A stretch of 64,000 nucleotides of DNA from Flammeovirgaceae bacterium. GTDB taxonomy: Bacteria; Bacteroidota; Bacteroidia; Cytophagales; Cyclobacteriaceae. Position 1 is the first letter of the stretch, and each line of letters begins with the position of its first letter. Below the pieces are notes generated by a model that worked only from the letters and a program-made list of their open reading frames with translations, was not told the DNA's origin and did not search any database. Below, piece after piece: positions 1-64,000 of the stretch. The translations under genes were made by a program, and so were the position numbers. The stretch covers positions 1 to 64,000 of the forward strand of contig JAJTGY010000023.1 in assembly GCA_021298015.1 (NCBI GenBank), in the 5' to 3' direction.

Positions 1-23
1 GTGATTGCTCACCGAGCTTGTGA

Positions 24-1397
24 CATCGGTTGGTGCTTATCCTGTTAAGGTGTCAATTTCATACGCGTGATTCCACAAGGGATGCACAGTAAAAAAACGA
101 CCTTTAGAGTTTTATGCCGTTGGTGCCAGGTCTGCCTTCCTGACTTCCAACCCTAATTCTTTGAGCTTGTCCAGCAAATGGTTGATCCGTTTGGCTTTCT
201 TTTTCGGATTGTTGTGCAGTACAGGCTCTTTGTACACTTCTTTATTTTTGATGACGTGGTAAGCAGCAATAATAATTTTGTGCCCTACGGCAACCAATGC
301 TTTCTTTCTGCCACGTCTGGCTATGAGTGATTCATACTTACGTTTGAAGTAACTGTCGTTTTTACGCGTTGCGCCCCAAGCACTTTCCACCAGCGTGCAT
401 TGCAGGTATTTGTTCCCATGCACTGTGGTGGCTACTTTTTTTACCACCGCTTACGTTGTTGCCGGGGCTCATGCCCGCCCAACTGCTCAGGTGTTGTTCA
501 TTGGGGAATTGACCCATGTCTGTGCCTATTTCGCTGATGATATTCACCGCACGGTCATGGCCAACGCCTGGAATTGTTTGCAACAACTCGATCTCCACCC
601 GATATTGTGCAGCCGCTTCATCAATTTGTTTGTCCAGCTTTTCGATCAGCTTCTCCTTGTCTGATATGCTCTCTTTGATAATTCCAAGCATAAACTGGTG
701 ATGCTTGGTGAGCCGACCTTCCAACGCCTTACCCATTTCTTCACGGGTCGCCTTTATCTTACCGTGATAATGCTTGAGCAGTTCGTTCACCGCTGTTTTT
801 CCGGCTATCAAGTCATCGATGATTTTTGTGCCTACCGCTCCATCTACATTGCTCAGCACACTGCTCAGTTTGATGTTGGCGTCTTCCAAAATTTTGATGA
901 TGCGGTTTTTCTCTGAGGCGGCCTGTGCCACAACTTTTCTCTTGTAGCGCACCAGATCACGCAGCTCGCGTATCTCAACCGGGGGAATAAAACTGCCTTT
1001 TAGCAAGCCACTCAAAAGCAGTTTACTCAACCATTGGCTGTCTTTTTTGTCCGTCTTGTGCCCCGGAACATTACGCACGTGACGGGCGTTGACAAGCAGG
1101 ATATCAAAATCACCCTCTTCCAAAATGTTGAACACCGGCTTCCAATAAATGCCCGTGCTCTCCATGGCAATGTGCGTTACCCCTTTGCTTTTGCACCACT
1201 CTCTTAAATCTGTCAAAGAACTCGTGTACGAGGAAAACTCCCTCGTCTCGTATTCGCTCTCGTTTTGGCGAACGGTGGCTACGATGATCTCTTTGTGTAC
1301 ATCTATCCCGCAGCCTACTTTTACAACCTGTGCGAAACTGACCTTTTCCATAGTGATAATCTTTCCTACAAAGGTCGTTATTCATCATCGGTTGGTG
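24..1397 (-). mobile_element. IS110-family insertion sequence (probable extent)
   Basis: The transposase on the minus strand is of the IS110 (DEDD recombinase) family. A 12-base direct repeat, CATCGGTTGGTG, lies at 24-35 and again at 1386-1397, just outside both ends of the transposase gene, and would define a unit of about 1.36 kb, a normal size for this family. IS110 elements lack conventional terminal inverted repeats, so a short direct repeat at the borders fits. It is inferred, not proven, that the repeat marks the ends; the left end could lie beyond the window. The element sits 30 bases downstream of the PlsC-like gene and leaves that gene intact. Confidence 0.6.
112..1351 (-). pseudogene. 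IS110-family transposase, frameshifted
   Basis: The first 329-residue frame (1351 down to 362) begins with the DEDD domain: GIDVHKE near residue 16, MESTGIYW near 63, and KTDKKDSQWL near 100. It continues into the Transposase_20 domain (LQTIPGVG, then SWAGMSPGNNVSGGKK with the conserved serine). Right after that motif it leaves frame at a run of seven T (436-442 on the plus strand). The remaining C-terminus continues in another frame down to 112 (KKVATTVHGNKYLQ...ESAWGA). Removing one base of the run restores one continuous protein of about 410 residues, the usual family length. IS110 transposases are normally one uninterrupted frame, so this copy is probably inactive; a homopolymer sequencing error would look the same. 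Confidence 0.85.
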
Positions 1398-1428
1398 TGA
1401 TTGTTATCTCATGGGTATTTCATAATCG

Positions 1429-1971
1429 TCACAAACCCGAATCGGGATTGGCCCCGTGGATGCCCCGGTAAAACTGCAGGAGTTTGTTCATGTCTGCATC
1501 AATATCCCCGGATGGAAACAATGGCGAGGATATGACCACCTCTTTCTTCGCAAAATCAAAGCCACAGGGAATGATGGGTATACCCGCCCCCTTGGCGATG
1601 TAATAAAACCCGGTCTTCAATTTGTCAACCTTCTTGCGCGTTCCTTCCGGTGCAATGGCAAGAATAAAATCATCGTGTGCATTGATGATATCCACAACTT
1701 GTTTCACCATGTCGTTGCTCTTCGATCGGTCAACCGGATAGCCGCCCAGTGCCCGAAACAACCAGCCAAAAGGCGGTTTAAAAAGTGAACTCTTCCCAAT
1801 AAACTTCGCGTGCCGGATTCGCAAAATGCTGCGGGCCATCACACCAATCGGAAAGTCCCAATTGCTGGTGTGGGGGGCAACTGCCACAATGTATTTCCTC
1901 AACTCAGGCGGAAAGCTCCCGGTAATTTTCCACCCCATTAATTTGAATATCAACGAATACAACGGTCGCAT
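1429..1971 (-). CDS. PlsC-like 1-acyl-glycerol-phosphate acyltransferase family protein
   Basis: A 180-residue protein. It carries the acyltransferase HX4D motif as HTSNWD near residue 34, followed by a K-F-I-G-K segment, then APEGTRKK (the EGTR acyl-acceptor motif) near residue 108 and a GIPIIPCGFD segment. These match lysophospholipid acyltransferases that make phosphatidate-like products at the inner membrane. The start is the ATG of MRPLYSLIF; upstream codons in the same frame overlap the urocanase gene and look spurious. The gene begins 2 bases after the urocanase stop, so the two are probably co-transcribed. Substrate is unknown; these short bacteroidal members are often just called 1-acyl-sn-glycerol-3-phosphate acyltransferase family. 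Confidence 0.8.
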   Translation of the reverse strand: MRPLYSLIFKLMGWKITGSFPPELRKYIVAVAPHTSNWDFPIGVMARSILRIRHAKFIGKSSLFKPPFGWLFRALGGYPVDRSKSNDMVKQVVDIINAHDDFILAIAPEGTRKKVDKLKTGFYYIAKGAGIPIIPCGFDFAKKEVVISSPLFPSGDIDADMNKLLQFYRGIHGANPDSGL

Positions 1972-1973
1972 GA

Positions 1974-3971
1974 CTAACGAATAAAATCTAAATCGGATTC
2001 GCTGGCAAGATAGGGCATTGTTACAGAAAGCAGAGGTTGTTTCTGTTGAGCGGCAGCGATTGCCTGATGCGCCCCTGCGTTGCGGGCCCACGCTCTGCGT
2101 GCAATACCATTATTGACATCGAAAAACAGCATGTTTTTTATACGGTCTTCAACTTGTTTGCTGCCATCCAGTAGCATGCCAAAGCCCCCATTGATTACCT
2201 CCCCCCAACCCACTCCACCCCCATTATGTATCGAAACCCAGGTGGCACCACGAAAAGAATCGCCAATCACATTATGAATCGCCATGTCGGCCGTAAACTG
2301 TGATCCATCGTAGATATTGGATGTCTCGCGGTATGGACTATCCGTACCCGAAACATCGTGATGATCGCGGCCCAACACCACAGGACCAATCTTATTCTCT
2401 CGAATGGCCTGGTTAAATGCCAGCGCAATATTCATTCTGCCCTCGGCATCTGCATAGAGTATTCGGGCTTGCGAACCGACTACCAGTTTGTTCACCTTGG
2501 CATTTCTAACCCAATTCAGGTTGTCGCTTATCTGAGGCTTAATCCAATCAGCAGCTGAGTTGAGCTGACGGCCCAACACTTCGGCCGCCATCTCATCGGT
2601 AATGTCAAGATCACGGGACAGCCCGCTGGCACATACCCAGCGAAACGGTCCAAAGCCATAATCAAAACACATCGGCCCCATGATATCCTGTACATAAGAG
2701 GGATAGCGAAATGAACCATCCGGTTTCAACACGTCTGCTCCCGCCCGGGAAGCCTCCAGTAAAAAAGCATTGCCATAATCAAAGAAATACGTGCCCCGGG
2801 CCGCATGGTGATTAATGGCGTTTACCTGACGCTTCAATGAATGATGCACCATTTGCCTGAACTTCTCCGGATCGCGCACCATCAAATCGTTGGACTCCGT
2901 AAAACTCAAACCAGCCGGGTAATAGCCCCCTGCCCAGGGATTGTGCAATGAAGTTTGGTCGGAACCGAGATCAACATAAACTTCGTCTCGCGCAAAACGT
3001 TCCCAAACGTCCACCACATTGCCGGAATAGGCAATCGAAACAATCTCTTTATTTTTTTGAGCAGCCTTTGTTCGTTTCACCAAATCATCCAACGAACTAA
3101 CCACTTCATCGACCCACCCTTGTGCATGTCGTTTTTCGGTGGCCTTTGGATTCACTTCGGCCACCACGGTAATACACCCTGCGATATTTCCGGCCTTCGG
3201 TTGTGCCCCGCTCATCCCGCCTAACCCCGAAGTGACGAACAATTTTCCGCGCAGGTCCTCACCCGCTTTGGCGATTTTGCGCCCCGCATTCAAAATGGTG
3301 ATGTTGGTGCCGTGCACGATGCCTTGCGGCCCAATGTACATGTACGAGCCGGCTGTCATTTGCCCGTATTGCGTCACTCCTAAGGCATTGAATCGTTCCC
3401 AGTCATCCGGTTTCGAATAATTGGGAATCATCATACCGTTGGTAACTACTACACGGGGTGCATCGGGAGATGAGGGAAACAAACCCAACGGGTGGCCACT
3501 GTACGTATGGAGCGTTTGCTCGTCCGTCATGGTGGCCAGGTACTTCATCGTAAGCAGATACTGAACCCAGTTTTGAAACACTGCCCCATTGCCTCCATAC
3601 GTAATCAGTTCATGCGGATGCTGCGCCACAGCCGGATCCAGGTTATTCTGAATCATCAGCATGATGGCGGCCGCCTGCTTCGATCGGTGCGGATACTCGT
3701 CAACCGGCCGGGCCCTCATTTCATACAACGGCCGAAACCGGTACATGTAAATTCGCCCAAACCGCTGCAACTCATCATAAAACTCGTTGGCCAACAGCGC
3801 GTGCTGGTGCGGGTGAAAGTATCTCAAGGCATTGCGCACCGCGAGCTTTTTTTCGGTGGGGGTCAAAATATCCTTCCTGCGTGGGGCATGGTTAACATTT
3901 GCGTCCCACTCGGGTAAGGCCGGCAGTTCAGCCGGAATCCCTGCCAGAATCTGTTTTTGAAACTCAGTCAT
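1974..3971 (-). CDS. hutU: Urocanate hydratase (urocanase)
   Basis: A 665-residue protein with urocanase signatures throughout: ITYGGNGAVFQNW near residue 122, GQMTAGSYMYIGPQGIVHGT near 203, GGMSGAQ near 252, and FGPFRWVCASGLSRD, which holds the active-site cysteine. The end contains GGGVGWGEVINGGFGM. It converts urocanate to imidazolone propionate with bound NAD in histidine degradation. It is about 110 residues longer than the Pseudomonas or Bacillus enzyme, which is the larger bacteroidal form. Its start overlaps the patatin stop by 8 bases. No hutH, hutI or hutG is visible nearby, although a ureohydrolase-family gene lies at 32256. Confidence 0.95.
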   Translation of the reverse strand: MTEFQKQILAGIPAELPALPEWDANVNHAPRRKDILTPTEKKLAVRNALRYFHPHQHALLANEFYDELQRFGRIYMYRFRPLYEMRARPVDEYPHRSKQAAAIMLMIQNNLDPAVAQHPHELITYGGNGAVFQNWVQYLLTMKYLATMTDEQTLHTYSGHPLGLFPSSPDAPRVVVTNGMMIPNYSKPDDWERFNALGVTQYGQMTAGSYMYIGPQGIVHGTNITILNAGRKIAKAGEDLRGKLFVTSGLGGMSGAQPKAGNIAGCITVVAEVNPKATEKRHAQGWVDEVVSSLDDLVKRTKAAQKNKEIVSIAYSGNVVDVWERFARDEVYVDLGSDQTSLHNPWAGGYYPAGLSFTESNDLMVRDPEKFRQMVHHSLKRQVNAINHHAARGTYFFDYGNAFLLEASRAGADVLKPDGSFRYPSYVQDIMGPMCFDYGFGPFRWVCASGLSRDLDITDEMAAEVLGRQLNSAADWIKPQISDNLNWVRNAKVNKLVVGSQARILYADAEGRMNIALAFNQAIRENKIGPVVLGRDHHDVSGTDSPYRETSNIYDGSQFTADMAIHNVIGDSFRGATWVSIHNGGGVGWGEVINGGFGMLLDGSKQVEDRIKNMLFFDVNNGIARRAWARNAGAHQAIAAAQQKQPLLSVTMPYLASESDLDFIR

Positions 3972-4731
3972 GCGTGGGGTTGAAAATCATTTCGGGTGTA
4001 ACCATGTCTTTGGTGTAGCGATAGCCGATTTCAAAAATCTCCTTTGCCTTTCCAATCTCAAACGCATTGAATCGATCGAGACCGGGGGGTTCGATGACAA
4101 AATTGCACAAATGTTTACTAAACTGAGTACCCACGCCAATCGCCATTAACATGCTACGCTCAATAACGACCTTCATATTTCTGGCATCAAAATCAGGACT
4201 GATGGGGTTGCAATGCAGACCCACCAAAACATCACAATGATCGCGAATGGCACGTGCCGGAAGATTGTCAAATACTCCGCCATCGACAAAAAGGCTATCG
4301 CCTATTGGTACGGGATCAAAAACTCCCGGGATGCTGCAACTGGCCGTTAGGCAGGTGATGAGATCTCCTTCGGTGAAGTAGTTCACTTTCCCACGCTTCA
4401 AATCGGTGGCGGCAACGGTCAGGGGTAATGCGAGCTGATTGAATGAATTGTGTGGAATATACTTGAGCAACAATTCCCGCAAACCATCCATCTTGAGAAG
4501 CCCGGTCCAACTCAGGGCGGGCCGCACCGTTCGAATCAAAGATATCTGTTGGACTATAGCCATGATGTCGGCCGGGCGATGTCCTTGAGCATACAACGCA
4601 CCCACAACCGAGCCGGCACTGGTGCCCGCCACCAGGTGAAATTGAATATTCTTTTCTTCGAGAGCTTTCAAGGCACCAATGTGGGCAAAACCCCGGGCGC
4701 CTCCTCCGGAAAGAACGATCCCTACTTTCAT
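3964..4731 (-). CDS. Patatin-like phospholipase family protein
   Basis: A 255-residue protein. The oxyanion-hole motif GGGARGFAHIG is at residues 9-19, the nucleophile elbow GTSAGS near 39, and the catalytic dyad aspartate in VDGGVFDN near 150. These are the full patatin Ser-Asp set, so it should be an active lipid acyl hydrolase. It has no signal peptide and is presumably cytoplasmic or membrane-associated. It lies between an MBL-fold hydrolase (10 bases upstream) and urocanase (8-base overlap), and a PlsC-like acyltransferase follows in the same run. The joint presence of a phospholipase and an acyltransferase suggests lipid remodelling, but that is inference. Confidence 0.9.
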   Translation of the reverse strand: MKVGIVLSGGGARGFAHIGALKALEEKNIQFHLVAGTSAGSVVGALYAQGHRPADIMAIVQQISLIRTVRPALSWTGLLKMDGLRELLLKYIPHNSFNQLALPLTVAATDLKRGKVNYFTEGDLITCLTASCSIPGVFDPVPIGDSLFVDGGVFDNLPARAIRDHCDVLVGLHCNPISPDFDARNMKVVIERSMLMAIGVGTQFSKHLCNFVIEPPGLDRFNAFEIGKAKEIFEIGYRYTKDMVTPEMIFNPTHD

Positions 4732-4741
4732 ACCTTGATGC

Positions 4742-5581
4742 TTATAGATCCCGAAGCGCCAGCGCTCGATCGAGCCTCACGCCTTTTTCCGTCTCTTTCA
4801 CGATGCAACATTCGTTAATCGGGTCGTGTTCAAAAAACAAAACCCATTGCTCGTCCGCGGCCTGTCGCAGAAATCGCTTCTTCTCCTCCAACGTGAGCAA
4901 TGGCCGGGTATCATAACCCATTACATAGGGCAGCGGAATGTGGCCGGTGGAAGGCAACAGATCGGCCATGAAGCAAACCGTTTTATTCTTGTAGGGAATC
5001 AGTGGAATCATCATGCTCTCCGTATGGCCGGATGCAAAGAAGATGTCAAACGGAAGACCTGTATCAGCACCTGGGTTCACCCATTTCAATTGCCCGCTTT
5101 GCTGAATGGGCTCAATGTTCTCGCGCAGAAAACTCGCTTTTTCCCGGTCATTAGGTTTTGTGGCCCACGCCCAATGCGCTTCATTACTCCAATACACGGC
5201 ATTCGGGAAAGCCGGCACCAGTTGTTCACCTCGCCTTTTTATACTGCCGCCACAATGATCAAAATGAAGATGGGTAAGGAACACGTCTGTGATGTCTGCT
5301 TCGGAAAAACCAGCCTTCTGTAATGAGGCGGTCAGCGATTGATCTCCGTGCAAATGATAGTGACTGAGAAATTTGGCGTCTTGTTTGTCGCCTATGCCAT
5401 TATCGATCAAAATCAGGCGGTCACGGTCTTCCATGAGCAAACAACGCATGGCCCAGGTACACAGATTATTCTCGTCTGCCGGATTTGTTTTTTGCCAGAT
5501 GACTTTGGGTACAACACCAAACATGGCGCCACCATCCAGCTTAAAAAATCCCGTTTCGATAATATGGAGCTTCACAGCCAT
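4742..5581 (-). CDS. MBL-fold metallo-hydrolase
   Basis: A 279-residue protein with the metallo-beta-lactamase zinc motif THLHFDHCGG near residue 105, a later GHTESMM histidine, a CFMADLLPSTGHIP segment, and a terminal FFEHDP. The arrangement resembles the AHL-lactonase/YflN-type branch of MBL hydrolases, but no substrate can be assigned from sequence. There is no signal peptide. It is downstream of accA with a 51-base gap and 10 bases ahead of the patatin gene, so it probably belongs to the same minus-strand transcript. Confidence 0.85.
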   Translation of the reverse strand: MAVKLHIIETGFFKLDGGAMFGVVPKVIWQKTNPADENNLCTWAMRCLLMEDRDRLILIDNGIGDKQDAKFLSHYHLHGDQSLTASLQKAGFSEADITDVFLTHLHFDHCGGSIKRRGEQLVPAFPNAVYWSNEAHWAWATKPNDREKASFLRENIEPIQQSGQLKWVNPGADTGLPFDIFFASGHTESMMIPLIPYKNKTVCFMADLLPSTGHIPLPYVMGYDTRPLLTLEEKKRFLRQAADEQWVLFFEHDPINECCIVKETEKGVRLDRALALRDL

Positions 5582-5632
5582 GCGGTTGGTGGTAACGCAT
5601 AATTTTCGGGGTGGCCGGGTTGCCGCATGGGA

Positions 5633-6580
5633 TCACTCCTTGTAAACGCCCATGTCGCAGAACTTTTCAATGCGTTGATTGATTCGATCGCGCGGGCTTA
5701 GCTTGTTCAAGTCGGCTGCCGTTTCCAAAATCACACGTTTAACTTCGTTCGCCATCCACTTCAAATCAGTGTGGGCACCGCCCAGCGGTTCTTTCACAAT
5801 GCCATCAATCAATTTATGGTGGAGCATGTCTTTAGCGGTGAGTTTCAGTACCTCGGCCGCCTGTTCTTTGTAATCCCAACTCCGCCACAAAATCGATGAG
5901 CAGGATTCCGGTGAAATCACCGAGTACCAGGTATTTTCAAGCATGAGCACACGATCGCCAATGGCAATGCCGAGCGCCCCGCCTGAAGCACCTTCACCAA
6001 TGATCAAACAAATGACTGGTACTTTCAACATCATCATCTCCTTCAGGTTGCGGGCAATGGCTTCGCCTTGTCCCCGCTCCTCGGCTTCCAAACCGGGAAA
6101 GGCACCGGGTGTGTCAATGAATGTGACAATGGGCTTGTTAAATTTCTCTGCAATCTTCATCAGTCGCAGTGCTTTGCGGTAGCCTTCCGGGTTGGCCATT
6201 CCGAAGTTGCGCATTTGTCGCTGCTTGGTGTTGCGCCCCTTTTGTTGACCGATAAGCATAAAGGTTTGCCCGTCAATGCATCCCAATCCGCCTACCATCG
6301 CTTTGTCATCGGCCACGTTGCGGTCGCCATGAAGTTCAATGAAATCACTCGTGATCTCATAAATGTAATCAAGCGTATAGTGTCGATCTGGGTGACGCGA
6401 TAGCTGGACGCGCTGCCAGCCGGTCAGATTCTCAAAAGTTTCTTTCTTAAGATCAGTGATTTTGTTCTCCAGGGCCTCGATGGCCTTATTGACAGATTCA
6501 TCGCTGTCAGCGGCAAGTTGTTTCATATCGGCCAGCTTGGCTTCGAGTTCGGCTATCGGTTTTTCAAAGTCTAACAGCAT
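5633..6580 (-). CDS. accA: Acetyl-CoA carboxylase carboxyltransferase subunit alpha
   Basis: A 315-residue protein, the normal AccA length. It starts with the helical [16 protein letters not shown] region, followed by [50 protein letters not shown] and [17 protein letters not shown], the crotonase-fold carboxyltransferase core. With AccD it transfers carboxyl from biotin to acetyl-CoA, giving malonyl-CoA for fatty acid synthesis. accD, accB and accC are not in the window. A DUF5618 gene ends 6 bases upstream. Confidence 0.97.
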
Positions 6581-6586
6581 GTAAAA

Positions 6587-7015
6587 TCAATTCAACGAAA
6601 GTGGTGGCTCACCCATCGGGCGAATCTTGTTCAAAATGGCTGAGAACGCATCTAAGCCCGAGTTAATGGCATCGGCATGTAGCAGCCCCTCATAATACCC
6701 GGCCAGATGAAGCAGCTCGTAGGCGGTGTTAAAATCATTTAAAACACCTTTATCCAATTTGGTTAGTAACTTTCTGTAACTATCGACCGATATGCGGCTA
6801 CCTTTCTTTTTTTCAATCGGCTTGCCTTTGATTTCGAGGTAGGTGTCAACAGCCTTTAGAACGCCACTATAAGCAGTTCCGCACGCCATTTTCACGTACT
6901 TCTCATCCTGATAGTATCGATCCTTTTTTTCCGCTTTTGTTCGGAGTATTTCTTTAGCATTGTCAAGATACCGAACGGCTTCGCGGTAGCGGGTCTGCTT
7001 TTCCTTGGTACTCAT
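6587..7015 (-). CDS. DUF5618-like small protein
   Basis: A 142-residue, charged, mainly helical protein beginning MSTKEKQTRYREAVRYLDNAKEIL. It resembles the DUF5618 family of Bacteroidota, related to HEPN-like small helical proteins. Function is unknown. The ATG at 7015 is preferred over an in-frame TTG at 7030. It precedes accA by 6 bases, so co-expression with fatty acid synthesis is likely, though no functional link is known. Confidence 0.7.
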   Translation of the reverse strand: MSTKEKQTRYREAVRYLDNAKEILRTKAEKKDRYYQDEKYVKMACGTAYSGVLKAVDTYLEIKGKPIEKKKGSRISVDSYRKLLTKLDKGVLNDFNTAYELLHLAGYYEGLLHADAINSGLDAFSAILNKIRPMGEPPLSLN

Positions 7016-7078
7016 GGCTATAGACCGCAAATATAGCCAAAACGAAATGAAGCCTTTTCGACTAAATTTTTCTGTTCT

Positions 7079-7109
7079 TTTGGAGAAATGGGCCGGGGCA
7101 GTATCTTTG
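7079..7109 (+). promoter_or_regulatory. Bacteroidota-type promoter for the tRNA-Asp locus
   Basis: TTTG at 7079-7082 and TATCTTTG at 7102-7109 are separated by 19 bases, matching the TTTG-N(about 19)-TAnnTTTG consensus of the Bacteroidota primary sigma factor. Transcription would start near 7115, upstream of the remodelled tRNA copy, so both that copy and the intact tRNA would lie in one transcript. Confidence 0.7.
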
Positions 7110-7158
7110 CAGCCTTGTTTTTAGGTCTGAAGAATCTAAAAATGAACTTTGAAATATT

Positions 7159-7260
7159 GGTCCGGTAGTTCATCCCGATTTAATCGGGAGGTTAGAATGC
7201 CTGTCCCGCCATAGCGGGAAGGTCGAATGCCTGTCCCGCCATAGCGGGAAGGTCGCGGGA
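7159..7260 (+). pseudogene. Degenerate tRNA-Asp copy carrying small palindromes
   Basis: The segment begins with the exact first 14 bases of the tRNA-Asp downstream, then alternates further tRNA pieces (GGTTAGAATGCCTG, AGGTCGCGGG) with palindromes TCCCGATTTAATCGGGA (7173-7189) and TCCCGCCATAGCGGGAA (7204-7220 and again at 7234-7250). The anticodon stem-loop and the 3' half of the acceptor are missing, so it cannot fold as a tRNA. It looks like a duplicated tRNA remodelled by short palindromic elements. Confidence 0.8.
7195..7254 (+). repeat. Two perfect 30-bp tandem units with an internal palindrome
   Basis: Units 7195-7224 and 7225-7254 are identical. Each has a tRNA-derived edge (GAATGCCTG ... 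AGGTC) around the palindrome TCCCGCCATAGCGGGAA. There are only two units and no spacers, so this is not a CRISPR array. Confidence 0.9.
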
Positions 7261-7298
7261 ACCCCGCCTAAGGTTCTAAAAATGAACTTTGAAATATT

Positions 7299-7372
7299 GG
7301 TCCGGTAGTTCAGCTGGTTAGAATGCCTGCCTGTCACGCAGGAGGTCGCGGGTTCGAGTCCCGTCCGGACCG
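7299..7372 (+). tRNA. tRNA-Asp (GTC)
   Basis: Full cloverleaf of 74 bases. Acceptor GGTCCGG (7299-7305) pairs with CCGGACC (7365-7371), discriminator G at 7372. The anticodon arm CCTGC-CTGTCAC-GCAGG has anticodon GTC at 7333-7335, and the T-arm holds GGGTTCGAGTCCC. The CCA end is not encoded. An intrinsic terminator follows. Confidence 0.98.
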
Positions 7373-7378
7373 CAAAAG

Positions 7379-7402
7379 AAAGCCTCTTCCGAGGCTTTTT
7401 TC
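7379..7402 (+). terminator. Intrinsic terminator after tRNA-Asp
   Basis: The hairpin AAAGCCTC-TTCC-GAGGCTTT is followed by T residues. It lies 7 bases after the tRNA and 15 bases before the next gene. Confidence 0.85.
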
Positions 7403-7416
7403 GTTTAGGTGAGGTA

Positions 7417-8208
7417 ATGACAGAAGCATACAATTTTATTGCGGCCTGGCAGCTCTTTCCCGAGAAGGGAACCTATGACCGCGGCCAGCGGCCCAAGTCG
7501 GGTCAATATCGCATAGAGGCTCTGGACGGGCGCAAAGCCCTGCGTATCACACAACATTGGGTCACGCTCGAAGATCAGGCCTGTGAAAGCACCTTCACCT
7601 TTGAGGCTGACGGTGAAGTGCACCAATTTGAACAACCCGAGTTAGGTGATCAGGTGCGCGCGTGGTTTACAGGATCCGCGCAATTCTCGATTGAGTTTTT
7701 CAAGGAAGGTGACGTGAACCTGCGGGTAACTCACGAGATACTACCCAACGGATATCTGAAGGTTTTGCAAGAGGGTTTTGAACTGGGGCAACCCGTGTTT
7801 AGTAACACGGAAGTGTATCATAAACAGCTCAGCGTGCTTCCCTACTCGGCCTCGGTTTCGGGCGCGGTTATTAAGCCGACCGAAGAGGGCATGATCCGCC
7901 ACAAAGCCCTCACCGCCATGGAGGAGCAAACCAACATGCAGCTCATGCAAATCCGGCAGCAGATTGAACTATTAGCGCTGCAGGCAAAAGAGATCCACAA
8001 GCGCAAGGAGTTGAGTATGCTGGTCTATGGTGCAAAACTCAACTTCAGCCCGGTCATCGGGCAAACGTATTACCTCTTTGAAGCGAAGGACGGATCGTAC
8101 TTATTAAGTATGGTGAGCCCCAAAGAATGGGGAAGCGCCACGGGTCCCTACAAAGCCTTTGTAGGTGCCGTCCAACTGCTGGCGGACCATACATGGAAGG
8201 AGATCTAA
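7417..8208 (+). CDS. DUF2452-domain protein
   Basis: A 263-residue protein. The C-terminal part (about residues 160-260) has the DUF2452 pattern: an amphipathic helix with MQIRQQIELLALQAKEI, then LNFSPVIGQTYYLFE and LLSMVSPKEWG. The N-terminal 130 residues are beta-rich, starting YNFIAAWQLFPEKGTYDRG, and resemble lipocalin-like unknown domains. No signal peptide is present and function is unknown. The ATG follows an AGGTGAGG sequence, a rare good ribosome binding site here. It converges with the next gene and the stop codons overlap by 4 bases. Confidence 0.75.
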   Translation: MTEAYNFIAAWQLFPEKGTYDRGQRPKSGQYRIEALDGRKALRITQHWVTLEDQACESTFTFEADGEVHQFEQPELGDQVRAWFTGSAQFSIEFFKEGDVNLRVTHEILPNGYLKVLQEGFELGQPVFSNTEVYHKQLSVLPYSASVSGAVIKPTEEGMIRHKALTAMEEQTNMQLMQIRQQIELLALQAKEIHKRKELSMLVYGAKLNFSPVIGQTYYLFEAKDGSYLLSMVSPKEWGSATGPYKAFVGAVQLLADHTWKEI

Positions 8209-8834
8209 AAAATTACATCAACAGCACGCAGACGTTTATCGTAATCATTAAGCTTCTCAATAAACACAAATTGCCGCGCAGAGTCGTTTCGAAGTTCCCG
8301 GTAAAGAAAAATCTTATCTTTTTTCTGCCAACTCATTTCGAAATGATTTAGGCGTTGATCAAGAAGTGGTATGGTGGACTGGGATTGCAGGATGTTGCGG
8401 TTGCGAACGAGCTTTTTATTAATGGAGTCAAGACCAGCAATTCGGAAATTACCATAATTCGAAATGAGGTCAGCTGAAATACTGCTTGTCAGGATGTATT
8501 TGGTCTTTCCCAACACGCCATCGATGTAATACATGGTTATGGATTGAACACCTGATGAGAATAACTTGTTTTCCGGATTTTTGATTACATAAAACTCTGC
8601 ACGATCGTTAAAGAACCGACCGAACAGATGCTCTTCGAGCAAATCCAGTTGACGGTGTTCAGCTGTGTTACCGACAGCCGTGTCAACCACCAACAACCCG
8701 CTCGGGACGTTAGGTCCAATTTGATTTTGTTCCGTCTGAATTGATCCCACATCTCGCTGAGTTCCTTGCCTGCGTGAGCACGAACCCAACGACAGCAAAA
8801 GCACAGCAATCCAAATGAGCAGGAACCGAGTCAT
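8205..8834 (-). CDS. Hypothetical lipoprotein
   Basis: A 209-residue protein with a lipoprotein signal (hydrophobic residues 4-15, lipobox LGSC at about 16-19). It should be lipidated and anchored in the envelope. The mature part has no motif I recognise; it contains a GVLGKTKYILTSSISADLI segment and a basic, charged end. It is 5 bases downstream of the Gfo/Idh/MocA oxidoreductase and probably co-transcribed with it. Confidence 0.6.
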   Translation of the reverse strand: MTRFLLIWIAVLLLSLGSCSRRQGTQRDVGSIQTEQNQIGPNVPSGLLVVDTAVGNTAEHRQLDLLEEHLFGRFFNDRAEFYVIKNPENKLFSSGVQSITMYYIDGVLGKTKYILTSSISADLISNYGNFRIAGLDSINKKLVRNRNILQSQSTIPLLDQRLNHFEMSWQKKDKIFLYRELRNDSARQFVFIEKLNDYDKRLRAVDVIF

Positions 8835-8839
8835 AGCGC

Positions 8840-10156
8840 TTACATTACCCTCGGTAGGGAGTAACCATTTTGATACTTCGCTCCCATCAATTCATTCGCC
8901 TTCGAATCGGTAAACTTTCCGGCTTTATCATCCCAAAACAATTTCTTACCCGTGCGATAGGCGATGTTGCCCATTTGCGCGATGATGGCCACATGCGCCC
9001 CATCCTGAGTCGGGCACGCCAGTGTTTCAAAATTTCGGGATTTCACGACTTCGATAAAGTTGCGGGTGTGGTTATCCAGCCCGCTGCCTTTGTTAGGTTG
9101 CAACGGCACAGCCTCCATCCTCTTTTCGTCCGGTATCACCTCCCAGCCACCACGCCACAACACCAGGGTACCGTTGTTTCCAATGAATGAAATGCCGTGG
9201 TCTTTGCCATAGTTGCCGTTGCTGATACTCTGCGCCTGCTCCCATACCATTAAATGATTATCGAACTCATAAACGGTAGCCAGCGTATCGGGCGTCTCAT
9301 GGGCACCGTCAGGATAGGCCAGTTTACCACCGGATGCCATCACCGACTTAGGTGTTTTGGCGTTAACACCCATCAGCGCATAGTCAATCACGTGCACGCC
9401 CCAGTCCGTCATCAGACCTCCGGCATAATCCCAATACCAGCGGAAGTTGAAGTGAAAGCGATTGGGGTTGAACGGCCGCCTGGTTGCTGGCCCGAGCCAC
9501 AAATCATAATTCACCCCGGCCGGCACTGAGGCATCCGGTTTCACTTCAATGTTGCGCATCCAGCCCTGGTAAGCCCAGGCCTTGGTCATGCGAATGTTGC
9601 CCAGCTTACCCGACTTCACAAAATTGATAGCATCGGTAAAATGCGGTGTACTTCGCTGCCATTGCCCGACTTGTACGGCACGTCCATATTTCTTTTGCGC
9701 GGCCTCCATGATGCGGCATTCCTCAATCGAATTGCCAATCGGCTTTTCCACATACACGTCTTTGCCTGCCGCGCAGGCCTCTACCATCTGCAAGCAATGC
9801 CAGTGATCGGGAGTCCCAATGATCACCACGTCAATATCTTTGTCGGCCAGCATCTTCCGATAATCTTCGAACGTCTTAACCGTGACGCCATTCTTGGCCA
9901 GTTCGTATTTGCGCCAATTGAGCACGTTGCTGTCTACATCACACAGCGCCACCACCTGCACCTCGGGAATTTTATTCATGGAGGTTAGGTTACTCCAACC
10001 CATGCCGTTAACACCAATCACCCCCACACGAATCTTGTCCGAGGCAGCTACCGATTGTTTCTGTTGAGCCAACGCCTGCCAGGGCAGCGCGGCTGTTAAC
10101 GCCAGCCCGGCACCCGCCTGAGCTGATTTTTGGATGAAGTTGCGTCTGTTGAACAT
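8840..10156 (-). CDS. Gfo/Idh/MocA-family oxidoreductase, Tat-exported
   Basis: A 438-residue protein. The N-terminus MFNRRNFIQKSAQAGAG has a twin-arginine signal (RR at 4-5), with a cleavage-like ALAQ near residue 31. A Rossmann NAD(P) site follows (VGVIGVNGMGWSN), with the family motif VYVEKPIGNSIEE near 136 and GGLMTDWGVHVIDY near 250. Such periplasmic oxidoreductases act on sugars or cyclitols with tightly bound cofactor. The substrate is unknown. The upstream SUMF1-domain gene and downstream lipoprotein gene lie on the same strand. Confidence 0.9.
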   Translation of the reverse strand: MFNRRNFIQKSAQAGAGLALTAALPWQALAQQKQSVAASDKIRVGVIGVNGMGWSNLTSMNKIPEVQVVALCDVDSNVLNWRKYELAKNGVTVKTFEDYRKMLADKDIDVVIIGTPDHWHCLQMVEACAAGKDVYVEKPIGNSIEECRIMEAAQKKYGRAVQVGQWQRSTPHFTDAINFVKSGKLGNIRMTKAWAYQGWMRNIEVKPDASVPAGVNYDLWLGPATRRPFNPNRFHFNFRWYWDYAGGLMTDWGVHVIDYALMGVNAKTPKSVMASGGKLAYPDGAHETPDTLATVYEFDNHLMVWEQAQSISNGNYGKDHGISFIGNNGTLVLWRGGWEVIPDEKRMEAVPLQPNKGSGLDNHTRNFIEVVKSRNFETLACPTQDGAHVAIIAQMGNIAYRTGKKLFWDDKAGKFTDSKANELMGAKYQNGYSLPRVM

Positions 10157-10184
10157 ATACTGGATACTGGATACTGGATGCAGG
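10157..10184. repeat. Heptanucleotide array (ATACTGG-type)
   Basis: Four phased 7-base units, ATACTGG three times then ATGCAGG, fill most of the gap in front of the oxidoreductase. A longer degenerate 7-base array of related sequence lies at 37725-37813. Confidence 0.75.
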
Positions 10185-10194
10185 ATTCAATTTG

Positions 10195-12918
10195 TTAAAA
10201 ATCCACGACACAGCGAAAACCTACGGTGGCGTTTCGTTCAAAGCCGGGCGATACCCGCAACAGGTACTGCCGGTAGTGCAACTCCCGCGGTCCGCCTTGC
10301 ACATACCACCAACTGGATGAAGGCTTGAAATAACTTCCGCCTTTCATCATAATGTACCGGTAGCTCCCGCTCTCGTATTCATCGGCTGTTAGTTGCCACA
10401 CGCATCCCGACAAATCCAATAACCCCCAGGGATTCGCCCCCGCCTTATACTTCCCGACCGGGTATAAATGCCCATCGCCCAGGTTGGCGTGCCTCGGATT
10501 GATTCCATCGATAGCCGTGACGGTGAGTGTTTCCGTTACGTATTGCTTTTTGCGTGTAACTGGCTTCGTTTGGCGCCACGGCCACTCGCGATCGTCACCC
10601 GCCTGTGCCGCGTACTGCCACTCGGCTTCGGTTGGCAGCCGTTTGCCAGCCCAATGTGCGTAGGCGTGTGCGTCCTCCAGGCTCACATAGGTAACCGGAA
10701 AATCTTCTTCCCCGCTTGGGGGGCTACCCTGACGCCAATGCGCCAAAAACCGGGTGGTATCAGCCGGTCGATAATTCGTGGCGCGAAGGAATAATGCAAA
10801 CTGGGCGTTGGTGACGGGCGTAAGATCGATTGCAAACTCACGCACCTGCAGAGTCTCTCCGCGCCCGTTGCCGGGATAAGAAATAAAATCATCTCCCTTT
10901 GTCGTCTTGAAAACAAACGAACCGGAAGGAACCCGAATCATACCTTTTGGCAACTGCTTAGCTTTTGGGGTGCGGTTCGTTGTCGAAACCAGCCTTGGGG
11001 TTCCCGGCATCAAACTGTGAATCATCTCGTCCACCACTTCACCGTTTCGAATAGCTTGAACCACTAACTTCCCCTCGAACTTTCCCACCAGGTCAGTCAG
11101 CCTAAACCCGTAAGAGCCGCCTTTGAATTGAATCGGTTCTGACTGGTACGATGGATTGCCTTTCCAAATGCGAAGGTCAACATCCCGGGGCGCAGTGATT
11201 CGCAGACTATCGGCAGTTGTATGCGAGTGTATGACTTTTGTATACACGGCAACACAAGAAACCGCGCCTTCGTTGTTAGTGCCCAGGTCGCCTGAGTGAA
11301 ACCCGTCTACCCGAACGCCCAACTTGTTTCCCTTGCGAGTCGGGTATTCATGATTCCAGATATCAACAACCCGATGTTGATTGTCATTCAACGGCAACTC
11401 GAGCAAACTTCCCGTGAATCCGGCCGGCCGCAAACTAAAAATGGTGTAGAGGTTCACGTCATCACCTCGCCAGGCATTCACCCAAATACTGTCACGTTGA
11501 GTGGGAATCAAGGGTGTTACGTCACCACGCTCAAACACGCGGCTATGCTCGCGCAAAATGCGAGTCGTTCGACCCAGATACTGATATTGCCCGGCTTCCC
11601 ACTCCGGGTGCCCGGGGGCGAACTGATTGATTTCTGTTCCATAACCGTTAAAGAAGGCAACCGCGTACTCGCGCTGAATTGGTTCCTTGAATACTTCGGC
11701 AACGCGAAAAATCGAAAAGCCGGGATGCAACAGCCGGTTCAAATTGAGCATGGGCGGATAGTACAAAGCGTTATGAACACGTCCGGCCACAATGCCGGGC
11801 ATGTCTTTGGGCACCGCCATGCCCTCGCTGTATATTACTACCCCGGCCCCGGCCTTGTCAGCGGCCTCCTACAACTCGCGGCTTGATTCACCTTTGGTGT
11901 CCAGCACCACCCCGTCAGCGCCCGTTTCGCGAATAAGTCGGGTGAGGCCTGCCAGGTGGTCTTCTTTTCGTGTGCTTTCATCCCAGGGGTTATAGGCAAT
12001 AAAAAAGCGTGTGCCCATCCGGTGCAGCGAATCCACCAACACGCGAAGAGCACGTGTGCCGCCCGGCAAATCGCGATGCAAATCAAATTGGTTACGCTGG
12101 TCAATGCCCAGGCTTGGCCAGGTGGGCCAAATGCAAACCACATCATCACCACCAAATAATGTTTTACCACGCTTCACAAAATCCAGGAGGGTAAGCCTCC
12201 GGGCAGTGCCATCGTAAAAATCCTTATCCCACGCCATCAGCAAATGCATGACATAGGCTTTTCGTATCCATTTCAGATCTGCGCGTTGGTAAAGCGTGGA
12301 ATCAAAGTCATTAAGGTCGTACAGCTTTTTTGTTGCGAAGGCATGACGGAGGCCACGCTGCCACTCACCGCAGAATCGGTGTAACCAAACCCGGTAGGTA
12401 ACCTGCCCACCGGGTGCCAGCACGGTCTCAAAACGTTTGCGCGTGCCGGCACGTATGGATGACACGTCTCTGCGGGCCAACGCATACCAACTTGAATCAT
12501 TCCGGGTAGCCACTATGCCGAAGCCCATTTCCCACGCATTGTCGGGGACAATAACATTCACCGGCAGGCGGCCTTGTTGAAACAAATGCGTCCGGCTAAG
12601 CCGGTGGTTGCCCTGGCCGGTGATGTAGACAGCCGGGGCCTCGGTGCCAAATGGCACGACATTGCGGAGCGTGACAGTGTCTTTCAGGTTGTTTTCAAAT
12701 ACCACCTGGAACTGATCCCGGCCCCGGCCCGTGGGTAATATCCTGAAATGAATGGGCAACGTTCCAGGCGAATACTTTTTTTCATTCACTTCGGCCGTGA
12801 ATGTGGGAACGGAAGTTCCACCTCCCAAATCCCAGGATTTTTGATCGCCCGAAAGCCGCTGCGCCCGTGCATGTGCAGCAACCGAAAAGATGAAAAGAAG
12901 AGCAAGCCACCGAGTCAC
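10195..12918 (-). pseudogene. Large secreted SUMF1 (FGE-like)-domain protein, split by an in-frame TAG
   Basis: Two open segments in the same frame (12918-11872 and 11868-10195) are separated by one TAG at 11871-11869. Reading through gives about 907 residues and protein similarity clearly continues on both sides (DGVVLDTKGESSREL, stop, EAADKAGAGVVIYSEG). The first part has a signal peptide ending near HARAQ, a beta-rich domain, then what looks like a TIM-barrel glycosidase-like region (KWIRKAYVMHLLMAWDKDF, ADGVVLDT). The last 250 residues are a SUMF1/formylglycine-generating-enzyme fold (IRVPSGSF, VTNAQFALFL, AGKRLPTEAEWQYAA, NPWGLLDLSG, MKGGSYF, VGFRCV). The copper-binding cysteines of true FGEs are absent, so sulfatase activation is unlikely. 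Nonsense mutation or base error are the likely explanations. Confidence 0.8.
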
Positions 12919-12976
12919 ACCTAAACTTAGGCAGGTGCGTTGTAAATAAAAAGCCTATTTTAGCCGTTAGGTGATT

Positions 12977-13177
12977 ATGCGTTTTGTACTAATTCTGGTA
13001 ATGGTGGGTTTGTTGGCGAGTGGTTGCGGCTCTTCCGACACCAACCGCATCGTAAAGCCACGCTACCATCGGGTGTTACCGGTTAAGGGCAACGAATACC
13101 GCATCAACTGGCGCATCGGAAAACGTCAAATCAAACTCTTTAAACGTCAGCGAACCAAAACTATTCGCGCCCGTTAG
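12977..13177 (+). CDS. Small basic lipoprotein
   Basis: A 66-residue protein with a lipoprotein signal: hydrophobic residues 2-12, lipobox LASGC. The mature part is about 50 residues and strongly basic (RIGKRQIKLFKRQRTK). No family recognised. The ATG at 12977 is preferred over GTG at 12971. It converges with the TetR gene. Confidence 0.5.
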   Translation: MRFVLILVMVGLLASGCGSSDTNRIVKPRYHRVLPVKGNEYRINWRIGKRQIKLFKRQRTKTIRAR

Positions 13178-13182
13178 TCGCT

Positions 13183-13812
13183 TTACTGGAGGCCTTTCAG
13201 CATCAACTCCAGATTCTTCCGGAAGTAGTTCTTCAACGGACTGGCTTGGGAAAGATGGGCACTCAGAATTGTTCCATAGAGTACACTCGTCACCAGTAAC
13301 GTGATATCGCGGGTAGATGTAGTTTTCACAATTTCCTTTTTAAAGATGGCCTCGAGGGCAAACCGCTCGGCCATTTGATCAAGGGACATGATTTCCAGGG
13401 AAGTGACGGCCGGGAAGTCCGGAAAAAGGAGTTTCTTCTCCTCTGCTTTTACCGGAAAAGGCTTGGGTGTGCGTTTCATGTCCGCCAGGTAGGCCAGCCA
13501 ATACAAAACCAGGCCGGGGTGCTGCTCCATCTCTTCACTCATGCGGTCGAACAAAAACTGGACACCGGTAAGGCCCTCGCGGGGCTTGTCCTGTAACTCT
13601 ACGGTTCGTTTGAAACACCAAACCCGAAAGTAGTATAGCAAAATATCTTCCTTCTGCGGGAAGTATTTGAACAGCGTCACCTTCGAGATTTTCACCTTCG
13701 CGCAAATCTCGTCCACAAACAAATCGGCAAAAGACTTTTTCCCAATCAGCTTCACCGTTTGGTCAAGGATGGCAAGTTTAAGGCGGGCTGCTTTTTCTTT
13801 CCGAAGGCTCAT
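13183..13812 (-). CDS. TetR/AcrR-family transcriptional regulator
   Basis: About 209 residues. The N-terminal DNA-binding domain reads [46 protein letters not shown], split here as the TetR helix-turn-helix ending in the F-x-Y-F motif; residues 20-60. The C-terminal ligand domain is unassigned. The start is taken at MSLRKEK (13812). It is divergent from gamma-glutamyltransferase with 54 bases between, so it may control that gene or itself. Confidence 0.85.
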
Positions 13813-13866
13813 GGAAAACTTCGGCCTGAAATAATACATTTAGGGATCAAATCCCAACATGCATCT

Positions 13867-15558
13867 ATGAAACGTCTGTTCATTCTGTCAATGGTGATCG
13901 TCTTGGTGGCCTGCCAGTCCAAAGAGCAGCCCAAACCACGCACGATGGGCGTCATTGGCGACTCGGCCATGGTGGTTTCGGCCCACCCCCTGGCATCGAA
14001 AGTCGGTGCCCGAATTCTCAAACGCGGAGGCAATGCCGTAGATGCCGCCATCGCTACCCATTTTGCTCTGGCAGTAGCGTTCCCGGTTGCCGGCAACATT
14101 GGGGGCGGTGGTTTCATGGTTATTCGCATGAACGATGGTACCACAGCCGCACTGGACTTTCGCGAAAAGGCACCAGCCAAAGCCACCACCAACATGTATC
14201 TTGACACAGACGGAAATGTGATTCCCAATCTCAGCCTCTACGGTCATCTCGCATCGGGCGTACCCGGCTCCGTTGATGGCCTGGTGGAAGCGCACAAAAA
14301 GTTTGGAACCCTGGAATGGAAAGAACTTTTGCAGCCAGCCATTGACCTGGCGCTCAACGGCATCGTACTGACCGAGCGCGAGGCCAAGTTTATGAATGGC
14401 GCCCAGGAAAATCTAAGCAAATACAACAGCGTAAAACCGGAATTTTTGCTGCGCGTGTGGAAGGCAGGCGACTCGATCAAATGGACAGCCTTGGGCCACA
14501 CATTGGAGCGCATCCGTGACAACGGACGTGCGGGTTTCTACGAGGGACAAACTGCGGATGACATCGTAGCTGAAATGAAACGTGGAAACGGGCTGATTAC
14601 CCACGAGGACTTGAAGAACTACAAATCCGCATGGCGGACTACGCTGGCGTCCACCTATAAAGAATACAAAGTGATTTCGATGCCGCCCTCTTCCAGCGGG
14701 GGCATCTGCCTTTTGCAATTATTGAAAAGTGTGGAGCCTTACCCCATTGGCGAGTGGGGACATAACACGGCACGCACCCTTCACTTGATGACCGAGGCTG
14801 AGCGCAGGGTTTATGCCGACCGGGCTGAGTACATTGGTGACACGGATTTCTATAAAGTGCCGATCGAGCAATTGATTGCCGATCAGTACAACACTGACCG
14901 CATGGCGACCTACGACCCGAACAAAGCAACGCCCAGCAGCGAAGTGAAAGCCGGAGTTATTCGGGGTTATGAATCCGAGGAAACGACCCATTTCTCCGTA
15001 GTGGACCCGCAGGGAAATGCCGTAGCCGTTACTACAACACTCAATGGCTGGTTCGGGAATTTTGTTTTGGTTGATGGCTCCGGGTTTTTTCTAAACAATG
15101 AGATGGACGACTTCAGCGCCAAGCCGGGTGTTCCCAATATGTTTGGGCTCATTGGCAATGCGGCCAACAAGATTGAGCCCGGCAAGCGCATGCTGAGCGC
15201 CATGACGCCCACCATAGTGGAGAAAAACGGCAAGCTTTTTATGGTTTTGGGCAGCCCGGGTGGATCCACCATCATCACCTCAGTGTTTCAGGTATTCCTC
15301 AACGTGATCGAACACGACATGACACTTCAGGAGGCTATTGACACCGGGCGGGTACATAGTCAATGGCTGCCCGATGTTATTGCACCAGAACATGGCGTTA
15401 TCGCCAAAGAGGACAGTCTGACGCTTACCCAACTGGGCCATGTGATCAAGCCGCGCGGGCGTTATGGCCGTGTTGATGCCATTCTGGTTCTGCCCGATGG
15501 AAAACTGGAGGGTGGTGCTGACCGCAGGCGTGGAGATGATACGGCTGTCGGGTTCTAA
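13867..15558 (+). CDS. ggt: Gamma-glutamyltransferase (gamma-glutamyl hydrolase/transpeptidase)
   Basis: A 563-residue precursor. The N-terminus has a lipoprotein signal (lipobox LVAC near residue 16). [10 protein letters not shown] and [11 protein letters not shown] are typical of the large subunit. The self-processing site is ETTHFS, with the nucleophilic Thr373, preceded by about 370 residues and followed by the small subunit ([40 protein letters not shown]). It cleaves glutathione and other gamma-glutamyl compounds in the periplasm. Its stop overlaps that of the convergent OmpA gene by 4 bases. The ATG at 13867 gives the signal; upstream codons overlap the TetR gene. Confidence 0.95.
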
Positions 15559-17078
15559 TTCCTCACAATCGTAAACTCCACCCTGCGATTGAGCTTGCGG
15601 GCTTCTTCGGTGTCCTCGCTCGCAATCGGTTTTTCGCCACCGAAGCCCTTGCCGGAAATGCGCCTGGCGCTGATGCCTTTGGAAACCAGGTATTGCTTCA
15701 CTTTCTCTACCCTATCCTTCGATAACTGTTTGTTCTTGTCGGCATTGCCGCGATTATCGGTATGCCCGGCTAATTCAATCACCACGCGCGAGTTGTTCTT
15801 CATAAAATCGGCCACCAGGTCTAACTCGGGATAGGACTCGGTCAGGAATGTGGTCGTACCTTGTTCAAACAGCACGTTCTTCAAATTCACGGTTGTACCG
15901 ACTTCCACCGGTTGCAACCGAAAATTCATTTCCAGCACTTTCATTTGTAAGGTGTGAATGTCCAAATTCTCAAGCACACTCACGTACCGAGGGGCCTCTA
16001 CGGTGATCACGTACTGGCCACTGGCAGGCAACTTCACCTGGTACTGGCCGGCCCGGTTGGTAATGGCCGTTTTGATCTCCGTTGCTTTGAAGTGAATAAC
16101 GGCCGGCACATTTTCACCGGTTTTGGCATTCGTCACGGTTCCGCGAATGATAACTTCATTGTCCAGGGCAACGGTTCGGTCAGCCGGACGCAACCGAACT
16201 AACGTATCGGGCGCAGCCACCGGATCAAATAACCGGATATCACCATAGCCATCACTGTCTTTAGTGGAGGTAAACAGAAAACTGGTGGATTGGTAGTTTC
16301 TGAAAAACAACTCCCGACCGTCCGTATTGATCGCGGGCCCCAGGTTCTGTGGTTCACTCCACTGTAGCCAGGAGTCATCCAACCGCTCAGTCACGAAGAT
16401 GTCGAAACTGCCGTAGCCTTCGCGCCCGTTGGTGGCAAAGTAGAGCTTTCGCCCATCATCAGCCAACCATGGACTGAGCTCCTGAAAACGGGTATTTAAA
16501 AAGGATAAGTTGCGTGGCTCCGTCCAACTGCCATTGGGCTTTCGCAACGTGACATGCAGATCTTCGGCACCTTTCGTATCATAACCTTCAGCCGCAAAAA
16601 CAAACGCTTGACCATCGGGGGTGATGGAGCCTGTCAATTCCGCCTCGCGGTTTAAGAAGTATGGAATCGCCATGTTTTCAGGTGCATCCCACCGGCCCTC
16701 GCGCCACCGGCTAACGGACAGACCCTGTGTGGTGGCACGCGAACCCGACTTGCCATAGTGATTGAACAGGAAAAGTTGCTGACCATCGGGAGAAAAGCCG
16801 GCAACACCATTATAGCCTGGGTCATTCAACAACGGGCCACCGTGAACGGGCAGGCTCCATTGGCTTCCCTCCCACGAAGAAATCCAGATATCGCCCGGGT
16901 CCTTCACGCCACCGGCATTGGCCGGATGATTGGCAACGGTGACAAAAAGCGTCAGGCCATCCGGACTCACCACCGGGCTCAATTCATCGTATTTCGAATT
17001 AACGGATTTGAAAATGCCGGGGCCGGGTGCCTGGGCGCACAGGGACAGGGGAAAAAACAGCAGAAGAGCAAAACGCAT
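15555..17078 (-). CDS. OmpA-family protein with PD40 repeats
   Basis: A 507-residue secreted protein (signal peptide ending near LCAQ). Residues 25-250 hold WD40-like PD40 beta-propeller repeats ([39 protein letters not shown]). About 290-370 is a carboxypeptidase-regulatory-like beta-sandwich ([18 protein letters not shown]). The C-terminus is the OmpA peptidoglycan-binding domain ([12 protein letters not shown]...[13 protein letters not shown]...NRRVEF). It is a common bacteroidal architecture for outer-membrane or gliding-associated proteins. Confidence 0.92.
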
Positions 17079-17087
17079 GGCACAAAG

Positions 17088-17681
17088 TTAACGGCCTGGC
17101 GGAACACTCACCCAATGATTGCCTCGAATGGTAAATCGCCACGGCAGGTGCATGTCCGCTCCGGCATAATCAATGCCTATGCGTGGGCTCGCTACAATCA
17201 TTCGGGGTGAAACTTTTATACCGTCATCCAGCCAGATTTCTTCCCCTTGCAGGCTAATGCCGTTGTGCTGCCGCGAAATTCCCAGAGCGCGGGTGAGTTT
17301 ACCTGGCCCGGAGGTTAATCGGGCAGTACGAACGGCATTCAGGCGTTTCATCATCACCTCCGCGCCCTCAACCGGCTCTAAAGCCCTGACCAGGATTGCT
17401 TCAGCCCGCTCCTCCTCGTTGGTTACCACGTTAAAGAGATGGTGAATGCCGTAGCAGAGGTACACATACGCGTGGCCTCCGGGTCCAAACATCACTTCGT
17501 TGCGGGCTGTTCGTCTGTTGCCATAGGCGTGGCATCCTCGTTCGCGCCACGAATACGCTTCCGTTTCCACAACCCACCCGGCTGTAACCTGACCATTGAT
17601 TTTCGTCACCAGCGTTTTACCCAACAATCCGCGCGCTATGGCCAGCACATTCTTCCGCCTATAGAACGACTCGGGTAACAT
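17088..17681 (-). CDS. DNA-3-methyladenine glycosylase (AAG/MPG type)
   Basis: A 197-residue protein with the alkyladenine glycosylase fold: ARGLLGKTLV near residue 16, VETEAYSWRERGCHAYGNRRTARNE split around the catalytic E, GHAYVYLCYGIHHLFNVVT, then RALEPVEG and SGPGKLTRALGI. It removes 3-methyladenine and related alkylated bases in base-excision repair. It is 9 bases upstream of the OmpA/PD40 gene on the same strand. Confidence 0.95.
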   Translation of the reverse strand: MLPESFYRRKNVLAIARGLLGKTLVTKINGQVTAGWVVETEAYSWRERGCHAYGNRRTARNEVMFGPGGHAYVYLCYGIHHLFNVVTNEEERAEAILVRALEPVEGAEVMMKRLNAVRTARLTSGPGKLTRALGISRQHNGISLQGEEIWLDDGIKVSPRMIVASPRIGIDYAGADMHLPWRFTIRGNHWVSVPPGR

Positions 17682-17778
17682 CCTTAATAAATTGTTAACG
17701 CAAAGCTCAAAGGATTCAATCGATTTCGGAATCCAAACAAACCACTATTTTTACGCCTCAATTAAATCAAATTACACC

Positions 17779-18627
17779 ATGAAAATAGTATTAATCCTGG
17801 CCCTAATGGTTGCTTTTGTGGCAGCTGAGGCACAGGTTGTAACACCCCAGCCCTCTCCGGCCGGTTCGGTATCCACGGTTGTTGGCCTTACCGATGTCCG
17901 AATTGATTACTTCCGCCCGCGAGTAAAAGGACGCAAGATCTTTGGAACAGACGCATCCGTTGTGGTGCCCAATGGGCAAATCTGGAGAACCGGGGCAAAC
18001 AGCGGGACTAAGATTACATTTGGTGATGATGTAAAGGTGGAAGGCATCGCTGTGCCAAAAGGTGAATACCTGATTTTTTCGTGGCCCGGTGCCACCGAGT
18101 GGACAATCGCTCTGTATAAAGATCTAAAAATTGGTGGCAACACCGGAGCTTACGACAAAGCACAGGAAGCGGCCAACTTCAAGGTAAAGGCTGAGAAACT
18201 GACGGAAAAGGTGGAAGTGCTAACGTTTAATATTGGTGATATATCCGATGACAGCAAGTCGGCCAAAGTGCAACTGGCGTGGGAAAATACATCTGTGAAA
18301 TTCGGTATCACGGTAGATTATGATGCCAAGGTGATGAAGAGCATTGAAGCAAATACAAAAGTTAACCCCAACAATTACTTCAATGCCGCGGTCTACTACC
18401 TGGAAAACGGAAAAGACCTGAAACAAGCCAGCGAATGGATCGACAAAGCGGTAGCCACCAACCCGACAGCCTTCTGGATTCTCTATCAGAAAGCGCGAAT
18501 CCAAAAAGCGAATGGCGACAAAGCGGGTGCCCTGGCTACCTCAAAGGCATCCTGGGAAGAAGCCAAGAAAGCCAATAACCGGGATTACATGATGATGAAC
18601 GAAGAACTTCAAAAAGGCCTGAAGTAA
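17779..18627 (+). CDS. DUF2911-domain secreted protein
   Basis: A 282-residue protein with signal peptide (hydrophobic residues 3-15, AEAQ). The DUF2911 domain spans about residues 20-180: SPAGSVSTVVGLTDVRIDY, RPRVKGRKIFG, IWRTGANSGTKITF, PKGEYLIFSWPG. The C-terminal 90 residues are TPR-like (NNYFNAAVYYLENGKDLKQASEWIDKA). It is a very common bacteroidal secreted protein of unknown function. Confidence 0.88.
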   Translation: MKIVLILALMVAFVAAEAQVVTPQPSPAGSVSTVVGLTDVRIDYFRPRVKGRKIFGTDASVVVPNGQIWRTGANSGTKITFGDDVKVEGIAVPKGEYLIFSWPGATEWTIALYKDLKIGGNTGAYDKAQEAANFKVKAEKLTEKVEVLTFNIGDISDDSKSAKVQLAWENTSVKFGITVDYDAKVMKSIEANTKVNPNNYFNAAVYYLENGKDLKQASEWIDKAVATNPTAFWILYQKARIQKANGDKAGALATSKASWEEAKKANNRDYMMMNEELQKGLK

Positions 18628-18648
18628 TCATCGGGTGAAGGACAGAAA

Positions 18649-18683
18649 GAAGTCCCTGGTCAGCTAAGGCCGGGGACTTTTTG
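18649..18683 (+). terminator. Intrinsic terminator after DUF2911 gene
   Basis: AAGTCCC...GGGGACTT forms a stem with an internal GG/CC extension and is followed by TTTTTG. It separates the DUF2911 gene from the serine genes. Confidence 0.75.
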
Positions 18684-18707
18684 TTTATTTTGCACGCTAC
18701 GAGTTCT

Positions 18708-20600
18708 ATGACGCCACCAAAATTCTTCGTAATCGATTTCGACAGCACCTTTACCAAGGTAGAAGCGTTTGACGTTCTTGCCGATATCTCCCTGGAGGGC
18801 CTTCCGGATAAGGAAGAACGAAAAAAAAAGATCCACCAGATTACGCTGCAGGGCATGGACGGCTCCATTTCTTTTCGCCAGTCGCTGGAGCAGCGTCTCC
18901 ACCTTTTACAGGCCGAACGAAAGCATCTTTCGCCACTCGTTGGCCGCTTGAAAGCGAGCGTGTCGGAGTCCTTCAAACGCAACCGCGAGTTTTTTACCAC
19001 ATACAAAGATCACGTTTACATCATTTCGAATGGCTTTCGGGAATTCATCGAGCCGGTGGTGAGCGAGTTTGGTATCAAACCGGAGAACATCCTCGCCAAT
19101 GAATTTCGTTTTGATGCTTCAGGCAAAGTCATCGGGTTTGATGAAAGTAATCCCCTTTCGGTGAACAACGGCAAGGTGGAGCAACTGAAGAAACTGAATT
19201 TGCCGGGCGATGTATATGTTATTGGCGATGGCTATACCGACTATGAAATCAAACAAAGTGGACTGGCCAACCGCTTCTACGCCTTTACGGAAAACGTAGA
19301 GCGCGAGGTGGTCGTGAATAATGCAGACCATGTAACGCCCAGCCTGGATGAGTTTTTGTATCTCAATAAACTGAACACGGTGATCTCGTACCCCAAAAAC
19401 AGGATCAATGTCCTGCTGTTGGAGAATGTTCACCCGGTAGCGATCAAACATCTGCGTGATGAAGGGTTCAAAGTAGACAGCTATCACGCAGCCCTAACGG
19501 AAGATGAGCTTTGCGAACGAATCCGTGATGTCTCCGTGTTGGGTATCCGATCTAAAACGCAGGTCACGGTCCGTGTACTGCAAAATGCCAATCGGTTGAT
19601 GGCCATTGGCGCCTTTTGCATTGGCACTAACCAAATTGACCTAAAGGAGGCCACGCGCAGGGGAATTGCAGTCTTCAATGCCCCATTCAGCAACACCCGG
19701 TCTGTGGTGGAGTTGGCGCTGGCGCAGATGATCATGCTCATGCGAAACATCACCGAAAAGTCGAATAAGATGCACGCGGGGGTTTGGGACAAAAGCGCTA
19801 AAAACAGTTTTGAGGTGCGGGGCAAGAAACTCGGCCTTATCGGCTACGGTGCCATCGGTACCCAGCTATCCGTTCTAGCTGAATCGCTGGGGATGCGGGT
19901 ATTGTACTATGATTGTGAAGAAAAGTTGTCATTGGGTAACGCGATCAAATGCCGCACCATGGCCGAAGTACTTGATCAGGCCGATGTGGTTTCCCTGCAT
20001 GTCGATGGCCGTGAAAGCAATACCCATCTGATCGGGCAACGTGAGTTCGATCGAATGAAGGATGGTGTCATTTTCATCAACCTCAGTCGGGGACACGTGG
20101 TCAACATAGATGCTCTCCAGCAAGCCATTCTCTCCGGTAAAGTAGGCGGGTGCGCAGTGGATGTATTTCCCTATGAACCCGTAAGCAACGATGAGGAATT
20201 CCATTCTCCGCTTCGTGGTCTACCCAACACCATTTTAACGCCTCATATCGGGGGCAGCACGGCTGAGGCGCAGGAAAACATCGGTCACTTTGTGCCCGGC
20301 AAGTTCCTGGACTACATAAACACGGGCAGCACCAGCAACGCAGTGAATTTTCCCAACATCACCCTGCCCACGCTGGAAAATGCCCATCGCCTGATTCACA
20401 TCCATGAAAACGTGCCGGGTATTCTGGCGCGCATCAATCAGGTATTGGCCAACCATGGAATTAACATAGTGGGTCAGTATTTGAAAACCAACGAGCAAAT
20501 CGGTTACGTCATTACCGACATCAACAAGGAATATGAAAAGGATGTGGTGAAGGCTCTTCGGGCCATCGAGCACACGATTAAATTCCGAGTGCTTTATTGA
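18708..20600 (+). CDS. serA: Fused phosphoserine phosphatase / D-3-phosphoglycerate dehydrogenase
   Basis: A 630-residue protein. Residues 1-220 are a HAD phosphatase of the SerB type: VIDFDSTFT with nucleophile Asp10 and Asp12, IISNGFREF, and VIGDGYTDYEIK. Residues about 235-545 are SerA: SKTQVTVRVLQNANRLMAIG, GKKLGLIGYGAIGTQLSVLAESLG (NAD site), NLSRGHVVNIDAL, and TPHIGGSTAEAQENIG with the catalytic His. Residues 555-630 form an ACT domain (NVPGILARINQVLANHGINI). One polypeptide would thus carry the first and last steps of serine synthesis; serC follows. The chosen ATG is at 18708. Confidence 0.93.
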   Translation: MTPPKFFVIDFDSTFTKVEAFDVLADISLEGLPDKEERKKKIHQITLQGMDGSISFRQSLEQRLHLLQAERKHLSPLVGRLKASVSESFKRNREFFTTYKDHVYIISNGFREFIEPVVSEFGIKPENILANEFRFDASGKVIGFDESNPLSVNNGKVEQLKKLNLPGDVYVIGDGYTDYEIKQSGLANRFYAFTENVEREVVVNNADHVTPSLDEFLYLNKLNTVISYPKNRINVLLLENVHPVAIKHLRDEGFKVDSYHAALTEDELCERIRDVSVLGIRSKTQVTVRVLQNANRLMAIGAFCIGTNQIDLKEATRRGIAVFNAPFSNTRSVVELALAQMIMLMRNITEKSNKMHAGVWDKSAKNSFEVRGKKLGLIGYGAIGTQLSVLAESLGMRVLYYDCEEKLSLGNAIKCRTMAEVLDQADVVSLHVDGRESNTHLIGQREFDRMKDGVIFINLSRGHVVNIDALQQAILSGKVGGCAVDVFPYEPVSNDEEFHSPLRGLPNTILTPHIGGSTAEAQENIGHFVPGKFLDYINTGSTSNAVNFPNITLPTLENAHRLIHIHENVPGILARINQVLANHGINIVGQYLKTNEQIGYVITDINKEYEKDVVKALRAIEHTIKFRVLY

Positions 20601-20909
20601 AAGAAGAAACCCGCCAGCTTTGGTGAGGTGTTTCTGAACCCCATAAAGACAAGTTTTGAGCTGCCGTCAGCCGCAACCTTCCTCTGTTAACCTGCTTTTT
20701 GGGCGAGGGCCCCGACTAAGCCGGGATTGAGGCCTGGTTTTGCCTGAAAGCTTCACTCGGTATTGTTTTAATTGTTAGGTTCAGCAAACGTGTCCCAAAG
20801 CCGAGCGGGCATGGTGCTAGTTATTCAAAACGTTTTCGGCTTGCAATATTGTCTTTCACCTTTTTTTTGCTAGACAGTTTTCTATCGCTTGATGCTTTAA
20901 TTTTGTCCT
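20601..20909 (+). other. Intergenic region between serA and serC
   Basis: 309 bases without a gene. No convincing terminator, RNA or leader ORF was found. The only clear signal is the TAnnTTTG element immediately before serC. Confidence 0.6.
20898..20905 (+). promoter_or_regulatory. -7 promoter element directly before serC
   Basis: TAATTTTG fits the Bacteroidota -7 consensus TAnnTTTG and ends only 4 bases before the serC ATG at 20910. Transcription from it would start at or next to the ATG, giving a leaderless message. A poorly matched TTTT lies at a plausible -33 distance. Confidence 0.5.
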
Positions 20910-21983
20910 ATGAAACCTGTTCATTTCGCACCCGGGCCATCTGAATTGTATTTTACCGTTGAAGACCATCTGCGGCAGGGTTTGCGGCAGACCGTCCCTT
21001 CTCTGTCGCATCGTTCAAAAGAATTTGAGCGAACTGTTGAGCGGGTCTCGGTCGGCCTCCGCCAATTGCTCGAGATACCCGACAACTTCCACATCGCGTT
21101 CACGGCCTCGGCTACCGAAATTTGGGAACGCTCGATTCAGAATCTCGTGGCCGCACAAAGCACTCATTACGTAAACGGCAGCTTTTCTGCTAAGTATGCA
21201 GAAATTGCCAGCCAACTGGGGTGCAATACCGAAGTAATCCGGGTGAGTGAAGGTCATGCTTTCCATCAACCCACGCGGCATCATGCTGAGCTAATCGCCC
21301 TAACCCACAACGAGACCAGCACTGGTGTTGCTTTGCCGTTGGAGTTTATTCACGGTTTCCGCACGCTCAATCCCAATACCCTCGTCATCGTGGATGCGGT
21401 GAGCTCACTCCCCTTTCCCCAGTTTGACTTTTCGAAAATCGATTCCGTTTTCTTTTCCGTGCAAAAGTGTTTCGGCCTGCCGCCCGGACTGGGCGTCTGG
21501 ATCTTTAACGACCGTTGTCTTGAAAAATCAAATCAGATGAAAAAATCAGGACATGGGATCGGATCGTACCACAGCCTACCCTCTTTACATCAGTTTGCGC
21601 TGAAAAATCAAACCCCGGAGACGCCTAATACTCTCGCGATCTGGCTGCTGGCCAGTGTAGTCGAGGATTTTCTGCGAAAGAGCATTCAAACGATTCGAAG
21701 AGAAACCGAGTACAAAGCAGCGATACTATATCAGGCATTGGATCAGCACCCGTTGGTCAAACCCCTTGTGCTGGAGAATCAATGGCGATCAAAAACGGTG
21801 ATTGTGGCTCAAACAGGCGATCACACGCAACGGGTGAGTGAGCATCTATCCGGCCGTGGCCTTTTGGCCGGGGATGGCTACGGCCCCGGGAAGGGCAACC
21901 AGCTGCGGTTCGCCAATTTCCCCACGCACTCCAAAGAGCAATACGAGTGGTTGGTGGACAGCATTCTGGATTTCAAAGGTTGA
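20910..21983 (+). CDS. serC: Phosphoserine aminotransferase
   Basis: A 357-residue class-V aminotransferase beginning KPVHFAPGPSELYF. SLSHRSKEFE, then ALTHNETSTGVALP, VDAVSSLPFPQFDF and SVQKCFGLPPGLGVWI, the last holding the PLP lysine. It is the short bacteroidal form. It converts 3-phosphohydroxypyruvate to phosphoserine, the middle step between the two activities of the fused SerB-SerA protein upstream. Confidence 0.93.
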   Translation: MKPVHFAPGPSELYFTVEDHLRQGLRQTVPSLSHRSKEFERTVERVSVGLRQLLEIPDNFHIAFTASATEIWERSIQNLVAAQSTHYVNGSFSAKYAEIASQLGCNTEVIRVSEGHAFHQPTRHHAELIALTHNETSTGVALPLEFIHGFRTLNPNTLVIVDAVSSLPFPQFDFSKIDSVFFSVQKCFGLPPGLGVWIFNDRCLEKSNQMKKSGHGIGSYHSLPSLHQFALKNQTPETPNTLAIWLLASVVEDFLRKSIQTIRRETEYKAAILYQALDQHPLVKPLVLENQWRSKTVIVAQTGDHTQRVSEHLSGRGLLAGDGYGPGKGNQLRFANFPTHSKEQYEWLVDSILDFKG

Positions 21984-22028
21984 TTAAACGATTCGCTACT
22001 TTCGGGGTCTAAAGGCCCGAACACCTGC

Positions 22029-22565
22029 TTGGAGGACAAAGAACTACTTCTTAAAGTGCGTAACCCCGAAACCCGGGGGTACGGATTCAACCTGTTGGTA
22101 CGCGCATACCAACAGCGGGTGTACTGGCTGGTGCGCAAAATGGTTATCGACCATGATGATGCCGATGACATCACACAGGAAGTGTTTATCAAAGTCCACA
22201 AGGCCATCGATCAGTTTCGTGAGGATTCCCAATTGTACACCTGGATCTACCGAATTGCGACAAACGAATGCCTCAGCTTCCTCAATAGGAAAAAGAGGCG
22301 TTTCTTTTTACCCATTGAGGATGTGGCCGGACAGCTTACCGCCAAGATCGATTCGACCCCGGGTTTGGAGGGCGATGAAATTCAAAAAAAACTTCAAAAG
22401 GCACTCCTTAAACTACCTGATAAACAGAGACTTGTGTTTAACATGCGATACTATGATGACCTCTCCTACGAAGACATGGCGGAGATCACGAAAACCAGCG
22501 TTGGCGCATTAAAAGCCAGCTACCACCACGCGGTTAAAAAAATTGAGGAATTTTTGACTGAATGA
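22029..22565 (+). CDS. ECF-type RNA polymerase sigma factor
   Basis: A 178-residue protein with region 2 (LVRAYQQRVYWLVRKMVIDHDDADDITQEVFIKV, split by the core-binding and -10 helices, residues 23-60) and region 4 (LPDKQRLVFNMRYYDDLSYEDMAEI...GALKASYHHAVKKI). The start is a TTG at 22029, the only good match to family N-termini. The following two genes encode a one-TM protein and a Spy-like periplasmic protein, suggesting an envelope-stress unit. Confidence 0.92.
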   Translation: MEDKELLLKVRNPETRGYGFNLLVRAYQQRVYWLVRKMVIDHDDADDITQEVFIKVHKAIDQFREDSQLYTWIYRIATNECLSFLNRKKRRFFLPIEDVAGQLTAKIDSTPGLEGDEIQKKLQKALLKLPDKQRLVFNMRYYDDLSYEDMAEITKTSVGALKASYHHAVKKIEEFLTE

Positions 22566-22604
22566 TTAAACCTTCGACTGGATAGGCAATCCAACGCACT
22601 GAAA

Positions 22605-23030
22605 ATGAAGAAACTGGACGACATACCAAAAAAGAACGTTTTTGATGTACCCGATGGGTATTTCGAAAAGTTGCCTGGGGTCATTCAGTCACGGGTGGCA
22701 AAACCTGAACGGCAGGCCAATTGGAATCCATGGCTCATCACCCGGGTGGCTGTGCCTGTGTTGTTGCTGGTGGGTGCGGGTATCTTTTGGTTCTCGCAGC
22801 CGCAACGGATAACCGGGTATGCAGACATTGAGTATGAACTAGGCCAGATTGATCAGGAGCAACTCTCCCTTTTTCTGGATGATAACGAACTGCTTAACGA
22901 AGAATTGATGGAGGCCGTAATCTGGAGCGAGGACGACCTCCGAGCCCTTGAGGAGCAGGTTTATGAAGGATTTACAACCACGGCCGCAGATGTAGATGAG
23001 CTTTTTAATGACTTTGATGAAGGAATTTAA
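22605..23030 (+). CDS. Single-pass membrane protein next to the ECF sigma factor
   Basis: A 141-residue protein: 45 cytosolic-type residues (KKNVFDVPDGYFEKLP), one TM helix at about 48-64 (VAVPVLLLVGAGIFWF), then a very acidic 70-residue tail. By position and topology it could be an anti-sigma-like or regulatory partner of the sigma factor 40 bases upstream. No named domain is recognised. Confidence 0.7.
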   Translation: MKKLDDIPKKNVFDVPDGYFEKLPGVIQSRVAKPERQANWNPWLITRVAVPVLLLVGAGIFWFSQPQRITGYADIEYELGQIDQEQLSLFLDDNELLNEELMEAVIWSEDDLRALEEQVYEGFTTTAADVDELFNDFDEGI

Positions 23031-23040
23031 TCAACTGATT

Positions 23041-23547
23041 ATGAAATTATTATTAGCTTTCGCATGTATTGTGGCGGCAAGCGTGGCGAGCCGGGCCCAA
23101 GACGAACCGCAGGGTATGCAAGACCCCAAGGTGCAGGAACGCATTAAGGCGCTTCGGGTGGCCTACATTACCGAAAAACTTGGCCTCAGTGCAGAGCAGG
23201 CAGAGAAATTCTGGCCGGTCTATCGCGAGTATGCCGATAAACAAAATGCCATTCGGGACGAGTTTCGGCTGGCCGCCAAGGGAATTGACCCCAAAAATAT
23301 CACCCACGAAGAACAACAGCGCCTGCTGGAGTTGAAGCACAAGATTAAGCAGCAGGAACTTGACCTGGAAAAAGACTATTCAACAAGGCTGATTCGAGTG
23401 ATCTCCGCCCAGCAACTGATGAATCTGGGTAAAGCCGAGCGCGATTTCAACATCCTGATTCGTGAGCAGATTCAACAAAGGCGAATGCAGCAGGAGCGCA
23501 GAGAGAATCTGCGCGAAAACCAGCGCCTGCGCCAGCGAAATAACTGA
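23041..23547 (+). CDS. Spy/CpxP-like periplasmic protein
   Basis: A 168-residue protein with signal peptide (hydrophobic residues 2-15, ending ASRAQ). The mature part is helical and highly charged, with the LTxxQ-like LGLSAEQAEKFWPVYREY and later ISAQQLMNLGKAE, then a Q/R-rich tail. Such proteins act as envelope chaperones or stress sensors. The start at 23041 is preferred to an upstream in-frame codon that overlaps the preceding gene. Confidence 0.8.
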   Translation: MKLLLAFACIVAASVASRAQDEPQGMQDPKVQERIKALRVAYITEKLGLSAEQAEKFWPVYREYADKQNAIRDEFRLAAKGIDPKNITHEEQQRLLELKHKIKQQELDLEKDYSTRLIRVISAQQLMNLGKAERDFNILIREQIQQRRMQQERRENLRENQRLRQRNN

Positions 23548-23568
23548 CCTTTTCAAAATGACATCCCG

Positions 23569-24327
23569 GTGCGCATCGGCCTGCTTATAGTGGCTGTTAC
23601 GATGTTTACTCACCCGGGCTTCGCGCAGGAGGCCCGGGTCGACTCGTTGATGCGTGACTCGGTTCGTTTGGAACAGGAAATAAGGAAAATATTGGCTGCC
23701 GACTCCCTGCTGCTGGCCAGCGACTCGGGTACACTGCTCGGCTTAATTGACAGCCTGATGAACGCCCCGGCACCCGCGCTAGGATCTCAGCTTGCATTTC
23801 GAGTCGGGTACAACAGCAACGTATCGTCCACCGGCCGAACATTGGGCATTGATGAATTTGGTCTGGCGCCCGGTATTGCCTACTACCATAAGAGCGGGCT
23901 TTATGCAGATGTTTCGGGCTATTGGAGTCAGCAGTATTCCCCCACCTATTACCTCACGATTGGAACAGTCGGATACATGGCCGCTCCAACCAAAGTTTGG
24001 TCGGTGCTGGCCGAGTACAATCGCTTCCAATTTTAAATTGAAGAGGATCAGGCCAGCACGCCCTATCGGAACAGCGTGGGCGTTTCAAACTTCTTCGACA
24101 TCGGAAAGATGTTTCTACGCCTCGATTACCAAATGTATTTTGGCGACAAAACGGGACACCGGTTGATGCCGGCCCTGGGCTTCAATTTTGAAAAACGCAA
24201 TTGGTCCAAACTCTCCCGCTTCCGGGTTTTTCCGTCTGTATCCGTGTTGCTGGGGAGTGAGAACAGCGGGTTCTTGTCTGCTACGGTATTCCGGCAGTTT
24301 AACTTTTATCCCAAGTCGCAGAAATAA
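23569..24327 (+). pseudogene. Putative outer-membrane beta-barrel protein, split by an in-frame TAA
   Basis: A GTG start and signal peptide (LLIVAVTMFTHPGFAQ) are followed by an acidic coiled segment and aromatic-alternating beta strands (LAFRVGYNSNVSS, GLYADVSGYWSQQY, VWSVLAEYNRFQF). An in-frame TAA at 24034-24036 then interrupts; the same frame continues IEEDQASTPYRNSVGVSNFFDIGKMFLRLDYQMYFG and ends QFNFYPKSQK at 24327. Without the stop it would be 252 residues. The continued barrel-like pattern after the stop suggests one original gene. Confidence 0.7.
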
Positions 24328-24363
24328 GCCTTGGCAAGCCTGCCGGTTTATGTATTTTTCCGC

Positions 24364-26211
24364 ATGCAAAAGATACTTCTGTCTTGCTTCCTATTTGCCT
24401 CGGTAGCCGGGGTGGCCCAGGATTTTCGCTGGCAACAACGAGTTGAATACACGATGTCCGTAAAACTGGATGTTACCACCCATCGCGTGCTGGGAGATCA
24501 ACGTCTGGTCTATTACAACAACTCGCCTGATACCTTAACTAAAGTTTACTATCATCTTTTTTTCAATGCTTTTCAGCCTGGAAGCATGATGGATGTGCGA
24601 TCGCGCACCATCGCGGATCCGGATGGCCGCGTGACGGATCGTATTTCGAAGTTGAAAGATGACGAGATCGGCTACCAAAAAGTGATGTCGCTCAATCAGG
24701 ACGGGAAGGCCGCGACCTATACGGTGCACGGGACTGTATTGGAGGTTGTACTGCCCCGCCCGATTATGCCCAACACCAAAACGGTGCTGAACATGAAGTT
24801 TGAAGCCCAAGTGCCCGTGCAAATCCGCAGAAGCGGCCGACATAACCGCGAAGGTGTCGACTACTCCATGACCCAGTGGTACCCCCGGCTATGCGAATAT
24901 GACTTTCAAGGGTGGCATGCCTACCAGTATGTGGCACGCGAGTTTCATGGCGTGTGGGGTGATTTTGATGTCAAAATCACAATCGACCCCCGGTATGTGG
25001 TGGCCGGCACCGGGGTTCTTCAAAATCCACAACAAATCGGGCACGGGTATGAAAAGCCGGGCACAACGGTAACCCGTCCGGCTGGCGACCTTTCCTGGCA
25101 TTTCATCGCTCGCGATGTAATTGACTTTGCCTGGGCGGCTGACCCCGACTATGCCCACGACCGGGTACAGGTGCCCGATGGGCCGGAAGTCCATCTGTTT
25201 TACCTCAAGAAGGAGAAAACCATGGATACGTGGAAGAAGATGCAACCCATTGCCGTTCATGTATTCCGGTTTTTGAACGAACGCTTCGGTCGTTATCCGT
25301 TTGATACGTATTCCATCATTCAGGGTGGCGATGGCGGTATGGAATACCCGATGTGTACGCTGATCCTGGGCGATGGCTCGCTGGACGGAGTCAGCGGTAC
25401 GATGGCGCACGAGGTGGCCCACAGTTGGTACCAGATGGCATTGGCCAGTAACGAGGCGCTGTATCCGTGGATGGATGAAGGCTATACCTCTTTTGCCAGT
25501 GAGGAGGCACTGGCCAACCCCGATGAAAAGTTTCCGCACAAAGGTGCCTACGAGTCCTACTTTGCCCTTGTCAACAGCGGGTTACAAGAGCCCATCAGCC
25601 AGCATGCCGACCATTACAACACCAACCGCGCCTATAGCCGTGCGGCCTACAGCATGGGCGAAGTGTTTCTGGAACAATTGAAATACATCGTAGGCGAGGA
25701 TGCCTTTTATACCGGTATGAAGCGGTATTACAACACCTGGAAGATGAAACACCCGGAACCCAATGACTTTATTCGCATCATGGAGAAAGTTTCGGGCATG
25801 CACCTGCACTGGTATTTGAGGTATTGGGTAAACACCACCAAACAGATTGACTATGCCATTGGCCAGGTTTCAGCTCAAGAAAACAACACGCTGGTTGATT
25901 TACATCGTATCGGTGAATTCCCGATGCCGGTTGAGGTAGTTGTAACGTACCGGGGCGGTCGGGAGGAAATGTATTACGTGCCCACCAACGAGACATTAGC
26001 CAACAAGCCGGCCAGTGGTTCTGTCAAACGCATGGACACGACACCCTGGCCCTGGGTGAACCGCACCTATACCCTGCTGATCAACGGTAAGCCGGCAGAC
26101 ATCGAGTCGCTGGAAATTGACCCTACCCAACGCATGGCGGATGTCAACCGAAAGAACAACACCTTCCTTGTGGGTGTTCAAAAGCCATTCGAAGATACTA
26201 CCCGAGAATAG
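24364..26211 (+). CDS. M1-family metallopeptidase
   Basis: A 615-residue secreted protein (signal peptide ending GVAQ near residue 18). Beta-rich N-terminal domain, then GGDGGMEYPMCTLI (the GxMEN-like substrate motif), the zinc site HEVAHSWYQ, and DEGYTSFASEE with the third zinc ligand. This is a periplasmic or outer-membrane-facing aminopeptidase of the bacteroidal M1 group. The chosen start at 24364 gives the signal. Its TAG abuts the stop of the convergent gene. Confidence 0.93.
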   Translation: MQKILLSCFLFASVAGVAQDFRWQQRVEYTMSVKLDVTTHRVLGDQRLVYYNNSPDTLTKVYYHLFFNAFQPGSMMDVRSRTIADPDGRVTDRISKLKDDEIGYQKVMSLNQDGKAATYTVHGTVLEVVLPRPIMPNTKTVLNMKFEAQVPVQIRRSGRHNREGVDYSMTQWYPRLCEYDFQGWHAYQYVAREFHGVWGDFDVKITIDPRYVVAGTGVLQNPQQIGHGYEKPGTTVTRPAGDLSWHFIARDVIDFAWAADPDYAHDRVQVPDGPEVHLFYLKKEKTMDTWKKMQPIAVHVFRFLNERFGRYPFDTYSIIQGGDGGMEYPMCTLILGDGSLDGVSGTMAHEVAHSWYQMALASNEALYPWMDEGYTSFASEEALANPDEKFPHKGAYESYFALVNSGLQEPISQHADHYNTNRAYSRAAYSMGEVFLEQLKYIVGEDAFYTGMKRYYNTWKMKHPEPNDFIRIMEKVSGMHLHWYLRYWVNTTKQIDYAIGQVSAQENNTLVDLHRIGEFPMPVEVVVTYRGGREEMYYVPTNETLANKPASGSVKRMDTTPWPWVNRTYTLLINGKPADIESLEIDPTQRMADVNRKNNTFLVGVQKPFEDTTRE

Positions 26212-27999
26212 TCAGGGCAGACGTTTTCCGGATTTATCCAGCGTGACGATTCGTTTTTCTCCGGCCGAACTTTTCAGCATAATTGATAACTCCTGTGACT
26301 CGGGAAAATACGTAGCGTTTGCCGGAGGAAGTTCAAGGGAAAAGTTGCGGGCCCACTCCAGTCCTCCCGTTGTTGATACCCGGCAGACGGTTGTTCGAAA
26401 AACTTTTCCGGTCGGCACCTCAGAATAGAGGATTGCAAAATAGGTTTGTCCAAGCGCATCGGTTGCGCCAATGCCTTTCAACACAGACAAGTTTCGTCTC
26501 TTGAAGGTCGAGTCCACCGCAAAAGATCCTTTCGCCCCCGGAATTCGTGAGGGTGTAATGTTATACAGGAAGCCCGTGGCTACGGTATCCTTAAAAACCA
26601 AACCGGCAACCATTTTTTCGGGCACGATGACGAGGGGTTTAAAACGCGACTCCCGCTGAGCGGCAGGCGAAATGGCGATTGAATCGGTGCCATCAATAAC
26701 CCAACTGAGCGTAGATTCCATCTTGCTCATCACCTCTCTCCGTTTCTTGATTTCCCGCTCTGAAAATTCCTTGGTCGTGCGCACATAGGTTTGAAGAACG
26801 GCACTATTCCCGTAGGCATGCGCAATGAAATGCTGATAATTGGCCACATCTGCCTCAAATTGATAACCTGACATAATACTAGCCAGGCTATCCAGACGAA
26901 CAAGATCATGCAGCTCTTTTTTCGTCTGCCACAAACGAAACACCAGGTTAACCGAATCGCGGGTAGTCCGATGGTCGGCCAAATCCGAACCAAACTCCAA
27001 TTCGGCCATCTTCATGGCAAAAAGGGAAAGCGGCATCGGCTTGGGGTCATACTTCGCCAATACCGACATTAACATCCGATCGACCAGTTTGGAGAGATCA
27101 CTGCGAACCGAAACCGAATCTTTTCGAAGTTTCTCCCCTAATTTGTTGATCTCAATGTCATTGCTGACCAGGTGCTCGCGTACGGGAATAATCTCCTTCT
27201 GGATTACTTCCGAGCTTTGTTTCGCCCACCCGGTATAGTCCCAGATTTTCACCTGGTCCGCGAAAAAGTCAGGGGGTGTCCGCCCATCCTTCACCACGTT
27301 GTCAATGTCGTCCTCATCCAACGACTGGTTATAGGCAGTCTTGCCCAACGACTGAAGCACTGCACGGTAAGACGAAAATTCCTGCTTCAGAGAGTCATAT
27401 TGCTGTTCCAGCAACTTGAACCCCTTCAGCGTGGCGTCCGTATGTTGCAGATAAAAATCGGTTGTCGAACCAAAGCCTGCAGTGACTGCCGAATAGGTCG
27501 CTTGGGTGCGCGTGTATACCTGCTGAGCCGCATCAAAATGCTTTCGAAGATTCATCACCTTCTCCTTCCGGTCACGGATACTCCTTTGCCGTGTGTCAAT
27601 GTCCAACTGTATATCGGAGAGCTTAACGCCAAATTCCCCCGTTCGCATATCACGCCTGGTATAGGCTTCGTAGTAATCCTTTTTCACTTCCCGCTCGGTG
27701 ATCGTCTTCGCAGCCTTGTCAAGGAAAAGCAGTGCCGAGTCGGAAAAAGACTGCTGTAATGCAGTATGCTTTAAGACATCGGCCTTTAATGACTTTTCAT
27801 GATAGATAATCCCCATGTACAGAAAGGCGTTGGGATTGTCGTTGGTCTCTTTCAGGTAACGTTTCAAAAACGGCTCGGCTTCCTCGAAGCGTTTTGCTTT
27901 GAGCAGTTCAATCAGGTCTTTGTACTTCACCCTCTGGCCAAACGATGACGAAGTAAACACCAAAAACAAACCAAAAATCAGTAAAATGCGCTTCGGCAC
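26212..27999 (-). CDS. Large secreted TPR-containing protein of unknown function
   Basis: A 595-residue protein with signal peptide (residues 1-21, SFGQ). The N-terminus has one or two TPR-like units (LIELLKAKRFEEAEPFLKRYLKETNDNPNAFLYMGIIYHEK split), then long charged helices to about 420. The C-terminal 150 residues are beta-rich (DTVATGFLYNITPSR, GGLEWARNFSL). No family is recognised with confidence. It is convergent with, and exactly abuts, the M1 peptidase. Confidence 0.65.
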   Translation of the reverse strand: MPKRILLIFGLFLVFTSSSFGQRVKYKDLIELLKAKRFEEAEPFLKRYLKETNDNPNAFLYMGIIYHEKSLKADVLKHTALQQSFSDSALLFLDKAAKTITEREVKKDYYEAYTRRDMRTGEFGVKLSDIQLDIDTRQRSIRDRKEKVMNLRKHFDAAQQVYTRTQATYSAVTAGFGSTTDFYLQHTDATLKGFKLLEQQYDSLKQEFSSYRAVLQSLGKTAYNQSLDEDDIDNVVKDGRTPPDFFADQVKIWDYTGWAKQSSEVIQKEIIPVREHLVSNDIEINKLGEKLRKDSVSVRSDLSKLVDRMLMSVLAKYDPKPMPLSLFAMKMAELEFGSDLADHRTTRDSVNLVFRLWQTKKELHDLVRLDSLASIMSGYQFEADVANYQHFIAHAYGNSAVLQTYVRTTKEFSEREIKKRREVMSKMESTLSWVIDGTDSIAISPAAQRESRFKPLVIVPEKMVAGLVFKDTVATGFLYNITPSRIPGAKGSFAVDSTFKRRNLSVLKGIGATDALGQTYFAILYSEVPTGKVFRTTVCRVSTTGGLEWARNFSLELPPANATYFPESQELSIMLKSSAGEKRIVTLDKSGKRLP

Positions 28000-28063
28000 A
28001 GGGGTTTAATTGTTCGAAATTACCAAAATCGGCACATTTGCGTGGCACCAACAATCAAGCCAA

Positions 28064-28669
28064 ATGCAAAAAATCCTCCCTACGTTCAAAAGCATTGCCC
28101 TTACTGCTGTTTCCGCCCTGTTTCTCGTCTTCCTTTTGCAGAAAGTTGGTGTCTGGGGCGAGGTTAGCTCGGCCGGGCAATCGGTCGTGATGTCGACTGG
28201 TGCCCTGGATATCCAGCCGGAATCTTCCAAGGATGAACCGGCCAAAAAGGACTTCGACTTCAACTTCGCAATTAAGACCACAGCAGGCGCACGAATCAAC
28301 TTCGACCAATTCAAAGGCAAAGTAGTCTTCCTGAATCTTTGGGCTACCTGGTGCGGACCTTGCAAAGCCGAAATGCCCGGCATTCAACATTTGTACGAGA
28401 AAATGGACACATCAAAAGTCGTGTTTGTGATGCTCTCGATCGACAAGGAAGGCGCACAAGCGAAAATAAATGACTACGTGCGCAAGAATAAGTTTACGTT
28501 CCCCGTATTCATGCCGAGCGGTTACCTTAGCGAACAACTACAGGTGCCCTCCATTCCCACTACGTTTGTGATCAATCGCGAAGGAAAAATTGAGATGAAA
28601 AAAGTAGGAACAGCAAACTACGATACGGAAAAGTTTCGCCAGTACCTGACCGATCTAGCGCAACAATAA
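28064..28669 (+). CDS. TlpA-like thioredoxin-family protein
   Basis: A 201-residue protein with an N-terminal signal anchor (about residues 9-26). The thioredoxin fold holds WATWCGPCK (WCGPC active site) near residue 97 and the cis-proline SIPTTFVI. It is likely a membrane-anchored periplasmic thiol-disulfide reductase. The ATG at 28064 gives the anchor. It is convergent with the sirtuin and overlaps it by 15 bases. Confidence 0.9.
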   Translation: MQKILPTFKSIALTAVSALFLVFLLQKVGVWGEVSSAGQSVVMSTGALDIQPESSKDEPAKKDFDFNFAIKTTAGARINFDQFKGKVVFLNLWATWCGPCKAEMPGIQHLYEKMDTSKVVFVMLSIDKEGAQAKINDYVRKNKFTFPVFMPSGYLSEQLQVPSIPTTFVINREGKIEMKKVGTANYDTEKFRQYLTDLAQQ

Positions 28670-29341
28670 TTGCCTTACTTCCTCCATACCTTCGGTCGCA
28701 CGTTTTACAATGAAGTTGAGGTTGGGCATATGCCAAACCTCCGATTTCCGGGGGTCTACGATATACTTGGGTGTTTCGTCCCGCACGTAGTCAATCAGGC
28801 CGGCTGCCGGGTAAACTACGAGCGAAGTACCCACCACCAGAAAAAAATCCGCAATCGAAGCGTACTGAGCCGCTTCCTCCATGCGCGGTACCGCTTCCCC
28901 AAACCATACAATGTTGGGCCGCAGTTGTGAGCCTTTTTCACATTTATCACCCACATTCAGTTCAGTGCCGGGTATCGGGTAAATCAGTCGCGGATCAAGG
29001 GAACTGCGAGCCTCAAACAAACTGCCGTGCAGGTGCACCACATGCCGTGAGCCTCCACGTTCATGCAGGTCATCCACGTTTTGTGTAATGACGGTAACGT
29101 CAAAATGATTTTGCAGGTCGGCTACGATCCGGTGGGCGGCATTCGGCTGCGCTTCACGGGCAGCCCGTCTTCGCTCATTGTAGAATTGTAATACGAGAGC
29201 ACGGTCGCGCTGCCAGGCCTCCGGGGTGGCCACGTCCTGGACACGATAACCTTCCCACAGACCGCCACTGTCGCGAAAAGTCTTCAGCCCGCTCTCTGCA
29301 CTGATGCCGGCTCCGGTTAACACCACCAGCTTTTTCATCAA
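28655..29341 (-). CDS. NAD-dependent protein deacylase (sirtuin, CobB-like)
   Basis: A 228-residue protein: TGAGISAESGLKTFRD (NAD site), TQNVDDLHERGG, and VHLHGSLFEARSS with the catalytic His. The class-III marker Y54xxR57 (YNER) matches the desuccinylase residues of SIRT5 and CobB, which suggests acyl groups such as succinyl. The zinc-finger cysteines are almost all missing (one remains near DKCEK), as in many bacteroidal sirtuins. It begins 2 bases after topA stops. Confidence 0.9.
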   Translation of the reverse strand: MMKKLVVLTGAGISAESGLKTFRDSGGLWEGYRVQDVATPEAWQRDRALVLQFYNERRRAAREAQPNAAHRIVADLQNHFDVTVITQNVDDLHERGGSRHVVHLHGSLFEARSSLDPRLIYPIPGTELNVGDKCEKGSQLRPNIVWFGEAVPRMEEAAQYASIADFFLVVGTSLVVYPAAGLIDYVRDETPKYIVDPRKSEVWHMPNLNFIVKRATEGMEEVRQLLLR

Positions 29342-29343
29342 AA

Positions 29344-31677
29344 TCAGGAGGCTTTCCTGCGCACAAATCGTCCTTTGCGCTCAGGCGCATTCTCTGCCAG
29401 CGTCAGGCATTCCTCCAGGGTAAGCTCTTTCGGCTCTTTGCCCTTCGGAATCTTAACATTCTTCTTGCCGGCTTTGATATAAGGGCCAAAACGACCGTTG
29501 AGAACCTGGACGTCAGGGTTTTCCGGAAACACCTTAATCGTTTTGTTAGCGTCCGCAATACGCTTGGCTTCGATCAGCTCGATTGCGCGCGGCAACGTGA
29601 TGGTATAGGGGTCTTCTTCTTTTGGTATGGACACGTACTTCTTATCATGCTGCACGTACGGCCCAAATCGTCCGATGTTGACCACAACGGGCTTCTCTTC
29701 GAAGTCGCCCATACTACGCGGCATTTTCATGAGTTCCAGCGCATCTTCCAGGGTGATGTTTTCAATGAACTGACCCTGCCGGAGGCTCGCAAATTTGGGT
29801 TTCTCGCCACCGCTATCATCGGGGTTCTCCCCGATTTGCACATAGGCACCGAAACGACCCAGCTTGGCGTAAACCTTTTTTGCCGTCTTCGGATCAACTC
29901 CCAACTCCCGACTTTTGTTTTGCACTGCGCTGCGCTCGATCTTCTCTGTTTTTGTTACCACCTTGCGGAAGGGGCGATAAAACTGATCAATCATCTTTTT
30001 CCACGGCAACTTACCGTTGGCGATCTCATCAAACTCCTGTTCGATTTCAGCCGTAAACGAGAAATTAGTGATGTCCGGAAAATGCTCCACCAAAAAGTCA
30101 TTCACCACCATGGCAATGTTAGTGGGAAACAGTTTGTTCTTTTCGGCACCGGTTATTTCCGTCTCTGTGTGGCTCTGGATGTTACCCTCTTTCAGCGTAT
30201 GAACCGCGTACTTTCGCTCGTTGCCTTCGCGGCTTTCCTTTACCACGTAGCCGCGCTTTTGCACGGTGGTGATGGTGGGAGCATAGGTAGAAGGTCGTCC
30301 AATGCCCAACTCTTCCAACTTCTTCACCAGACTCGCCTCGGTGTAGCGGGCCGGGTGCCGGGTAAAGGTTTGGGTGGCATCGATGAAATTCAATGAAAGC
30401 TTCTGCCCCACGGATAACGGGGGCAACATGTTCGCGTTATCCTCATCTTCGCTGTCATCATCACGCGATTCGGTGTACACTTTCAAAAAGCCTTCAAACT
30501 TGACCACCTCGCCAGTGGCGGTTAAACTTCGGGGGTTCCCAGATATACTGATGGTTGCCGTGGTACGCTCCAATTCGGCATCTGCCATTTGTGATGCAAT
30601 AGCCCGCTTCCAGATTAAATCATACAAACGGCCGGCATTACGATCCATACCGGGGTCAAGCACCGAGAAATCCGTTGGGCGAATCGCTTCGTGGGCCTCC
30701 TGGGCACCCGATGTTTTGGTCTTGAATTTCCGGTTGAATACAAATTCCATTCCGTAGGCTTTGGAAATCTGCTGCGTGGCGCCCGCCACGGCCTCATCGG
30801 ACAGATTCACCGAATCGGTTCGCATGTAGGATATCTTACCGGCTTCATACAGCTTTTGCGCTACCGTCATGGTTTGAATAACGGAGAACCCCAACTTGCG
30901 TCCGGCCTCCTGCTGCATCGTGGAGGTCGTAAAAGGCGGCGACGGAGATTTTTTTGCCGGTTTCTTCTCGAGGTTCGCAATCTGAAAGGTTGCGCCTTTG
31001 CACGACTCAAGAAAAGCCACAGCGTCTTTCTCGGTGTCAAACTTCTCCGGAAGTTCAGCCTTCAGTTGCTTTCCCTTCTCCAAATCAAAAAGCGCACTGA
31101 TCTTGAACGAGGACTTCGCTTTGAAATCACTGATCTCGCGCTCACGCTCCACGATGAGTCGCACGGCAACTGACTGAACGCGGCCAGCCGAAAGTCCCGT
31201 CTTAATTTTTTTCCACAAAATGGGCGACAATTCAAAACCCACTAAGCGATCGAGTACGCGCCTTGCCTGTTGGGCATTCACCAGATCAATATCAATACCA
31301 CGCGGAGTCTTCAGCGCATTTTGAATGGCATTTTTTGTAATCTCGGTAAAAACAATCCGTCTTGATTTCTTATCGGTAAGATCCAATACTTCCTGCAGGT
31401 GCCAAGCAATGGCCTCCCCCTCACGATCATCGTCACTGGCCAGGTAAACCATTTCGGCATCCGCAGCCATCTTCTTTAACTTCGTAATGACCTCTTTCTT
31501 TTCCGGGGAGACTTCGTACACCGGCTCATAATCATTTTCAATGTCGATCGCTTGATTTCCTTTCGGTAAATCGCGCACGTGCCCCATGCTACTGGCCACC
31601 TTAAAGTCCTTACCCAAGTATCCTTCAATGGTTTTGGCTTTGGCCGGAGACTCTACTATCACTAAGTTTTTCGACAT
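29344..31677 (-). CDS. topA: DNA topoisomerase I
   Basis: A 777-residue type IA topoisomerase. The TOPRIM domain (VIVESPAKAKTIEGYLG, YLASDDDREGEAIAWHL), RRVLDRLVGFELSP, and the active-site tyrosine in ISYMRTDSVNLS are present. The C-terminus carries several GRFGPYV repeats (Toprim_C-like) and a basic end (GRFVRRKAS) in place of the enterobacterial zinc fingers. It relaxes negative supercoils. Essential in most bacteria. Confidence 0.97.
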   Translation of the reverse strand: MSKNLVIVESPAKAKTIEGYLGKDFKVASSMGHVRDLPKGNQAIDIENDYEPVYEVSPEKKEVITKLKKMAADAEMVYLASDDDREGEAIAWHLQEVLDLTDKKSRRIVFTEITKNAIQNALKTPRGIDIDLVNAQQARRVLDRLVGFELSPILWKKIKTGLSAGRVQSVAVRLIVEREREISDFKAKSSFKISALFDLEKGKQLKAELPEKFDTEKDAVAFLESCKGATFQIANLEKKPAKKSPSPPFTTSTMQQEAGRKLGFSVIQTMTVAQKLYEAGKISYMRTDSVNLSDEAVAGATQQISKAYGMEFVFNRKFKTKTSGAQEAHEAIRPTDFSVLDPGMDRNAGRLYDLIWKRAIASQMADAELERTTATISISGNPRSLTATGEVVKFEGFLKVYTESRDDDSEDEDNANMLPPLSVGQKLSLNFIDATQTFTRHPARYTEASLVKKLEELGIGRPSTYAPTITTVQKRGYVVKESREGNERKYAVHTLKEGNIQSHTETEITGAEKNKLFPTNIAMVVNDFLVEHFPDITNFSFTAEIEQEFDEIANGKLPWKKMIDQFYRPFRKVVTKTEKIERSAVQNKSRELGVDPKTAKKVYAKLGRFGAYVQIGENPDDSGGEKPKFASLRQGQFIENITLEDALELMKMPRSMGDFEEKPVVVNIGRFGPYVQHDKKYVSIPKEEDPYTITLPRAIELIEAKRIADANKTIKVFPENPDVQVLNGRFGPYIKAGKKNVKIPKGKEPKELTLEECLTLAENAPERKGRFVRRKAS

Positions 31678-31749
31678 GCAAACTTGTTTACAAAGAGCCC
31701 AAATATCTGTAAATTTTTAAAATGTCGATTTTAGAAAACTGAAGTACAC

Positions 31750-31757
31750 TACTTTTG
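31750..31757 (+). promoter_or_regulatory. -7 promoter element before sixA
   Basis: TACTTTTG matches TAnnTTTG, 32 bases before the putative sixA ATG at 31790. The -33 position has only a partial match (TTTTAG at 31729). Confidence 0.5.
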
Positions 31758-31789
31758 TGCTCTTGTTGGTCTCAATATTCACACATCGA

Positions 31790-32254
31790 ATGTCATGTAT
31801 TTTGGTTTTAATTCGCCACGCTCAACCCGCTGAGAGACAGCCCGGTCAACTGGACTTTGAGCGTGGTTAAACGACTAGTGGAAAGGCACAAGCCAAACGC
31901 CTCGGAGAAAAGTTATCGATGCATTCGGGAAAACCACAAACGATCATCGCGAGCACAGCCTTTCGCGCGCGCGAAACGGGCGAGCTAGTGGGTCGTGAAC
32001 TAGGTGTGCCGGCTAATTCCGACAGCCGCTTGTACCAGGCTAATGAAGCGGTGTACGCGGAAATAATTAATAATTTGACAACTGCGTCCGTGGCCAGCGT
32101 AGGGCATAATCCAACCCTTAGTGCCGTGGCAGCTTGGCTGCTGGATGATTCTTCGGTGGAGTTGCACGTTGGCCATGCCGTGGTCATGGAGATGCGCAAA
32201 TGGCATTTTTATCCGGGTACCGGGCGATTGGTTGAGTATATTTCGGCCGAGTAA
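31790..32254 (+). pseudogene. sixA: SixA-type histidine phosphatase, split by an in-frame TAA
   Basis: From ATG 31790 the frame reads MSCILVLIRHAQPAE, with the RHG-like catalytic RHA, then QLDFERG, then TAA at 31868-31870. The same frame continues TTSGKAQAKRLGEKL and the rest of SixA (IIASTAFRARETGEL, SVGHNPTLSAVAAWL). Family members have a leucine where the stop falls (ERxLT), so a TTA to TAA change is the simplest view. Total 154 residues if read through. The remaining downstream frame alone lacks the catalytic histidine. Confidence 0.8.
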
Positions 32255-32255
32255 T

Positions 32256-33269
32256 ATGTCAACGACAGCATCATTTGATCCTAATGGCCCGGGCATGGCT
32301 GGTCGGCTTTTTGGTCTGCCCTTTTCCGAAACAGAGGCGAGCCTGGTTGTTGTTCCCGTTCCGTGGGAAGTCACCGTTTCGTACGGCAGCGGTACCGCAG
32401 CTGGCCCGGAGGCTATCTTGCAGGCATCCGTTCAGGTTGATTTGTTCTCCATCGATAGCCCACACGTCTGGAAGAAAGGGATATGGCTTTCGCCATTACC
32501 GGAGGCACTGCGCGAGCAAAGTGAACAGTTCCGGCAGAAAGCTCTTGAGCATATCAATTTGTTGAGCACCAAGGGTAATGGCGAGTCTTCGTTGCACCTG
32601 CCCCAGATAAATGCTGCGTGTGAAAGTCTGAACATCTATGTGAAGAACACCACCGCTGGTCTTTTACAGCGTGGGAAGTTGGTTGGTTTGCTGGGTGGTG
32701 ATCACAGCACACCGCTGGGTTTTCTCCGGGCATTGAGTGAGCGCCATGAACGTTTCGGCATTCTGCACATCGATGCCCATGCCGATCTGCGCAAAGCGTA
32801 TGAGGGATTCCTGTATTCGCATGCCTCCATTATGTACAACGTCATGAAACTACCGGCTGTGAGCCGACTGGTTCAGGTAGGCATTCGCGACTGCTGCGAA
32901 GAGGAAGTTGACGTGATGAAACGTTCCGGTGGGCGAATCCAAACATTATTCGATGACCAACTCAAAAGTCGATTGATGGAAGGCGACACCTGGAAAACAA
33001 TTGTGCGTGAAATCATCGGAGCACTTCCTGACCATGTGTATATCAGCCTCGATATTGACGGTTTGGATCCATCGCTGGGACCCAACACCGGAACTCCCGT
33101 TCCCGGTGGGTTATCCTTTCATCAATGTTCCTACTTGCTGCAGCAGGTACGGCTGAGCGGCAAGAAAGTAATCGGTTTCGATCTGGTGGAAGTATCGGGG
33201 AAGAGCGAATGGGATGCCAATGTAGGTGCCCGCGTGCTCTGGGAATTGTGTAAGGTCATGCTGGCCTGA
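32256..33269 (+). CDS. Ureohydrolase (arginase/agmatinase/formiminoglutamase family)
   Basis: A 337-residue protein with the binuclear manganese motifs GGDHS near residue 150, DAHADL near 173, and DIDGLDPS near 268, complete for activity. PNTGTPVPGGLSF follows. Candidate substrates are arginine, agmatine or formiminoglutamate; the sequence does not decide. Its ATG is 1 base after the sixA stop. The amino-acid symporter downstream fits a role in nitrogen use. Confidence 0.9.
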   Translation: MSTTASFDPNGPGMAGRLFGLPFSETEASLVVVPVPWEVTVSYGSGTAAGPEAILQASVQVDLFSIDSPHVWKKGIWLSPLPEALREQSEQFRQKALEHINLLSTKGNGESSLHLPQINAACESLNIYVKNTTAGLLQRGKLVGLLGGDHSTPLGFLRALSERHERFGILHIDAHADLRKAYEGFLYSHASIMYNVMKLPAVSRLVQVGIRDCCEEEVDVMKRSGGRIQTLFDDQLKSRLMEGDTWKTIVREIIGALPDHVYISLDIDGLDPSLGPNTGTPVPGGLSFHQCSYLLQQVRLSGKKVIGFDLVEVSGKSEWDANVGARVLWELCKVMLA

Positions 33270-33318
33270 AATACCGAACCAAGTTATTTTCCTATTTTGC
33301 CGCTTTCGCGTGATACGC

Positions 33319-34710
33319 ATGAGTAACTTCATCAGCAATTTGGCCACCAACGTGTGGACGCCCGTTTTATTCCTGCTCATTCTGGGCGGTGTGTTCTTCC
33401 TGCTTTATTCCCGATTTGTTCAATACCAATATCTTGGTCACGCCATCAGGATATTGCGGGGAAAATACAACAACCCAAATGATCCGGGACAAATCAATTC
33501 GTACGAAGCGCTTTCTACTGCGTTGGCATCTACGGTGGGTATGGGCAACATTGCCGGGGTAGCCGCTGCAATTTCAATCGGTGGGCCAGGCGCATTGTTC
33601 TGGATGTGGGTCGCTGCCTTCGTTGGCATGTCGACCAACTTCTTTACATCTACGTTGTCGGTGATGTACCGGGGAAAAGACTCTGCCGGTGTAATCCAGG
33701 GCGGCCCTATGTACGTTATTCGCGAAGCACTCGGCAAGCCCTGGTACCCGCTGGCCGTCATTTTCTGTTTGTGCGCGATGATCGGCTGCCTGCCCATTTT
33801 TCAGGCCAACCAACTCACGCAGGTCATTATCGACATCGGCTTCAGCGAAACGGCCATTGCCAAATCACAATTCAACTTCGTGGGTTACCCGGTGAGCACG
33901 CTCAAGTTCATCATTGGCTCCATTCTAACCATCATTTCGGCCATTGTGATCGTGGGCGGTATTCAGCGCATTGGTCGTTGGGCGGGCAAAATGGTACCGC
34001 TGATGATCGTGGTTTACTTTTCATCCGTATTGGCAATACTGTTTCTTCATCTCACAGAAGTGCCGCGGTTACTGTGGATGGTTGTTACCGATGCCTTTGC
34101 AGCCAATCATTACCACGGAGAACCGGCTTTGGGTGGATTATTAGGCGGACTGATTGTTGCCGGAGTGAGACGGGCTTCCTTCTCGAATGAGGCCGGCATC
34201 GGCACGGCACCGATGGCGCTCGGAGCGTCCAAGAGTTCGGAGCCGATTCGCGAGGGCCTTGTTTCCATGATGAGCCCGGCTATTGATACTTTGGTCGTAT
34301 GCACACTTACAGCCTTGGCTATCCTGGCCACCGGAGTGTGGCAAACCAGCGGAGCCGATGGTGTAACGCTTACCGCCACCGCATTCGAAAGTTCACTGGG
34401 CAGCGTTGGCAAGCTACTCTTGCTCATCAGTGCATTTTTCTTTGCCATCACCTCGCTGTTCAGCTACAGCTATTATGGCAACAAAGCCATTTCATTTCTG
34501 GTGGGCGTAAAAGCCGGCCGGTACTACGATTACTTCTACCTCGCCACCATTGTCATTGGCGCGGTAGCGTCCATGAAAGATGTGATGAATGTGATTGATA
34601 TTGCCTACGCCATCATGGCCTTCCCCACTATGATTTCAGGATTTATACTGGCCCCCCGCGTGATGAAGGAAGCGAAGTCCTATTTCGCCCGCATGAAGGG
34701 AAATATTTAA
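33319..34710 (+). CDS. Sodium:alanine symporter family (AGCS) transporter
   Basis: A 463-residue protein with about 11 TM helices. AGCS signatures include ALSTALASTVGMGNIAGVAAAI, GGPGALFWMWVAAFVGM, VIQGGPMYVI and ASFSNEAGIGTAPMALG. It imports alanine or glycine with sodium. The ATG at 33319 is 49 bases after the ureohydrolase. It overlaps the convergent gene by 4 bases at the stops. Confidence 0.93.
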   Translation: MSNFISNLATNVWTPVLFLLILGGVFFLLYSRFVQYQYLGHAIRILRGKYNNPNDPGQINSYEALSTALASTVGMGNIAGVAAAISIGGPGALFWMWVAAFVGMSTNFFTSTLSVMYRGKDSAGVIQGGPMYVIREALGKPWYPLAVIFCLCAMIGCLPIFQANQLTQVIIDIGFSETAIAKSQFNFVGYPVSTLKFIIGSILTIISAIVIVGGIQRIGRWAGKMVPLMIVVYFSSVLAILFLHLTEVPRLLWMVVTDAFAANHYHGEPALGGLLGGLIVAGVRRASFSNEAGIGTAPMALGASKSSEPIREGLVSMMSPAIDTLVVCTLTALAILATGVWQTSGADGVTLTATAFESSLGSVGKLLLLISAFFFAITSLFSYSYYGNKAISFLVGVKAGRYYDYFYLATIVIGAVASMKDVMNVIDIAYAIMAFPTMISGFILAPRVMKEAKSYFARMKGNI

Positions 34711-36158
34711 TTGACTACCGTTGTCGGTGTTGAAGATGTTTTAGGCAGCGGGTAACCAAAGAGGCCGTTGTCCTTAATGGCCTCCACCACTTTGTGGGGT
34801 ACATACTTCTCCCAGCCGGCCTCCCCTTTCCTCACCATGGCCAACACGTTGTCTGATATGATGTGCAGGTTGTTCACATTTGCCCCTTGAATATCTTCCA
34901 ACTTATTATTCGCCATCAGGTAGCGGAACAGCGGCTTTTGATTCTCGGGTAACTGATCCTCAAAATCCTTGAGGGTAAACAACTGGTTCGAATCCTTTCG
35001 GGTAGCCGGATAGATGTACAACTTCACATTCGTTCCAAACAAATGTCCGAAGGCTTCCAAAATGCCTCCACGAAGGTTTTCGTAGGTCTTCTCTTCAAAT
35101 ATTTTCTGTAACGCAAAAATGCCTAATACCAGGCCGGTTTTTTTTCCTCGGGTGATTTTGGCCAGGTAATCAACCAAACGGTAGTACTCAAAGTAGTTGG
35201 AGATCAGTACATTTTGCCCGAGCGAGCAGATAATGTCGGCCCGGTGCAAAAAATCCTGCTCATCAATGTTGCCATCGAGGCTCAGGTCGCTCAGGGTCAA
35301 CTCGGTCAATACTACAATTTTGGACTTATCCACATCGCCCTCATTCTTGAAATGCCTTCGGGAGGTGAGCAGCATGTCTACGTTCACATGGGTAACGGGA
35401 CGAAAACGGCCACGCAGCACCAACACGTTTTTCTTGTACAGCACCTCGGAGGGGTGCATCACATTGCCATCGGGGCCAAACATAGCGGCCTTGGTCATGC
35501 CACTCTTCACCAGTTTCAGGGCCATCAACCGGTTATCCACGTCTTCAAAGTCTGGGCCCGACAGCCGGAACATATCCACCTCGATCCTGCGCACCGTCAG
35601 GTTATCCATGAGCGACAACATGATCTCCTCGGGGCTGCTCAAAAACATGCAACCGTACAACAAGTTAACGCCCACTATGCCAAGTGCGATTTGCTGTTGC
35701 AACGGATCGTTGTCGTGCATCTTCACGTGGATCACGCATTCGTTGGGCTTGCTTTGCGGCCGAAGTTGAAAGCGAAGACCAATCCAGCCATGCCCCTGAT
35801 TGGTGCGCTCAAAATTCAACGCCTCAACCGTATCGGCCAGGGCGAAAAAGCGAGTAGATTCAATTCGATGCGGCAGACGTTCCGGCAGCAAAGGGTACTC
35901 GTGGTCGAGCATTCTCAGCAGGCGATCCTCGCAAACATAACGTTCACACTGCCCGTAGATGGCATCGCTGAACTTCATGTCGTAGGCCGACATGGTTTTG
36001 GCAACGGTGCCGGAGGCCCCTCCCACCTTAAAGAAATTCGCAGCAATTTCCTGGCCCGCACCAATTTCGGCAAAGGATCCGTAGATCGCCCGACTCAGGT
36101 TAATTTGAAGAGCCTTTTCCTGGGCGCTCAGTTTCTTTCTTTCCATCGTGCCATTCAT
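34707..36158 (-). CDS. Conserved protein of unknown function, 483 residues
   Basis: A large soluble protein, with no signal or TM helix. Its N-terminus (NLSRAIYGSFAEIGAGQEIAANFF, split around IGAGQE) is a strongly family-like pattern seen in bacterial proteins carrying conflicting names in databases. No catalytic motif that I can name is visible. It contains KIVVLTELTLSDLSLDG and ILEAFGHLFG. It stands alone on the minus strand between two sodium symporters. Confidence 0.65.
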   Translation of the reverse strand: MNGTMERKKLSAQEKALQINLSRAIYGSFAEIGAGQEIAANFFKVGGASGTVAKTMSAYDMKFSDAIYGQCERYVCEDRLLRMLDHEYPLLPERLPHRIESTRFFALADTVEALNFERTNQGHGWIGLRFQLRPQSKPNECVIHVKMHDNDPLQQQIALGIVGVNLLYGCMFLSSPEEIMLSLMDNLTVRRIEVDMFRLSGPDFEDVDNRLMALKLVKSGMTKAAMFGPDGNVMHPSEVLYKKNVLVLRGRFRPVTHVNVDMLLTSRRHFKNEGDVDKSKIVVLTELTLSDLSLDGNIDEQDFLHRADIICSLGQNVLISNYFEYYRLVDYLAKITRGKKTGLVLGIFALQKIFEEKTYENLRGGILEAFGHLFGTNVKLYIYPATRKDSNQLFTLKDFEDQLPENQKPLFRYLMANNKLEDIQGANVNNLHIISDNVLAMVRKGEAGWEKYVPHKVVEAIKDNGLFGYPLPKTSSTPTTVVN

Positions 36159-36291
36159 AGTATGTCTGCCTCCTTATCTCGCAGTCAAAGTTAATCAGTC
36201 AGCGCCTCAATTACCATTACTACCGGATAAACCCCATTTTGATAATATTAGTTTAACCCTTTATTTGCCACGCTTTAACTAATTACGAAGG

Positions 36292-37725
36292 ATGTCAAGC
36301 AGAGGTAACTTCTCGGGCCGCATTGGATTCATACTGGCTGCGGCCGGTTCAGCTGTCGGTTTAGGTAACATTTGGAGGTTCCCTTATCTGGCCGGCCAAA
36401 ACGGTGGCGCCATCTTCCTGATGATCTACCTGGGTTGTATTTTGTTGCTGTGTTACCCCATCATGGTTGGCGAAATTGCCATCGGGCGGGCGGCTAACAG
36501 CGATGCGTTTGGATCCTACTCTAAATTGGGCGGCCGCAAATGGGGCTACCTGGGGCTGTTCGGCATTTTGGCCGGCATCATGATCCTCTCCTTTTACAAT
36601 GTCGTGGCGGGCTGGGCATTCGGGTACTTTCTCCACATCAGCTTTGGCGATTTGCTCAGCGAACCTGATTTCGCAGGATTCTTTGGAACGTACGTAAACG
36701 ATATCATCGACCTGAGCAGCTGGACCGGCTTCTCGAATTCCAATCTCATCTTTTCCTTGATTTTCATGGTGCTTACAGCCCTGATCGTGGCGCAAGGTAT
36801 TCAAAAAGGAATCGAAGCATCAAACAAGATCATGATGCCCTCCCTGTACGCGATTCTGCTGGGCATAATCGTTTACAGCCTCACGCTTCCCAATGCGATG
36901 AGTGGGGTCAAGTTCTACCTCGTACCGGAGTTCAGTGAGTTGAAAGTTCAAACTGTTGTGGATGCCCTCAAGCAATCGTTTTTTTCGCTGTCGCTTGGCA
37001 TGGGAGCGTTAATTACGTACGGATCGTACCTAAGTAAAATTGAAAACATACCATCTTCAGCCAGGGTAATTTCACTGGCCGATACCTCCGTGGCCTTTTT
37101 TGCGGGTTTGATGGTATTTCCGCTGGTTCATTTTCTCGCCTTCAAACTTAACATTGACCCCCAGCAGATCGGCACCTCAGGTCCACCGCTGATCTTCGTG
37201 GTGCTGCCGCAGATCTTTCACGAAATGGGCCCGGTGCTCGGCCGCATCATTGGCGGTTCATTTTTCCTGCTCGTTTGTTTTGCAGCTCTAACCTCCACCA
37301 TTTCGTTGCTGGAGGTTCCTGTGGCCTATCTGGTGGACCAAAAGAAGATGCAACGCAAATCGGTAGTTTGGCTTATTGCGCTGCTCATTTTTGTACTGGG
37401 CTTACCGAGCATGATGAGCCAGGGTATGGTCGAAAGCCTGAACAAACTCACCTTCTACCGGGGCAACCACTTCCTCACGTTCATCTCCGACATGAGTGAT
37501 ATTTCCCTGACCGTGGGCGGCTGCCTGATGGCCATCTTTATTTCGCGCAGGTGGGGCATGGACAAATTTGACGAAGAAGTGGCGCAGGGTGACGATCGTT
37601 ACCTGAATTCGGGTACCCGTAAGTTTCTGCACTTCTCCCTCAAGTGGGCTGCGCCCATCCTCCTGGGATTTCTCTCCGTGCTGATTATTGTAGAGAAGTT
37701 TTTCGGGGTTGAGAACCTGTTTTGA
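36292..37725 (+). CDS. Neurotransmitter:sodium symporter (SNF) family transporter
   Basis: A 477-residue protein with about 12 TM helices. The N-terminus RIGFILAAAGSAVGLGNIWRFPYL holds the sodium- and substrate-binding unwound helix 1 (split GSAVGLGNIWRFP). SFFSLSLGMGALITYGSY is the conserved TM6 region. The family imports amino acids; ligand unassigned. Confidence 0.93.
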   Translation: MSSRGNFSGRIGFILAAAGSAVGLGNIWRFPYLAGQNGGAIFLMIYLGCILLLCYPIMVGEIAIGRAANSDAFGSYSKLGGRKWGYLGLFGILAGIMILSFYNVVAGWAFGYFLHISFGDLLSEPDFAGFFGTYVNDIIDLSSWTGFSNSNLIFSLIFMVLTALIVAQGIQKGIEASNKIMMPSLYAILLGIIVYSLTLPNAMSGVKFYLVPEFSELKVQTVVDALKQSFFSLSLGMGALITYGSYLSKIENIPSSARVISLADTSVAFFAGLMVFPLVHFLAFKLNIDPQQIGTSGPPLIFVVLPQIFHEMGPVLGRIIGGSFFLLVCFAALTSTISLLEVPVAYLVDQKKMQRKSVVWLIALLIFVLGLPSMMSQGMVESLNKLTFYRGNHFLTFISDMSDISLTVGGCLMAIFISRRWGMDKFDEEVAQGDDRYLNSGTRKFLHFSLKWAAPILLGFLSVLIIVEKFFGVENLF

Positions 37726-37813
37726 AATCAGAAATCAGAAATCAGAATATAGAATACAGAATACGGAATTCAGAATCTCGAATCTAGCATCTGTAATCTT
37801 ACATCCAGTATCT
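37725..37813. repeat. Degenerate heptanucleotide array
   Basis: About 12-13 consecutive 7-base units in strict phase: AAATCAG (three times), then AATATAG, AATACAG, AATACGG, AATTCAG, AATCTCG, AATCTAG, CATCTGT, AATCTTA, CATCCAG, TATCT. It starts in the last base of the symporter stop and ends at the stop codon of the convergent PD40 gene, so it fills the whole gap. Confidence 0.85.
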
Positions 37814-38908
37814 CTACTCCACCCAATCGGCTACAAACAAATTGGTATCGCGTGTCCCATTGTTATTCCGGTTGCTGCTGAAGATGATCTTCTTGCCATC
37901 GGGTGAGAACATGGGGAAGGAATCAAAAACCTTGTCGTAAGTAATTTGCTCCAGGCCGGTGCCGTCTTCGTTAATCATGTACAGGTTGAACTGAAAGCCC
38001 CGTGAGCTCTTGTGGTTCGAGCTGAAGATGATCTTCTTGCCGGCCGGATGATAAAACGGAGCCCAATTGGCTTTACCGAGATTGGTCACCTGCTTTAAGT
38101 CCGTGCCATCCACATTAACGGAGAAAATCTCCATCTCGGTGGGGGCTACCAATCCCTGCTTGAGGTAGTCGAGGTATTCCTTTTTGGCTTCTTCGGTTTT
38201 CGGGCGCGAAGCGCGGAACACCAGCTTCTTCCCATCAGGCGAAAAGAAAGCGCCTCCATCGTAGCCGATCTCGTTCGTTACCTGCTTCACCTTCCTGCCC
38301 TTCAAGTCCATTACATACAGATCCAGATCGCCATTGCGCATGGACGTAAATACAATCTTATCGCCCTTCGGAGAAACGGTAGCCTCGGCATCATAACCGG
38401 GCGTAGCCGTTAGCCTGACTTTCTGTTTGCCGTTAATATCGGCCACGAAAATGTCATAACTGTCATAGATCGGCCACAGGTATTTGCCTCCGGGTGCACG
38501 CCCTGGATCACGCGGGCAATCATCGCCCCCCAGGTGGGTGGAGGCGTAAAGGATGTCTTTATTGTTGGGTAAAAAGAAGGCGCAGGTGGTGCGGCCTTTG
38601 CCCGTGCTCACCATTTGAGGTTTTGAACCCTTTACGCTGAGGTCAACGCCTTCGATGGGTGTGTAAAAAATCTGATCGCAGGCCAGGCCCCACTGTAAAT
38701 AGTTGGACTGAAAGCTTACCATTTTGCCGTCAAAGCTCCAGTAGGCTTCGGCATTGTCGCCACCAAATGTCAGCTGCCGAATGTTTTTCAGGTGAACTTC
38801 TTCGGGATAGCGGAGTGAATCTGTTGACGGAGACGTGCCGGGCAACGATGGAGAAAAAGACGACAACCCAATAACAACCAAGGCTACAGCAAGGGGTAGT
38901 ATTTTCAT
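37814..38908 (-). CDS. TolB-like PD40 beta-propeller protein
   Basis: A 364-residue secreted protein (signal at residues 1-20, or lipid-free export). Repeats such as TVSPKGDKIVFTS, FFSPDGKKLVFRAS, FYHPAGKKIIFSS and MFSPDGKKIIFSS give at least five PD40 blades. A DDCPRDPGR insertion lies between blades. The role is unknown; TolB-like proteins bind peptides or envelope partners. The start at 38908 follows a weak in-frame TTG at 38929. Confidence 0.85.
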   Translation of the reverse strand: MKILPLAVALVVIGLSSFSPSLPGTSPSTDSLRYPEEVHLKNIRQLTFGGDNAEAYWSFDGKMVSFQSNYLQWGLACDQIFYTPIEGVDLSVKGSKPQMVSTGKGRTTCAFFLPNNKDILYASTHLGGDDCPRDPGRAPGGKYLWPIYDSYDIFVADINGKQKVRLTATPGYDAEATVSPKGDKIVFTSMRNGDLDLYVMDLKGRKVKQVTNEIGYDGGAFFSPDGKKLVFRASRPKTEEAKKEYLDYLKQGLVAPTEMEIFSVNVDGTDLKQVTNLGKANWAPFYHPAGKKIIFSSNHKSSRGFQFNLYMINEDGTGLEQITYDKVFDSFPMFSPDGKKIIFSSNRNNNGTRDTNLFVADWVE

Positions 38909-38964
38909 AGAGATAAAATCGGATGGCAAATTACAACCTGGCGTGAATTTTCCTGCAACGTGGA

Positions 38965-40641
38965 TTACTTCACATTCTCTTCCTCTTTCAAAGCCCGCCT
39001 CAGAATCTTGCCTACGTTGGTCTTCGGCAGCTCTTTTCGGAACACAAAATACTTCGGCACCTTATAGGCCGTTAGGTTCTCGGCACAATACCTGCGTATT
39101 TCCTCTTCGTTCAGGCTGTCATCACGTTTTACAATAAACGCCTTGATCACCTCGCCCGACTTCACATCCGGTACACCGATAGCCGCCACTTCCAGCACTT
39201 TGGGATGACTGGCGACCACATTCTCAATCTCGTTCGGGAATACGTTGAACCCGGAGACCTTAATCATATCCTTCTTCCGGTCCACGATTTTGAAAAATCC
39301 GTTTTCGTCCATCACCCCAATGTCGCCCGTACGGAACCATTCGTTGTGAAAGAATACGCCTTCATTATCCTTTTGCCAATATCCGAGCATCACCTGTGGG
39401 CCCCGGGCGCAGATTTCGCCTGTTGACCCTTGAGGCAGCTGGTTGCCGTCATCATCAAAAATGGCAACCTCGGTGCTGGGCATCGGAATACCGATCGTGC
39501 CGCGTTTGTGCTTCCCGTTGAGGGGATTGCAGCATAAGACGGGCGAAGTCTCGCTGAGGCCGTAGCCCTCCACCACCGGAGACTTGGTCAACTCTTCCCA
39601 ACGCGTGGCGACAACATCCTGAACAGCCATGGCCCCGCCAATAGCTCCATGAAGATGGGAAAAGTCGCACTCTTTGAACCGCGGATGATTGAGCAGACCA
39701 TTGAACAAAGTGTTCACACCGGTCATAATGGTGAATTTATACTTCTTCAGTTCTTTGATGAAGGCCGATAAATCGCGTGGGTTCGTGATGAGCACATTGG
39801 TAACGCCTGTTGAATACATCAGCACGCCATTCACCGTCAAGCCGAAGATATGATACATCGGTATGGCCGTGATGATAATGTCCTGCCGGCCGGCCTTGAG
39901 GTACGGACTAAACCAGTGTGTAACCATGGCATTGTGGGCGAGAATATTCCGGTGCGAGAGCTGGGCACCCTTCGCCACACCCGTGGTACCACCGGTATAT
40001 TGAAGCACGGCCAAATCGTCAATGTCAATAGCCGGCTTATCCAACTGGAGTTCTGCACCGCGACTTAAAACCTCCTTAAATGAAATGGCGCTGTCGAGCC
40101 GATAGGCCGGCACCATCTTCTTAATTGTCTTAACTACAAAATTGACAAGCACACCTTTGAGTGGCCCCAGCATGTCGCCCATGCGGGTGACAATAATGTG
40201 ACGGGCCGGAATGCGGTTGATGATGCTCTCCAGATGATGGGCGAAGTTTTCCAGGATGACGACAGCCGAAACACCTGCGTCCTTGAATTGGTGCTCCATC
40301 TCGCGAGGCGTATAGAGGGGGTTCGTGTTAACCACAATCAAACCTGCCTTTAGCGCACCGATGAAGGCGATCGGAAACTGTAATAAATTCGGCATCTGAA
40401 TGGCGATGCGATCACCCTTCTTCAGGCCAAGCTCTTTCTGCAGGTAAGCTCCGAAGTAATCCGAATAACGATCTACCTCCCCGAAGGTAAGTTTGCCGCC
40501 CAGATTCTCGTAAGCTACTTTACTTCGGAACTTCGTGCTGGCCGATTGAAACAAATCAACCAGCGATTGATATTCCAAAGGGCCGATTTCATGTGGTATG
40601 CCAGTAGGATAACTTTTGAACCAGGGGAAGTCTTTTGCCAT
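38965..40641 (-). CDS. fadD: Long-chain fatty acid-CoA ligase
   Basis: A 558-residue AMP-forming ligase. The P-loop LQYTGGTTGVAKGAQLSHRN begins near residue 207, VEGYGLSETSPV is the A5 motif, and WFRTGDIGVMDENGFFKIVDRKKDMIKVSG (split) is the A7/A8 region; the terminal lysine is in TNVGKILRR. It activates fatty acids for beta-oxidation or lipid synthesis. It is the downstream neighbour of the structured RNA candidate. Confidence 0.95.
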   Translation of the reverse strand: MAKDFPWFKSYPTGIPHEIGPLEYQSLVDLFQSASTKFRSKVAYENLGGKLTFGEVDRYSDYFGAYLQKELGLKKGDRIAIQMPNLLQFPIAFIGALKAGLIVVNTNPLYTPREMEHQFKDAGVSAVVILENFAHHLESIINRIPARHIIVTRMGDMLGPLKGVLVNFVVKTIKKMVPAYRLDSAISFKEVLSRGAELQLDKPAIDIDDLAVLQYTGGTTGVAKGAQLSHRNILAHNAMVTHWFSPYLKAGRQDIIITAIPMYHIFGLTVNGVLMYSTGVTNVLITNPRDLSAFIKELKKYKFTIMTGVNTLFNGLLNHPRFKECDFSHLHGAIGGAMAVQDVVATRWEELTKSPVVEGYGLSETSPVLCCNPLNGKHKRGTIGIPMPSTEVAIFDDDGNQLPQGSTGEICARGPQVMLGYWQKDNEGVFFHNEWFRTGDIGVMDENGFFKIVDRKKDMIKVSGFNVFPNEIENVVASHPKVLEVAAIGVPDVKSGEVIKAFIVKRDDSLNEEEIRRYCAENLTAYKVPKYFVFRKELPKTNVGKILRRALKEEENVK

Positions 40642-40700
40642 AAACGGAATAAGGTTGGTTATAAAAGTAAGAACCGCCCCTGTGGTTTTCGCAACCGTTA

Positions 40701-40738
40701 AAAATAAAAATCCCGGCCTGCGGCTGCATCCGGGATTT
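40701..40738 (-). terminator. Intrinsic terminator of the minus-strand RNA
   Basis: Read on the minus strand, AAATCCCGG (40738-40730) pairs with CCGGGATTT (40716-40708), followed by a T-rich run (40710-40701). It lies just downstream of the tRNA-like 3' end and before fadD. Confidence 0.8.
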
Positions 40739-40744
40739 CATTCG

Positions 40745-40928
40745 CTGTAGGGGAAGGCTTCGAACCTCCACGAGGAAGTTAGCTACAGAACACATTTAGA
40801 ACTGTGGTGGTCAACCCCAGTCAGCCTCTGAACGGTTACCCGGTCAAGGGCTGGCGTTATTCTGCGTTTATCCTTTGCTCCTCACCCCCGAGACAGGAGG
40901 GCTTGTCTGCCAGTTTCAACACCCTACA
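40745..40928 (-). ncRNA. Candidate structured RNA with tRNA-like ends
   Basis: Minus-strand TGTAGGG (40928-40922) pairs with CCCTACA (40751-40745), giving a 7-bp acceptor-like stem. Next comes TG and a Leu-type D-arm (TTG-AAACTGGCAGA-CAA), then a hairpin CCCTC-CTGTCTC-GGGGG in the anticodon place, and at the 3' side a normal T-arm GGAGG-TTCGAAG-CCTTC (40769-40753). About 100 extra bases, with their own hairpins, fill the variable region. The loop triplet GTC does not suit Leu or Ser, and the discriminator is G. So it is not an ordinary tRNA. It may be a tRNA-mimicking RNA (YrlA-like), a 6S-type RNA, or a decayed tRNA with an insertion. A terminator follows. Confidence 0.5.
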
Positions 40929-41070
40929 TTATGCATCAGCGCTCGTTTGTGCTGATTTTTTGCATTTGATGATTCAAAGTAAGTGAATTACTGATATTAT
41001 ATTCAATAATATATACTAATAATTGAATATTATTTAATGATTTGAGCTATAATTGAACAAATTTCAAATT
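40929..41070. other. AT-rich region between the RNA gene and Lrp
   Basis: 142 bases, very AT-rich. Carries the inverted repeat described next and presumably the promoters of the RNA gene (leftward) and lrp (rightward). No ORF of note. Confidence 0.6.
40999..41030. promoter_or_regulatory. AT-rich inverted repeat, possible Lrp operator
   Basis: ATATTCAAT (40999-41007) and ATTGAATAT (41022-41030) are perfect 9-bp inverted arms with a 14-base spacer, 40 bases before the Lrp ATG. A second weaker TTGAA/TTCAA pair lies at about 41053-41067. AT-rich palindromes are typical of Lrp-family sites, so autoregulation is inferred. Confidence 0.45.
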
Positions 41071-41565
41071 ATGAAGCCCAAACCGCATCGAAATTATGAG
41101 ATCGATAATACCGACCTCAAAATTCTAGAAATGCTTGTTCAAGATGCCAAAAAGCCCTTCACAGAAGTAGCACACAAAGCCCATGTTTCACAGGGAACGG
41201 TCCATGTGCGGGTTTCCAAGATGCAAGACGCTGGCGTGATTGAGAAAACCACCCTTAAGCTAAACTATGCCCGGCTGGGTTACGATATCACCGCTTTCAT
41301 TGGTATATATCTGGAAAAGAGCGCTTTATATGAATCCGTGCTTGCGAAACTTAAGCTCATTCCGGAGATCACCAGCATTCATTACACCACGGGCAACTAC
41401 TCGATGTTCGTAAAGATTCATTGCCGCGATACCAATCACCTGAAAGAGGTTTTGCACGACAAAATGCAGCAGGTAGATGGCATTGAGCGAACGGAAACCA
41501 TGATCTCGCTGGAGGAAAGCCTGGATCGATCGCTGCTCACGGAAAATAATTTAAAACCCGCATAG
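41071..41565 (+). CDS. Lrp/AsnC-family transcriptional regulator
   Basis: A 164-residue protein: winged helix-turn-helix (DLKILEMLVQDAKKPFTEVA, VSQGTVHVRVSKM, residues 16-60) and a RAM ligand-binding domain (LGYDITAFIGIYL, TGNYSMFVKIHC). The ATG at 41071 is chosen over a TTG at 41053. It precedes sufB by 67 bases, so it could control the SUF operon; its effector is unknown. Confidence 0.9.
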   Translation: MKPKPHRNYEIDNTDLKILEMLVQDAKKPFTEVAHKAHVSQGTVHVRVSKMQDAGVIEKTTLKLNYARLGYDITAFIGIYLEKSALYESVLAKLKLIPEITSIHYTTGNYSMFVKIHCRDTNHLKEVLHDKMQQVDGIERTETMISLEESLDRSLLTENNLKPA

Positions 41566-41590
41566 AACCTTCAAAACGAATTATTGTTCT

Positions 41591-41598
41591 TACTTTTG
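41591..41598 (+). promoter_or_regulatory. -7 promoter element for the SUF operon
   Basis: TACTTTTG matches TAnnTTTG and ends 34 bases before the sufB ATG at 41633. No good TTTG is seen at -33, so an activator or weak recognition may be involved. Confidence 0.5.
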
Positions 41599-41632
41599 AA
41601 GGTTATTTAAAATTAGTCTAAATAGACTGAGG

Positions 41633-43078
41633 ATGAGTAAGGACAATCAGGTATTGGAAGAGATCACCTCTAAAGAATACGAGCATGGCTGGACGGTAAA
41701 CCTCGAGACCGATGAGGCGCCAAAAGGCCTGAACGAGGATATTGTTCGGTTCATCTCAGCCAAGAAGGGCGAACCGGAATGGCTGCTCGAATGGCGTCTG
41801 AAGGCCTTCCGGGCGTGGCTCCGGATGACGGAGCCAACCTGGCCCAACGTTCATTACCCCGCCATCAACTACCAGGACATTATCTACTACTCCGCCCCCA
41901 AGCAAAAGAAGACGGCCAATAGCCTGGATGAAGTAGATCCCGAATTGCTCAAGACATTTGAAAAACTAGGTATCTCATTAACAGAACAAAAGCGCCTCAC
42001 GGGTGTGGCGGTCGATGCCGTGCTCGACAGTGTGTCCGTTGCTACCACCTTTAAAGAAAAGCTCGCGGAAATGGGTATCATCTTTTGCTCGTTCAGCGAA
42101 GCGGTGAAAGAACATCCCGAGTTAGTTAAAAAATACCTGGGCTCCGTAGTGCCCATGAATGACAACTACTTCGCGGCACTGAACTCCGCGGTGTTCTCCG
42201 ATGGATCATTCTGTTACATTCCGAAAGGCGTTCGATGCCCTATGGAGTTGTCGACCTATTTCCGGATCAATGCGGCCAATACCGGTCAGTTTGAACGAAC
42301 GCTTATTGTTGCAGATGAAGGCTCTTACGTGAGCTATCTGGAGGGTTGTACGGCCCCAATGCGCGATGAAAATCAGTTGCATGCCGCAGTGGTGGAATTG
42401 TATGCCCTGAAGGATGCCGAGATTAAGTACAGCACCGTACAAAACTGGTATCCGGGTGATAAGGAAGGGAAAGGCGGCATCTATAACTTCGTAACCAAGC
42501 GAGGCCTCTGCGCAGGTGATCACTCCAAGATATCCTGGACGCAGGTAGAGACCGGATCGGCCATCACGTGGAAATATCCTTCCTGCATTCTCAAAGGCGA
42601 CTACTCGAGCGGTGAGTTTTATTCGGTTGCTGTCACCAACAATTACCAACAGGCCGATACCGGAACCAAGATGGTTCACATCGGCAAACACACCCGATCG
42701 CGCATCGTATCGAAGGGTATCTCCGCTGGTAAATCGCAAAACAGTTACCGCGGCCAGGTTCATGTATTGAAGCGAGCTGCCCATGCACGTAACTTCTCGC
42801 AGTGCGACTCGCTGCTTATGGGCGATCAATGCGGGGCGCATACCTTCCCCTACATCGATATTGAAAACCCAACGGCCAAGGTTGAGCACGAAGCCACCAC
42901 TTCGAAAATCGGAGAAGATCAGATCTTTTACTGCCTGCAGCGCGGCATTGACGAAGAGGCTGCTGTAGCGCTGATTGTAAACGGATACGCCAAGGAGGTA
43001 CTTAACCAGCTGCCCATGGAGTTTGCCGTTGAAGCGCAGAAACTGTTGGCCCTTACACTCGAAGGCAGTGTGGGCTGA
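41633..43078 (+). CDS. sufB: Fe-S cluster assembly protein SufB
   Basis: A 481-residue protein typical of Suf[30 protein letters not shown] (split), [58 protein letters not shown], and [13 protein letters not shown]. With SufC and SufD it forms the scaffold complex for Fe-S cluster building. First gene of sufB-C-D-S-E-T. Confidence 0.97.
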
Positions 43079-43121
43079 TTTCCGAAAATAGTTCTTAAAC
43101 CTGATTTTGAATTAGTACGAC

Positions 43122-43880
43122 ATGTTGACCATAAAGAATCTGCAAGCGAAAATCGGTGACAAGGAGATCCTCAAAGGAATCAACTTGAAGGTGAAGGCCG
43201 GAGAAGTGCACGCCATCATGGGCCCCAACGGGTCAGGTAAGAGCACACTGGCATCTGTGCTTTCGGGGCGTGAGGAGTATGAAGTAACGGGTGGTGAGGT
43301 TGATTTCGAAGGCAAGAACCTGCTGGAGTTGGAACCGGAAGAACGGGCGCGGGAAGGCATCTTCATGGCGTTTCAATATCCGGTGGAGATCCCGGGCGTG
43401 AGCACCATCAACTTCATGAAAACCGCCCTCAACCAGATTCGTGATCACCGTGGCCAGCCGCCACTGGATGCCGTTTCCTTCCTGCAATTGATGAAGGAGA
43501 AGATGAAACTGGTGCAAATCGATCAGTCATTGCTTAACCGCAGTTTGAATGAAGGCTTCTCGGGTGGCGAGAAGAAACGGAATGAAATATTTCAAATGGC
43601 CATGTTGGAGCCCAAGCTGTCCATCCTGGACGAGACGGACTCCGGACTTGATATTGATGCCTTGCGTATTGTGGCCAATGGCGTAAACGCGCTGCGCTCA
43701 AAGAACAACGCAACCATTGTCGTGACACATTATCAACGCCTGTTGGATTACATCGTGCCTGACTTTGTTCACGTACTCTACAAAGGCCGCATTGTAAAGT
43801 CGGGCGGCAAAGAGTTGGCGCTGGAACTCGAAGCAAAAGGCTACGATTGGATCAAAACGGAGGCTGCACTGGCAGAGTAA
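43122..43880 (+). CDS. sufC: Fe-S assembly ATPase SufC
   Basis: A 252-residue ABC ATPase: Walker A GPNGSGKST near residue 38, the SufC signature EGFSGGEKKRNEI, and Walker B LSILDETDSGLDIDAL. It drives the SufBC2D scaffold. 43 bases after sufB. Confidence 0.97.
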   Translation: MLTIKNLQAKIGDKEILKGINLKVKAGEVHAIMGPNGSGKSTLASVLSGREEYEVTGGEVDFEGKNLLELEPEERAREGIFMAFQYPVEIPGVSTINFMKTALNQIRDHRGQPPLDAVSFLQLMKEKMKLVQIDQSLLNRSLNEGFSGGEKKRNEIFQMAMLEPKLSILDETDSGLDIDALRIVANGVNALRSKNNATIVVTHYQRLLDYIVPDFVHVLYKGRIVKSGGKELALELEAKGYDWIKTEAALAE

Positions 43881-43884
43881 TCGC

Positions 43885-45162
43885 ATGAGTGTAACCTCTG
43901 CTTCTCCCCTTTCCAAGGACGCGCTGGTGGCGCTGCCGGCCACCGCCACCGATGCGTGGACCGAACAGCGCGCTCAGGCGCGTCAGGCGTTGCTGAAGAA
44001 TGGATTGCCGGCTGCGCGGAGTGAGGAATATCGCTTCACCCCGGTGCTGCGTTCCCTTGAAAAGAAATTTTCTCCACGCCAGTTAGCGGGTTATTCAGAG
44101 GGCACGTCTTTGCCAGCCCTGGATGCCCACCTGATCCCCGGCTTCGATGCGTATCGCCTTGTCTTCATCAACGGAGCGTTTGACGCTACGCGCTCAACCG
44201 ATTTATCCGGAATTCCGGGCATAACGATTCAACCGTTGTTCAACGACAGGCCGATGTTGAACCTGGCCGATGTTGAAGCGGATGCGTTTACCGCCCTCAA
44301 CACGGGGTTTGGTACCCACGGTTTGGCCATTGAGGTTGCGCCCGGCACACGCTTGGCCAAACCCCTGTTGGTTTGGCACGGTCAAAAATCAGATTCACCC
44401 GCTGCTTTTCACACGCGCCTCCAAATCAAATTGGGAGCTGCCAGTGAGGCTACGCTGGTGGAGAAATTCGATACGGAAGGATCCGGTGACGTATTTCACA
44501 CGTTCGTGGAGGAGATTGAGGTTGGGGAGCAAGCCAAGCTTCAGTACTGCAAGATTCAGAATGACGCGGGTCAGGTAACTCAGATCGCCAACACGGTAAT
44601 CCGCCAGGCCGACAGCAGCCGCATTGATACGTTTACGTTCACGTTCGATGGCAAGCTGGTGCGCAATAATTTCCAGATTGTAATTGACGGGGAAAATTGC
44701 GAGTCGCATTTCTTTGGCTTGTACCTGGTGAAAGGCAATACCTTGGTGGATAACCACACCGTAGTGGATCACAAGAAGCCAAATTCATTCAGCAATGAAA
44801 TGTACAAGGGGGTGATGGATGGCCAGTCAAAAGGCGTCTTCAACGGCAAGATTTTCGTTCGCCCACACGCCCAAAAGACCAACGCTTTTCAATCGAATCG
44901 CAACATTTTACTCTCTGACACGGCTACCGTCAACACAAAGCCTCAGCTCGAAATCTGGGCTGACGATGTAAAATGTTCGCATGGTTGTACTTCCGGCCAG
45001 CTGGATGAAGAAGCGATGTTTTATCTTCAATCGCGTGGTATTTCCAAATCGGCCGCCCGCGCCATGTTGTTGTATGCTTTTGCCGGGGAAGTTATTCAGC
45101 CGTTGTTTGACGAAACGCTGAAGCACTACATTGATCAACTCGTTTCGCAAAAGTTGCACTAA
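43885..45162 (+). CDS. sufD: Fe-S cluster assembly protein SufD
   Basis: A 425-residue protein with the SufB/D beta-helix domain: LPAARSEEYRFT near residue 40, QVTQIANTVIRQADSSRID, NTLVDNHTVVDH, NEMYKGVMDGQSKGVFNGKI, and HGCTSGQLDEEAMFYLQSRG. Partner of SufB and SufC. Starts 4 bases after sufC. Confidence 0.95.
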   Translation: MSVTSASPLSKDALVALPATATDAWTEQRAQARQALLKNGLPAARSEEYRFTPVLRSLEKKFSPRQLAGYSEGTSLPALDAHLIPGFDAYRLVFINGAFDATRSTDLSGIPGITIQPLFNDRPMLNLADVEADAFTALNTGFGTHGLAIEVAPGTRLAKPLLVWHGQKSDSPAAFHTRLQIKLGAASEATLVEKFDTEGSGDVFHTFVEEIEVGEQAKLQYCKIQNDAGQVTQIANTVIRQADSSRIDTFTFTFDGKLVRNNFQIVIDGENCESHFFGLYLVKGNTLVDNHTVVDHKKPNSFSNEMYKGVMDGQSKGVFNGKIFVRPHAQKTNAFQSNRNILLSDTATVNTKPQLEIWADDVKCSHGCTSGQLDEEAMFYLQSRGISKSAARAMLLYAFAGEVIQPLFDETLKHYIDQLVSQKLH

Positions 45163-45163
45163 C

Positions 45164-46402
45164 ATGGTGGCCGCCCCTACCCATCTGGACATAAAAAAAA
45201 TCCGGGATCAGTTCCCGGTGCTCCACCAGCAGGTGAACGGACATCCCCTGGTGTACCTTGACAATGCCGCCACCACGCAGAAACCTAAACAGGTTATCGA
45301 TGCTTTAAGCCGCTATTATGAGGGTTACAATGCCAACATTCACCGGGGCATTCACACACTGGCGGAGAAAGCCACGCGGGCTTACGAAGCAACACGGGAG
45401 GAGATGCAGCGCTTCATTCATGCCCGCTATTCGGAGGAGATTATTTTTACCAGTGGGGTTACCGGAAGCATCAATCTGGTAGCGTATTCGTTTGGCCAGG
45501 CGTTCGTACAAGCTGGGGATCAAATCATCATCTCGGGTTTGGAGCATCACTCCAACATTGTTCCCTGGCAATTGCTTTGCGAGCGTACGGGGGCCCGGTT
45601 GGCCGTGATTCCGGTTACCGATTCCGGTGAACTTGAACTCGAAGCCTACCGGCAGTTACTTCAAAATAAAACGGCTTTGGTGGCCGTTAACCATGCTTCC
45701 AATAGTTTAGGCACCATCAATCCCATAAAAGAAGTCATTGACATGGCTCACCAGGTGGGGACCTATGTACTTATTGATGGAGCGCAGGCAGCTGCTCACC
45801 TGCCGATTGATGTCCAGGCATTGGATTGTGATTTTTATTGTATTTCATCACACAAAATGTACGGGCCGACCGGTACCGGCATTTTATACGGAAAGAGAGA
45901 GTGGCTCGAGAAAATGCCGCCCTTCCTGGGTGGTGGCGAAATGATACGCGAGGTGACGTTTCACCAAACCACCTACAACGACCTGCCCTACAAGTTTGAG
46001 GCGGGTACTCCAAACATCGCAGATGTTATTGCCCTGCGCGAAGCCATTTTGTTTATTCAAGAGCATGACAAGTCCGCCATGGCCGCCTATGAGCATGACT
46101 TGCTGCAGTATGCAACCGCCAAGGTTGCCGCATTGCCGGGCCTACGACTGGTTGGCACAGCCCCGGAAAAAGTCAGCATTCTGGCCTTTGTGGTGGATGG
46201 TATTCATCACTTTGATATCGGGCAAATGATGGACACCCGCGGCATTGCTGTGCGCACAGGCCATCATTGCACGCAGCCGCTCATGGATCGTTACCAACTG
46301 GAAGGTACGGTGCGCGCCTCATTTGCCATATACAACACCCGCGAGGAAGTGGATGCCCTTGCGGAGTCGCTCGGAAGAATTATTAATTTTATGCGGAAAT
46401 GA
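45164..46402 (+). CDS. sufS: Cysteine desulfurase SufS
   Basis: A 412-residue class-V PLP enzyme: YLDNAATTQKP near residue 29, LEHHSNIVPW, CISSHKMYGPTGTGILYG with the PLP lysine, and RTGHHCTQPLM with the catalytic cysteine. It supplies sulfur to SufE and SufBCD. ATG at 45164, 1 base after the sufD stop. Confidence 0.97.
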   Translation: MVAAPTHLDIKKIRDQFPVLHQQVNGHPLVYLDNAATTQKPKQVIDALSRYYEGYNANIHRGIHTLAEKATRAYEATREEMQRFIHARYSEEIIFTSGVTGSINLVAYSFGQAFVQAGDQIIISGLEHHSNIVPWQLLCERTGARLAVIPVTDSGELELEAYRQLLQNKTALVAVNHASNSLGTINPIKEVIDMAHQVGTYVLIDGAQAAAHLPIDVQALDCDFYCISSHKMYGPTGTGILYGKREWLEKMPPFLGGGEMIREVTFHQTTYNDLPYKFEAGTPNIADVIALREAILFIQEHDKSAMAAYEHDLLQYATAKVAALPGLRLVGTAPEKVSILAFVVDGIHHFDIGQMMDTRGIAVRTGHHCTQPLMDRYQLEGTVRASFAIYNTREEVDALAESLGRIINFMRK

Positions 46403-46408
46403 TCGGCT

Positions 46409-46858
46409 ATGGTAGCTGAAACGTTCATCGGTATGACCATTGATCAGGCACAAGAAGAAATTGTGAGTGAATTCTCCCTGCTCGAGGGCGATCAGGAGAT
46501 GACCGTATTTTACATCATGGAACTGGGCCAAAAGATGCCGCCCTTCCCCGAGACGGCCCGCACTGAGCAAAACGAAGTGAAAGGATGCCAGTCGAAAGTC
46601 TGGATGATAGCGGAGCTGCGCAATGGCCTGATGTACCTTCAAGCCGACAGCAACACCGCCATCACGAAAGGGTTGGTCAGCCTGTTGGTTCGCATCTTTA
46701 GCGGCCACGCACCCGATGAGATATTGAATGCCGAGTTGAGCTTCATGAAAAAGATCGGAATGGAACGGTTTATCGGCACCCAGCGCAGCAACGGGTTTGC
46801 TGCAATGGTTAAACAAATCAAATATTTTGCTTTCGCCTTTCAAGTGAAGAACGCATGA
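46409..46858 (+). CDS. sufE: Sulfur acceptor protein SufE
   Basis: A 149-residue SufE: LEGDQEMTVFYIMELGQKMP (split), the sulfur-accepting cysteine in EVKGCQSKVWM near residue 56, and FIGTQRSNGF. It takes persulfide from SufS. It overlaps the next gene by 4 bases. Confidence 0.95.
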   Translation: MVAETFIGMTIDQAQEEIVSEFSLLEGDQEMTVFYIMELGQKMPPFPETARTEQNEVKGCQSKVWMIAELRNGLMYLQADSNTAITKGLVSLLVRIFSGHAPDEILNAELSFMKKIGMERFIGTQRSNGFAAMVKQIKYFAFAFQVKNA

Positions 46859-47202
46859 GTGCAGATCAAAATACGGTCGCGGTATGGCAGGTCACCATTC
46901 CCGACCTGCGCGAAAAGATTGTTGCCGCACTGAAAACGGTGTATGACCCGGAAATTCCGGTAGACATTTACGAGTTGGGATTGATTTACGAGATCAACAT
47001 CTTTCCGGTTAATAATGTGAACATTCAAATGACCCTCACGTCACCTTCCTGCCCTTCGGCCGAACAAATTCCCACGGAAGTGGAACAGCGGGTGAAGGAA
47101 ATTGAAGGCGTTAATGATGTCAAGGTTGAAATCACCTGGGATCCGCCCTACTCGCAGGATATGATGAGCGAGGCGGCAAAACTGGAATTGGGATTTTTGT
47201 GA
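46855..47202 (+). CDS. sufT: SufT-like DUF59/MIP18 family protein
   Basis: A 115-residue protein: KTVYDPEIPVDIYELGLIYEINI (split by residues 20-45), LTSPSCPSAEQIP with the conserved cysteine, and WDPPYSQDMMS. DUF59 proteins help Fe-S maturation or delivery to client proteins. Last gene overlapping in the SUF block. Confidence 0.9.
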   Translation: MSADQNTVAVWQVTIPDLREKIVAALKTVYDPEIPVDIYELGLIYEINIFPVNNVNIQMTLTSPSCPSAEQIPTEVEQRVKEIEGVNDVKVEITWDPPYSQDMMSEAAKLELGFL

Positions 47203-47283
47203 GGGAACAAAACGATTGTCCCTGTTGTTGTCGAAACATTGCGAAAGCCATTAAACGATTGAATCTTAAACCTTGAATTGACT

Positions 47284-47700
47284 ATGTATCCTGAACAACT
47301 GGTAGCGCCTATGCGCACCGACCTTACGAGTGCAGGCTTTAAAGAACTAAAGACCGCTTCTGATGTTGACCAAACCATGGCCGAAAAAAGCGGCACTAAC
47401 CTGTTGGTCATAAACTCCGTATGCGGCTGCGCGGCCGGAGCGGCACGCCCCGGAATTAAATGGGCATTGGAGCATTCGGCCAAGAAACCCGCCAAACTGA
47501 CGACCGTATTTGCGGGCGTAGATAAAGAAGCCGTGGCCAAAGCGCGCGAGTACACCTTACCTTACCCACCCTCCTCGCCTGCCATCGCACTCTTCAAGGA
47601 CGGTGAGCTGGTGCACTTCATCGAACGACACCACATTGAGGGGCGCAATGCCCAAATGATCGGCCAGCACCTGGTGGAAGTCTTTGATGAATTTTGTTAG
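47284..47700 (+). CDS. Bacilliredoxin-like (BrxA/BrxB, YphP/YqiW) protein
   Basis: A 138-residue protein with the CGC active site in NSVCGCAAGAARPG near residue 52 and VEVFDEFC at the end, matching the BrxA/B family. It removes bacillithiol or other low-molecular thiols from proteins, or isomerises disulfides. Its position after the SUF genes suggests a redox or sulfur link. A terminator follows. Confidence 0.88.
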   Translation: MYPEQLVAPMRTDLTSAGFKELKTASDVDQTMAEKSGTNLLVINSVCGCAAGAARPGIKWALEHSAKKPAKLTTVFAGVDKEAVAKAREYTLPYPPSSPAIALFKDGELVHFIERHHIEGRNAQMIGQHLVEVFDEFC

Positions 47701-47718
47701 GCAAACACCAAATCAAAT

Positions 47719-47743
47719 GAAAGCCCCTCCAGGGGCTTTTTTA
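47719..47743. terminator. Terminator between bacilliredoxin and antiporter genes
   Basis: AAAGCCCC-TCC-AGGGGCTTT followed by T residues on the plus strand and preceded by AAA for the minus strand; serves the plus-strand gene and probably also the convergent antiporter. Confidence 0.85.
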
Positions 47744-49315
47744 TTGCTCCAGTTGCAGTCGTGTTTCCTCTAAATCCAGCTCGTAGGATAATTTTCGGGC
47801 CACTTCCTCGCTAATCTGCCCATCCTTTCTGCGCTGAACCACCCACGCGCGCTCAATCTTGATAAGTTCGCGCTGCACATCGTGAAAGGCCTGCACCTGC
47901 TCATCATTCAACCGACTTTGCACACTATCCTTACGCGCGCGCTGCAAACGGATTTCATATTTGGTCTTGATCTGATTGAGAATATCACTGTTCAGCAACG
48001 CATAATTCTCCTCAATATGTTCGATGGCCGCAGCCGTGAGCTTAAGACGCGCGTGGTGCTCTTCATGTACTTCTTCGTCTGTCGCTTTGATACCCAACCA
48101 CTTGATAAGTTTCGGCAGCGTAAGCCCCTGCAACACCAGCGTAGCGAAGATGACGCAGAACGTCAGGAAGATGATGAGGTCGCGGTTGGGGAAAGGCTGA
48201 CCGTCCGCAAACGTGAGGGGCAGCGCCAGCGCGGCAGCGAGCGAAACAATACCCCGCATGCCTGACCACGAAACCACCGCCACAAATCGAATGTTAGCAG
48301 GGTCCTCCCTGCGAATGCGCCTGGAAAGCCAGCGCGGCACATAGGCGCCTGGAAACACCCACAGAATCCGAACCACAATAGTTGTCAGGCTGATCAGCGC
48401 GCCATACCCGATCAATGTCCAAATTGGATACTCGCTGATGTTATCCAGGATCATGGGCAATTGCAGACCTATCAAAATAAAAATGATACCGTTGAGCAGG
48501 AAGATCAACGTGTCCCACACGGCCCATGCCTGAATGCGGGTTTGATGTTTGAATATCTGATCGGAATTCCAGCTCAGGAAAAGCCCGCTAACGACCACCG
48601 CCAGCACACCGGAGGCGTGAAACTCCTCAGCCACCAGGTAAGACATGTAGGGTGTGATCAGCGTGAACGCGGTGTCGGTCGTTGGATTGTCGGGGGTGAT
48701 CTTATGCACCCACAAAAAGATGTACCCGATGGCAAAGCCGATGAGGATGCCTAAGCCGGCAACATAGAAAAAGTTAATGCTGGCCAGCCAGAAAATGAAC
48801 GTACCGGTGGCCGTGGCAGCGATCGCATACCGATAAGCAATCAGTCCGGTTGCATCGTTAACGAGGCTTTCACCTTCCAAAATGGTAATAATACGTCTCG
48901 GCAAGTTCAGTCCTTTTGTGGCTGCTGTTGCCGCCACGGCATCCGGAGGCGAAATAATGGCACCCAGCACGAACGCCTCGCCCCAGCCGAAGTTGGGTAT
49001 GATCGAATGCGCCACAAAAGCTACCAGCGTGGTCGTAAACAAGACACACCCCACGGCCAGCAAGGTGATCGGCCTTCGGTTGGCCTTAAAGTCGGGCCAG
49101 GAGGTAACCCATGCCGCTCCATATAACACCGGAGGCAGGAAGACGAGAAACACGAGGTCGGGACTCACCACCACAGCCGGAAGATTGGGGATGAAACTAA
49201 TCGCCATGCCGGTCACCACCAGAAGAATGGGATACGGAACGCGAATCTTATCCGTAACCTGTGCCAGCCCGGTAACAATGGCCAGTAAAATGACAACAAT
49301 ACCTAACTGCTCCAT
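47741..49315 (-). CDS. CPA1-type Na+/H+ antiporter
   Basis: About 524 residues, 11-12 TM helices. LGAIISPPDAVAATA (ion-path PPDA), EGESLVNDATGLI and SGMRGIVSLAAALALP are diagnostic CPA1/NhaP motifs. The C-terminal 110 residues are cytosolic and charged. The start at MEQLGIV (49315) is preferred over an upstream in-frame codon. Confidence 0.95.
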   Translation of the reverse strand: MEQLGIVVILLAIVTGLAQVTDKIRVPYPILLVVTGMAISFIPNLPAVVVSPDLVFLVFLPPVLYGAAWVTSWPDFKANRRPITLLAVGCVLFTTTLVAFVAHSIIPNFGWGEAFVLGAIISPPDAVAATAATKGLNLPRRIITILEGESLVNDATGLIAYRYAIAATATGTFIFWLASINFFYVAGLGILIGFAIGYIFLWVHKITPDNPTTDTAFTLITPYMSYLVAEEFHASGVLAVVVSGLFLSWNSDQIFKHQTRIQAWAVWDTLIFLLNGIIFILIGLQLPMILDNISEYPIWTLIGYGALISLTTIVVRILWVFPGAYVPRWLSRRIRREDPANIRFVAVVSWSGMRGIVSLAAALALPLTFADGQPFPNRDLIIFLTFCVIFATLVLQGLTLPKLIKWLGIKATDEEVHEEHHARLKLTAAAIEHIEENYALLNSDILNQIKTKYEIRLQRARKDSVQSRLNDEQVQAFHDVQRELIKIERAWVVQRRKDGQISEEVARKLSYELDLEETRLQLEQ

Positions 49316-49399
49316 AAGTGAATTGCGATGATACAATTATTTAATACATAATCGCAATTAGCGCCCGGAACCTTTTTTAGCCACATTTGTTGTTCCACT

Positions 49400-49810
49400 A
49401 TGAAAATCGCAGTCTCGCGCAAGGAACATTTCAATGCGGCTCATCGGCTGTTTAACCCGGCATGGCCCGATGAAAAGAATGTGCAGGTGTTTGGTAAGTG
49501 CGCCAATCCCAATTACCACGGGCACAACTACGAACTTATAGTAACGGTTGTGGGCCAACCGGACCCGTCTACCGGCTATGTCATAGACATGAAAGTGCTT
49601 AGCGATTTAATCAAAGAACAGGTGCTGATGCCATTTGATCATAAAAACCTTAATTTAGACACCGCTTATTTCAAGAATCTTAACCCTACGGCCGAAAACA
49701 TAGCCGTTGTGATCTGGCGGATTCTCCGGCAGCACATCGACAGCCAGTTTGAACTTCGGGTAAAACTTTATGAAACCGAGCGAAACTTTGTCGAGTACCC
49801 CGTGTTATAA
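49400..49810 (+). CDS. 6-pyruvoyl-tetrahydropterin synthase family protein
   Basis: A 136-residue protein. Zinc ligands and the catalytic cysteine are visible: HFNAAH (His15), GKCANPNYHGHNY (Cys34, His40, His42), MPFDHKNLN, and ETERNFVEYP. The Cys-to-HGH spacing and overall sequence are closest to animal-type PTPS, which makes the tetrahydrobiopterin precursor, rather than to QueD of queuosine synthesis. folE follows 11 bases later, supplying the substrate dihydroneopterin triphosphate. Confidence 0.88.
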   Translation: MKIAVSRKEHFNAAHRLFNPAWPDEKNVQVFGKCANPNYHGHNYELIVTVVGQPDPSTGYVIDMKVLSDLIKEQVLMPFDHKNLNLDTAYFKNLNPTAENIAVVIWRILRQHIDSQFELRVKLYETERNFVEYPVL

Positions 49811-49821
49811 AGGAAAGCAAC

Positions 49822-50508
49822 ATGAGACAAAAAGAAATCGCCCTGAACCTCCGCCCACTCAAACCCCTTGACGTGGATGATGAGGACCATTTTTTCACCA
49901 CCTGGGACACGCCCATGCGTGACGATGCGTTTGAGTTGAGTGATGAGGAAAAGGTCGAAAAAATTGAAAAACATTTCCGTGAAATCATGACGATTTTAGG
50001 TCTTGATCTGACAGACGACAGTCTGCAGGGCACTCCCAAGCGCGTGGCCAAGATGTATGTGAAAGAAGTGTTTAGCGGATTGAATCCGAAGAATCGCCCG
50101 TTGGTCAAGTTGTTCGATAACAAGTACAACTACGATCAGATGCTGGTCGAGAAAGATATCACGTTCTACTCTCATTGCGAGCATCACTTTGTTCCGATCT
50201 ACGGTAAAGTACATGTCGCGTATGTTTCCAGCGGCAATGTGATCGGCTTATCGAAGATCAATCGAATCGTACAATTTTTCGCCAAGCGGCCACAGGTGCA
50301 AGAGCGCCTGACGGTGCAGATCGGCAAAGAGATGCAACGGGTATTGAATACCGAGCACGTGGGTGTGGTTGTTGATGCTAACCACATGTGTGTGGCCTCT
50401 CGTGGGGTTGGCGACACCAATTCCAAAACCGGCACAGCCTACTTCAATGGGAAGTTTAAGGACGAATACACCAAACGCGAGTTTCTCAATTACATCAATT
50501 CAAAATAA
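49822..50508 (+). CDS. folE: GTP cyclohydrolase I
   Basis: A 228-residue protein: LLGLDLTDDSLQGTPKRVAKMYVKE-type N-terminus (residues 55-80), zinc site YSHCEHHFVPIYGKVHVAY, and VVVDANHMCVASRGV. It makes 7,8-dihydroneopterin triphosphate for folate and pterins. Paired with PTPS, it suggests tetrahydrobiopterin synthesis. Terminator directly after. Confidence 0.96.
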   Translation: MRQKEIALNLRPLKPLDVDDEDHFFTTWDTPMRDDAFELSDEEKVEKIEKHFREIMTILGLDLTDDSLQGTPKRVAKMYVKEVFSGLNPKNRPLVKLFDNKYNYDQMLVEKDITFYSHCEHHFVPIYGKVHVAYVSSGNVIGLSKINRIVQFFAKRPQVQERLTVQIGKEMQRVLNTEHVGVVVDANHMCVASRGVGDTNSKTGTAYFNGKFKDEYTKREFLNYINSK

Positions 50509-50510
50509 AG

Positions 50511-50533
50511 AAGGGCCCCTAAGGGCCTTTTTT
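50511..50533 (+). terminator. Intrinsic terminator after folE
   Basis: AAGGGCCC-CTAA-GGGCCTT followed by TTTT, 3 bases after the folE stop. Confidence 0.85.
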
Positions 50534-50613
50534 GTGTGTTGCTGCCCGGCAAAGGCCATTCGAAAATCCCAATTTTCTATTGTAGTTTAGCACCTTAACT
50601 AGTTTATACAATT

Positions 50614-53058
50614 ATGGTATTTGACCTGGACATGATCAAGGCTTTGTACAGCCAGATTCCCGGACGCATCGCGAAAGCCCGCAAGGCAGTGGGTCGCCCC
50701 CTCACCCTTTCGGAAAAAATACTTTACAGCCACCTTCATGGCGATCAAAAGTTGGAGAATTTTGGTCGGGGTAAGTCGTATGTCGACTTTGCCCCCGACC
50801 GGGTAGCCATGCAGGATGCTACCGCACAAATGGCGCTGTTACAGTTTATGTCGGCCGGCCGGCCAAAAGTTGCCGTGCCGAGTACCGTACACTGCGATCA
50901 CCTGATCGTGGCTAAATCCGGAGCAAAGGAAGATTTGACAGCCGCTAACCTGGAGAGCCGTGAGGTATTTGATTTCCTGGCCTCGGTATCCAACAAATAT
51001 GGCATCGGTTTCTGGAAGCCGGGAGCCGGCATTATTCACCAGGTAGTGCTGGAAAATTACGCCTTCCCCGGGGGTATGATGATTGGAACAGACTCCCATA
51101 CGGTTAACGCGGGTGGTCTGGGAATGGTCGCTATTGGCGTTGGCGGTGCCGATGCGGTTGACGTGATGGCTGGCATGGCTTGGGAACTGAAGTTTCCGAA
51201 ACTGATTGGCGTGAAACTTACCGGCAAAATGAGCGGCTGGACATCAGCCAAAGATGTGATCTTGAAAGTGGCCGGAATCCTCACCGTTAAGGGTGGAACA
51301 GGCGCTATTGTCGAGTACTTTGGAGAAGGCGCTACCTCAATGAGTTGTACAGGAAAAGGCACGATTTGTAACATGGGTGCCGAGATCGGAGCAACAACGT
51401 CCACGTTCGGATATGATGCCTCGATGGAGCGATACCTTATCGCAACCGGCCGTGCTGAAGTAGCCCAGATGGCTAACAAAATCAAGGAACACCTTACAGC
51501 CGACCCGGAAGTGTATGCGAATCCTGAAAAGTATTTTGATCAAATTGTCGAGATCAATCTGAGTGAGTTGGAGCCGCACCTCAACGGTCCGTTTACTCCG
51601 GACCTTGCCACACCGATCAGCAAGATGAAAGATGAAGCCGCCCGCAACGGCTGGCCCACACGTGTCGAAGTAGGTCTGATCGGCTCCTGTACCAACTCCT
51701 CGTACGAGGACATTGCCCGTGCTGCCAGTCTGGCCAAACAGGTCGCGAACAAAGGTTTGAAAACCAAAGCAGAATTCACCATCACCCCCGGCTCTGAGCA
51801 GGTGCGCTACACCATTGAGCGAGACGGTTTTATCAATACGTTCGATAAGATTGGCGCTAAAGTGTTCGCCAATGCGTGCGGTCCTTGCATTGGTATGTGG
51901 AACCGCTACGGATCGGACAAAAAGGAAAAGAACACGATTGTACACTCGTTCAACCGCAACTTCCAGAGCCGCAACGATGGCAACCCCAATACATTTGCAT
52001 TCGTAGGTTCTCCGGAACTGGTAACGGCCATTGCGATTGCCGGTGACCTCACCTTCAACCCGCTTACCGATTACCTGACTAACGAAAAAGGTGAGCAGGT
52101 AAAATTAGACCCACCGGTAGGTGATGAATTGCCCAAAATGGGCTTTGACGTGAAAGACCCGGGCTACCAGGCCCCCGCCAAAGACGGAAGCAAAGTATCA
52201 GTTAAAATTGACCCGAAATCAGATCGTTTGCAGGCATTAGCTCCGTTTGCTCCCTGGGATGGCAAAAACTTCACCGGGCTGAAGTTGCTGATCAAGGCGA
52301 AGGGTAAGTGCACGACCGACCACATTTCCATGGCCGGCAAGTGGTTGAAGTACCGCGGGCACCTCGACAACATCAGCAACAACCTGCTGATTGGTGCCAC
52401 AAATTATTTCAACGAGAAACAGAACAGCGTGAAGAACCAACTCACGGGCAGCTATGATGAAGTACCCAAGGTTCAACGCGCCTACAAAGCATCCAAAATA
52501 GGCTCTATTGTGGTGGGTGACGAAAACTACGGTGAAGGTTCATCCCGCGAGCACGCTGCGATGGAGCCCCGCCACCTTGGCGTCAAAGTCATTCTGGTAA
52601 AATCATTTGCCCGCATTCACGAAACCAACCTCAAGAAGCAAGGCATGCTGGCGGTCACGTTTGCCAATAAGGACGACTACAATAAGATTAAAGAAGATGA
52701 TACGTTTGATATCATCGACCTGGCATCCTTTGCTCCGGAGAAACCCCTGACGCTGGTCGTGAAGCACAGTGATGGCACGCAGGACACGGTGAAACTAAAT
52801 CATACCTACAACGCCAACCAAATCTTGTGGTTCCGTGCAGGCTCTGCCCTCAACGCTATGCAGAAGCCAACCGCGAAAACTGCGGCCAAACCGGCAGCGA
52901 AGAAAGTGGCCAAGAAAAAGCAAAAGCCGGCTGCCCGCAAGAAGGCCCGGCCCGTAGCAAAAAAGAAAGCGCCAGCGGCCAGAAAAAAGACGGCCAAGAA
53001 ATCGGCAAAAAAGGCTGTCCGTAAGGTGGCCCGCAAAGCTGCTAAAAAGAAGAAGTAA
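50614..53058 (+). CDS. acn: Aconitate hydratase with a histone-H1-like C-terminal tail
   Basis: An 814-residue protein. Residues 1-748 are a mitochondrial-type aconitase: [36 protein letters not shown] and [11 protein letters not shown], the latter two holding the three cluster cysteines, then [17 protein letters not shown] and [10 protein letters not shown]. The ordinary family ends close to the ALNAMQ at 748. The final 66 residues (749-814, from 52858) are composed almost only of Lys, Ala, Arg and Pro: about 26 Lys, 5 Arg, 19 Ala, no acidic residue, with AAKK and AARKK repeats, resembling histone H1/Hc1 tails. The tail is in frame and uninterrupted. Nucleic-acid binding by this tail is inferred. 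A hairpin follows the stop. Confidence 0.95.
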
Positions 53059-53063
53059 TTGGA

Positions 53064-53096
53064 CGCTGAGCGCAGCCCCCGGGGTTGCGCACAGCG
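53064..53096 (+). terminator. Long hairpin after the aconitase gene
   Basis: CGCTG-A-GCGCA-G-CCC pairs with GGG-T-TGCGC-A-CAGCG across a short loop, directly after the stop. No T-run follows, so it may protect or end the mRNA by another route. Confidence 0.6.
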
Positions 53097-53153
53097 TTAC
53101 ATAACAACTCGTATCGATTTCCTGTTTTGTAAGAAATAGTCATTCCTGTTTTT

Positions 53154-53708
53154 ATGAAGAAAAGTGCTAACAACCCAGCTCGTTCGCTCTCAAAAGAGAC
53201 CGAAGCCCTGTTGAACAACCAAATCATGATGGAGGGCAAGTCCTCCGCGCAATATTTATCGATGGCATCTTGGTGCGAATCAAAGGGATATGAGATTTCC
53301 AGCCAGTTCCTGTATAAGCACTCCGAAGAAGAACGCATGCACATGCTGAAGCTCTTTGGTTACGTTAACGGTGCCGGAGGCCATGCCCTGCAACCTGAAA
53401 TCAAGGGCATTCAACACACGTTCAAAAGCCTTCGCGAAGTGTTTGATCACGTGCTGCAACATGAACTGGCGGTGACGGCCTCCATTAACAACCTGGTTGA
53501 CCACACCTTAAAAAATAAGGACTTCGCTACCTTTAACTTCCTGCAATGGTATGTGAACGAACAGCGCGAGGAAGAGATCATCGCCCGCAGAGCTGTCGAA
53601 TTGTTTGAACTGATTGGCGAGGACGGTGTGGGATTGTTTATGATCGATCAAGAGATTGGAAAACTGGAACAGTTCGGCCAAAAGATGTCGGGCGAGGGAG
53701 CCGCGTAG
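53154..53708 (+). CDS. ftn: Ferritin
   Basis: A 184-residue protein: QIMMEGKSSAQYLSMASWCE, the EEERMHMLKLFGYVNGAGG ferroxidase helix (HSEEERMHM), HELAVTASIN, and WYVNEQREEE; the E/H ligands of a bacterial ferritin are present. It stores iron as ferric oxide. It lies 95 bases after aconitase. A basic, slightly extended N-terminus (MKKSANNPARSL) precedes the four-helix bundle. Confidence 0.94.
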   Translation: MKKSANNPARSLSKETEALLNNQIMMEGKSSAQYLSMASWCESKGYEISSQFLYKHSEEERMHMLKLFGYVNGAGGHALQPEIKGIQHTFKSLREVFDHVLQHELAVTASINNLVDHTLKNKDFATFNFLQWYVNEQREEEIIARRAVELFELIGEDGVGLFMIDQEIGKLEQFGQKMSGEGAA

Positions 53709-54350
53709 TCAGCGAATATCCCGCGTCACGAGCCTAAGCTCATTGAGCATCATGGCCGTGGCGCCCCAGACAACCTCCCCTTCAATTTCGAAATGAGGTG
53801 CCCGCATCGGGAATACCCGGGCCGCCATAATATCCCGCACCCGAACAGCATCATCGGGTAGCAGCGCATTCAGGCTACCATGCAAAATACGTTCGACTTC
53901 AATCGGGTCCGGTGACAAGGTGATGGGTTGACGGGCAACCGCTACGAAAGGTGTGACCAAAAAATTACTGGGAATCACAAAAAAATCGGAAAGCCTGCCG
54001 ATCACTTCCAGCGCACTTCGGTCAACGCCAATCTCTTCCCACGCTTCCCGAAGCGCAGTATCCACCAACTCCTCGCCCGGCTCGGCTTTGCCACCGGGCA
54101 AACTTACCTGACCGCTATGCGCTCCGGGGTACTCGGGTCGCTTAATGAGCGGAAAAAGGATTTGATCTTGACTGGGATAGAGCAGGATAAGCACGCTCCC
54201 AGGCTTTGGCGGTACGTGGTGCTGAAAATTCGGTCGCACCGCACCTGTAGGAACTGCCCGCAGTGGCTCATGGGCAGACGCCCCGGGTAGCGGTTCGTGA
54301 AGCCGCTCGCGTAGGCACCCGGCAAATGACTCGAACTCCCCTAGCGACAT
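53709..54350 (-). CDS. NUDIX hydrolase, CoA pyrophosphatase-like
   Basis: A 213-residue protein. The NUDIX box spans GGKAEPGEELVDTALREAWEEIGV (residues about 93-116; G, E, REAWEE and G in place), preceded by LLYPSQDQILFPLIKR, a pattern seen in CoA and ADP-ribose pyrophosphatases. It abuts the ferritin stop (TAG/TCA). Its start overlaps the TPR gene by 10 bases. Confidence 0.9.
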   Translation of the reverse strand: MSLGEFESFAGCLRERLHEPLPGASAHEPLRAVPTGAVRPNFQHHVPPKPGSVLILLYPSQDQILFPLIKRPEYPGAHSGQVSLPGGKAEPGEELVDTALREAWEEIGVDRSALEVIGRLSDFFVIPSNFLVTPFVAVARQPITLSPDPIEVERILHGSLNALLPDDAVRVRDIMAARVFPMRAPHFEIEGEVVWGATAMMLNELRLVTRDIR

Positions 54351-55357
54351 GTTCTTAATTGATCGGCTGTCAATACTCCGTCTCCCCGTTTCTCCGATTC
54401 ACGAAAAAACGCACATGCCTCTGCTTTTTTACCGGACTCCCGGCAGGCCGACCCGAGGTAGAAATACAAACGGTCAATAGACGGGTCTATTTCCATAGCC
54501 TGGCGGAGCACCCGCTCGGCTGAACTGTAGTCCTTCTTGTTCAGATAGAGAATACCCTTGTTGCGATAGGCCCACCCATTGTAGGGATCTATGAAAAGGC
54601 TCTCATTGATATCCGCCTCGGCCTCATCCAGCCGGTTTTGCAGCAACCGAATGTAACCGCGGTTATTCAGGAAGTACGCGTCTTTTGGGCTGATCTGGAG
54701 CGCCACTTCGATCAACGTTACCGCATCGGATATCCTGCCCTCATCAGCGGCAATCAGCGCCTGCATGTTGTAAATATTCGGCTCGTTAGCATCAACCCGC
54801 GAGGCCGCAGTAAGTTCTGCTCGTGCACCTTCAAAATCTTTCTGATAGTACTTTACCGTAGCATGATTTACATGAAACTCGACATTGGTGCTGTCCAGCG
54901 CGATGGCCTTTTCAAATGCTTCGATTGCCTGCGGGTACTCCCGTAAACGGGTGTGCACAATACCCCTTGCAAAATAGACGACAGCGGTATCCGGCTTTTG
55001 CCGAATGGCCCGGTCCAGGTCGGCTGCTGCGGTGAAATATTCCTTCAGGTCGATAGCGGTATTCGCCCGATTCAGCAAAGCGTTCAAAAAATCCGGCCGG
55101 CATTCCAAAGCCTTCGTGTAGCTCTCCATCGCTTTTACCTTGTCTCCCGCCCGGTAGTGAAGGGTACCGATATTGTTCAGCGCATCGGCAAAGCACGCGT
55201 CAAGCGCAAGTGCCTGCTGGTAGTAGTATAGCGCCCGGTCTGTATCGGACTGTTCCAGGGCCAGGTTTCCCTTCAGCAGAAACCGTTGAACTTTTGTCTC
55301 CCGACTGTCACAGGAAACGAAAACGAACATCACGAGAATACTGGCAACACGAATCAT
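54341..55357 (-). CDS. TPR-repeat lipoprotein
   Basis: A 338-residue protein with a lipoprotein signal (ILVMFVFVSC lipobox) when started at 55357. About seven TPR units follow: DTDRALYYYQQALALD, DKVKAMESYTKALECRP, YPQAIEAFEKAIALD, GRISDAVTLIEVALQISP, RLDEAEADINESLFIDP, DYSSAERVLRQAMEIDP. It is likely an envelope assembly or scaffold protein. It overlaps the NUDIX gene by 10 bases. Confidence 0.85.
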   Translation of the reverse strand: MIRVASILVMFVFVSCDSRETKVQRFLLKGNLALEQSDTDRALYYYQQALALDACFADALNNIGTLHYRAGDKVKAMESYTKALECRPDFLNALLNRANTAIDLKEYFTAAADLDRAIRQKPDTAVVYFARGIVHTRLREYPQAIEAFEKAIALDSTNVEFHVNHATVKYYQKDFEGARAELTAASRVDANEPNIYNMQALIAADEGRISDAVTLIEVALQISPKDAYFLNNRGYIRLLQNRLDEAEADINESLFIDPYNGWAYRNKGILYLNKKDYSSAERVLRQAMEIDPSIDRLYFYLGSACRESGKKAEACAFFRESEKRGDGVLTADQLRTCR

Positions 55358-55522
55358 ATCGCAAGGTTCAAAAGGTAGGCCCATCCCGGCAACGGATTTC
55401 AGAGAAATTTTGCCAACTCAACCTTTTGAGGCGCATCCGGTAGCACCAAACATGGTTTAATCTCCGCCAATCGTTAAACAATTCTTGGAAATTCGGGGAT
55501 AATTGAATTCCTTCGCACCGTC
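55358..55522 (+). other. Upstream region of the his leader
   Basis: 165 bases between the TPR gene and the leader peptide. Should hold the his promoter; no clear TAnnTTTG match was found. Otherwise nothing seen. Confidence 0.5.
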
Positions 55523-55591
55523 ATGAACAATTCTTTCAGCGTACACGGACATCACCACCACACCCTGTGGGCTGGCAAGTCTGTGTCCTGA
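55523..55591 (+). CDS. His-rich leader peptide of the his operon
   Basis: A 22-codon ORF (ATG 55523, TGA 55589-55591) with five histidines among residues 8-13 (VHGHHHHT). It stands 93 bases before hisG and is followed by a terminator that competes with an antiterminator, the layout of a classical amino-acid attenuator. Low charged His-tRNA would stall a ribosome at about 55544-55561. Confidence 0.88.
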   Translation: MNNSFSVHGHHHHTLWAGKSVS

Positions 55592-55643
55592 CGGATACCT
55601 GAAAAGGAGAAAAAGGCTTGCCACATTCTGGCAGGCCTTTTTT
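55573..55643 (+). promoter_or_regulatory. his transcription attenuator
   Basis: Terminator: AAAGGCTTGCCA (55612-55623) pairs fully with TGGCAGGCCTTT (55629-55640), loop CATTC, then T residues. Antiterminator: TGGCAAGTCT (55573-55582, inside the end of the leader ORF) can pair 10 bp with 55614-55623. A ribosome stalled on the His codons frees 55573-55582, so the antiterminator forms; one reaching the stop covers it, and the terminator forms. Mutually exclusive pairing seen directly; mechanism inferred from enteric his attenuation. Confidence 0.88.
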
Positions 55644-55683
55644 GTTTGTGTAGCGTTAATGTTTAGATGGTGAAATCAATTTT

Positions 55684-56544
55684 ATGGACTCATTGTTACG
55701 AATTGCAATTCAAAAATCCGGCAGGTTGCAGGAAGGCTCGCTGCAGTTGTTGAAAGACTGCGGGCTGAGCATCAGCGACGGCCGTGACCAGCTCAAAAGC
55801 CAGGCTCGCAACTTTCCTGTGGAAGTATTGTTTTTGCGCGATGACGACATCCCGCAGTATGTGGAAGACCGGGTGGCTGATGTGGGCGTTGTGGGTGAAA
55901 ACGTATGGGTAGAGAAGCAACGCAACAACACGCTGGTCAGGCGGCTTGACTTTGCCAAGTGCCGGCTGTCCATTGCCGTGCCCCGTGGGGAAACGTACAC
56001 CGGCACCGGCTGGTTAAAGGGCAAAAATATTGCTACATCCTACCCTACTATCGTTCGCCATTTTTTACAAAAGCAGGGTGTTGAAGCCGGTATCCATGAA
56101 ATCAGCGGCTCGGTAGAAATTGCTCCGGGTATTGGTTTGGCTGATGCCGTGTGTGACATTGTGAGCACGGGCAGCACCTTGATGAGCAATGGCCTCAAAG
56201 AAGTCGAAACCGTGATGAACTCAGAAGCGGTACTGATCGGTTCACCGGACCTTGAGGAAAGCAAAAACTACATCCTCGAAAAACTGTTGTTCCGAATTGA
56301 AGCGGTACAGTCGGCCCGCAACAACAAATACATTCTGCTCAACTGTCCGAATGAAAGTATCCCAAAAATTCAATCCATCATCCCCGGCATGAACAGCCCC
56401 ACCATTATGCCGTTGGGCAAACCGGGCTGGTCTTCCCTGCACTCGGTGGTAAACGAAAATGATTTTTGGGAGAAAATCGATTTGTTAAAGTCTTTGGGGG
56501 CACAGGGGATTTTGGTTGTGCCTATCGAAAAAATGATCGCCTGA
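55684..56544 (+). CDS. hisG: ATP phosphoribosyltransferase (long form)
   Basis: A 286-residue protein: RIAIQKSGRLQEGS near residue 6, VGVVGENVWVE, IATSYPTIVRHFL, GSVEIAPGIGLADAVCDIVSTGSTL, then a C-terminal ACT-like regulatory domain, the long form that needs no HisZ. First enzyme of histidine synthesis. hisD starts 1 base after. Confidence 0.96.
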   Translation: MDSLLRIAIQKSGRLQEGSLQLLKDCGLSISDGRDQLKSQARNFPVEVLFLRDDDIPQYVEDRVADVGVVGENVWVEKQRNNTLVRRLDFAKCRLSIAVPRGETYTGTGWLKGKNIATSYPTIVRHFLQKQGVEAGIHEISGSVEIAPGIGLADAVCDIVSTGSTLMSNGLKEVETVMNSEAVLIGSPDLEESKNYILEKLLFRIEAVQSARNNKYILLNCPNESIPKIQSIIPGMNSPTIMPLGKPGWSSLHSVVNENDFWEKIDLLKSLGAQGILVVPIEKMIA

Positions 56545-56545
56545 C

Positions 56546-57823
56546 ATGAACCTTCACGAATATCCCAAGCGCCACGCGTGGGGGCAACTTTGCAGACGCC
56601 CCGAGCTTGAACTGACCTTTCTGGAAAGCACAGTCCGAAACATCCTTACGCGGGTGCGCCAGGCGGGTGACGAAGCCCTGAAGGAATTCAGCCTGAAATT
56701 TGACCACTTCCAACTCACTTCACTGGAACTCACGTCAGAAGCCTGGAAATCGGGTGCCCAGCGCGTGGATGCCGGAGTTCGGGCCGCCATTGAACTGGCC
56801 GCCACCAACATCAGGACTTTTCATGCCGCTCAAAAACCCGTTGACATTCGCGTTGAAACGATGCCGGGTGTGGTCTGCTGGCGCAGGTCTGTTCCCTTAC
56901 AAAACGTAGGCATTTACATACCCGGGGGTAGCGCACCCCTTTTCTCTACCGTTCTTATGCTAGCCATACCCGCCCGTCTTGCCGGGTGCCACGAAGTGTT
57001 GCTCTGCACACCACCGCAGGCCGATGGCACGATACATCCCGCCATACTCTTTGCCGCCCAGCTAGCTGGAGTTACCCGCGTGTTTAAAGTGGGCGGAGCA
57101 CAGGCAATTGGTGCACTGGCGTACGGCACTGCCAGTATACCACGGGTGGATAAGATCTTTGGGCCGGGCAACCAATACGTAACGGCTGCCAAGCAGATGG
57201 TAAGTCAGCAAGGAGTAGCTATTGACATGCCGGCCGGTCCGTCTGAGGTGCTGATCATTGCTGATGACGAAGCACGACCCGATTTTGTCGCGGCTGATCT
57301 GCTGGCTCAGGCCGAACACGGAGCCGACAGCCAGGTGATGCTCGTGACCACTTCGCGCGACCTGACTGAGGCGGTGCAGCAGGAAATCGAAAAGCAAGTG
57401 CGATCGTTACCCCGAAAGGATGTAGCCGTTCAGGCACTCAAACACAGCCACCTGGTGATGCTAAAAACAGAAGCTGAAATTATTGACTTCACCAACGCCT
57501 ATGCACCCGAGCATTTGATCATCAACACGGCACACCCACAAAAGATAGCCGATCGCATCTTGAACGCAGGCTCGGTCTTTCTGGGGGCCTATACGCCCGA
57601 GTCGGCCGGAGACTATGCATCGGGTACCAACCACACGCTGCCGACCAATGGCTATGCGCGGGCCTGGAGCGGAGTAACGCTCGAGAGTTTTATGAAAACC
57701 ATTACGTACCAGCACATAACCCGCGAGGGGCTCCAAAAGCTGGGGCCGGCCGTAGAAATAATGGCAGAAGCCGAATCATTACAAGCACACAAAAACGCGG
57801 TCACCATCCGACTGAACGCATGA
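56546..57823 (+). CDS. hisD: Histidinol dehydrogenase
   Basis: A 425-residue protein: GIYIPGGSAPLFSTVLM, GGAQAIGALAYGT, FGPGNQYVTAAK, DMPAGPSEVLIIAD, DLLAQAEHG and YAPEHLII, all family landmarks. Last two steps, histidinol to histidine, zinc and NAD dependent. It overlaps hisC by 4 bases. Confidence 0.97.
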   Translation: MNLHEYPKRHAWGQLCRRPELELTFLESTVRNILTRVRQAGDEALKEFSLKFDHFQLTSLELTSEAWKSGAQRVDAGVRAAIELAATNIRTFHAAQKPVDIRVETMPGVVCWRRSVPLQNVGIYIPGGSAPLFSTVLMLAIPARLAGCHEVLLCTPPQADGTIHPAILFAAQLAGVTRVFKVGGAQAIGALAYGTASIPRVDKIFGPGNQYVTAAKQMVSQQGVAIDMPAGPSEVLIIADDEARPDFVAADLLAQAEHGADSQVMLVTTSRDLTEAVQQEIEKQVRSLPRKDVAVQALKHSHLVMLKTEAEIIDFTNAYAPEHLIINTAHPQKIADRILNAGSVFLGAYTPESAGDYASGTNHTLPTNGYARAWSGVTLESFMKTITYQHITREGLQKLGPAVEIMAEAESLQAHKNAVTIRLNA

Positions 57824-58869
57824 CCTTTGACCTTGGTAAACTCGTTCGCGCGAACGTGCGAAGAATGAAGCCTTACTCATCTGCTCGGGATGACTTCCAG
57901 GGAAAAGCCTCCGTTTACCTGGATGCAAATGAAAATCCTTTTTCGCACCTGTTCAGCCGTTACCCTGATCCGCACCAGACCGAACTTAAAGCGAAGATTT
58001 CGGCCCTTAAGGGGACTCAAGCGGCTAACCTGTTCATTGGCAATGGAAGCGATGAAGCCATTGATCTTTTGATCCGCGCTTTTTGCGAACCCGGCCGCGA
58101 TAATGTGGTGATACCACAACCGACCTATGGCATGTACACGGTTTCAGCTGAAACGAATGCGGTTGAGATTCGACCGGTTAGCCTCACATCTTCCTTCGAC
58201 TTGAATGCAGGTGCGGTACTCGCCACATGCGACAGTCACACCAAACTGATCTTCCTGTGCAGCCCGAATAATCCATCCGGCAATCTGTTAAGCACTGAAG
58301 CAATTGAGCGGTTGCTAACCGGATTCCCGGGCCTGGTCGTGGTGGATGAAGCTTACATCGACTTCACGGGAATGCCGGGATGGGTACCCCAACTGCGGGA
58401 ATATTCAAATCTGGTCATTCTTCAAACCCTAAGCAAGGCGTGGGGCCTTGCCGGCCTGCGCGTGGGGCTGTGCCTGGCCTCCCCCGCTATCATCCAGGTG
58501 CTCAACAAGATCAAGCCCCCTTACAACATCAATGCAGCTACGCAACAACTTACCCTGGAGGCGCTAAACTACCCGGAAAACATGATGCGTGAGGTCAGTG
58601 AACTTCGCGGTGAGCGCGAGAAATTAGCCGCTTCGTTACAGCATTTGCCGGGTGTCAATCGGGTGTTCCCTTCCGATGCGAACTTCCTGCTCATTCAGGT
58701 TCCGAATGCCCGCTCCGTTTACGAGCGACTGATTTCCGTGGGCATCGTGGTGCGCCTTCGGCCTGCATTATTGTTATATGGCGACTGCCTTCGCATTACG
58801 GTTGGCACTCCGGAAGAGAACCAAAATGTACTGCGCGCACTTTCCGAAATTCTAAGCCCATCAGCATGA
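57820..58869 (+). CDS. hisC: Histidinol-phosphate aminotransferase
   Basis: A 349-residue class-I aminotransferase: [70 protein letters not shown] with the PLP Lys, and [11 protein letters not shown]. Standard length; 4-base overlaps on both sides with hisD and hisB. Confidence 0.97.
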
Positions 58870-59981
58870 AGAAACGAGTTTTGTTTATTGATCGGGATGG
58901 AACCCTGATCATCGAGCCTCCGGATGAGCAAATTGACAGCCTGGAGGAACTCGAATTCCTTCCCGGCATTTTCGGAGCGTTACGCGAAATAGCCGGACTA
59001 AACCTGTACGAATTGGTTATGGTAACCAATCAGGACGGTCTGGGCACCGCGCGCTTCCCGGAGGACACTTTTTGGCCAGCGCACAACAAATTGATGACCG
59101 CGTTGGAAAACGAAGGGATTCATTTTGCAGCCGTGCACATCGATCGTTCGCTCCCGGCTGAGAACAAGCCCACCCGAAAGCCAGGCACCGGCATGTTAAC
59201 AGGCTATTTTTCGGAGGAATATGACTTGAGTAATTCGTATGTGATTGGTGATCGCGTGACGGATATTGAACTGGCGAAAAATCTTGGCGCAAAAGGCATC
59301 CTGATCAACAATGGTTCGTTGCGGGCAACCCTTAAAGAAAAGGAGTTGCTGCCCTGGTGCACACAAATCACCACTTCGTGGCATGACATCGTGACCGAAC
59401 TAACGCCCAAACGAACGGCCTTCGTTCATCGGCAAACCAAAGAGACCGATATCCGCATCCACGTAAACCTGGATGGCACCGGACAGTCGAAGTTAGCCAC
59501 AGGTTTGGGCTTTTTCGACCACATGCTCGAGCAGGTAGCGCGGCACGGACACGTTGACCTTGACGTTCACGTAAAAGGAGATCTTCACGTTGATGAACAT
59601 CACACCATCGAGGATACCGCGCTTGCGCTGGGCGATGCGTTTTCGCGTGCGTTGGGTAATAAACGGGGCATTGCCCGCTACGGGTTCCTGCTGCCGATGG
59701 ACGACTGCCTGGCACAAGTGGCCGTTGATTTTGGCGGGCGACCCTGGCTGGTTTGGAATGTCGAGTTTAAGCGCGAAAAGATTGGTGACATGCCAACTGA
59801 AATGTTCTATCACTTTTTCAAGTCCTTCGCGGATGCCGCGCACTGCAACCTCAACATACAGGCCGAGGGAACAAACGAGCACCACAAGATCGAATCCATA
59901 TTCAAGGCCTTCGCGCGGTCGATTCAGATGGCGGTGAAAAAACAAGGAAATGAGCTACCCTCAACCAAGGGAACACTGTAA
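58866..59981 (+). CDS. hisB: Bifunctional histidinol-phosphatase / imidazoleglycerol-phosphate dehydratase
   Basis: A 371-residue fusion. Residues 1-165: HAD phosphatase (FIDRDGTLI with catalytic Asp, [23 protein letters not shown]). Residues 175-371: IGP dehydratase ([25 protein letters not shown] split, [34 protein letters not shown] split). The fused form performs two steps; common in Bacteroidota and enterics. Confidence 0.97.
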
Positions 59982-59987
59982 CGAACC

Positions 59988-60572
59988 ATGAGAATAGCAG
60001 TCATCCGATATAATGCGGGAAACATCCAGTCGGTATCCTATGCCTTGGAGCGCCTTGGCGCAAGCTTTGAGGTTACTTCTGACCCGGAGAAGATACAAAC
60101 GGCAGATAAGGTGATTTTCCCGGGTGTGGGCGAAGCCAGCACAACTATGAGATTTCTTCAAGAAAAAGGTCTTAATCATCTAATAATGAGCCTTCAACAG
60201 CCTGTTTTGGGCGTGTGCCTTGGTATGCAACTGCTGTGCCGATTTTCGGAGGAGAACGATACGACCTGCCTGGGTGTTTTTCCTGTGGACGTCAGGAAAT
60301 TCGGTTTAAACGACAATTTGAAAGTACCGCACATGGGCTGGAACAGTCTGGACAAAATTTCAGGTTGGCTGCCAGCCGCCATTCAAGGTAAATTTACTTA
60401 TTTTGTGCACAGTTTTTATGTACCTGTTAATGCCTGGACGGTGGCCGAGACCCAATACGGCATCCCCTTCAGCGCGGCTATGAGAAAGGACAATTTTTTT
60501 GCCGTGCAGTTCCACCCTGAGAAATCCGCCCAGACTGGAGAGAAAATACTACAAGCTTTTTTGAACGTATGA
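59988..60572 (+). CDS. hisH: Imidazole glycerol phosphate synthase, glutaminase subunit
   Basis: A 194-residue class-I glutaminase: VIRYNAGNIQSV, PGVGEA, GVCLGMQLL with the nucleophile Cys, and VQFHPEKSAQTG with the catalytic His. Works with HisF; overlaps hisA by 4 bases. Confidence 0.96.
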   Translation: MRIAVIRYNAGNIQSVSYALERLGASFEVTSDPEKIQTADKVIFPGVGEASTTMRFLQEKGLNHLIMSLQQPVLGVCLGMQLLCRFSEENDTTCLGVFPVDVRKFGLNDNLKVPHMGWNSLDKISGWLPAAIQGKFTYFVHSFYVPVNAWTVAETQYGIPFSAAMRKDNFFAVQFHPEKSAQTGEKILQAFLNV

Positions 60573-61288
60573 GAATTATTCCCGCAATCGACATCCTGGA
60601 TGGTAAATGCGTGAGGCTTTCGCAGGGCGATTACAACAAGAAAAAGGTCTACCGCGAAGACCCGGTGGACGTTGCCCTGGAGATTCAGGATGCCGATCTT
60701 GAATACCTGCATTTGGTTGATCTTGACGGAGCCCGCGAAGGCGAAGTGGTCAACTGGAAGGTGATTGAGAAAATCCAGGAGCGGACCGCCCTGAAAGTTG
60801 ACTTTGGCGGTGGTGTAAAGACCACCAACGAAGTGGACTACCTGCTGGAACTCGGTATCAACCAGATCAACATTGGCAGCATGGCCGTGAAGGAACCCTC
60901 AAAGTTTCAGGAGTGGATTGAACGTTTTGGCAGTGAGAATTTCATACTCAGTGCCGATGTGAACAAAGAGAAGGTGCAGGTGCGCGGATGGACAGAAGAC
61001 TCAAACGTAGATATTTTCGACCTGGTGAAGTCTTTTGAAGAAGGTGGACTCGAGTATGTCTGCTGCACTGATATACAATCAGACGGTATGCTGCAAGGGC
61101 CCAACTTCGGTTTGTACAAAAAGCTGAAAAAGCGATTCCCCGATCTGAAATTGATCGCCAGCGGTGGCATCAGTTCTTTGGAGGACCTGCAGGAACTCTC
61201 ATACGCCAAAGTGGAGGCCGTCATCATCGGCAAAGCACTTTACGAAGGCAAAATCAAACTCGAAGAACTTAAGTCGTTACACGTTTAA
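60569..61288 (+). CDS. hisA: Phosphoribosylformimino-5-aminoimidazole carboxamide ribotide isomerase
   Basis: A 239-residue half-barrel duplicate: IPAIDILDGKCVRLSQGDY, LVDLDGAREG, VDFGGGVKT, and LIASGGISSLEDL. Catalytic Asp8 and the later Asp on the other half are present. Followed after 3 bases by hisF. Confidence 0.97.
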   Translation: MRIIPAIDILDGKCVRLSQGDYNKKKVYREDPVDVALEIQDADLEYLHLVDLDGAREGEVVNWKVIEKIQERTALKVDFGGGVKTTNEVDYLLELGINQINIGSMAVKEPSKFQEWIERFGSENFILSADVNKEKVQVRGWTEDSNVDIFDLVKSFEEGGLEYVCCTDIQSDGMLQGPNFGLYKKLKKRFPDLKLIASGGISSLEDLQELSYAKVEAVIIGKALYEGKIKLEELKSLHV

Positions 61289-61291
61289 ACC

Positions 61292-62044
61292 GTGCTCACG
61301 AAACGCATTATTCCGTGCCTGGACATCAAAGACGGGCGCACGGTTAAGGGCATTAACTTCATTTCGCTGCGCGATGCCGGTGACCCCGTAGAGTTGGCGG
61401 CCGCCTATGCCGAACAAGGAGCTGACGAACTCGTCTTTCTGGATATCACCGCCACCACCGAGGATCGTAAGACCTTCGCCAAACTGGTCAAAGAAATCGC
61501 GCAGCACGTGAACATACCGTTTACCGTGGGTGGCGGTATCAGCTCCGTAGCCGATGTGGGGCCCCTGCTTGAAGCCGGTGCCGACAAAGTGAGTATCAAC
61601 TCGGCCGCAGTGCGTCAGCCCCAACTTATCGATGAACTCGCCAAAGCGTTTGGCACGCAGTGTATTGTGCTGGCCGTTGATGCCCGCAAAGTCAACAACA
61701 GTTGGATGGTGCATACGCACGGTGGCTCGCGCCCCACCGAACTCAAGCTGTTTTCCTGGGCCCGGGAGGGCCAGAACCGTGGCGCAGGTGAAATTCTGTT
61801 CACCAGCATGGATCACGATGGCACCAAGAGCGGATTTGCCATTGACCCCTTGCAGAAATTAAATGAACTCTTGACCATTCCGGTGATTGCCTCCGGAGGT
61901 GCCGGAAATGCCATGCATTTTGCCGAGGCCTTTATTCTCGGCAAGTGTGATGGAGCCCTGGCCGCCAGTGTATTTCATTTTGGTGAAATCAAAATCCCGG
62001 AATTGAAGACGTATCTTAGAGCCGCAAATATTCCGATACGCTAA
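61292..62044 (+). CDS. hisF: Imidazole glycerol phosphate synthase, cyclase subunit
   Basis: A 250-residue barrel: [19 protein letters not shown] (split), [31 protein letters not shown] split, [10 protein letters not shown], and [16 protein letters not shown]. It starts with GTG. Its TAA overlaps the next ATG by one base (TAATG), so the following gene is translationally coupled. Confidence 0.97.
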
Positions 62045-62703
62045 TGGAGTCTATTACTATTCCGCGAGCCGACCAGCAGAACCGTCTCTATCGATACGCC
62101 TTCGGGCTTGCGTTGTTTACCATTGTATATAATGTAGCCGAAGGCTTGCTTGCCACATATCTCGGGTATGAGGATGAGAGCCTTGCCCTGTTTGGTTTTG
62201 GCGTGGACAGTTTCATTGAAGTAATCTCCGGCATTGGCATTGCGCATATGATTGTGCGCATCTGGCACAAGCCGGGCTCACCGCGCGATGATTTCGAGCG
62301 CACGGCCCTGCGCATCACGGGGTTTGCCTTTTATGGGTTAACAGGCGGGCTTACCGCGGGCGGGTTGTATAACCTGTTTTCGGGTCACGAACCAGCCACC
62401 ACGTTTTGGGGCGTTGTCATTTCGGCCATCTCGATAACGTTGATGTGGCTGATGATCATGGGAAAGACCTACGTGGGCCGCCAACTGGGTAGCCAGGCCA
62501 TCCTGGCCGATGCCGAATGTTCCCGCGTATGTATTTACATGTCGGTTCTCCTGCTCCTTTCCAGCGGCATTTATGAACTAACCGGCTTTGCTTATGTGGA
62601 TGCCTTGGGCACGCTGGGCCTGGCTTGGTTGTCGTTTCGCGAGGGTCGCGAATGCTTTCAAAAAGCAAAGTCAAACAACCTTTGCGCCTGCGGCCACGAC
62701 TAA
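62044..62703 (+). CDS. CDF-like cation transporter-family membrane protein within the his operon
   Basis: A 219-residue protein with about six TM helices. ESLALFGFGVDSFIEVISGIG and YVDALGTLGLAWLSFREG resemble helices 2 and 6 of cation diffusion facilitators, but the usual HxxxD pair of helix 5 is replaced by ADAECSRVCIYMS, and the C-terminal zinc-binding cytoplasmic domain is missing, with a CACGHD end. Substrate is unknown; thiol-ligated metal is possible. Its start overlaps hisF and it precedes hisIE, so co-expressed with histidine genes. Alternative: a short sensor or unrelated cation transporter of the bacteroidal type. Confidence 0.75.
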   Translation: MESITIPRADQQNRLYRYAFGLALFTIVYNVAEGLLATYLGYEDESLALFGFGVDSFIEVISGIGIAHMIVRIWHKPGSPRDDFERTALRITGFAFYGLTGGLTAGGLYNLFSGHEPATTFWGVVISAISITLMWLMIMGKTYVGRQLGSQAILADAECSRVCIYMSVLLLLSSGIYELTGFAYVDALGTLGLAWLSFREGRECFQKAKSNNLCACGHD

Positions 62704-62705
62704 CC

Positions 62706-63302
62706 ATGAATATCTCCACTCTAAAATTTGATGCTCAAGGACTTCTCCCCTGCATCGCTCAGGACGCCCGGACCCGAAAGGTGCTCATGCTGGGTTTCAT
62801 GAATGCCGAGGCTGTTGCCGTGACATTGGCTAAAAAACGTCTCACCTTTTTTAGCCGAAGTAAAGGGCGACTGTGGACCAAGGGGGAAACATCCGGGAAT
62901 TTTCTGGATCTGGTTGAGCTAAAAAAAGATTGCGACTCCGACACCGTGTTGGCATTGGTAACGCCTCACGGCCCGGCCTGCCACACCGGTGCCGATACCT
63001 GCTTTGACGAGCGCAATCTGGCCGAGGGGCTTGGCTTTTTGGAAACCATCATTGCGCATCGAAAAGTAAATCCGAAGGCGGGCTCTTATACCACCGAATT
63101 GTTCGAAAAGGGTATCAACAAGATTGCACAAAAAGTTGGTGAGGAAGCGGTGGAACTTGTTATTGAGTCCAAGGACAATAATGCCGAGTTGTTTCTCAAT
63201 GAAGCGGCCGACCTGATGTACCACTACCTGGTGCTGCTGCAGGCGAAGGGTTATCAGTTGCAGGATGTTGCAGAAGTGTTGCGCGCGCGACATAAAGGGT
63301 AA
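62706..63302 (+). CDS. hisI: Bifunctional phosphoribosyl-AMP cyclohydrolase / phosphoribosyl-ATP pyrophosphatase
   Basis: A 198-residue HisIE fusion. HisI part: QDARTRKVLMLGFMNAEA split, SRSKGRLWTKGETSGN, HGPACHTGADTCF with metal ligands. HisE part from about residue 110: YTTELFEKGINKIAQKVGEEAVELVIE split. Completes the pathway: all ten steps can be found in the operon. ATG at 62706, 2 bases after the CDF gene. Confidence 0.96.
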   Translation: MNISTLKFDAQGLLPCIAQDARTRKVLMLGFMNAEAVAVTLAKKRLTFFSRSKGRLWTKGETSGNFLDLVELKKDCDSDTVLALVTPHGPACHTGADTCFDERNLAEGLGFLETIIAHRKVNPKAGSYTTELFEKGINKIAQKVGEEAVELVIESKDNNAELFLNEAADLMYHYLVLLQAKGYQLQDVAEVLRARHKG

Positions 63303-63354
63303 AATTATTTTCTTCGGTCAGTCCACCGTTTGAGTCTTTTCCCATCTTTGTTCC

Positions 63355-64000
63355 ATGACTGAAGATGTGACACTCCTTAACGGCTTTCCGTTTATCCCCT
63401 ACCGCATGCGGCCCATTTCCCCTGATGAAATGTCGAGGCTGGCCGAGGAATTATTGAAGACATTCAGGACCAGACGCTCGGTGCGTGAGTTTTCACGTGA
63501 GCCTGTTGATCGTGCGGTAATTATGAATTGTCTTGAGGCTGCGTCTACAGCCCCTTCCGGGGCCAACAAGCAGCCTTATACATTCTGTTTGGTGAGCGAC
63601 CCGCACCTCAAAAAGCAAATTCGCGAAGCAGCCGAAAAAGAAGAATACGAGAGCTATACCAAACGCATGAGTGACGAGTGGCTGGATGACATACGCCCTT
63701 TACAAACCGATTGGCATAAACCCTTTCTGGAAACGGCCCCCTATCTTATCGTGGTTTTCAAAAAAGCATTTGACTTCACAGGCAAAGCAAAAAAGAACAA
63801 CTACTACGTGACCGAGTCAGTAGGTCTCGCCTGCGGATTTTTATTGGCTGCGTTGCATCAGGTTGGCTTGGCGGCCCTTACGCATACCCCCAGCCCGATG
63901 AATTTTCTAAGCTCCATTCTGCAACGCCCGGAAAATGAGCGGCCGTTCTTACTTATTCCGGTTGGCTATGCCGCGCCAGATGCGTTGGTGCCGGATATCA
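63355..64000 (+). CDS. Iodotyrosine deiodinase-like nitroreductase-fold flavoprotein (partial at window end)
   Basis: 215 residues are visible before the window ends. RRSVREFS (40-47) and APSGANKQP (66-74) are the FMN-site motifs of the nitroreductase fold. The active-site lid matches iodotyrosine deiodinase: Glu97, Tyr101 and Lys122, with the same 4- and 21-residue spacing as Glu157, Tyr161 and Lys182 of the human enzyme, in the sequence context KEEYESYTKRMSDEW and DWHKPFLETAP. SVGLACGFLLAALHQVGL and LLIPVGYAAPDALVPDI continue the homology. The reaction in homologues is reductive dehalogenation of halotyrosine. A near-consensus CATCTTTG lies 4 bases before the ATG. Confidence 0.85.
   Translation, partial: MTEDVTLLNGFPFIPYRMRPISPDEMSRLAEELLKTFRTRRSVREFSREPVDRAVIMNCLEAASTAPSGANKQPYTFCLVSDPHLKKQIREAAEKEEYESYTKRMSDEWLDDIRPLQTDWHKPFLETAPYLIVVFKKAFDFTGKAKKNNYYVTESVGLACGFLLAALHQVGLAALTHTPSPMNFLSSILQRPENERPFLLIPVGYAAPDALVPDI

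Follow-up and report, generated by a model that had tools for sequence, protein, structure and literature searches.

Across a clade of Cyclobacteriaceae, aconitase carries a lysine- and alanine-rich C-terminal tail, and this tail follows the lineage of the host and not the core of the enzyme to which it is joined. The gene at the centre of this analysis lies on the forward strand of a 64,000-nucleotide stretch of contig JAJTGY010000023.1 from a Flammeovirgaceae bacterium (hereafter the window), where an 814-residue open reading frame with an ATG start (50614–53058) continues without a break in frame across position 52858, the first nucleotide of the tail. The core (residues 1–748; 50614..52857) matches the mitochondrial aconitase profile TIGR01340 (aconitase_mito) over residues 12–749, spanning profile positions 1–745 of 745 at 1143 bits against a curated cut-off of 825 bits, and both Pfam Aconitase and Aconitase_C match the same frame. 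Pig mitochondrial aconitase (5acn), whose 754-residue chain has no tail of this kind, aligns to residues 16–751, so that the surplus in the window protein comes to about 60–66 residues. A structure model built from a shallow alignment of 25 sequences (mean pLDDT 67) finds its best Foldseek folds in the aconitases 1nis, 1aco and 5acn, and C359, C422 and C425, which we take to be the three cluster-binding cysteines of aconitase, are invariant across 25 aligned aconitase sequences. The AcnA/IRP1-type profile TIGR01341 scores 241.6 bits, under its curated cut-off of 945 bits, and the acnB profile likewise stays under its cut-off. Judged by its sequence, the window protein is a mitochondrial-type aconitase outside the AcnA class that takes in IRP1-like enzymes; its extra end makes it a variant within the mitochondrial-type family, of which it is still a member. 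The first-pass annotation had described an aconitase complete to residue 748 that runs in frame into a 66-residue tail, as the unbroken frame and the full-length TIGR01340 match confirm, and its remark that aconitases usually end near the tail start, which for the mitochondrial type means shortly past the SALN motif, holds for 5acn and for all 17 genes read from 22 genomes of other families of the order, which are tail-less and end 5–13 residues past residue 748.

The tail itself (residues 749–814; 52858..53055, with the stop codon at 53056–53058) is delimited by composition, the structure model and relatives. Its 66 residues include 31 K or R (26 K and 5 R) and 19 A, with D and E both absent, and our recount thereby returns exactly the numbers of basic residues, alanines and acidic residues first given for it. 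Among 20,334 stretches of 66 residues taken from stop-to-stop open reading frames of at least 150 codons on both strands of the window, none besides the tail combines at least 31 K/R with the absence of D/E, and the highest net charge of any other stretch is +19, compared with +31 for the tail. The tail is predicted to be disordered, with pLDDT values of 31–39 and no secondary structure from residue 751 in the model. Being Lys/Ala-rich and acid-free with a KKxx rhythm, it has the composition that characterizes H1-like tails; the original likening to H1-type proteins therefore stands as regards composition and lysine rhythm, but does not extend to a profile shared with H1-like families, as the tail alone matched no family in Pfam and none in NCBIfam up to E 10, in a search where low complexity makes matches unlikely anyway. 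Expansion of a DNA repeat without constraint on the protein is not favored, because a search of 52700–53200 gave no tandem repeat and the Lys and Ala codons of the tail are mixed.

We then consider which genomes have the tail. The gene end is readable in 32 of the 36 genus genomes (the others being G004, G010, G021 and G030); 29 of the 32 have an intact tail, two have a frameshifted one (G013 and G024), and one, G016, is tail-less and ends in LNLMGKK. Two further genus members, G074 and G193, are tailed, the G193 gene running off its contig. In G013 (L011) and G024 (L018) the reading frame is lost near the start of the tail while tail-like coding sequence continues in a different frame, and because the folE and queD matches of these two genomes are also partial, we read them as probably error-prone assemblies. 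The tail is nearly clade-wide, with one clear loss among the 32 readable genus genomes. At least 14 of the 144 genomes from other genera of the family are tailed, in seven genera (g37, g45, g54, g65, g86, g95 and g105); the gene end was read in 38 of them (14 tailed, and 24 tail-less with 5–8 residues after residue 748), and the remaining 106 were judged by the matches listed alone. The best 80 of a longer list of named loci comprise 4 that are tailed, 74 with 9 residues or fewer and 2 that are cut off. A class-wide search matched 122 of 149 genomes. Besides the window, the one match that ran on through the tail free of stops was G122, a tailed member of the same family; 13 class-level genes, chosen in most cases for their long open frames, extend 4–9 residues past the core. 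Two doubts raised at the outset were that the tail might be absent from every close relative or might be a frameshift artefact at 52.86 kb. The comparison of related assemblies proposed there removes the first, with nearly all readable genus members tailed and seven further genera besides, and we reject a frameshift or assembly artefact because the tail is in frame both in the window and in 29 of the 32 readable genus genomes.

The tailed enzymes do not share a single core. A core tree of 100 rows (45 tailed), chosen from 171 by omitting fragmentary genes, duplicate rows for one gene, a single cut-off row and the majority of named loci, splits the tailed cores into two groups: type I (35 rows, including the window), which has the tail-less G016 as its neighbor and, close by, tail-less cores from other Bacteroidota and from two records titled Leptospira, and type II (10 rows), which is placed among tail-less cores that belong for the most part to the same family. 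A single clade of all tailed cores is rejected (p-AU 1.9e-5), also when G016 is added (p-AU 1.3e-4, or 0.011 under LG+G4 with 84 rows). A quick RpoB tree joins 25 tailed hosts and G016 in one clade (SH-aLRT 100), apart from 30 family members without a tail; the two enzyme types are scattered within this clade (5 changes, with shuffled labels giving a mean of 6.9 and a minimum of 4). A careful RpoB tree of 26 rows agrees, its starred branches alone forcing at least 3 changes for each type, and the folE tree shows no clear sorting by enzyme type (5 changes, shuffled mean 6.5). Possession of the tail tracks the ancestry of the host and not that of the enzyme core, a pattern that argues for selection acting on the tail.

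Under the most economical account, the enzyme part was swapped at its locus on several occasions within the clade, and the tail was retained, or regained, by the host lineage. A methionine at the tail root (LNLM) is found in 7 of the 10 type II enzymes, in common with many type I enzymes, and the tail-less rows shown mostly have LNLI or LNII at the matching position; this shared root, a matter of one residue, favors a tail that was handed on over one invented a second time. The 3′ end of the gene may also have been carried through such swaps passively. An ancestor with two tailed paralogues, and losses later on, would fit as well; in the set with the 36 genus genomes and the 22 from other families, no second full-length acn copy was found in any genome among the rows listed. 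We do not claim that the core was replaced inside the gene between native ends, although some comparisons are suggestive: over columns 1–40 types I and II are 80% alike, compared with 64% between type II and the tail-less lookalikes of type I, and the signal against a single tailed clade lies mainly in residues 92–508, but shuffled sites gave 0.08 for either end and 0.02 for the middle run, and a tree on residues 1–240 plus 521–748 still separates the two types. Separately, in the type I gene L020 (G015), the last ~50 core residues resemble type II by eye, as in a recombinant.

By analogy with H1-like tails, we give an even chance to the reading that the disordered cationic arm holds aconitase on the nucleoid, on RNA or on both. 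The gene would yield a normal [4Fe-4S] aconitase bearing a permanent, disordered and strongly cationic arm, whose KKxx rhythm would bind phosphate backbones without sequence specificity and so might hold some of the cell's aconitase on the nucleoid, on RNA or on both; the enzyme could then double as a nucleoid- or RNA-associated protein alongside its TCA-cycle role, like yeast mitochondrial aconitase. Three points here are inferences: translation of the tail, its binding to nucleic acid and the usefulness of that binding. We prefer a nucleic-acid tether on account of two bodies of precedent, that of H1-like tails and the DNA-binding record of mitochondrial-type aconitase. Concerning the first, the PAKK/KAAK domain of HupB is reported to be needed for nucleoid association (PMC5676037), and one source describes KPAA peptides of AlgP as binding DNA and PhaF as thought to tether granules to the chromosome (PMC9239181). 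All three resemble the window protein in having a Lys/Ala/Pro-rich arm, but they carry it as dedicated nucleoid or granule proteins, whereas here it sits on a TCA-cycle enzyme and has no profile match. Mosquito ribosomal protein S6 is likewise described with an H1-like C-terminal extension on a non-histone protein (PMC548281), although it is an animal ribosomal protein and no relation is implied. Concerning the second, the closest biological precedent is yeast Aco1, of the same enzyme class as the window protein (residues 12–749), which is reported to bind and stabilize mtDNA with no need for its catalytic activity (PMC7463775, PMC11431987). Fission-yeast Aco2, an aconitase fused to the mitochondrial ribosomal protein bL21, is reported to act at heterochromatin (PMC11431987), and RNA binding has been reported for IRP1 and E. 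coli AcnB (PMC10380284), which are aconitases of other classes than the window protein. Aco2 and the window protein are alike in uniting an aconitase and a nucleic-acid-tied part in one polypeptide, but the additional part of Aco2 is a folded ribosomal protein domain, in a eukaryote, where the window protein has a Lys/Ala arm that is predicted to be disordered.

Polycations also bind polyanions other than nucleic acid, and the main rival to a nucleic-acid tether is polyphosphate or an acidic partner, such that the tail would bind polyphosphate granules, a membrane surface or a TCA-cycle enzyme and place aconitase in a granule or enzyme cluster. We consider this unlikely. AlgP, which has a similar H1-like C-terminus, is reported to locate to polyphosphate granules (PMC9239181), and a polyphosphate kinase gene is present in the window's genome, but the kinase does not track the tail, since 29 of the 30 genomes examined, with and without tails and G016 among them, have it, and the one in which it was missed is 76% complete. 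A partner within the cycle would accord with a small free Lys/Ala protein encoded 1.1–3.7 kb from citrate synthase, the preceding cycle enzyme, in 6 of the 18 genomes searched (G000, G008, G017, G020, G026 and G031), though this neighborhood may be due to chance.

The gene in G000 (G000:C61:23335-23610; L168:2336-2611) lies 1.7 kb upstream of citrate synthase and encodes a free H1-like protein of 92 residues with a Lys/Ala/Pro make-up. In the window's own genome, a DNA pattern for AKKxxKK occurs at 16 places, compared with 4 for the reversed control; six of these are in one small free Lys/Ala gene and two in the acn tail, while two overlapping places at C69 fall where there is no open frame of more than 30 codons. 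A 141-residue tail query against 16 genomes returned its own gene and one weak match, and it missed the known aconitase tails of the other tailed genomes, so that a lack of matches in this search is no sign of absence. In a tailed relative, a Lys-rich stretch within a 623-codon open frame (G178:C2:265713-265910) gives a weak match to a tail (E 0.0014).

The variation among tails bears both on the nucleic-acid tether and on the possibility that the tail is a tolerated, functionless low-complexity appendage kept by inertia. The 43 tails, among which L059 is cut by a contig end, are 51–153 residues long (median 92) with net charges of +23 to +71 (median +40); 28 of the 43 have no acidic residue at all, and 41 have none within the last 40 residues. 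In types I and II, respectively, K makes up 41% of the tail in both and A 22% and 19%, and basic residues recur at i+1 with frequencies of 0.47 and 0.49 and at i+4 with 0.69 and 0.67. In nine of ten close pairs, the cores are 93–99% identical and the tails 60–83%; in the tenth, made up of the window and G007, the tails are identical where they align, with four extra in-frame residues in G007. This fast turnover would suit an inert appendage, as would the in-frame inserts in two tails and the tail-less state of G016. Against inertia, composition, charge and rhythm are constant over eight genera while the sequence changes, there is one clear loss in 32 readable genus genomes, and the tail is present on both enzyme types; we regard a functionless tail as quite improbable. 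The constant make-up, together with the i+4 lysines, acid-free ends, mixed codons and lack of a tandem repeat, argues for constraint at the protein level, and a free sequence with fixed composition is as expected of an unspecific polycationic arm. The tail-coding DNA of L057 (G160) and L023 (G011) contains, at different sites, a short imperfect palindrome in frame, which is probably a dispersed repeat and of which no copy was found in the window with up to 3 mismatches.

Slightly more improbable still is that the tail acts on its own enzyme, by way of solubility, stability, protection of the cluster or the drawing of citrate or isocitrate to the active site. In the loci read the tail is always joined to the end of aconitase, and the tailed cores are nearly neutral, with a mean net charge of +0.6 (type I) and −0.2 (type II) compared with −19.1 in 55 tail-less rows. 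However, cores lacking the tail are conserved and presumably active as they are, tail length ranges threefold, the lower acidity is in part common to proteins of these hosts, much of it being shared by citrate synthase and, to a smaller degree, RpoB, and the tail-less G016 core has a charge of −5. Per 100 residues, the charge of the aconitase core is −0.08 in tailed and −2.72 in tail-less hosts (23 and 6 genomes), that of citrate synthase −0.34 and −1.70 (23 and 6 genomes) and that of RpoB −2.01 and −2.63 (18 and 5 genomes). With citrate synthase and RpoB shifting alike and G016 weakly charged, we do not claim core charge as proof of polyanion binding.

The gene had further been placed between the SUF operon and ferritin, from which a link between iron status and nucleic-acid binding was proposed. 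Ferritin is indeed directly downstream of acn (53154..53708, forward strand; Pfam Ferritin), but SUF is not adjacent: the SUF-like genes, recognized by eye, end at 46858, nearly 4 kb upstream, and are followed by an open reading frame at 47278–47700, an antiporter-like gene and the immediate upstream neighbors of acn, a queD-like 6-pyruvoyl tetrahydropterin synthase gene (49400..49810, forward strand; Pfam PTPS) and folE, encoding GTP cyclohydrolase I (49822..50508, forward strand; Pfam GTP_cyclohydroI). folE is usually the upstream neighbor of tailed acn genes of both enzyme types, detected beside at least 35 of 45 tailed loci (type I at least 27 of 35, type II at least 8 of 10), compared with at least 9 of 45 for ferritin, all of these being lower bounds because the flanks are mostly 1.5 kb or less. 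The argument for a link to iron status is weakened by the distance to SUF and by this difference between ferritin and folE. RNA binding by IRP1 is uncovered when its cluster is lost; the tail, by contrast, could bind regardless of cluster state. An iron switch of the IRP kind is not supported, with TIGR01341 under its cut-off, SUF distant and ferritin detected at few tailed loci.

Among the titles and abstract openings listed from open-licence PMC papers, we found no description of a lysine-rich tail on a bacterial aconitase. We tentatively propose that a clade of Cyclobacteriaceae made aconitase a standing nucleoid- or RNA-bound protein, keeping an arm that belongs to the host lineage while the enzyme beneath it was replaced on several occasions at one chromosomal site. 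Such an enzyme would parallel yeast Aco1 in bacteria: a metabolic protein would belong permanently to the packaged chromosome, and the protection of DNA or RNA would be tied to TCA-cycle and iron-sulfur status. Because metabolic enzymes rarely have a dedicated part for it, their binding to nucleic acid is difficult to prove meaningful; here a central enzyme seems to have a cleanly removable putative binding part, which is nearly clade-wide and occurs on two enzyme lineages. Whether aconitase benefits from a seat on nucleic acid is directly testable, since nature offers enzymes with and without the tail, a genus member that lacks it (G016) and a tail that can be transferred. The chief interest is that the tail follows the host, which makes it a good case of an appendage inherited separately from the enzyme that bears it.
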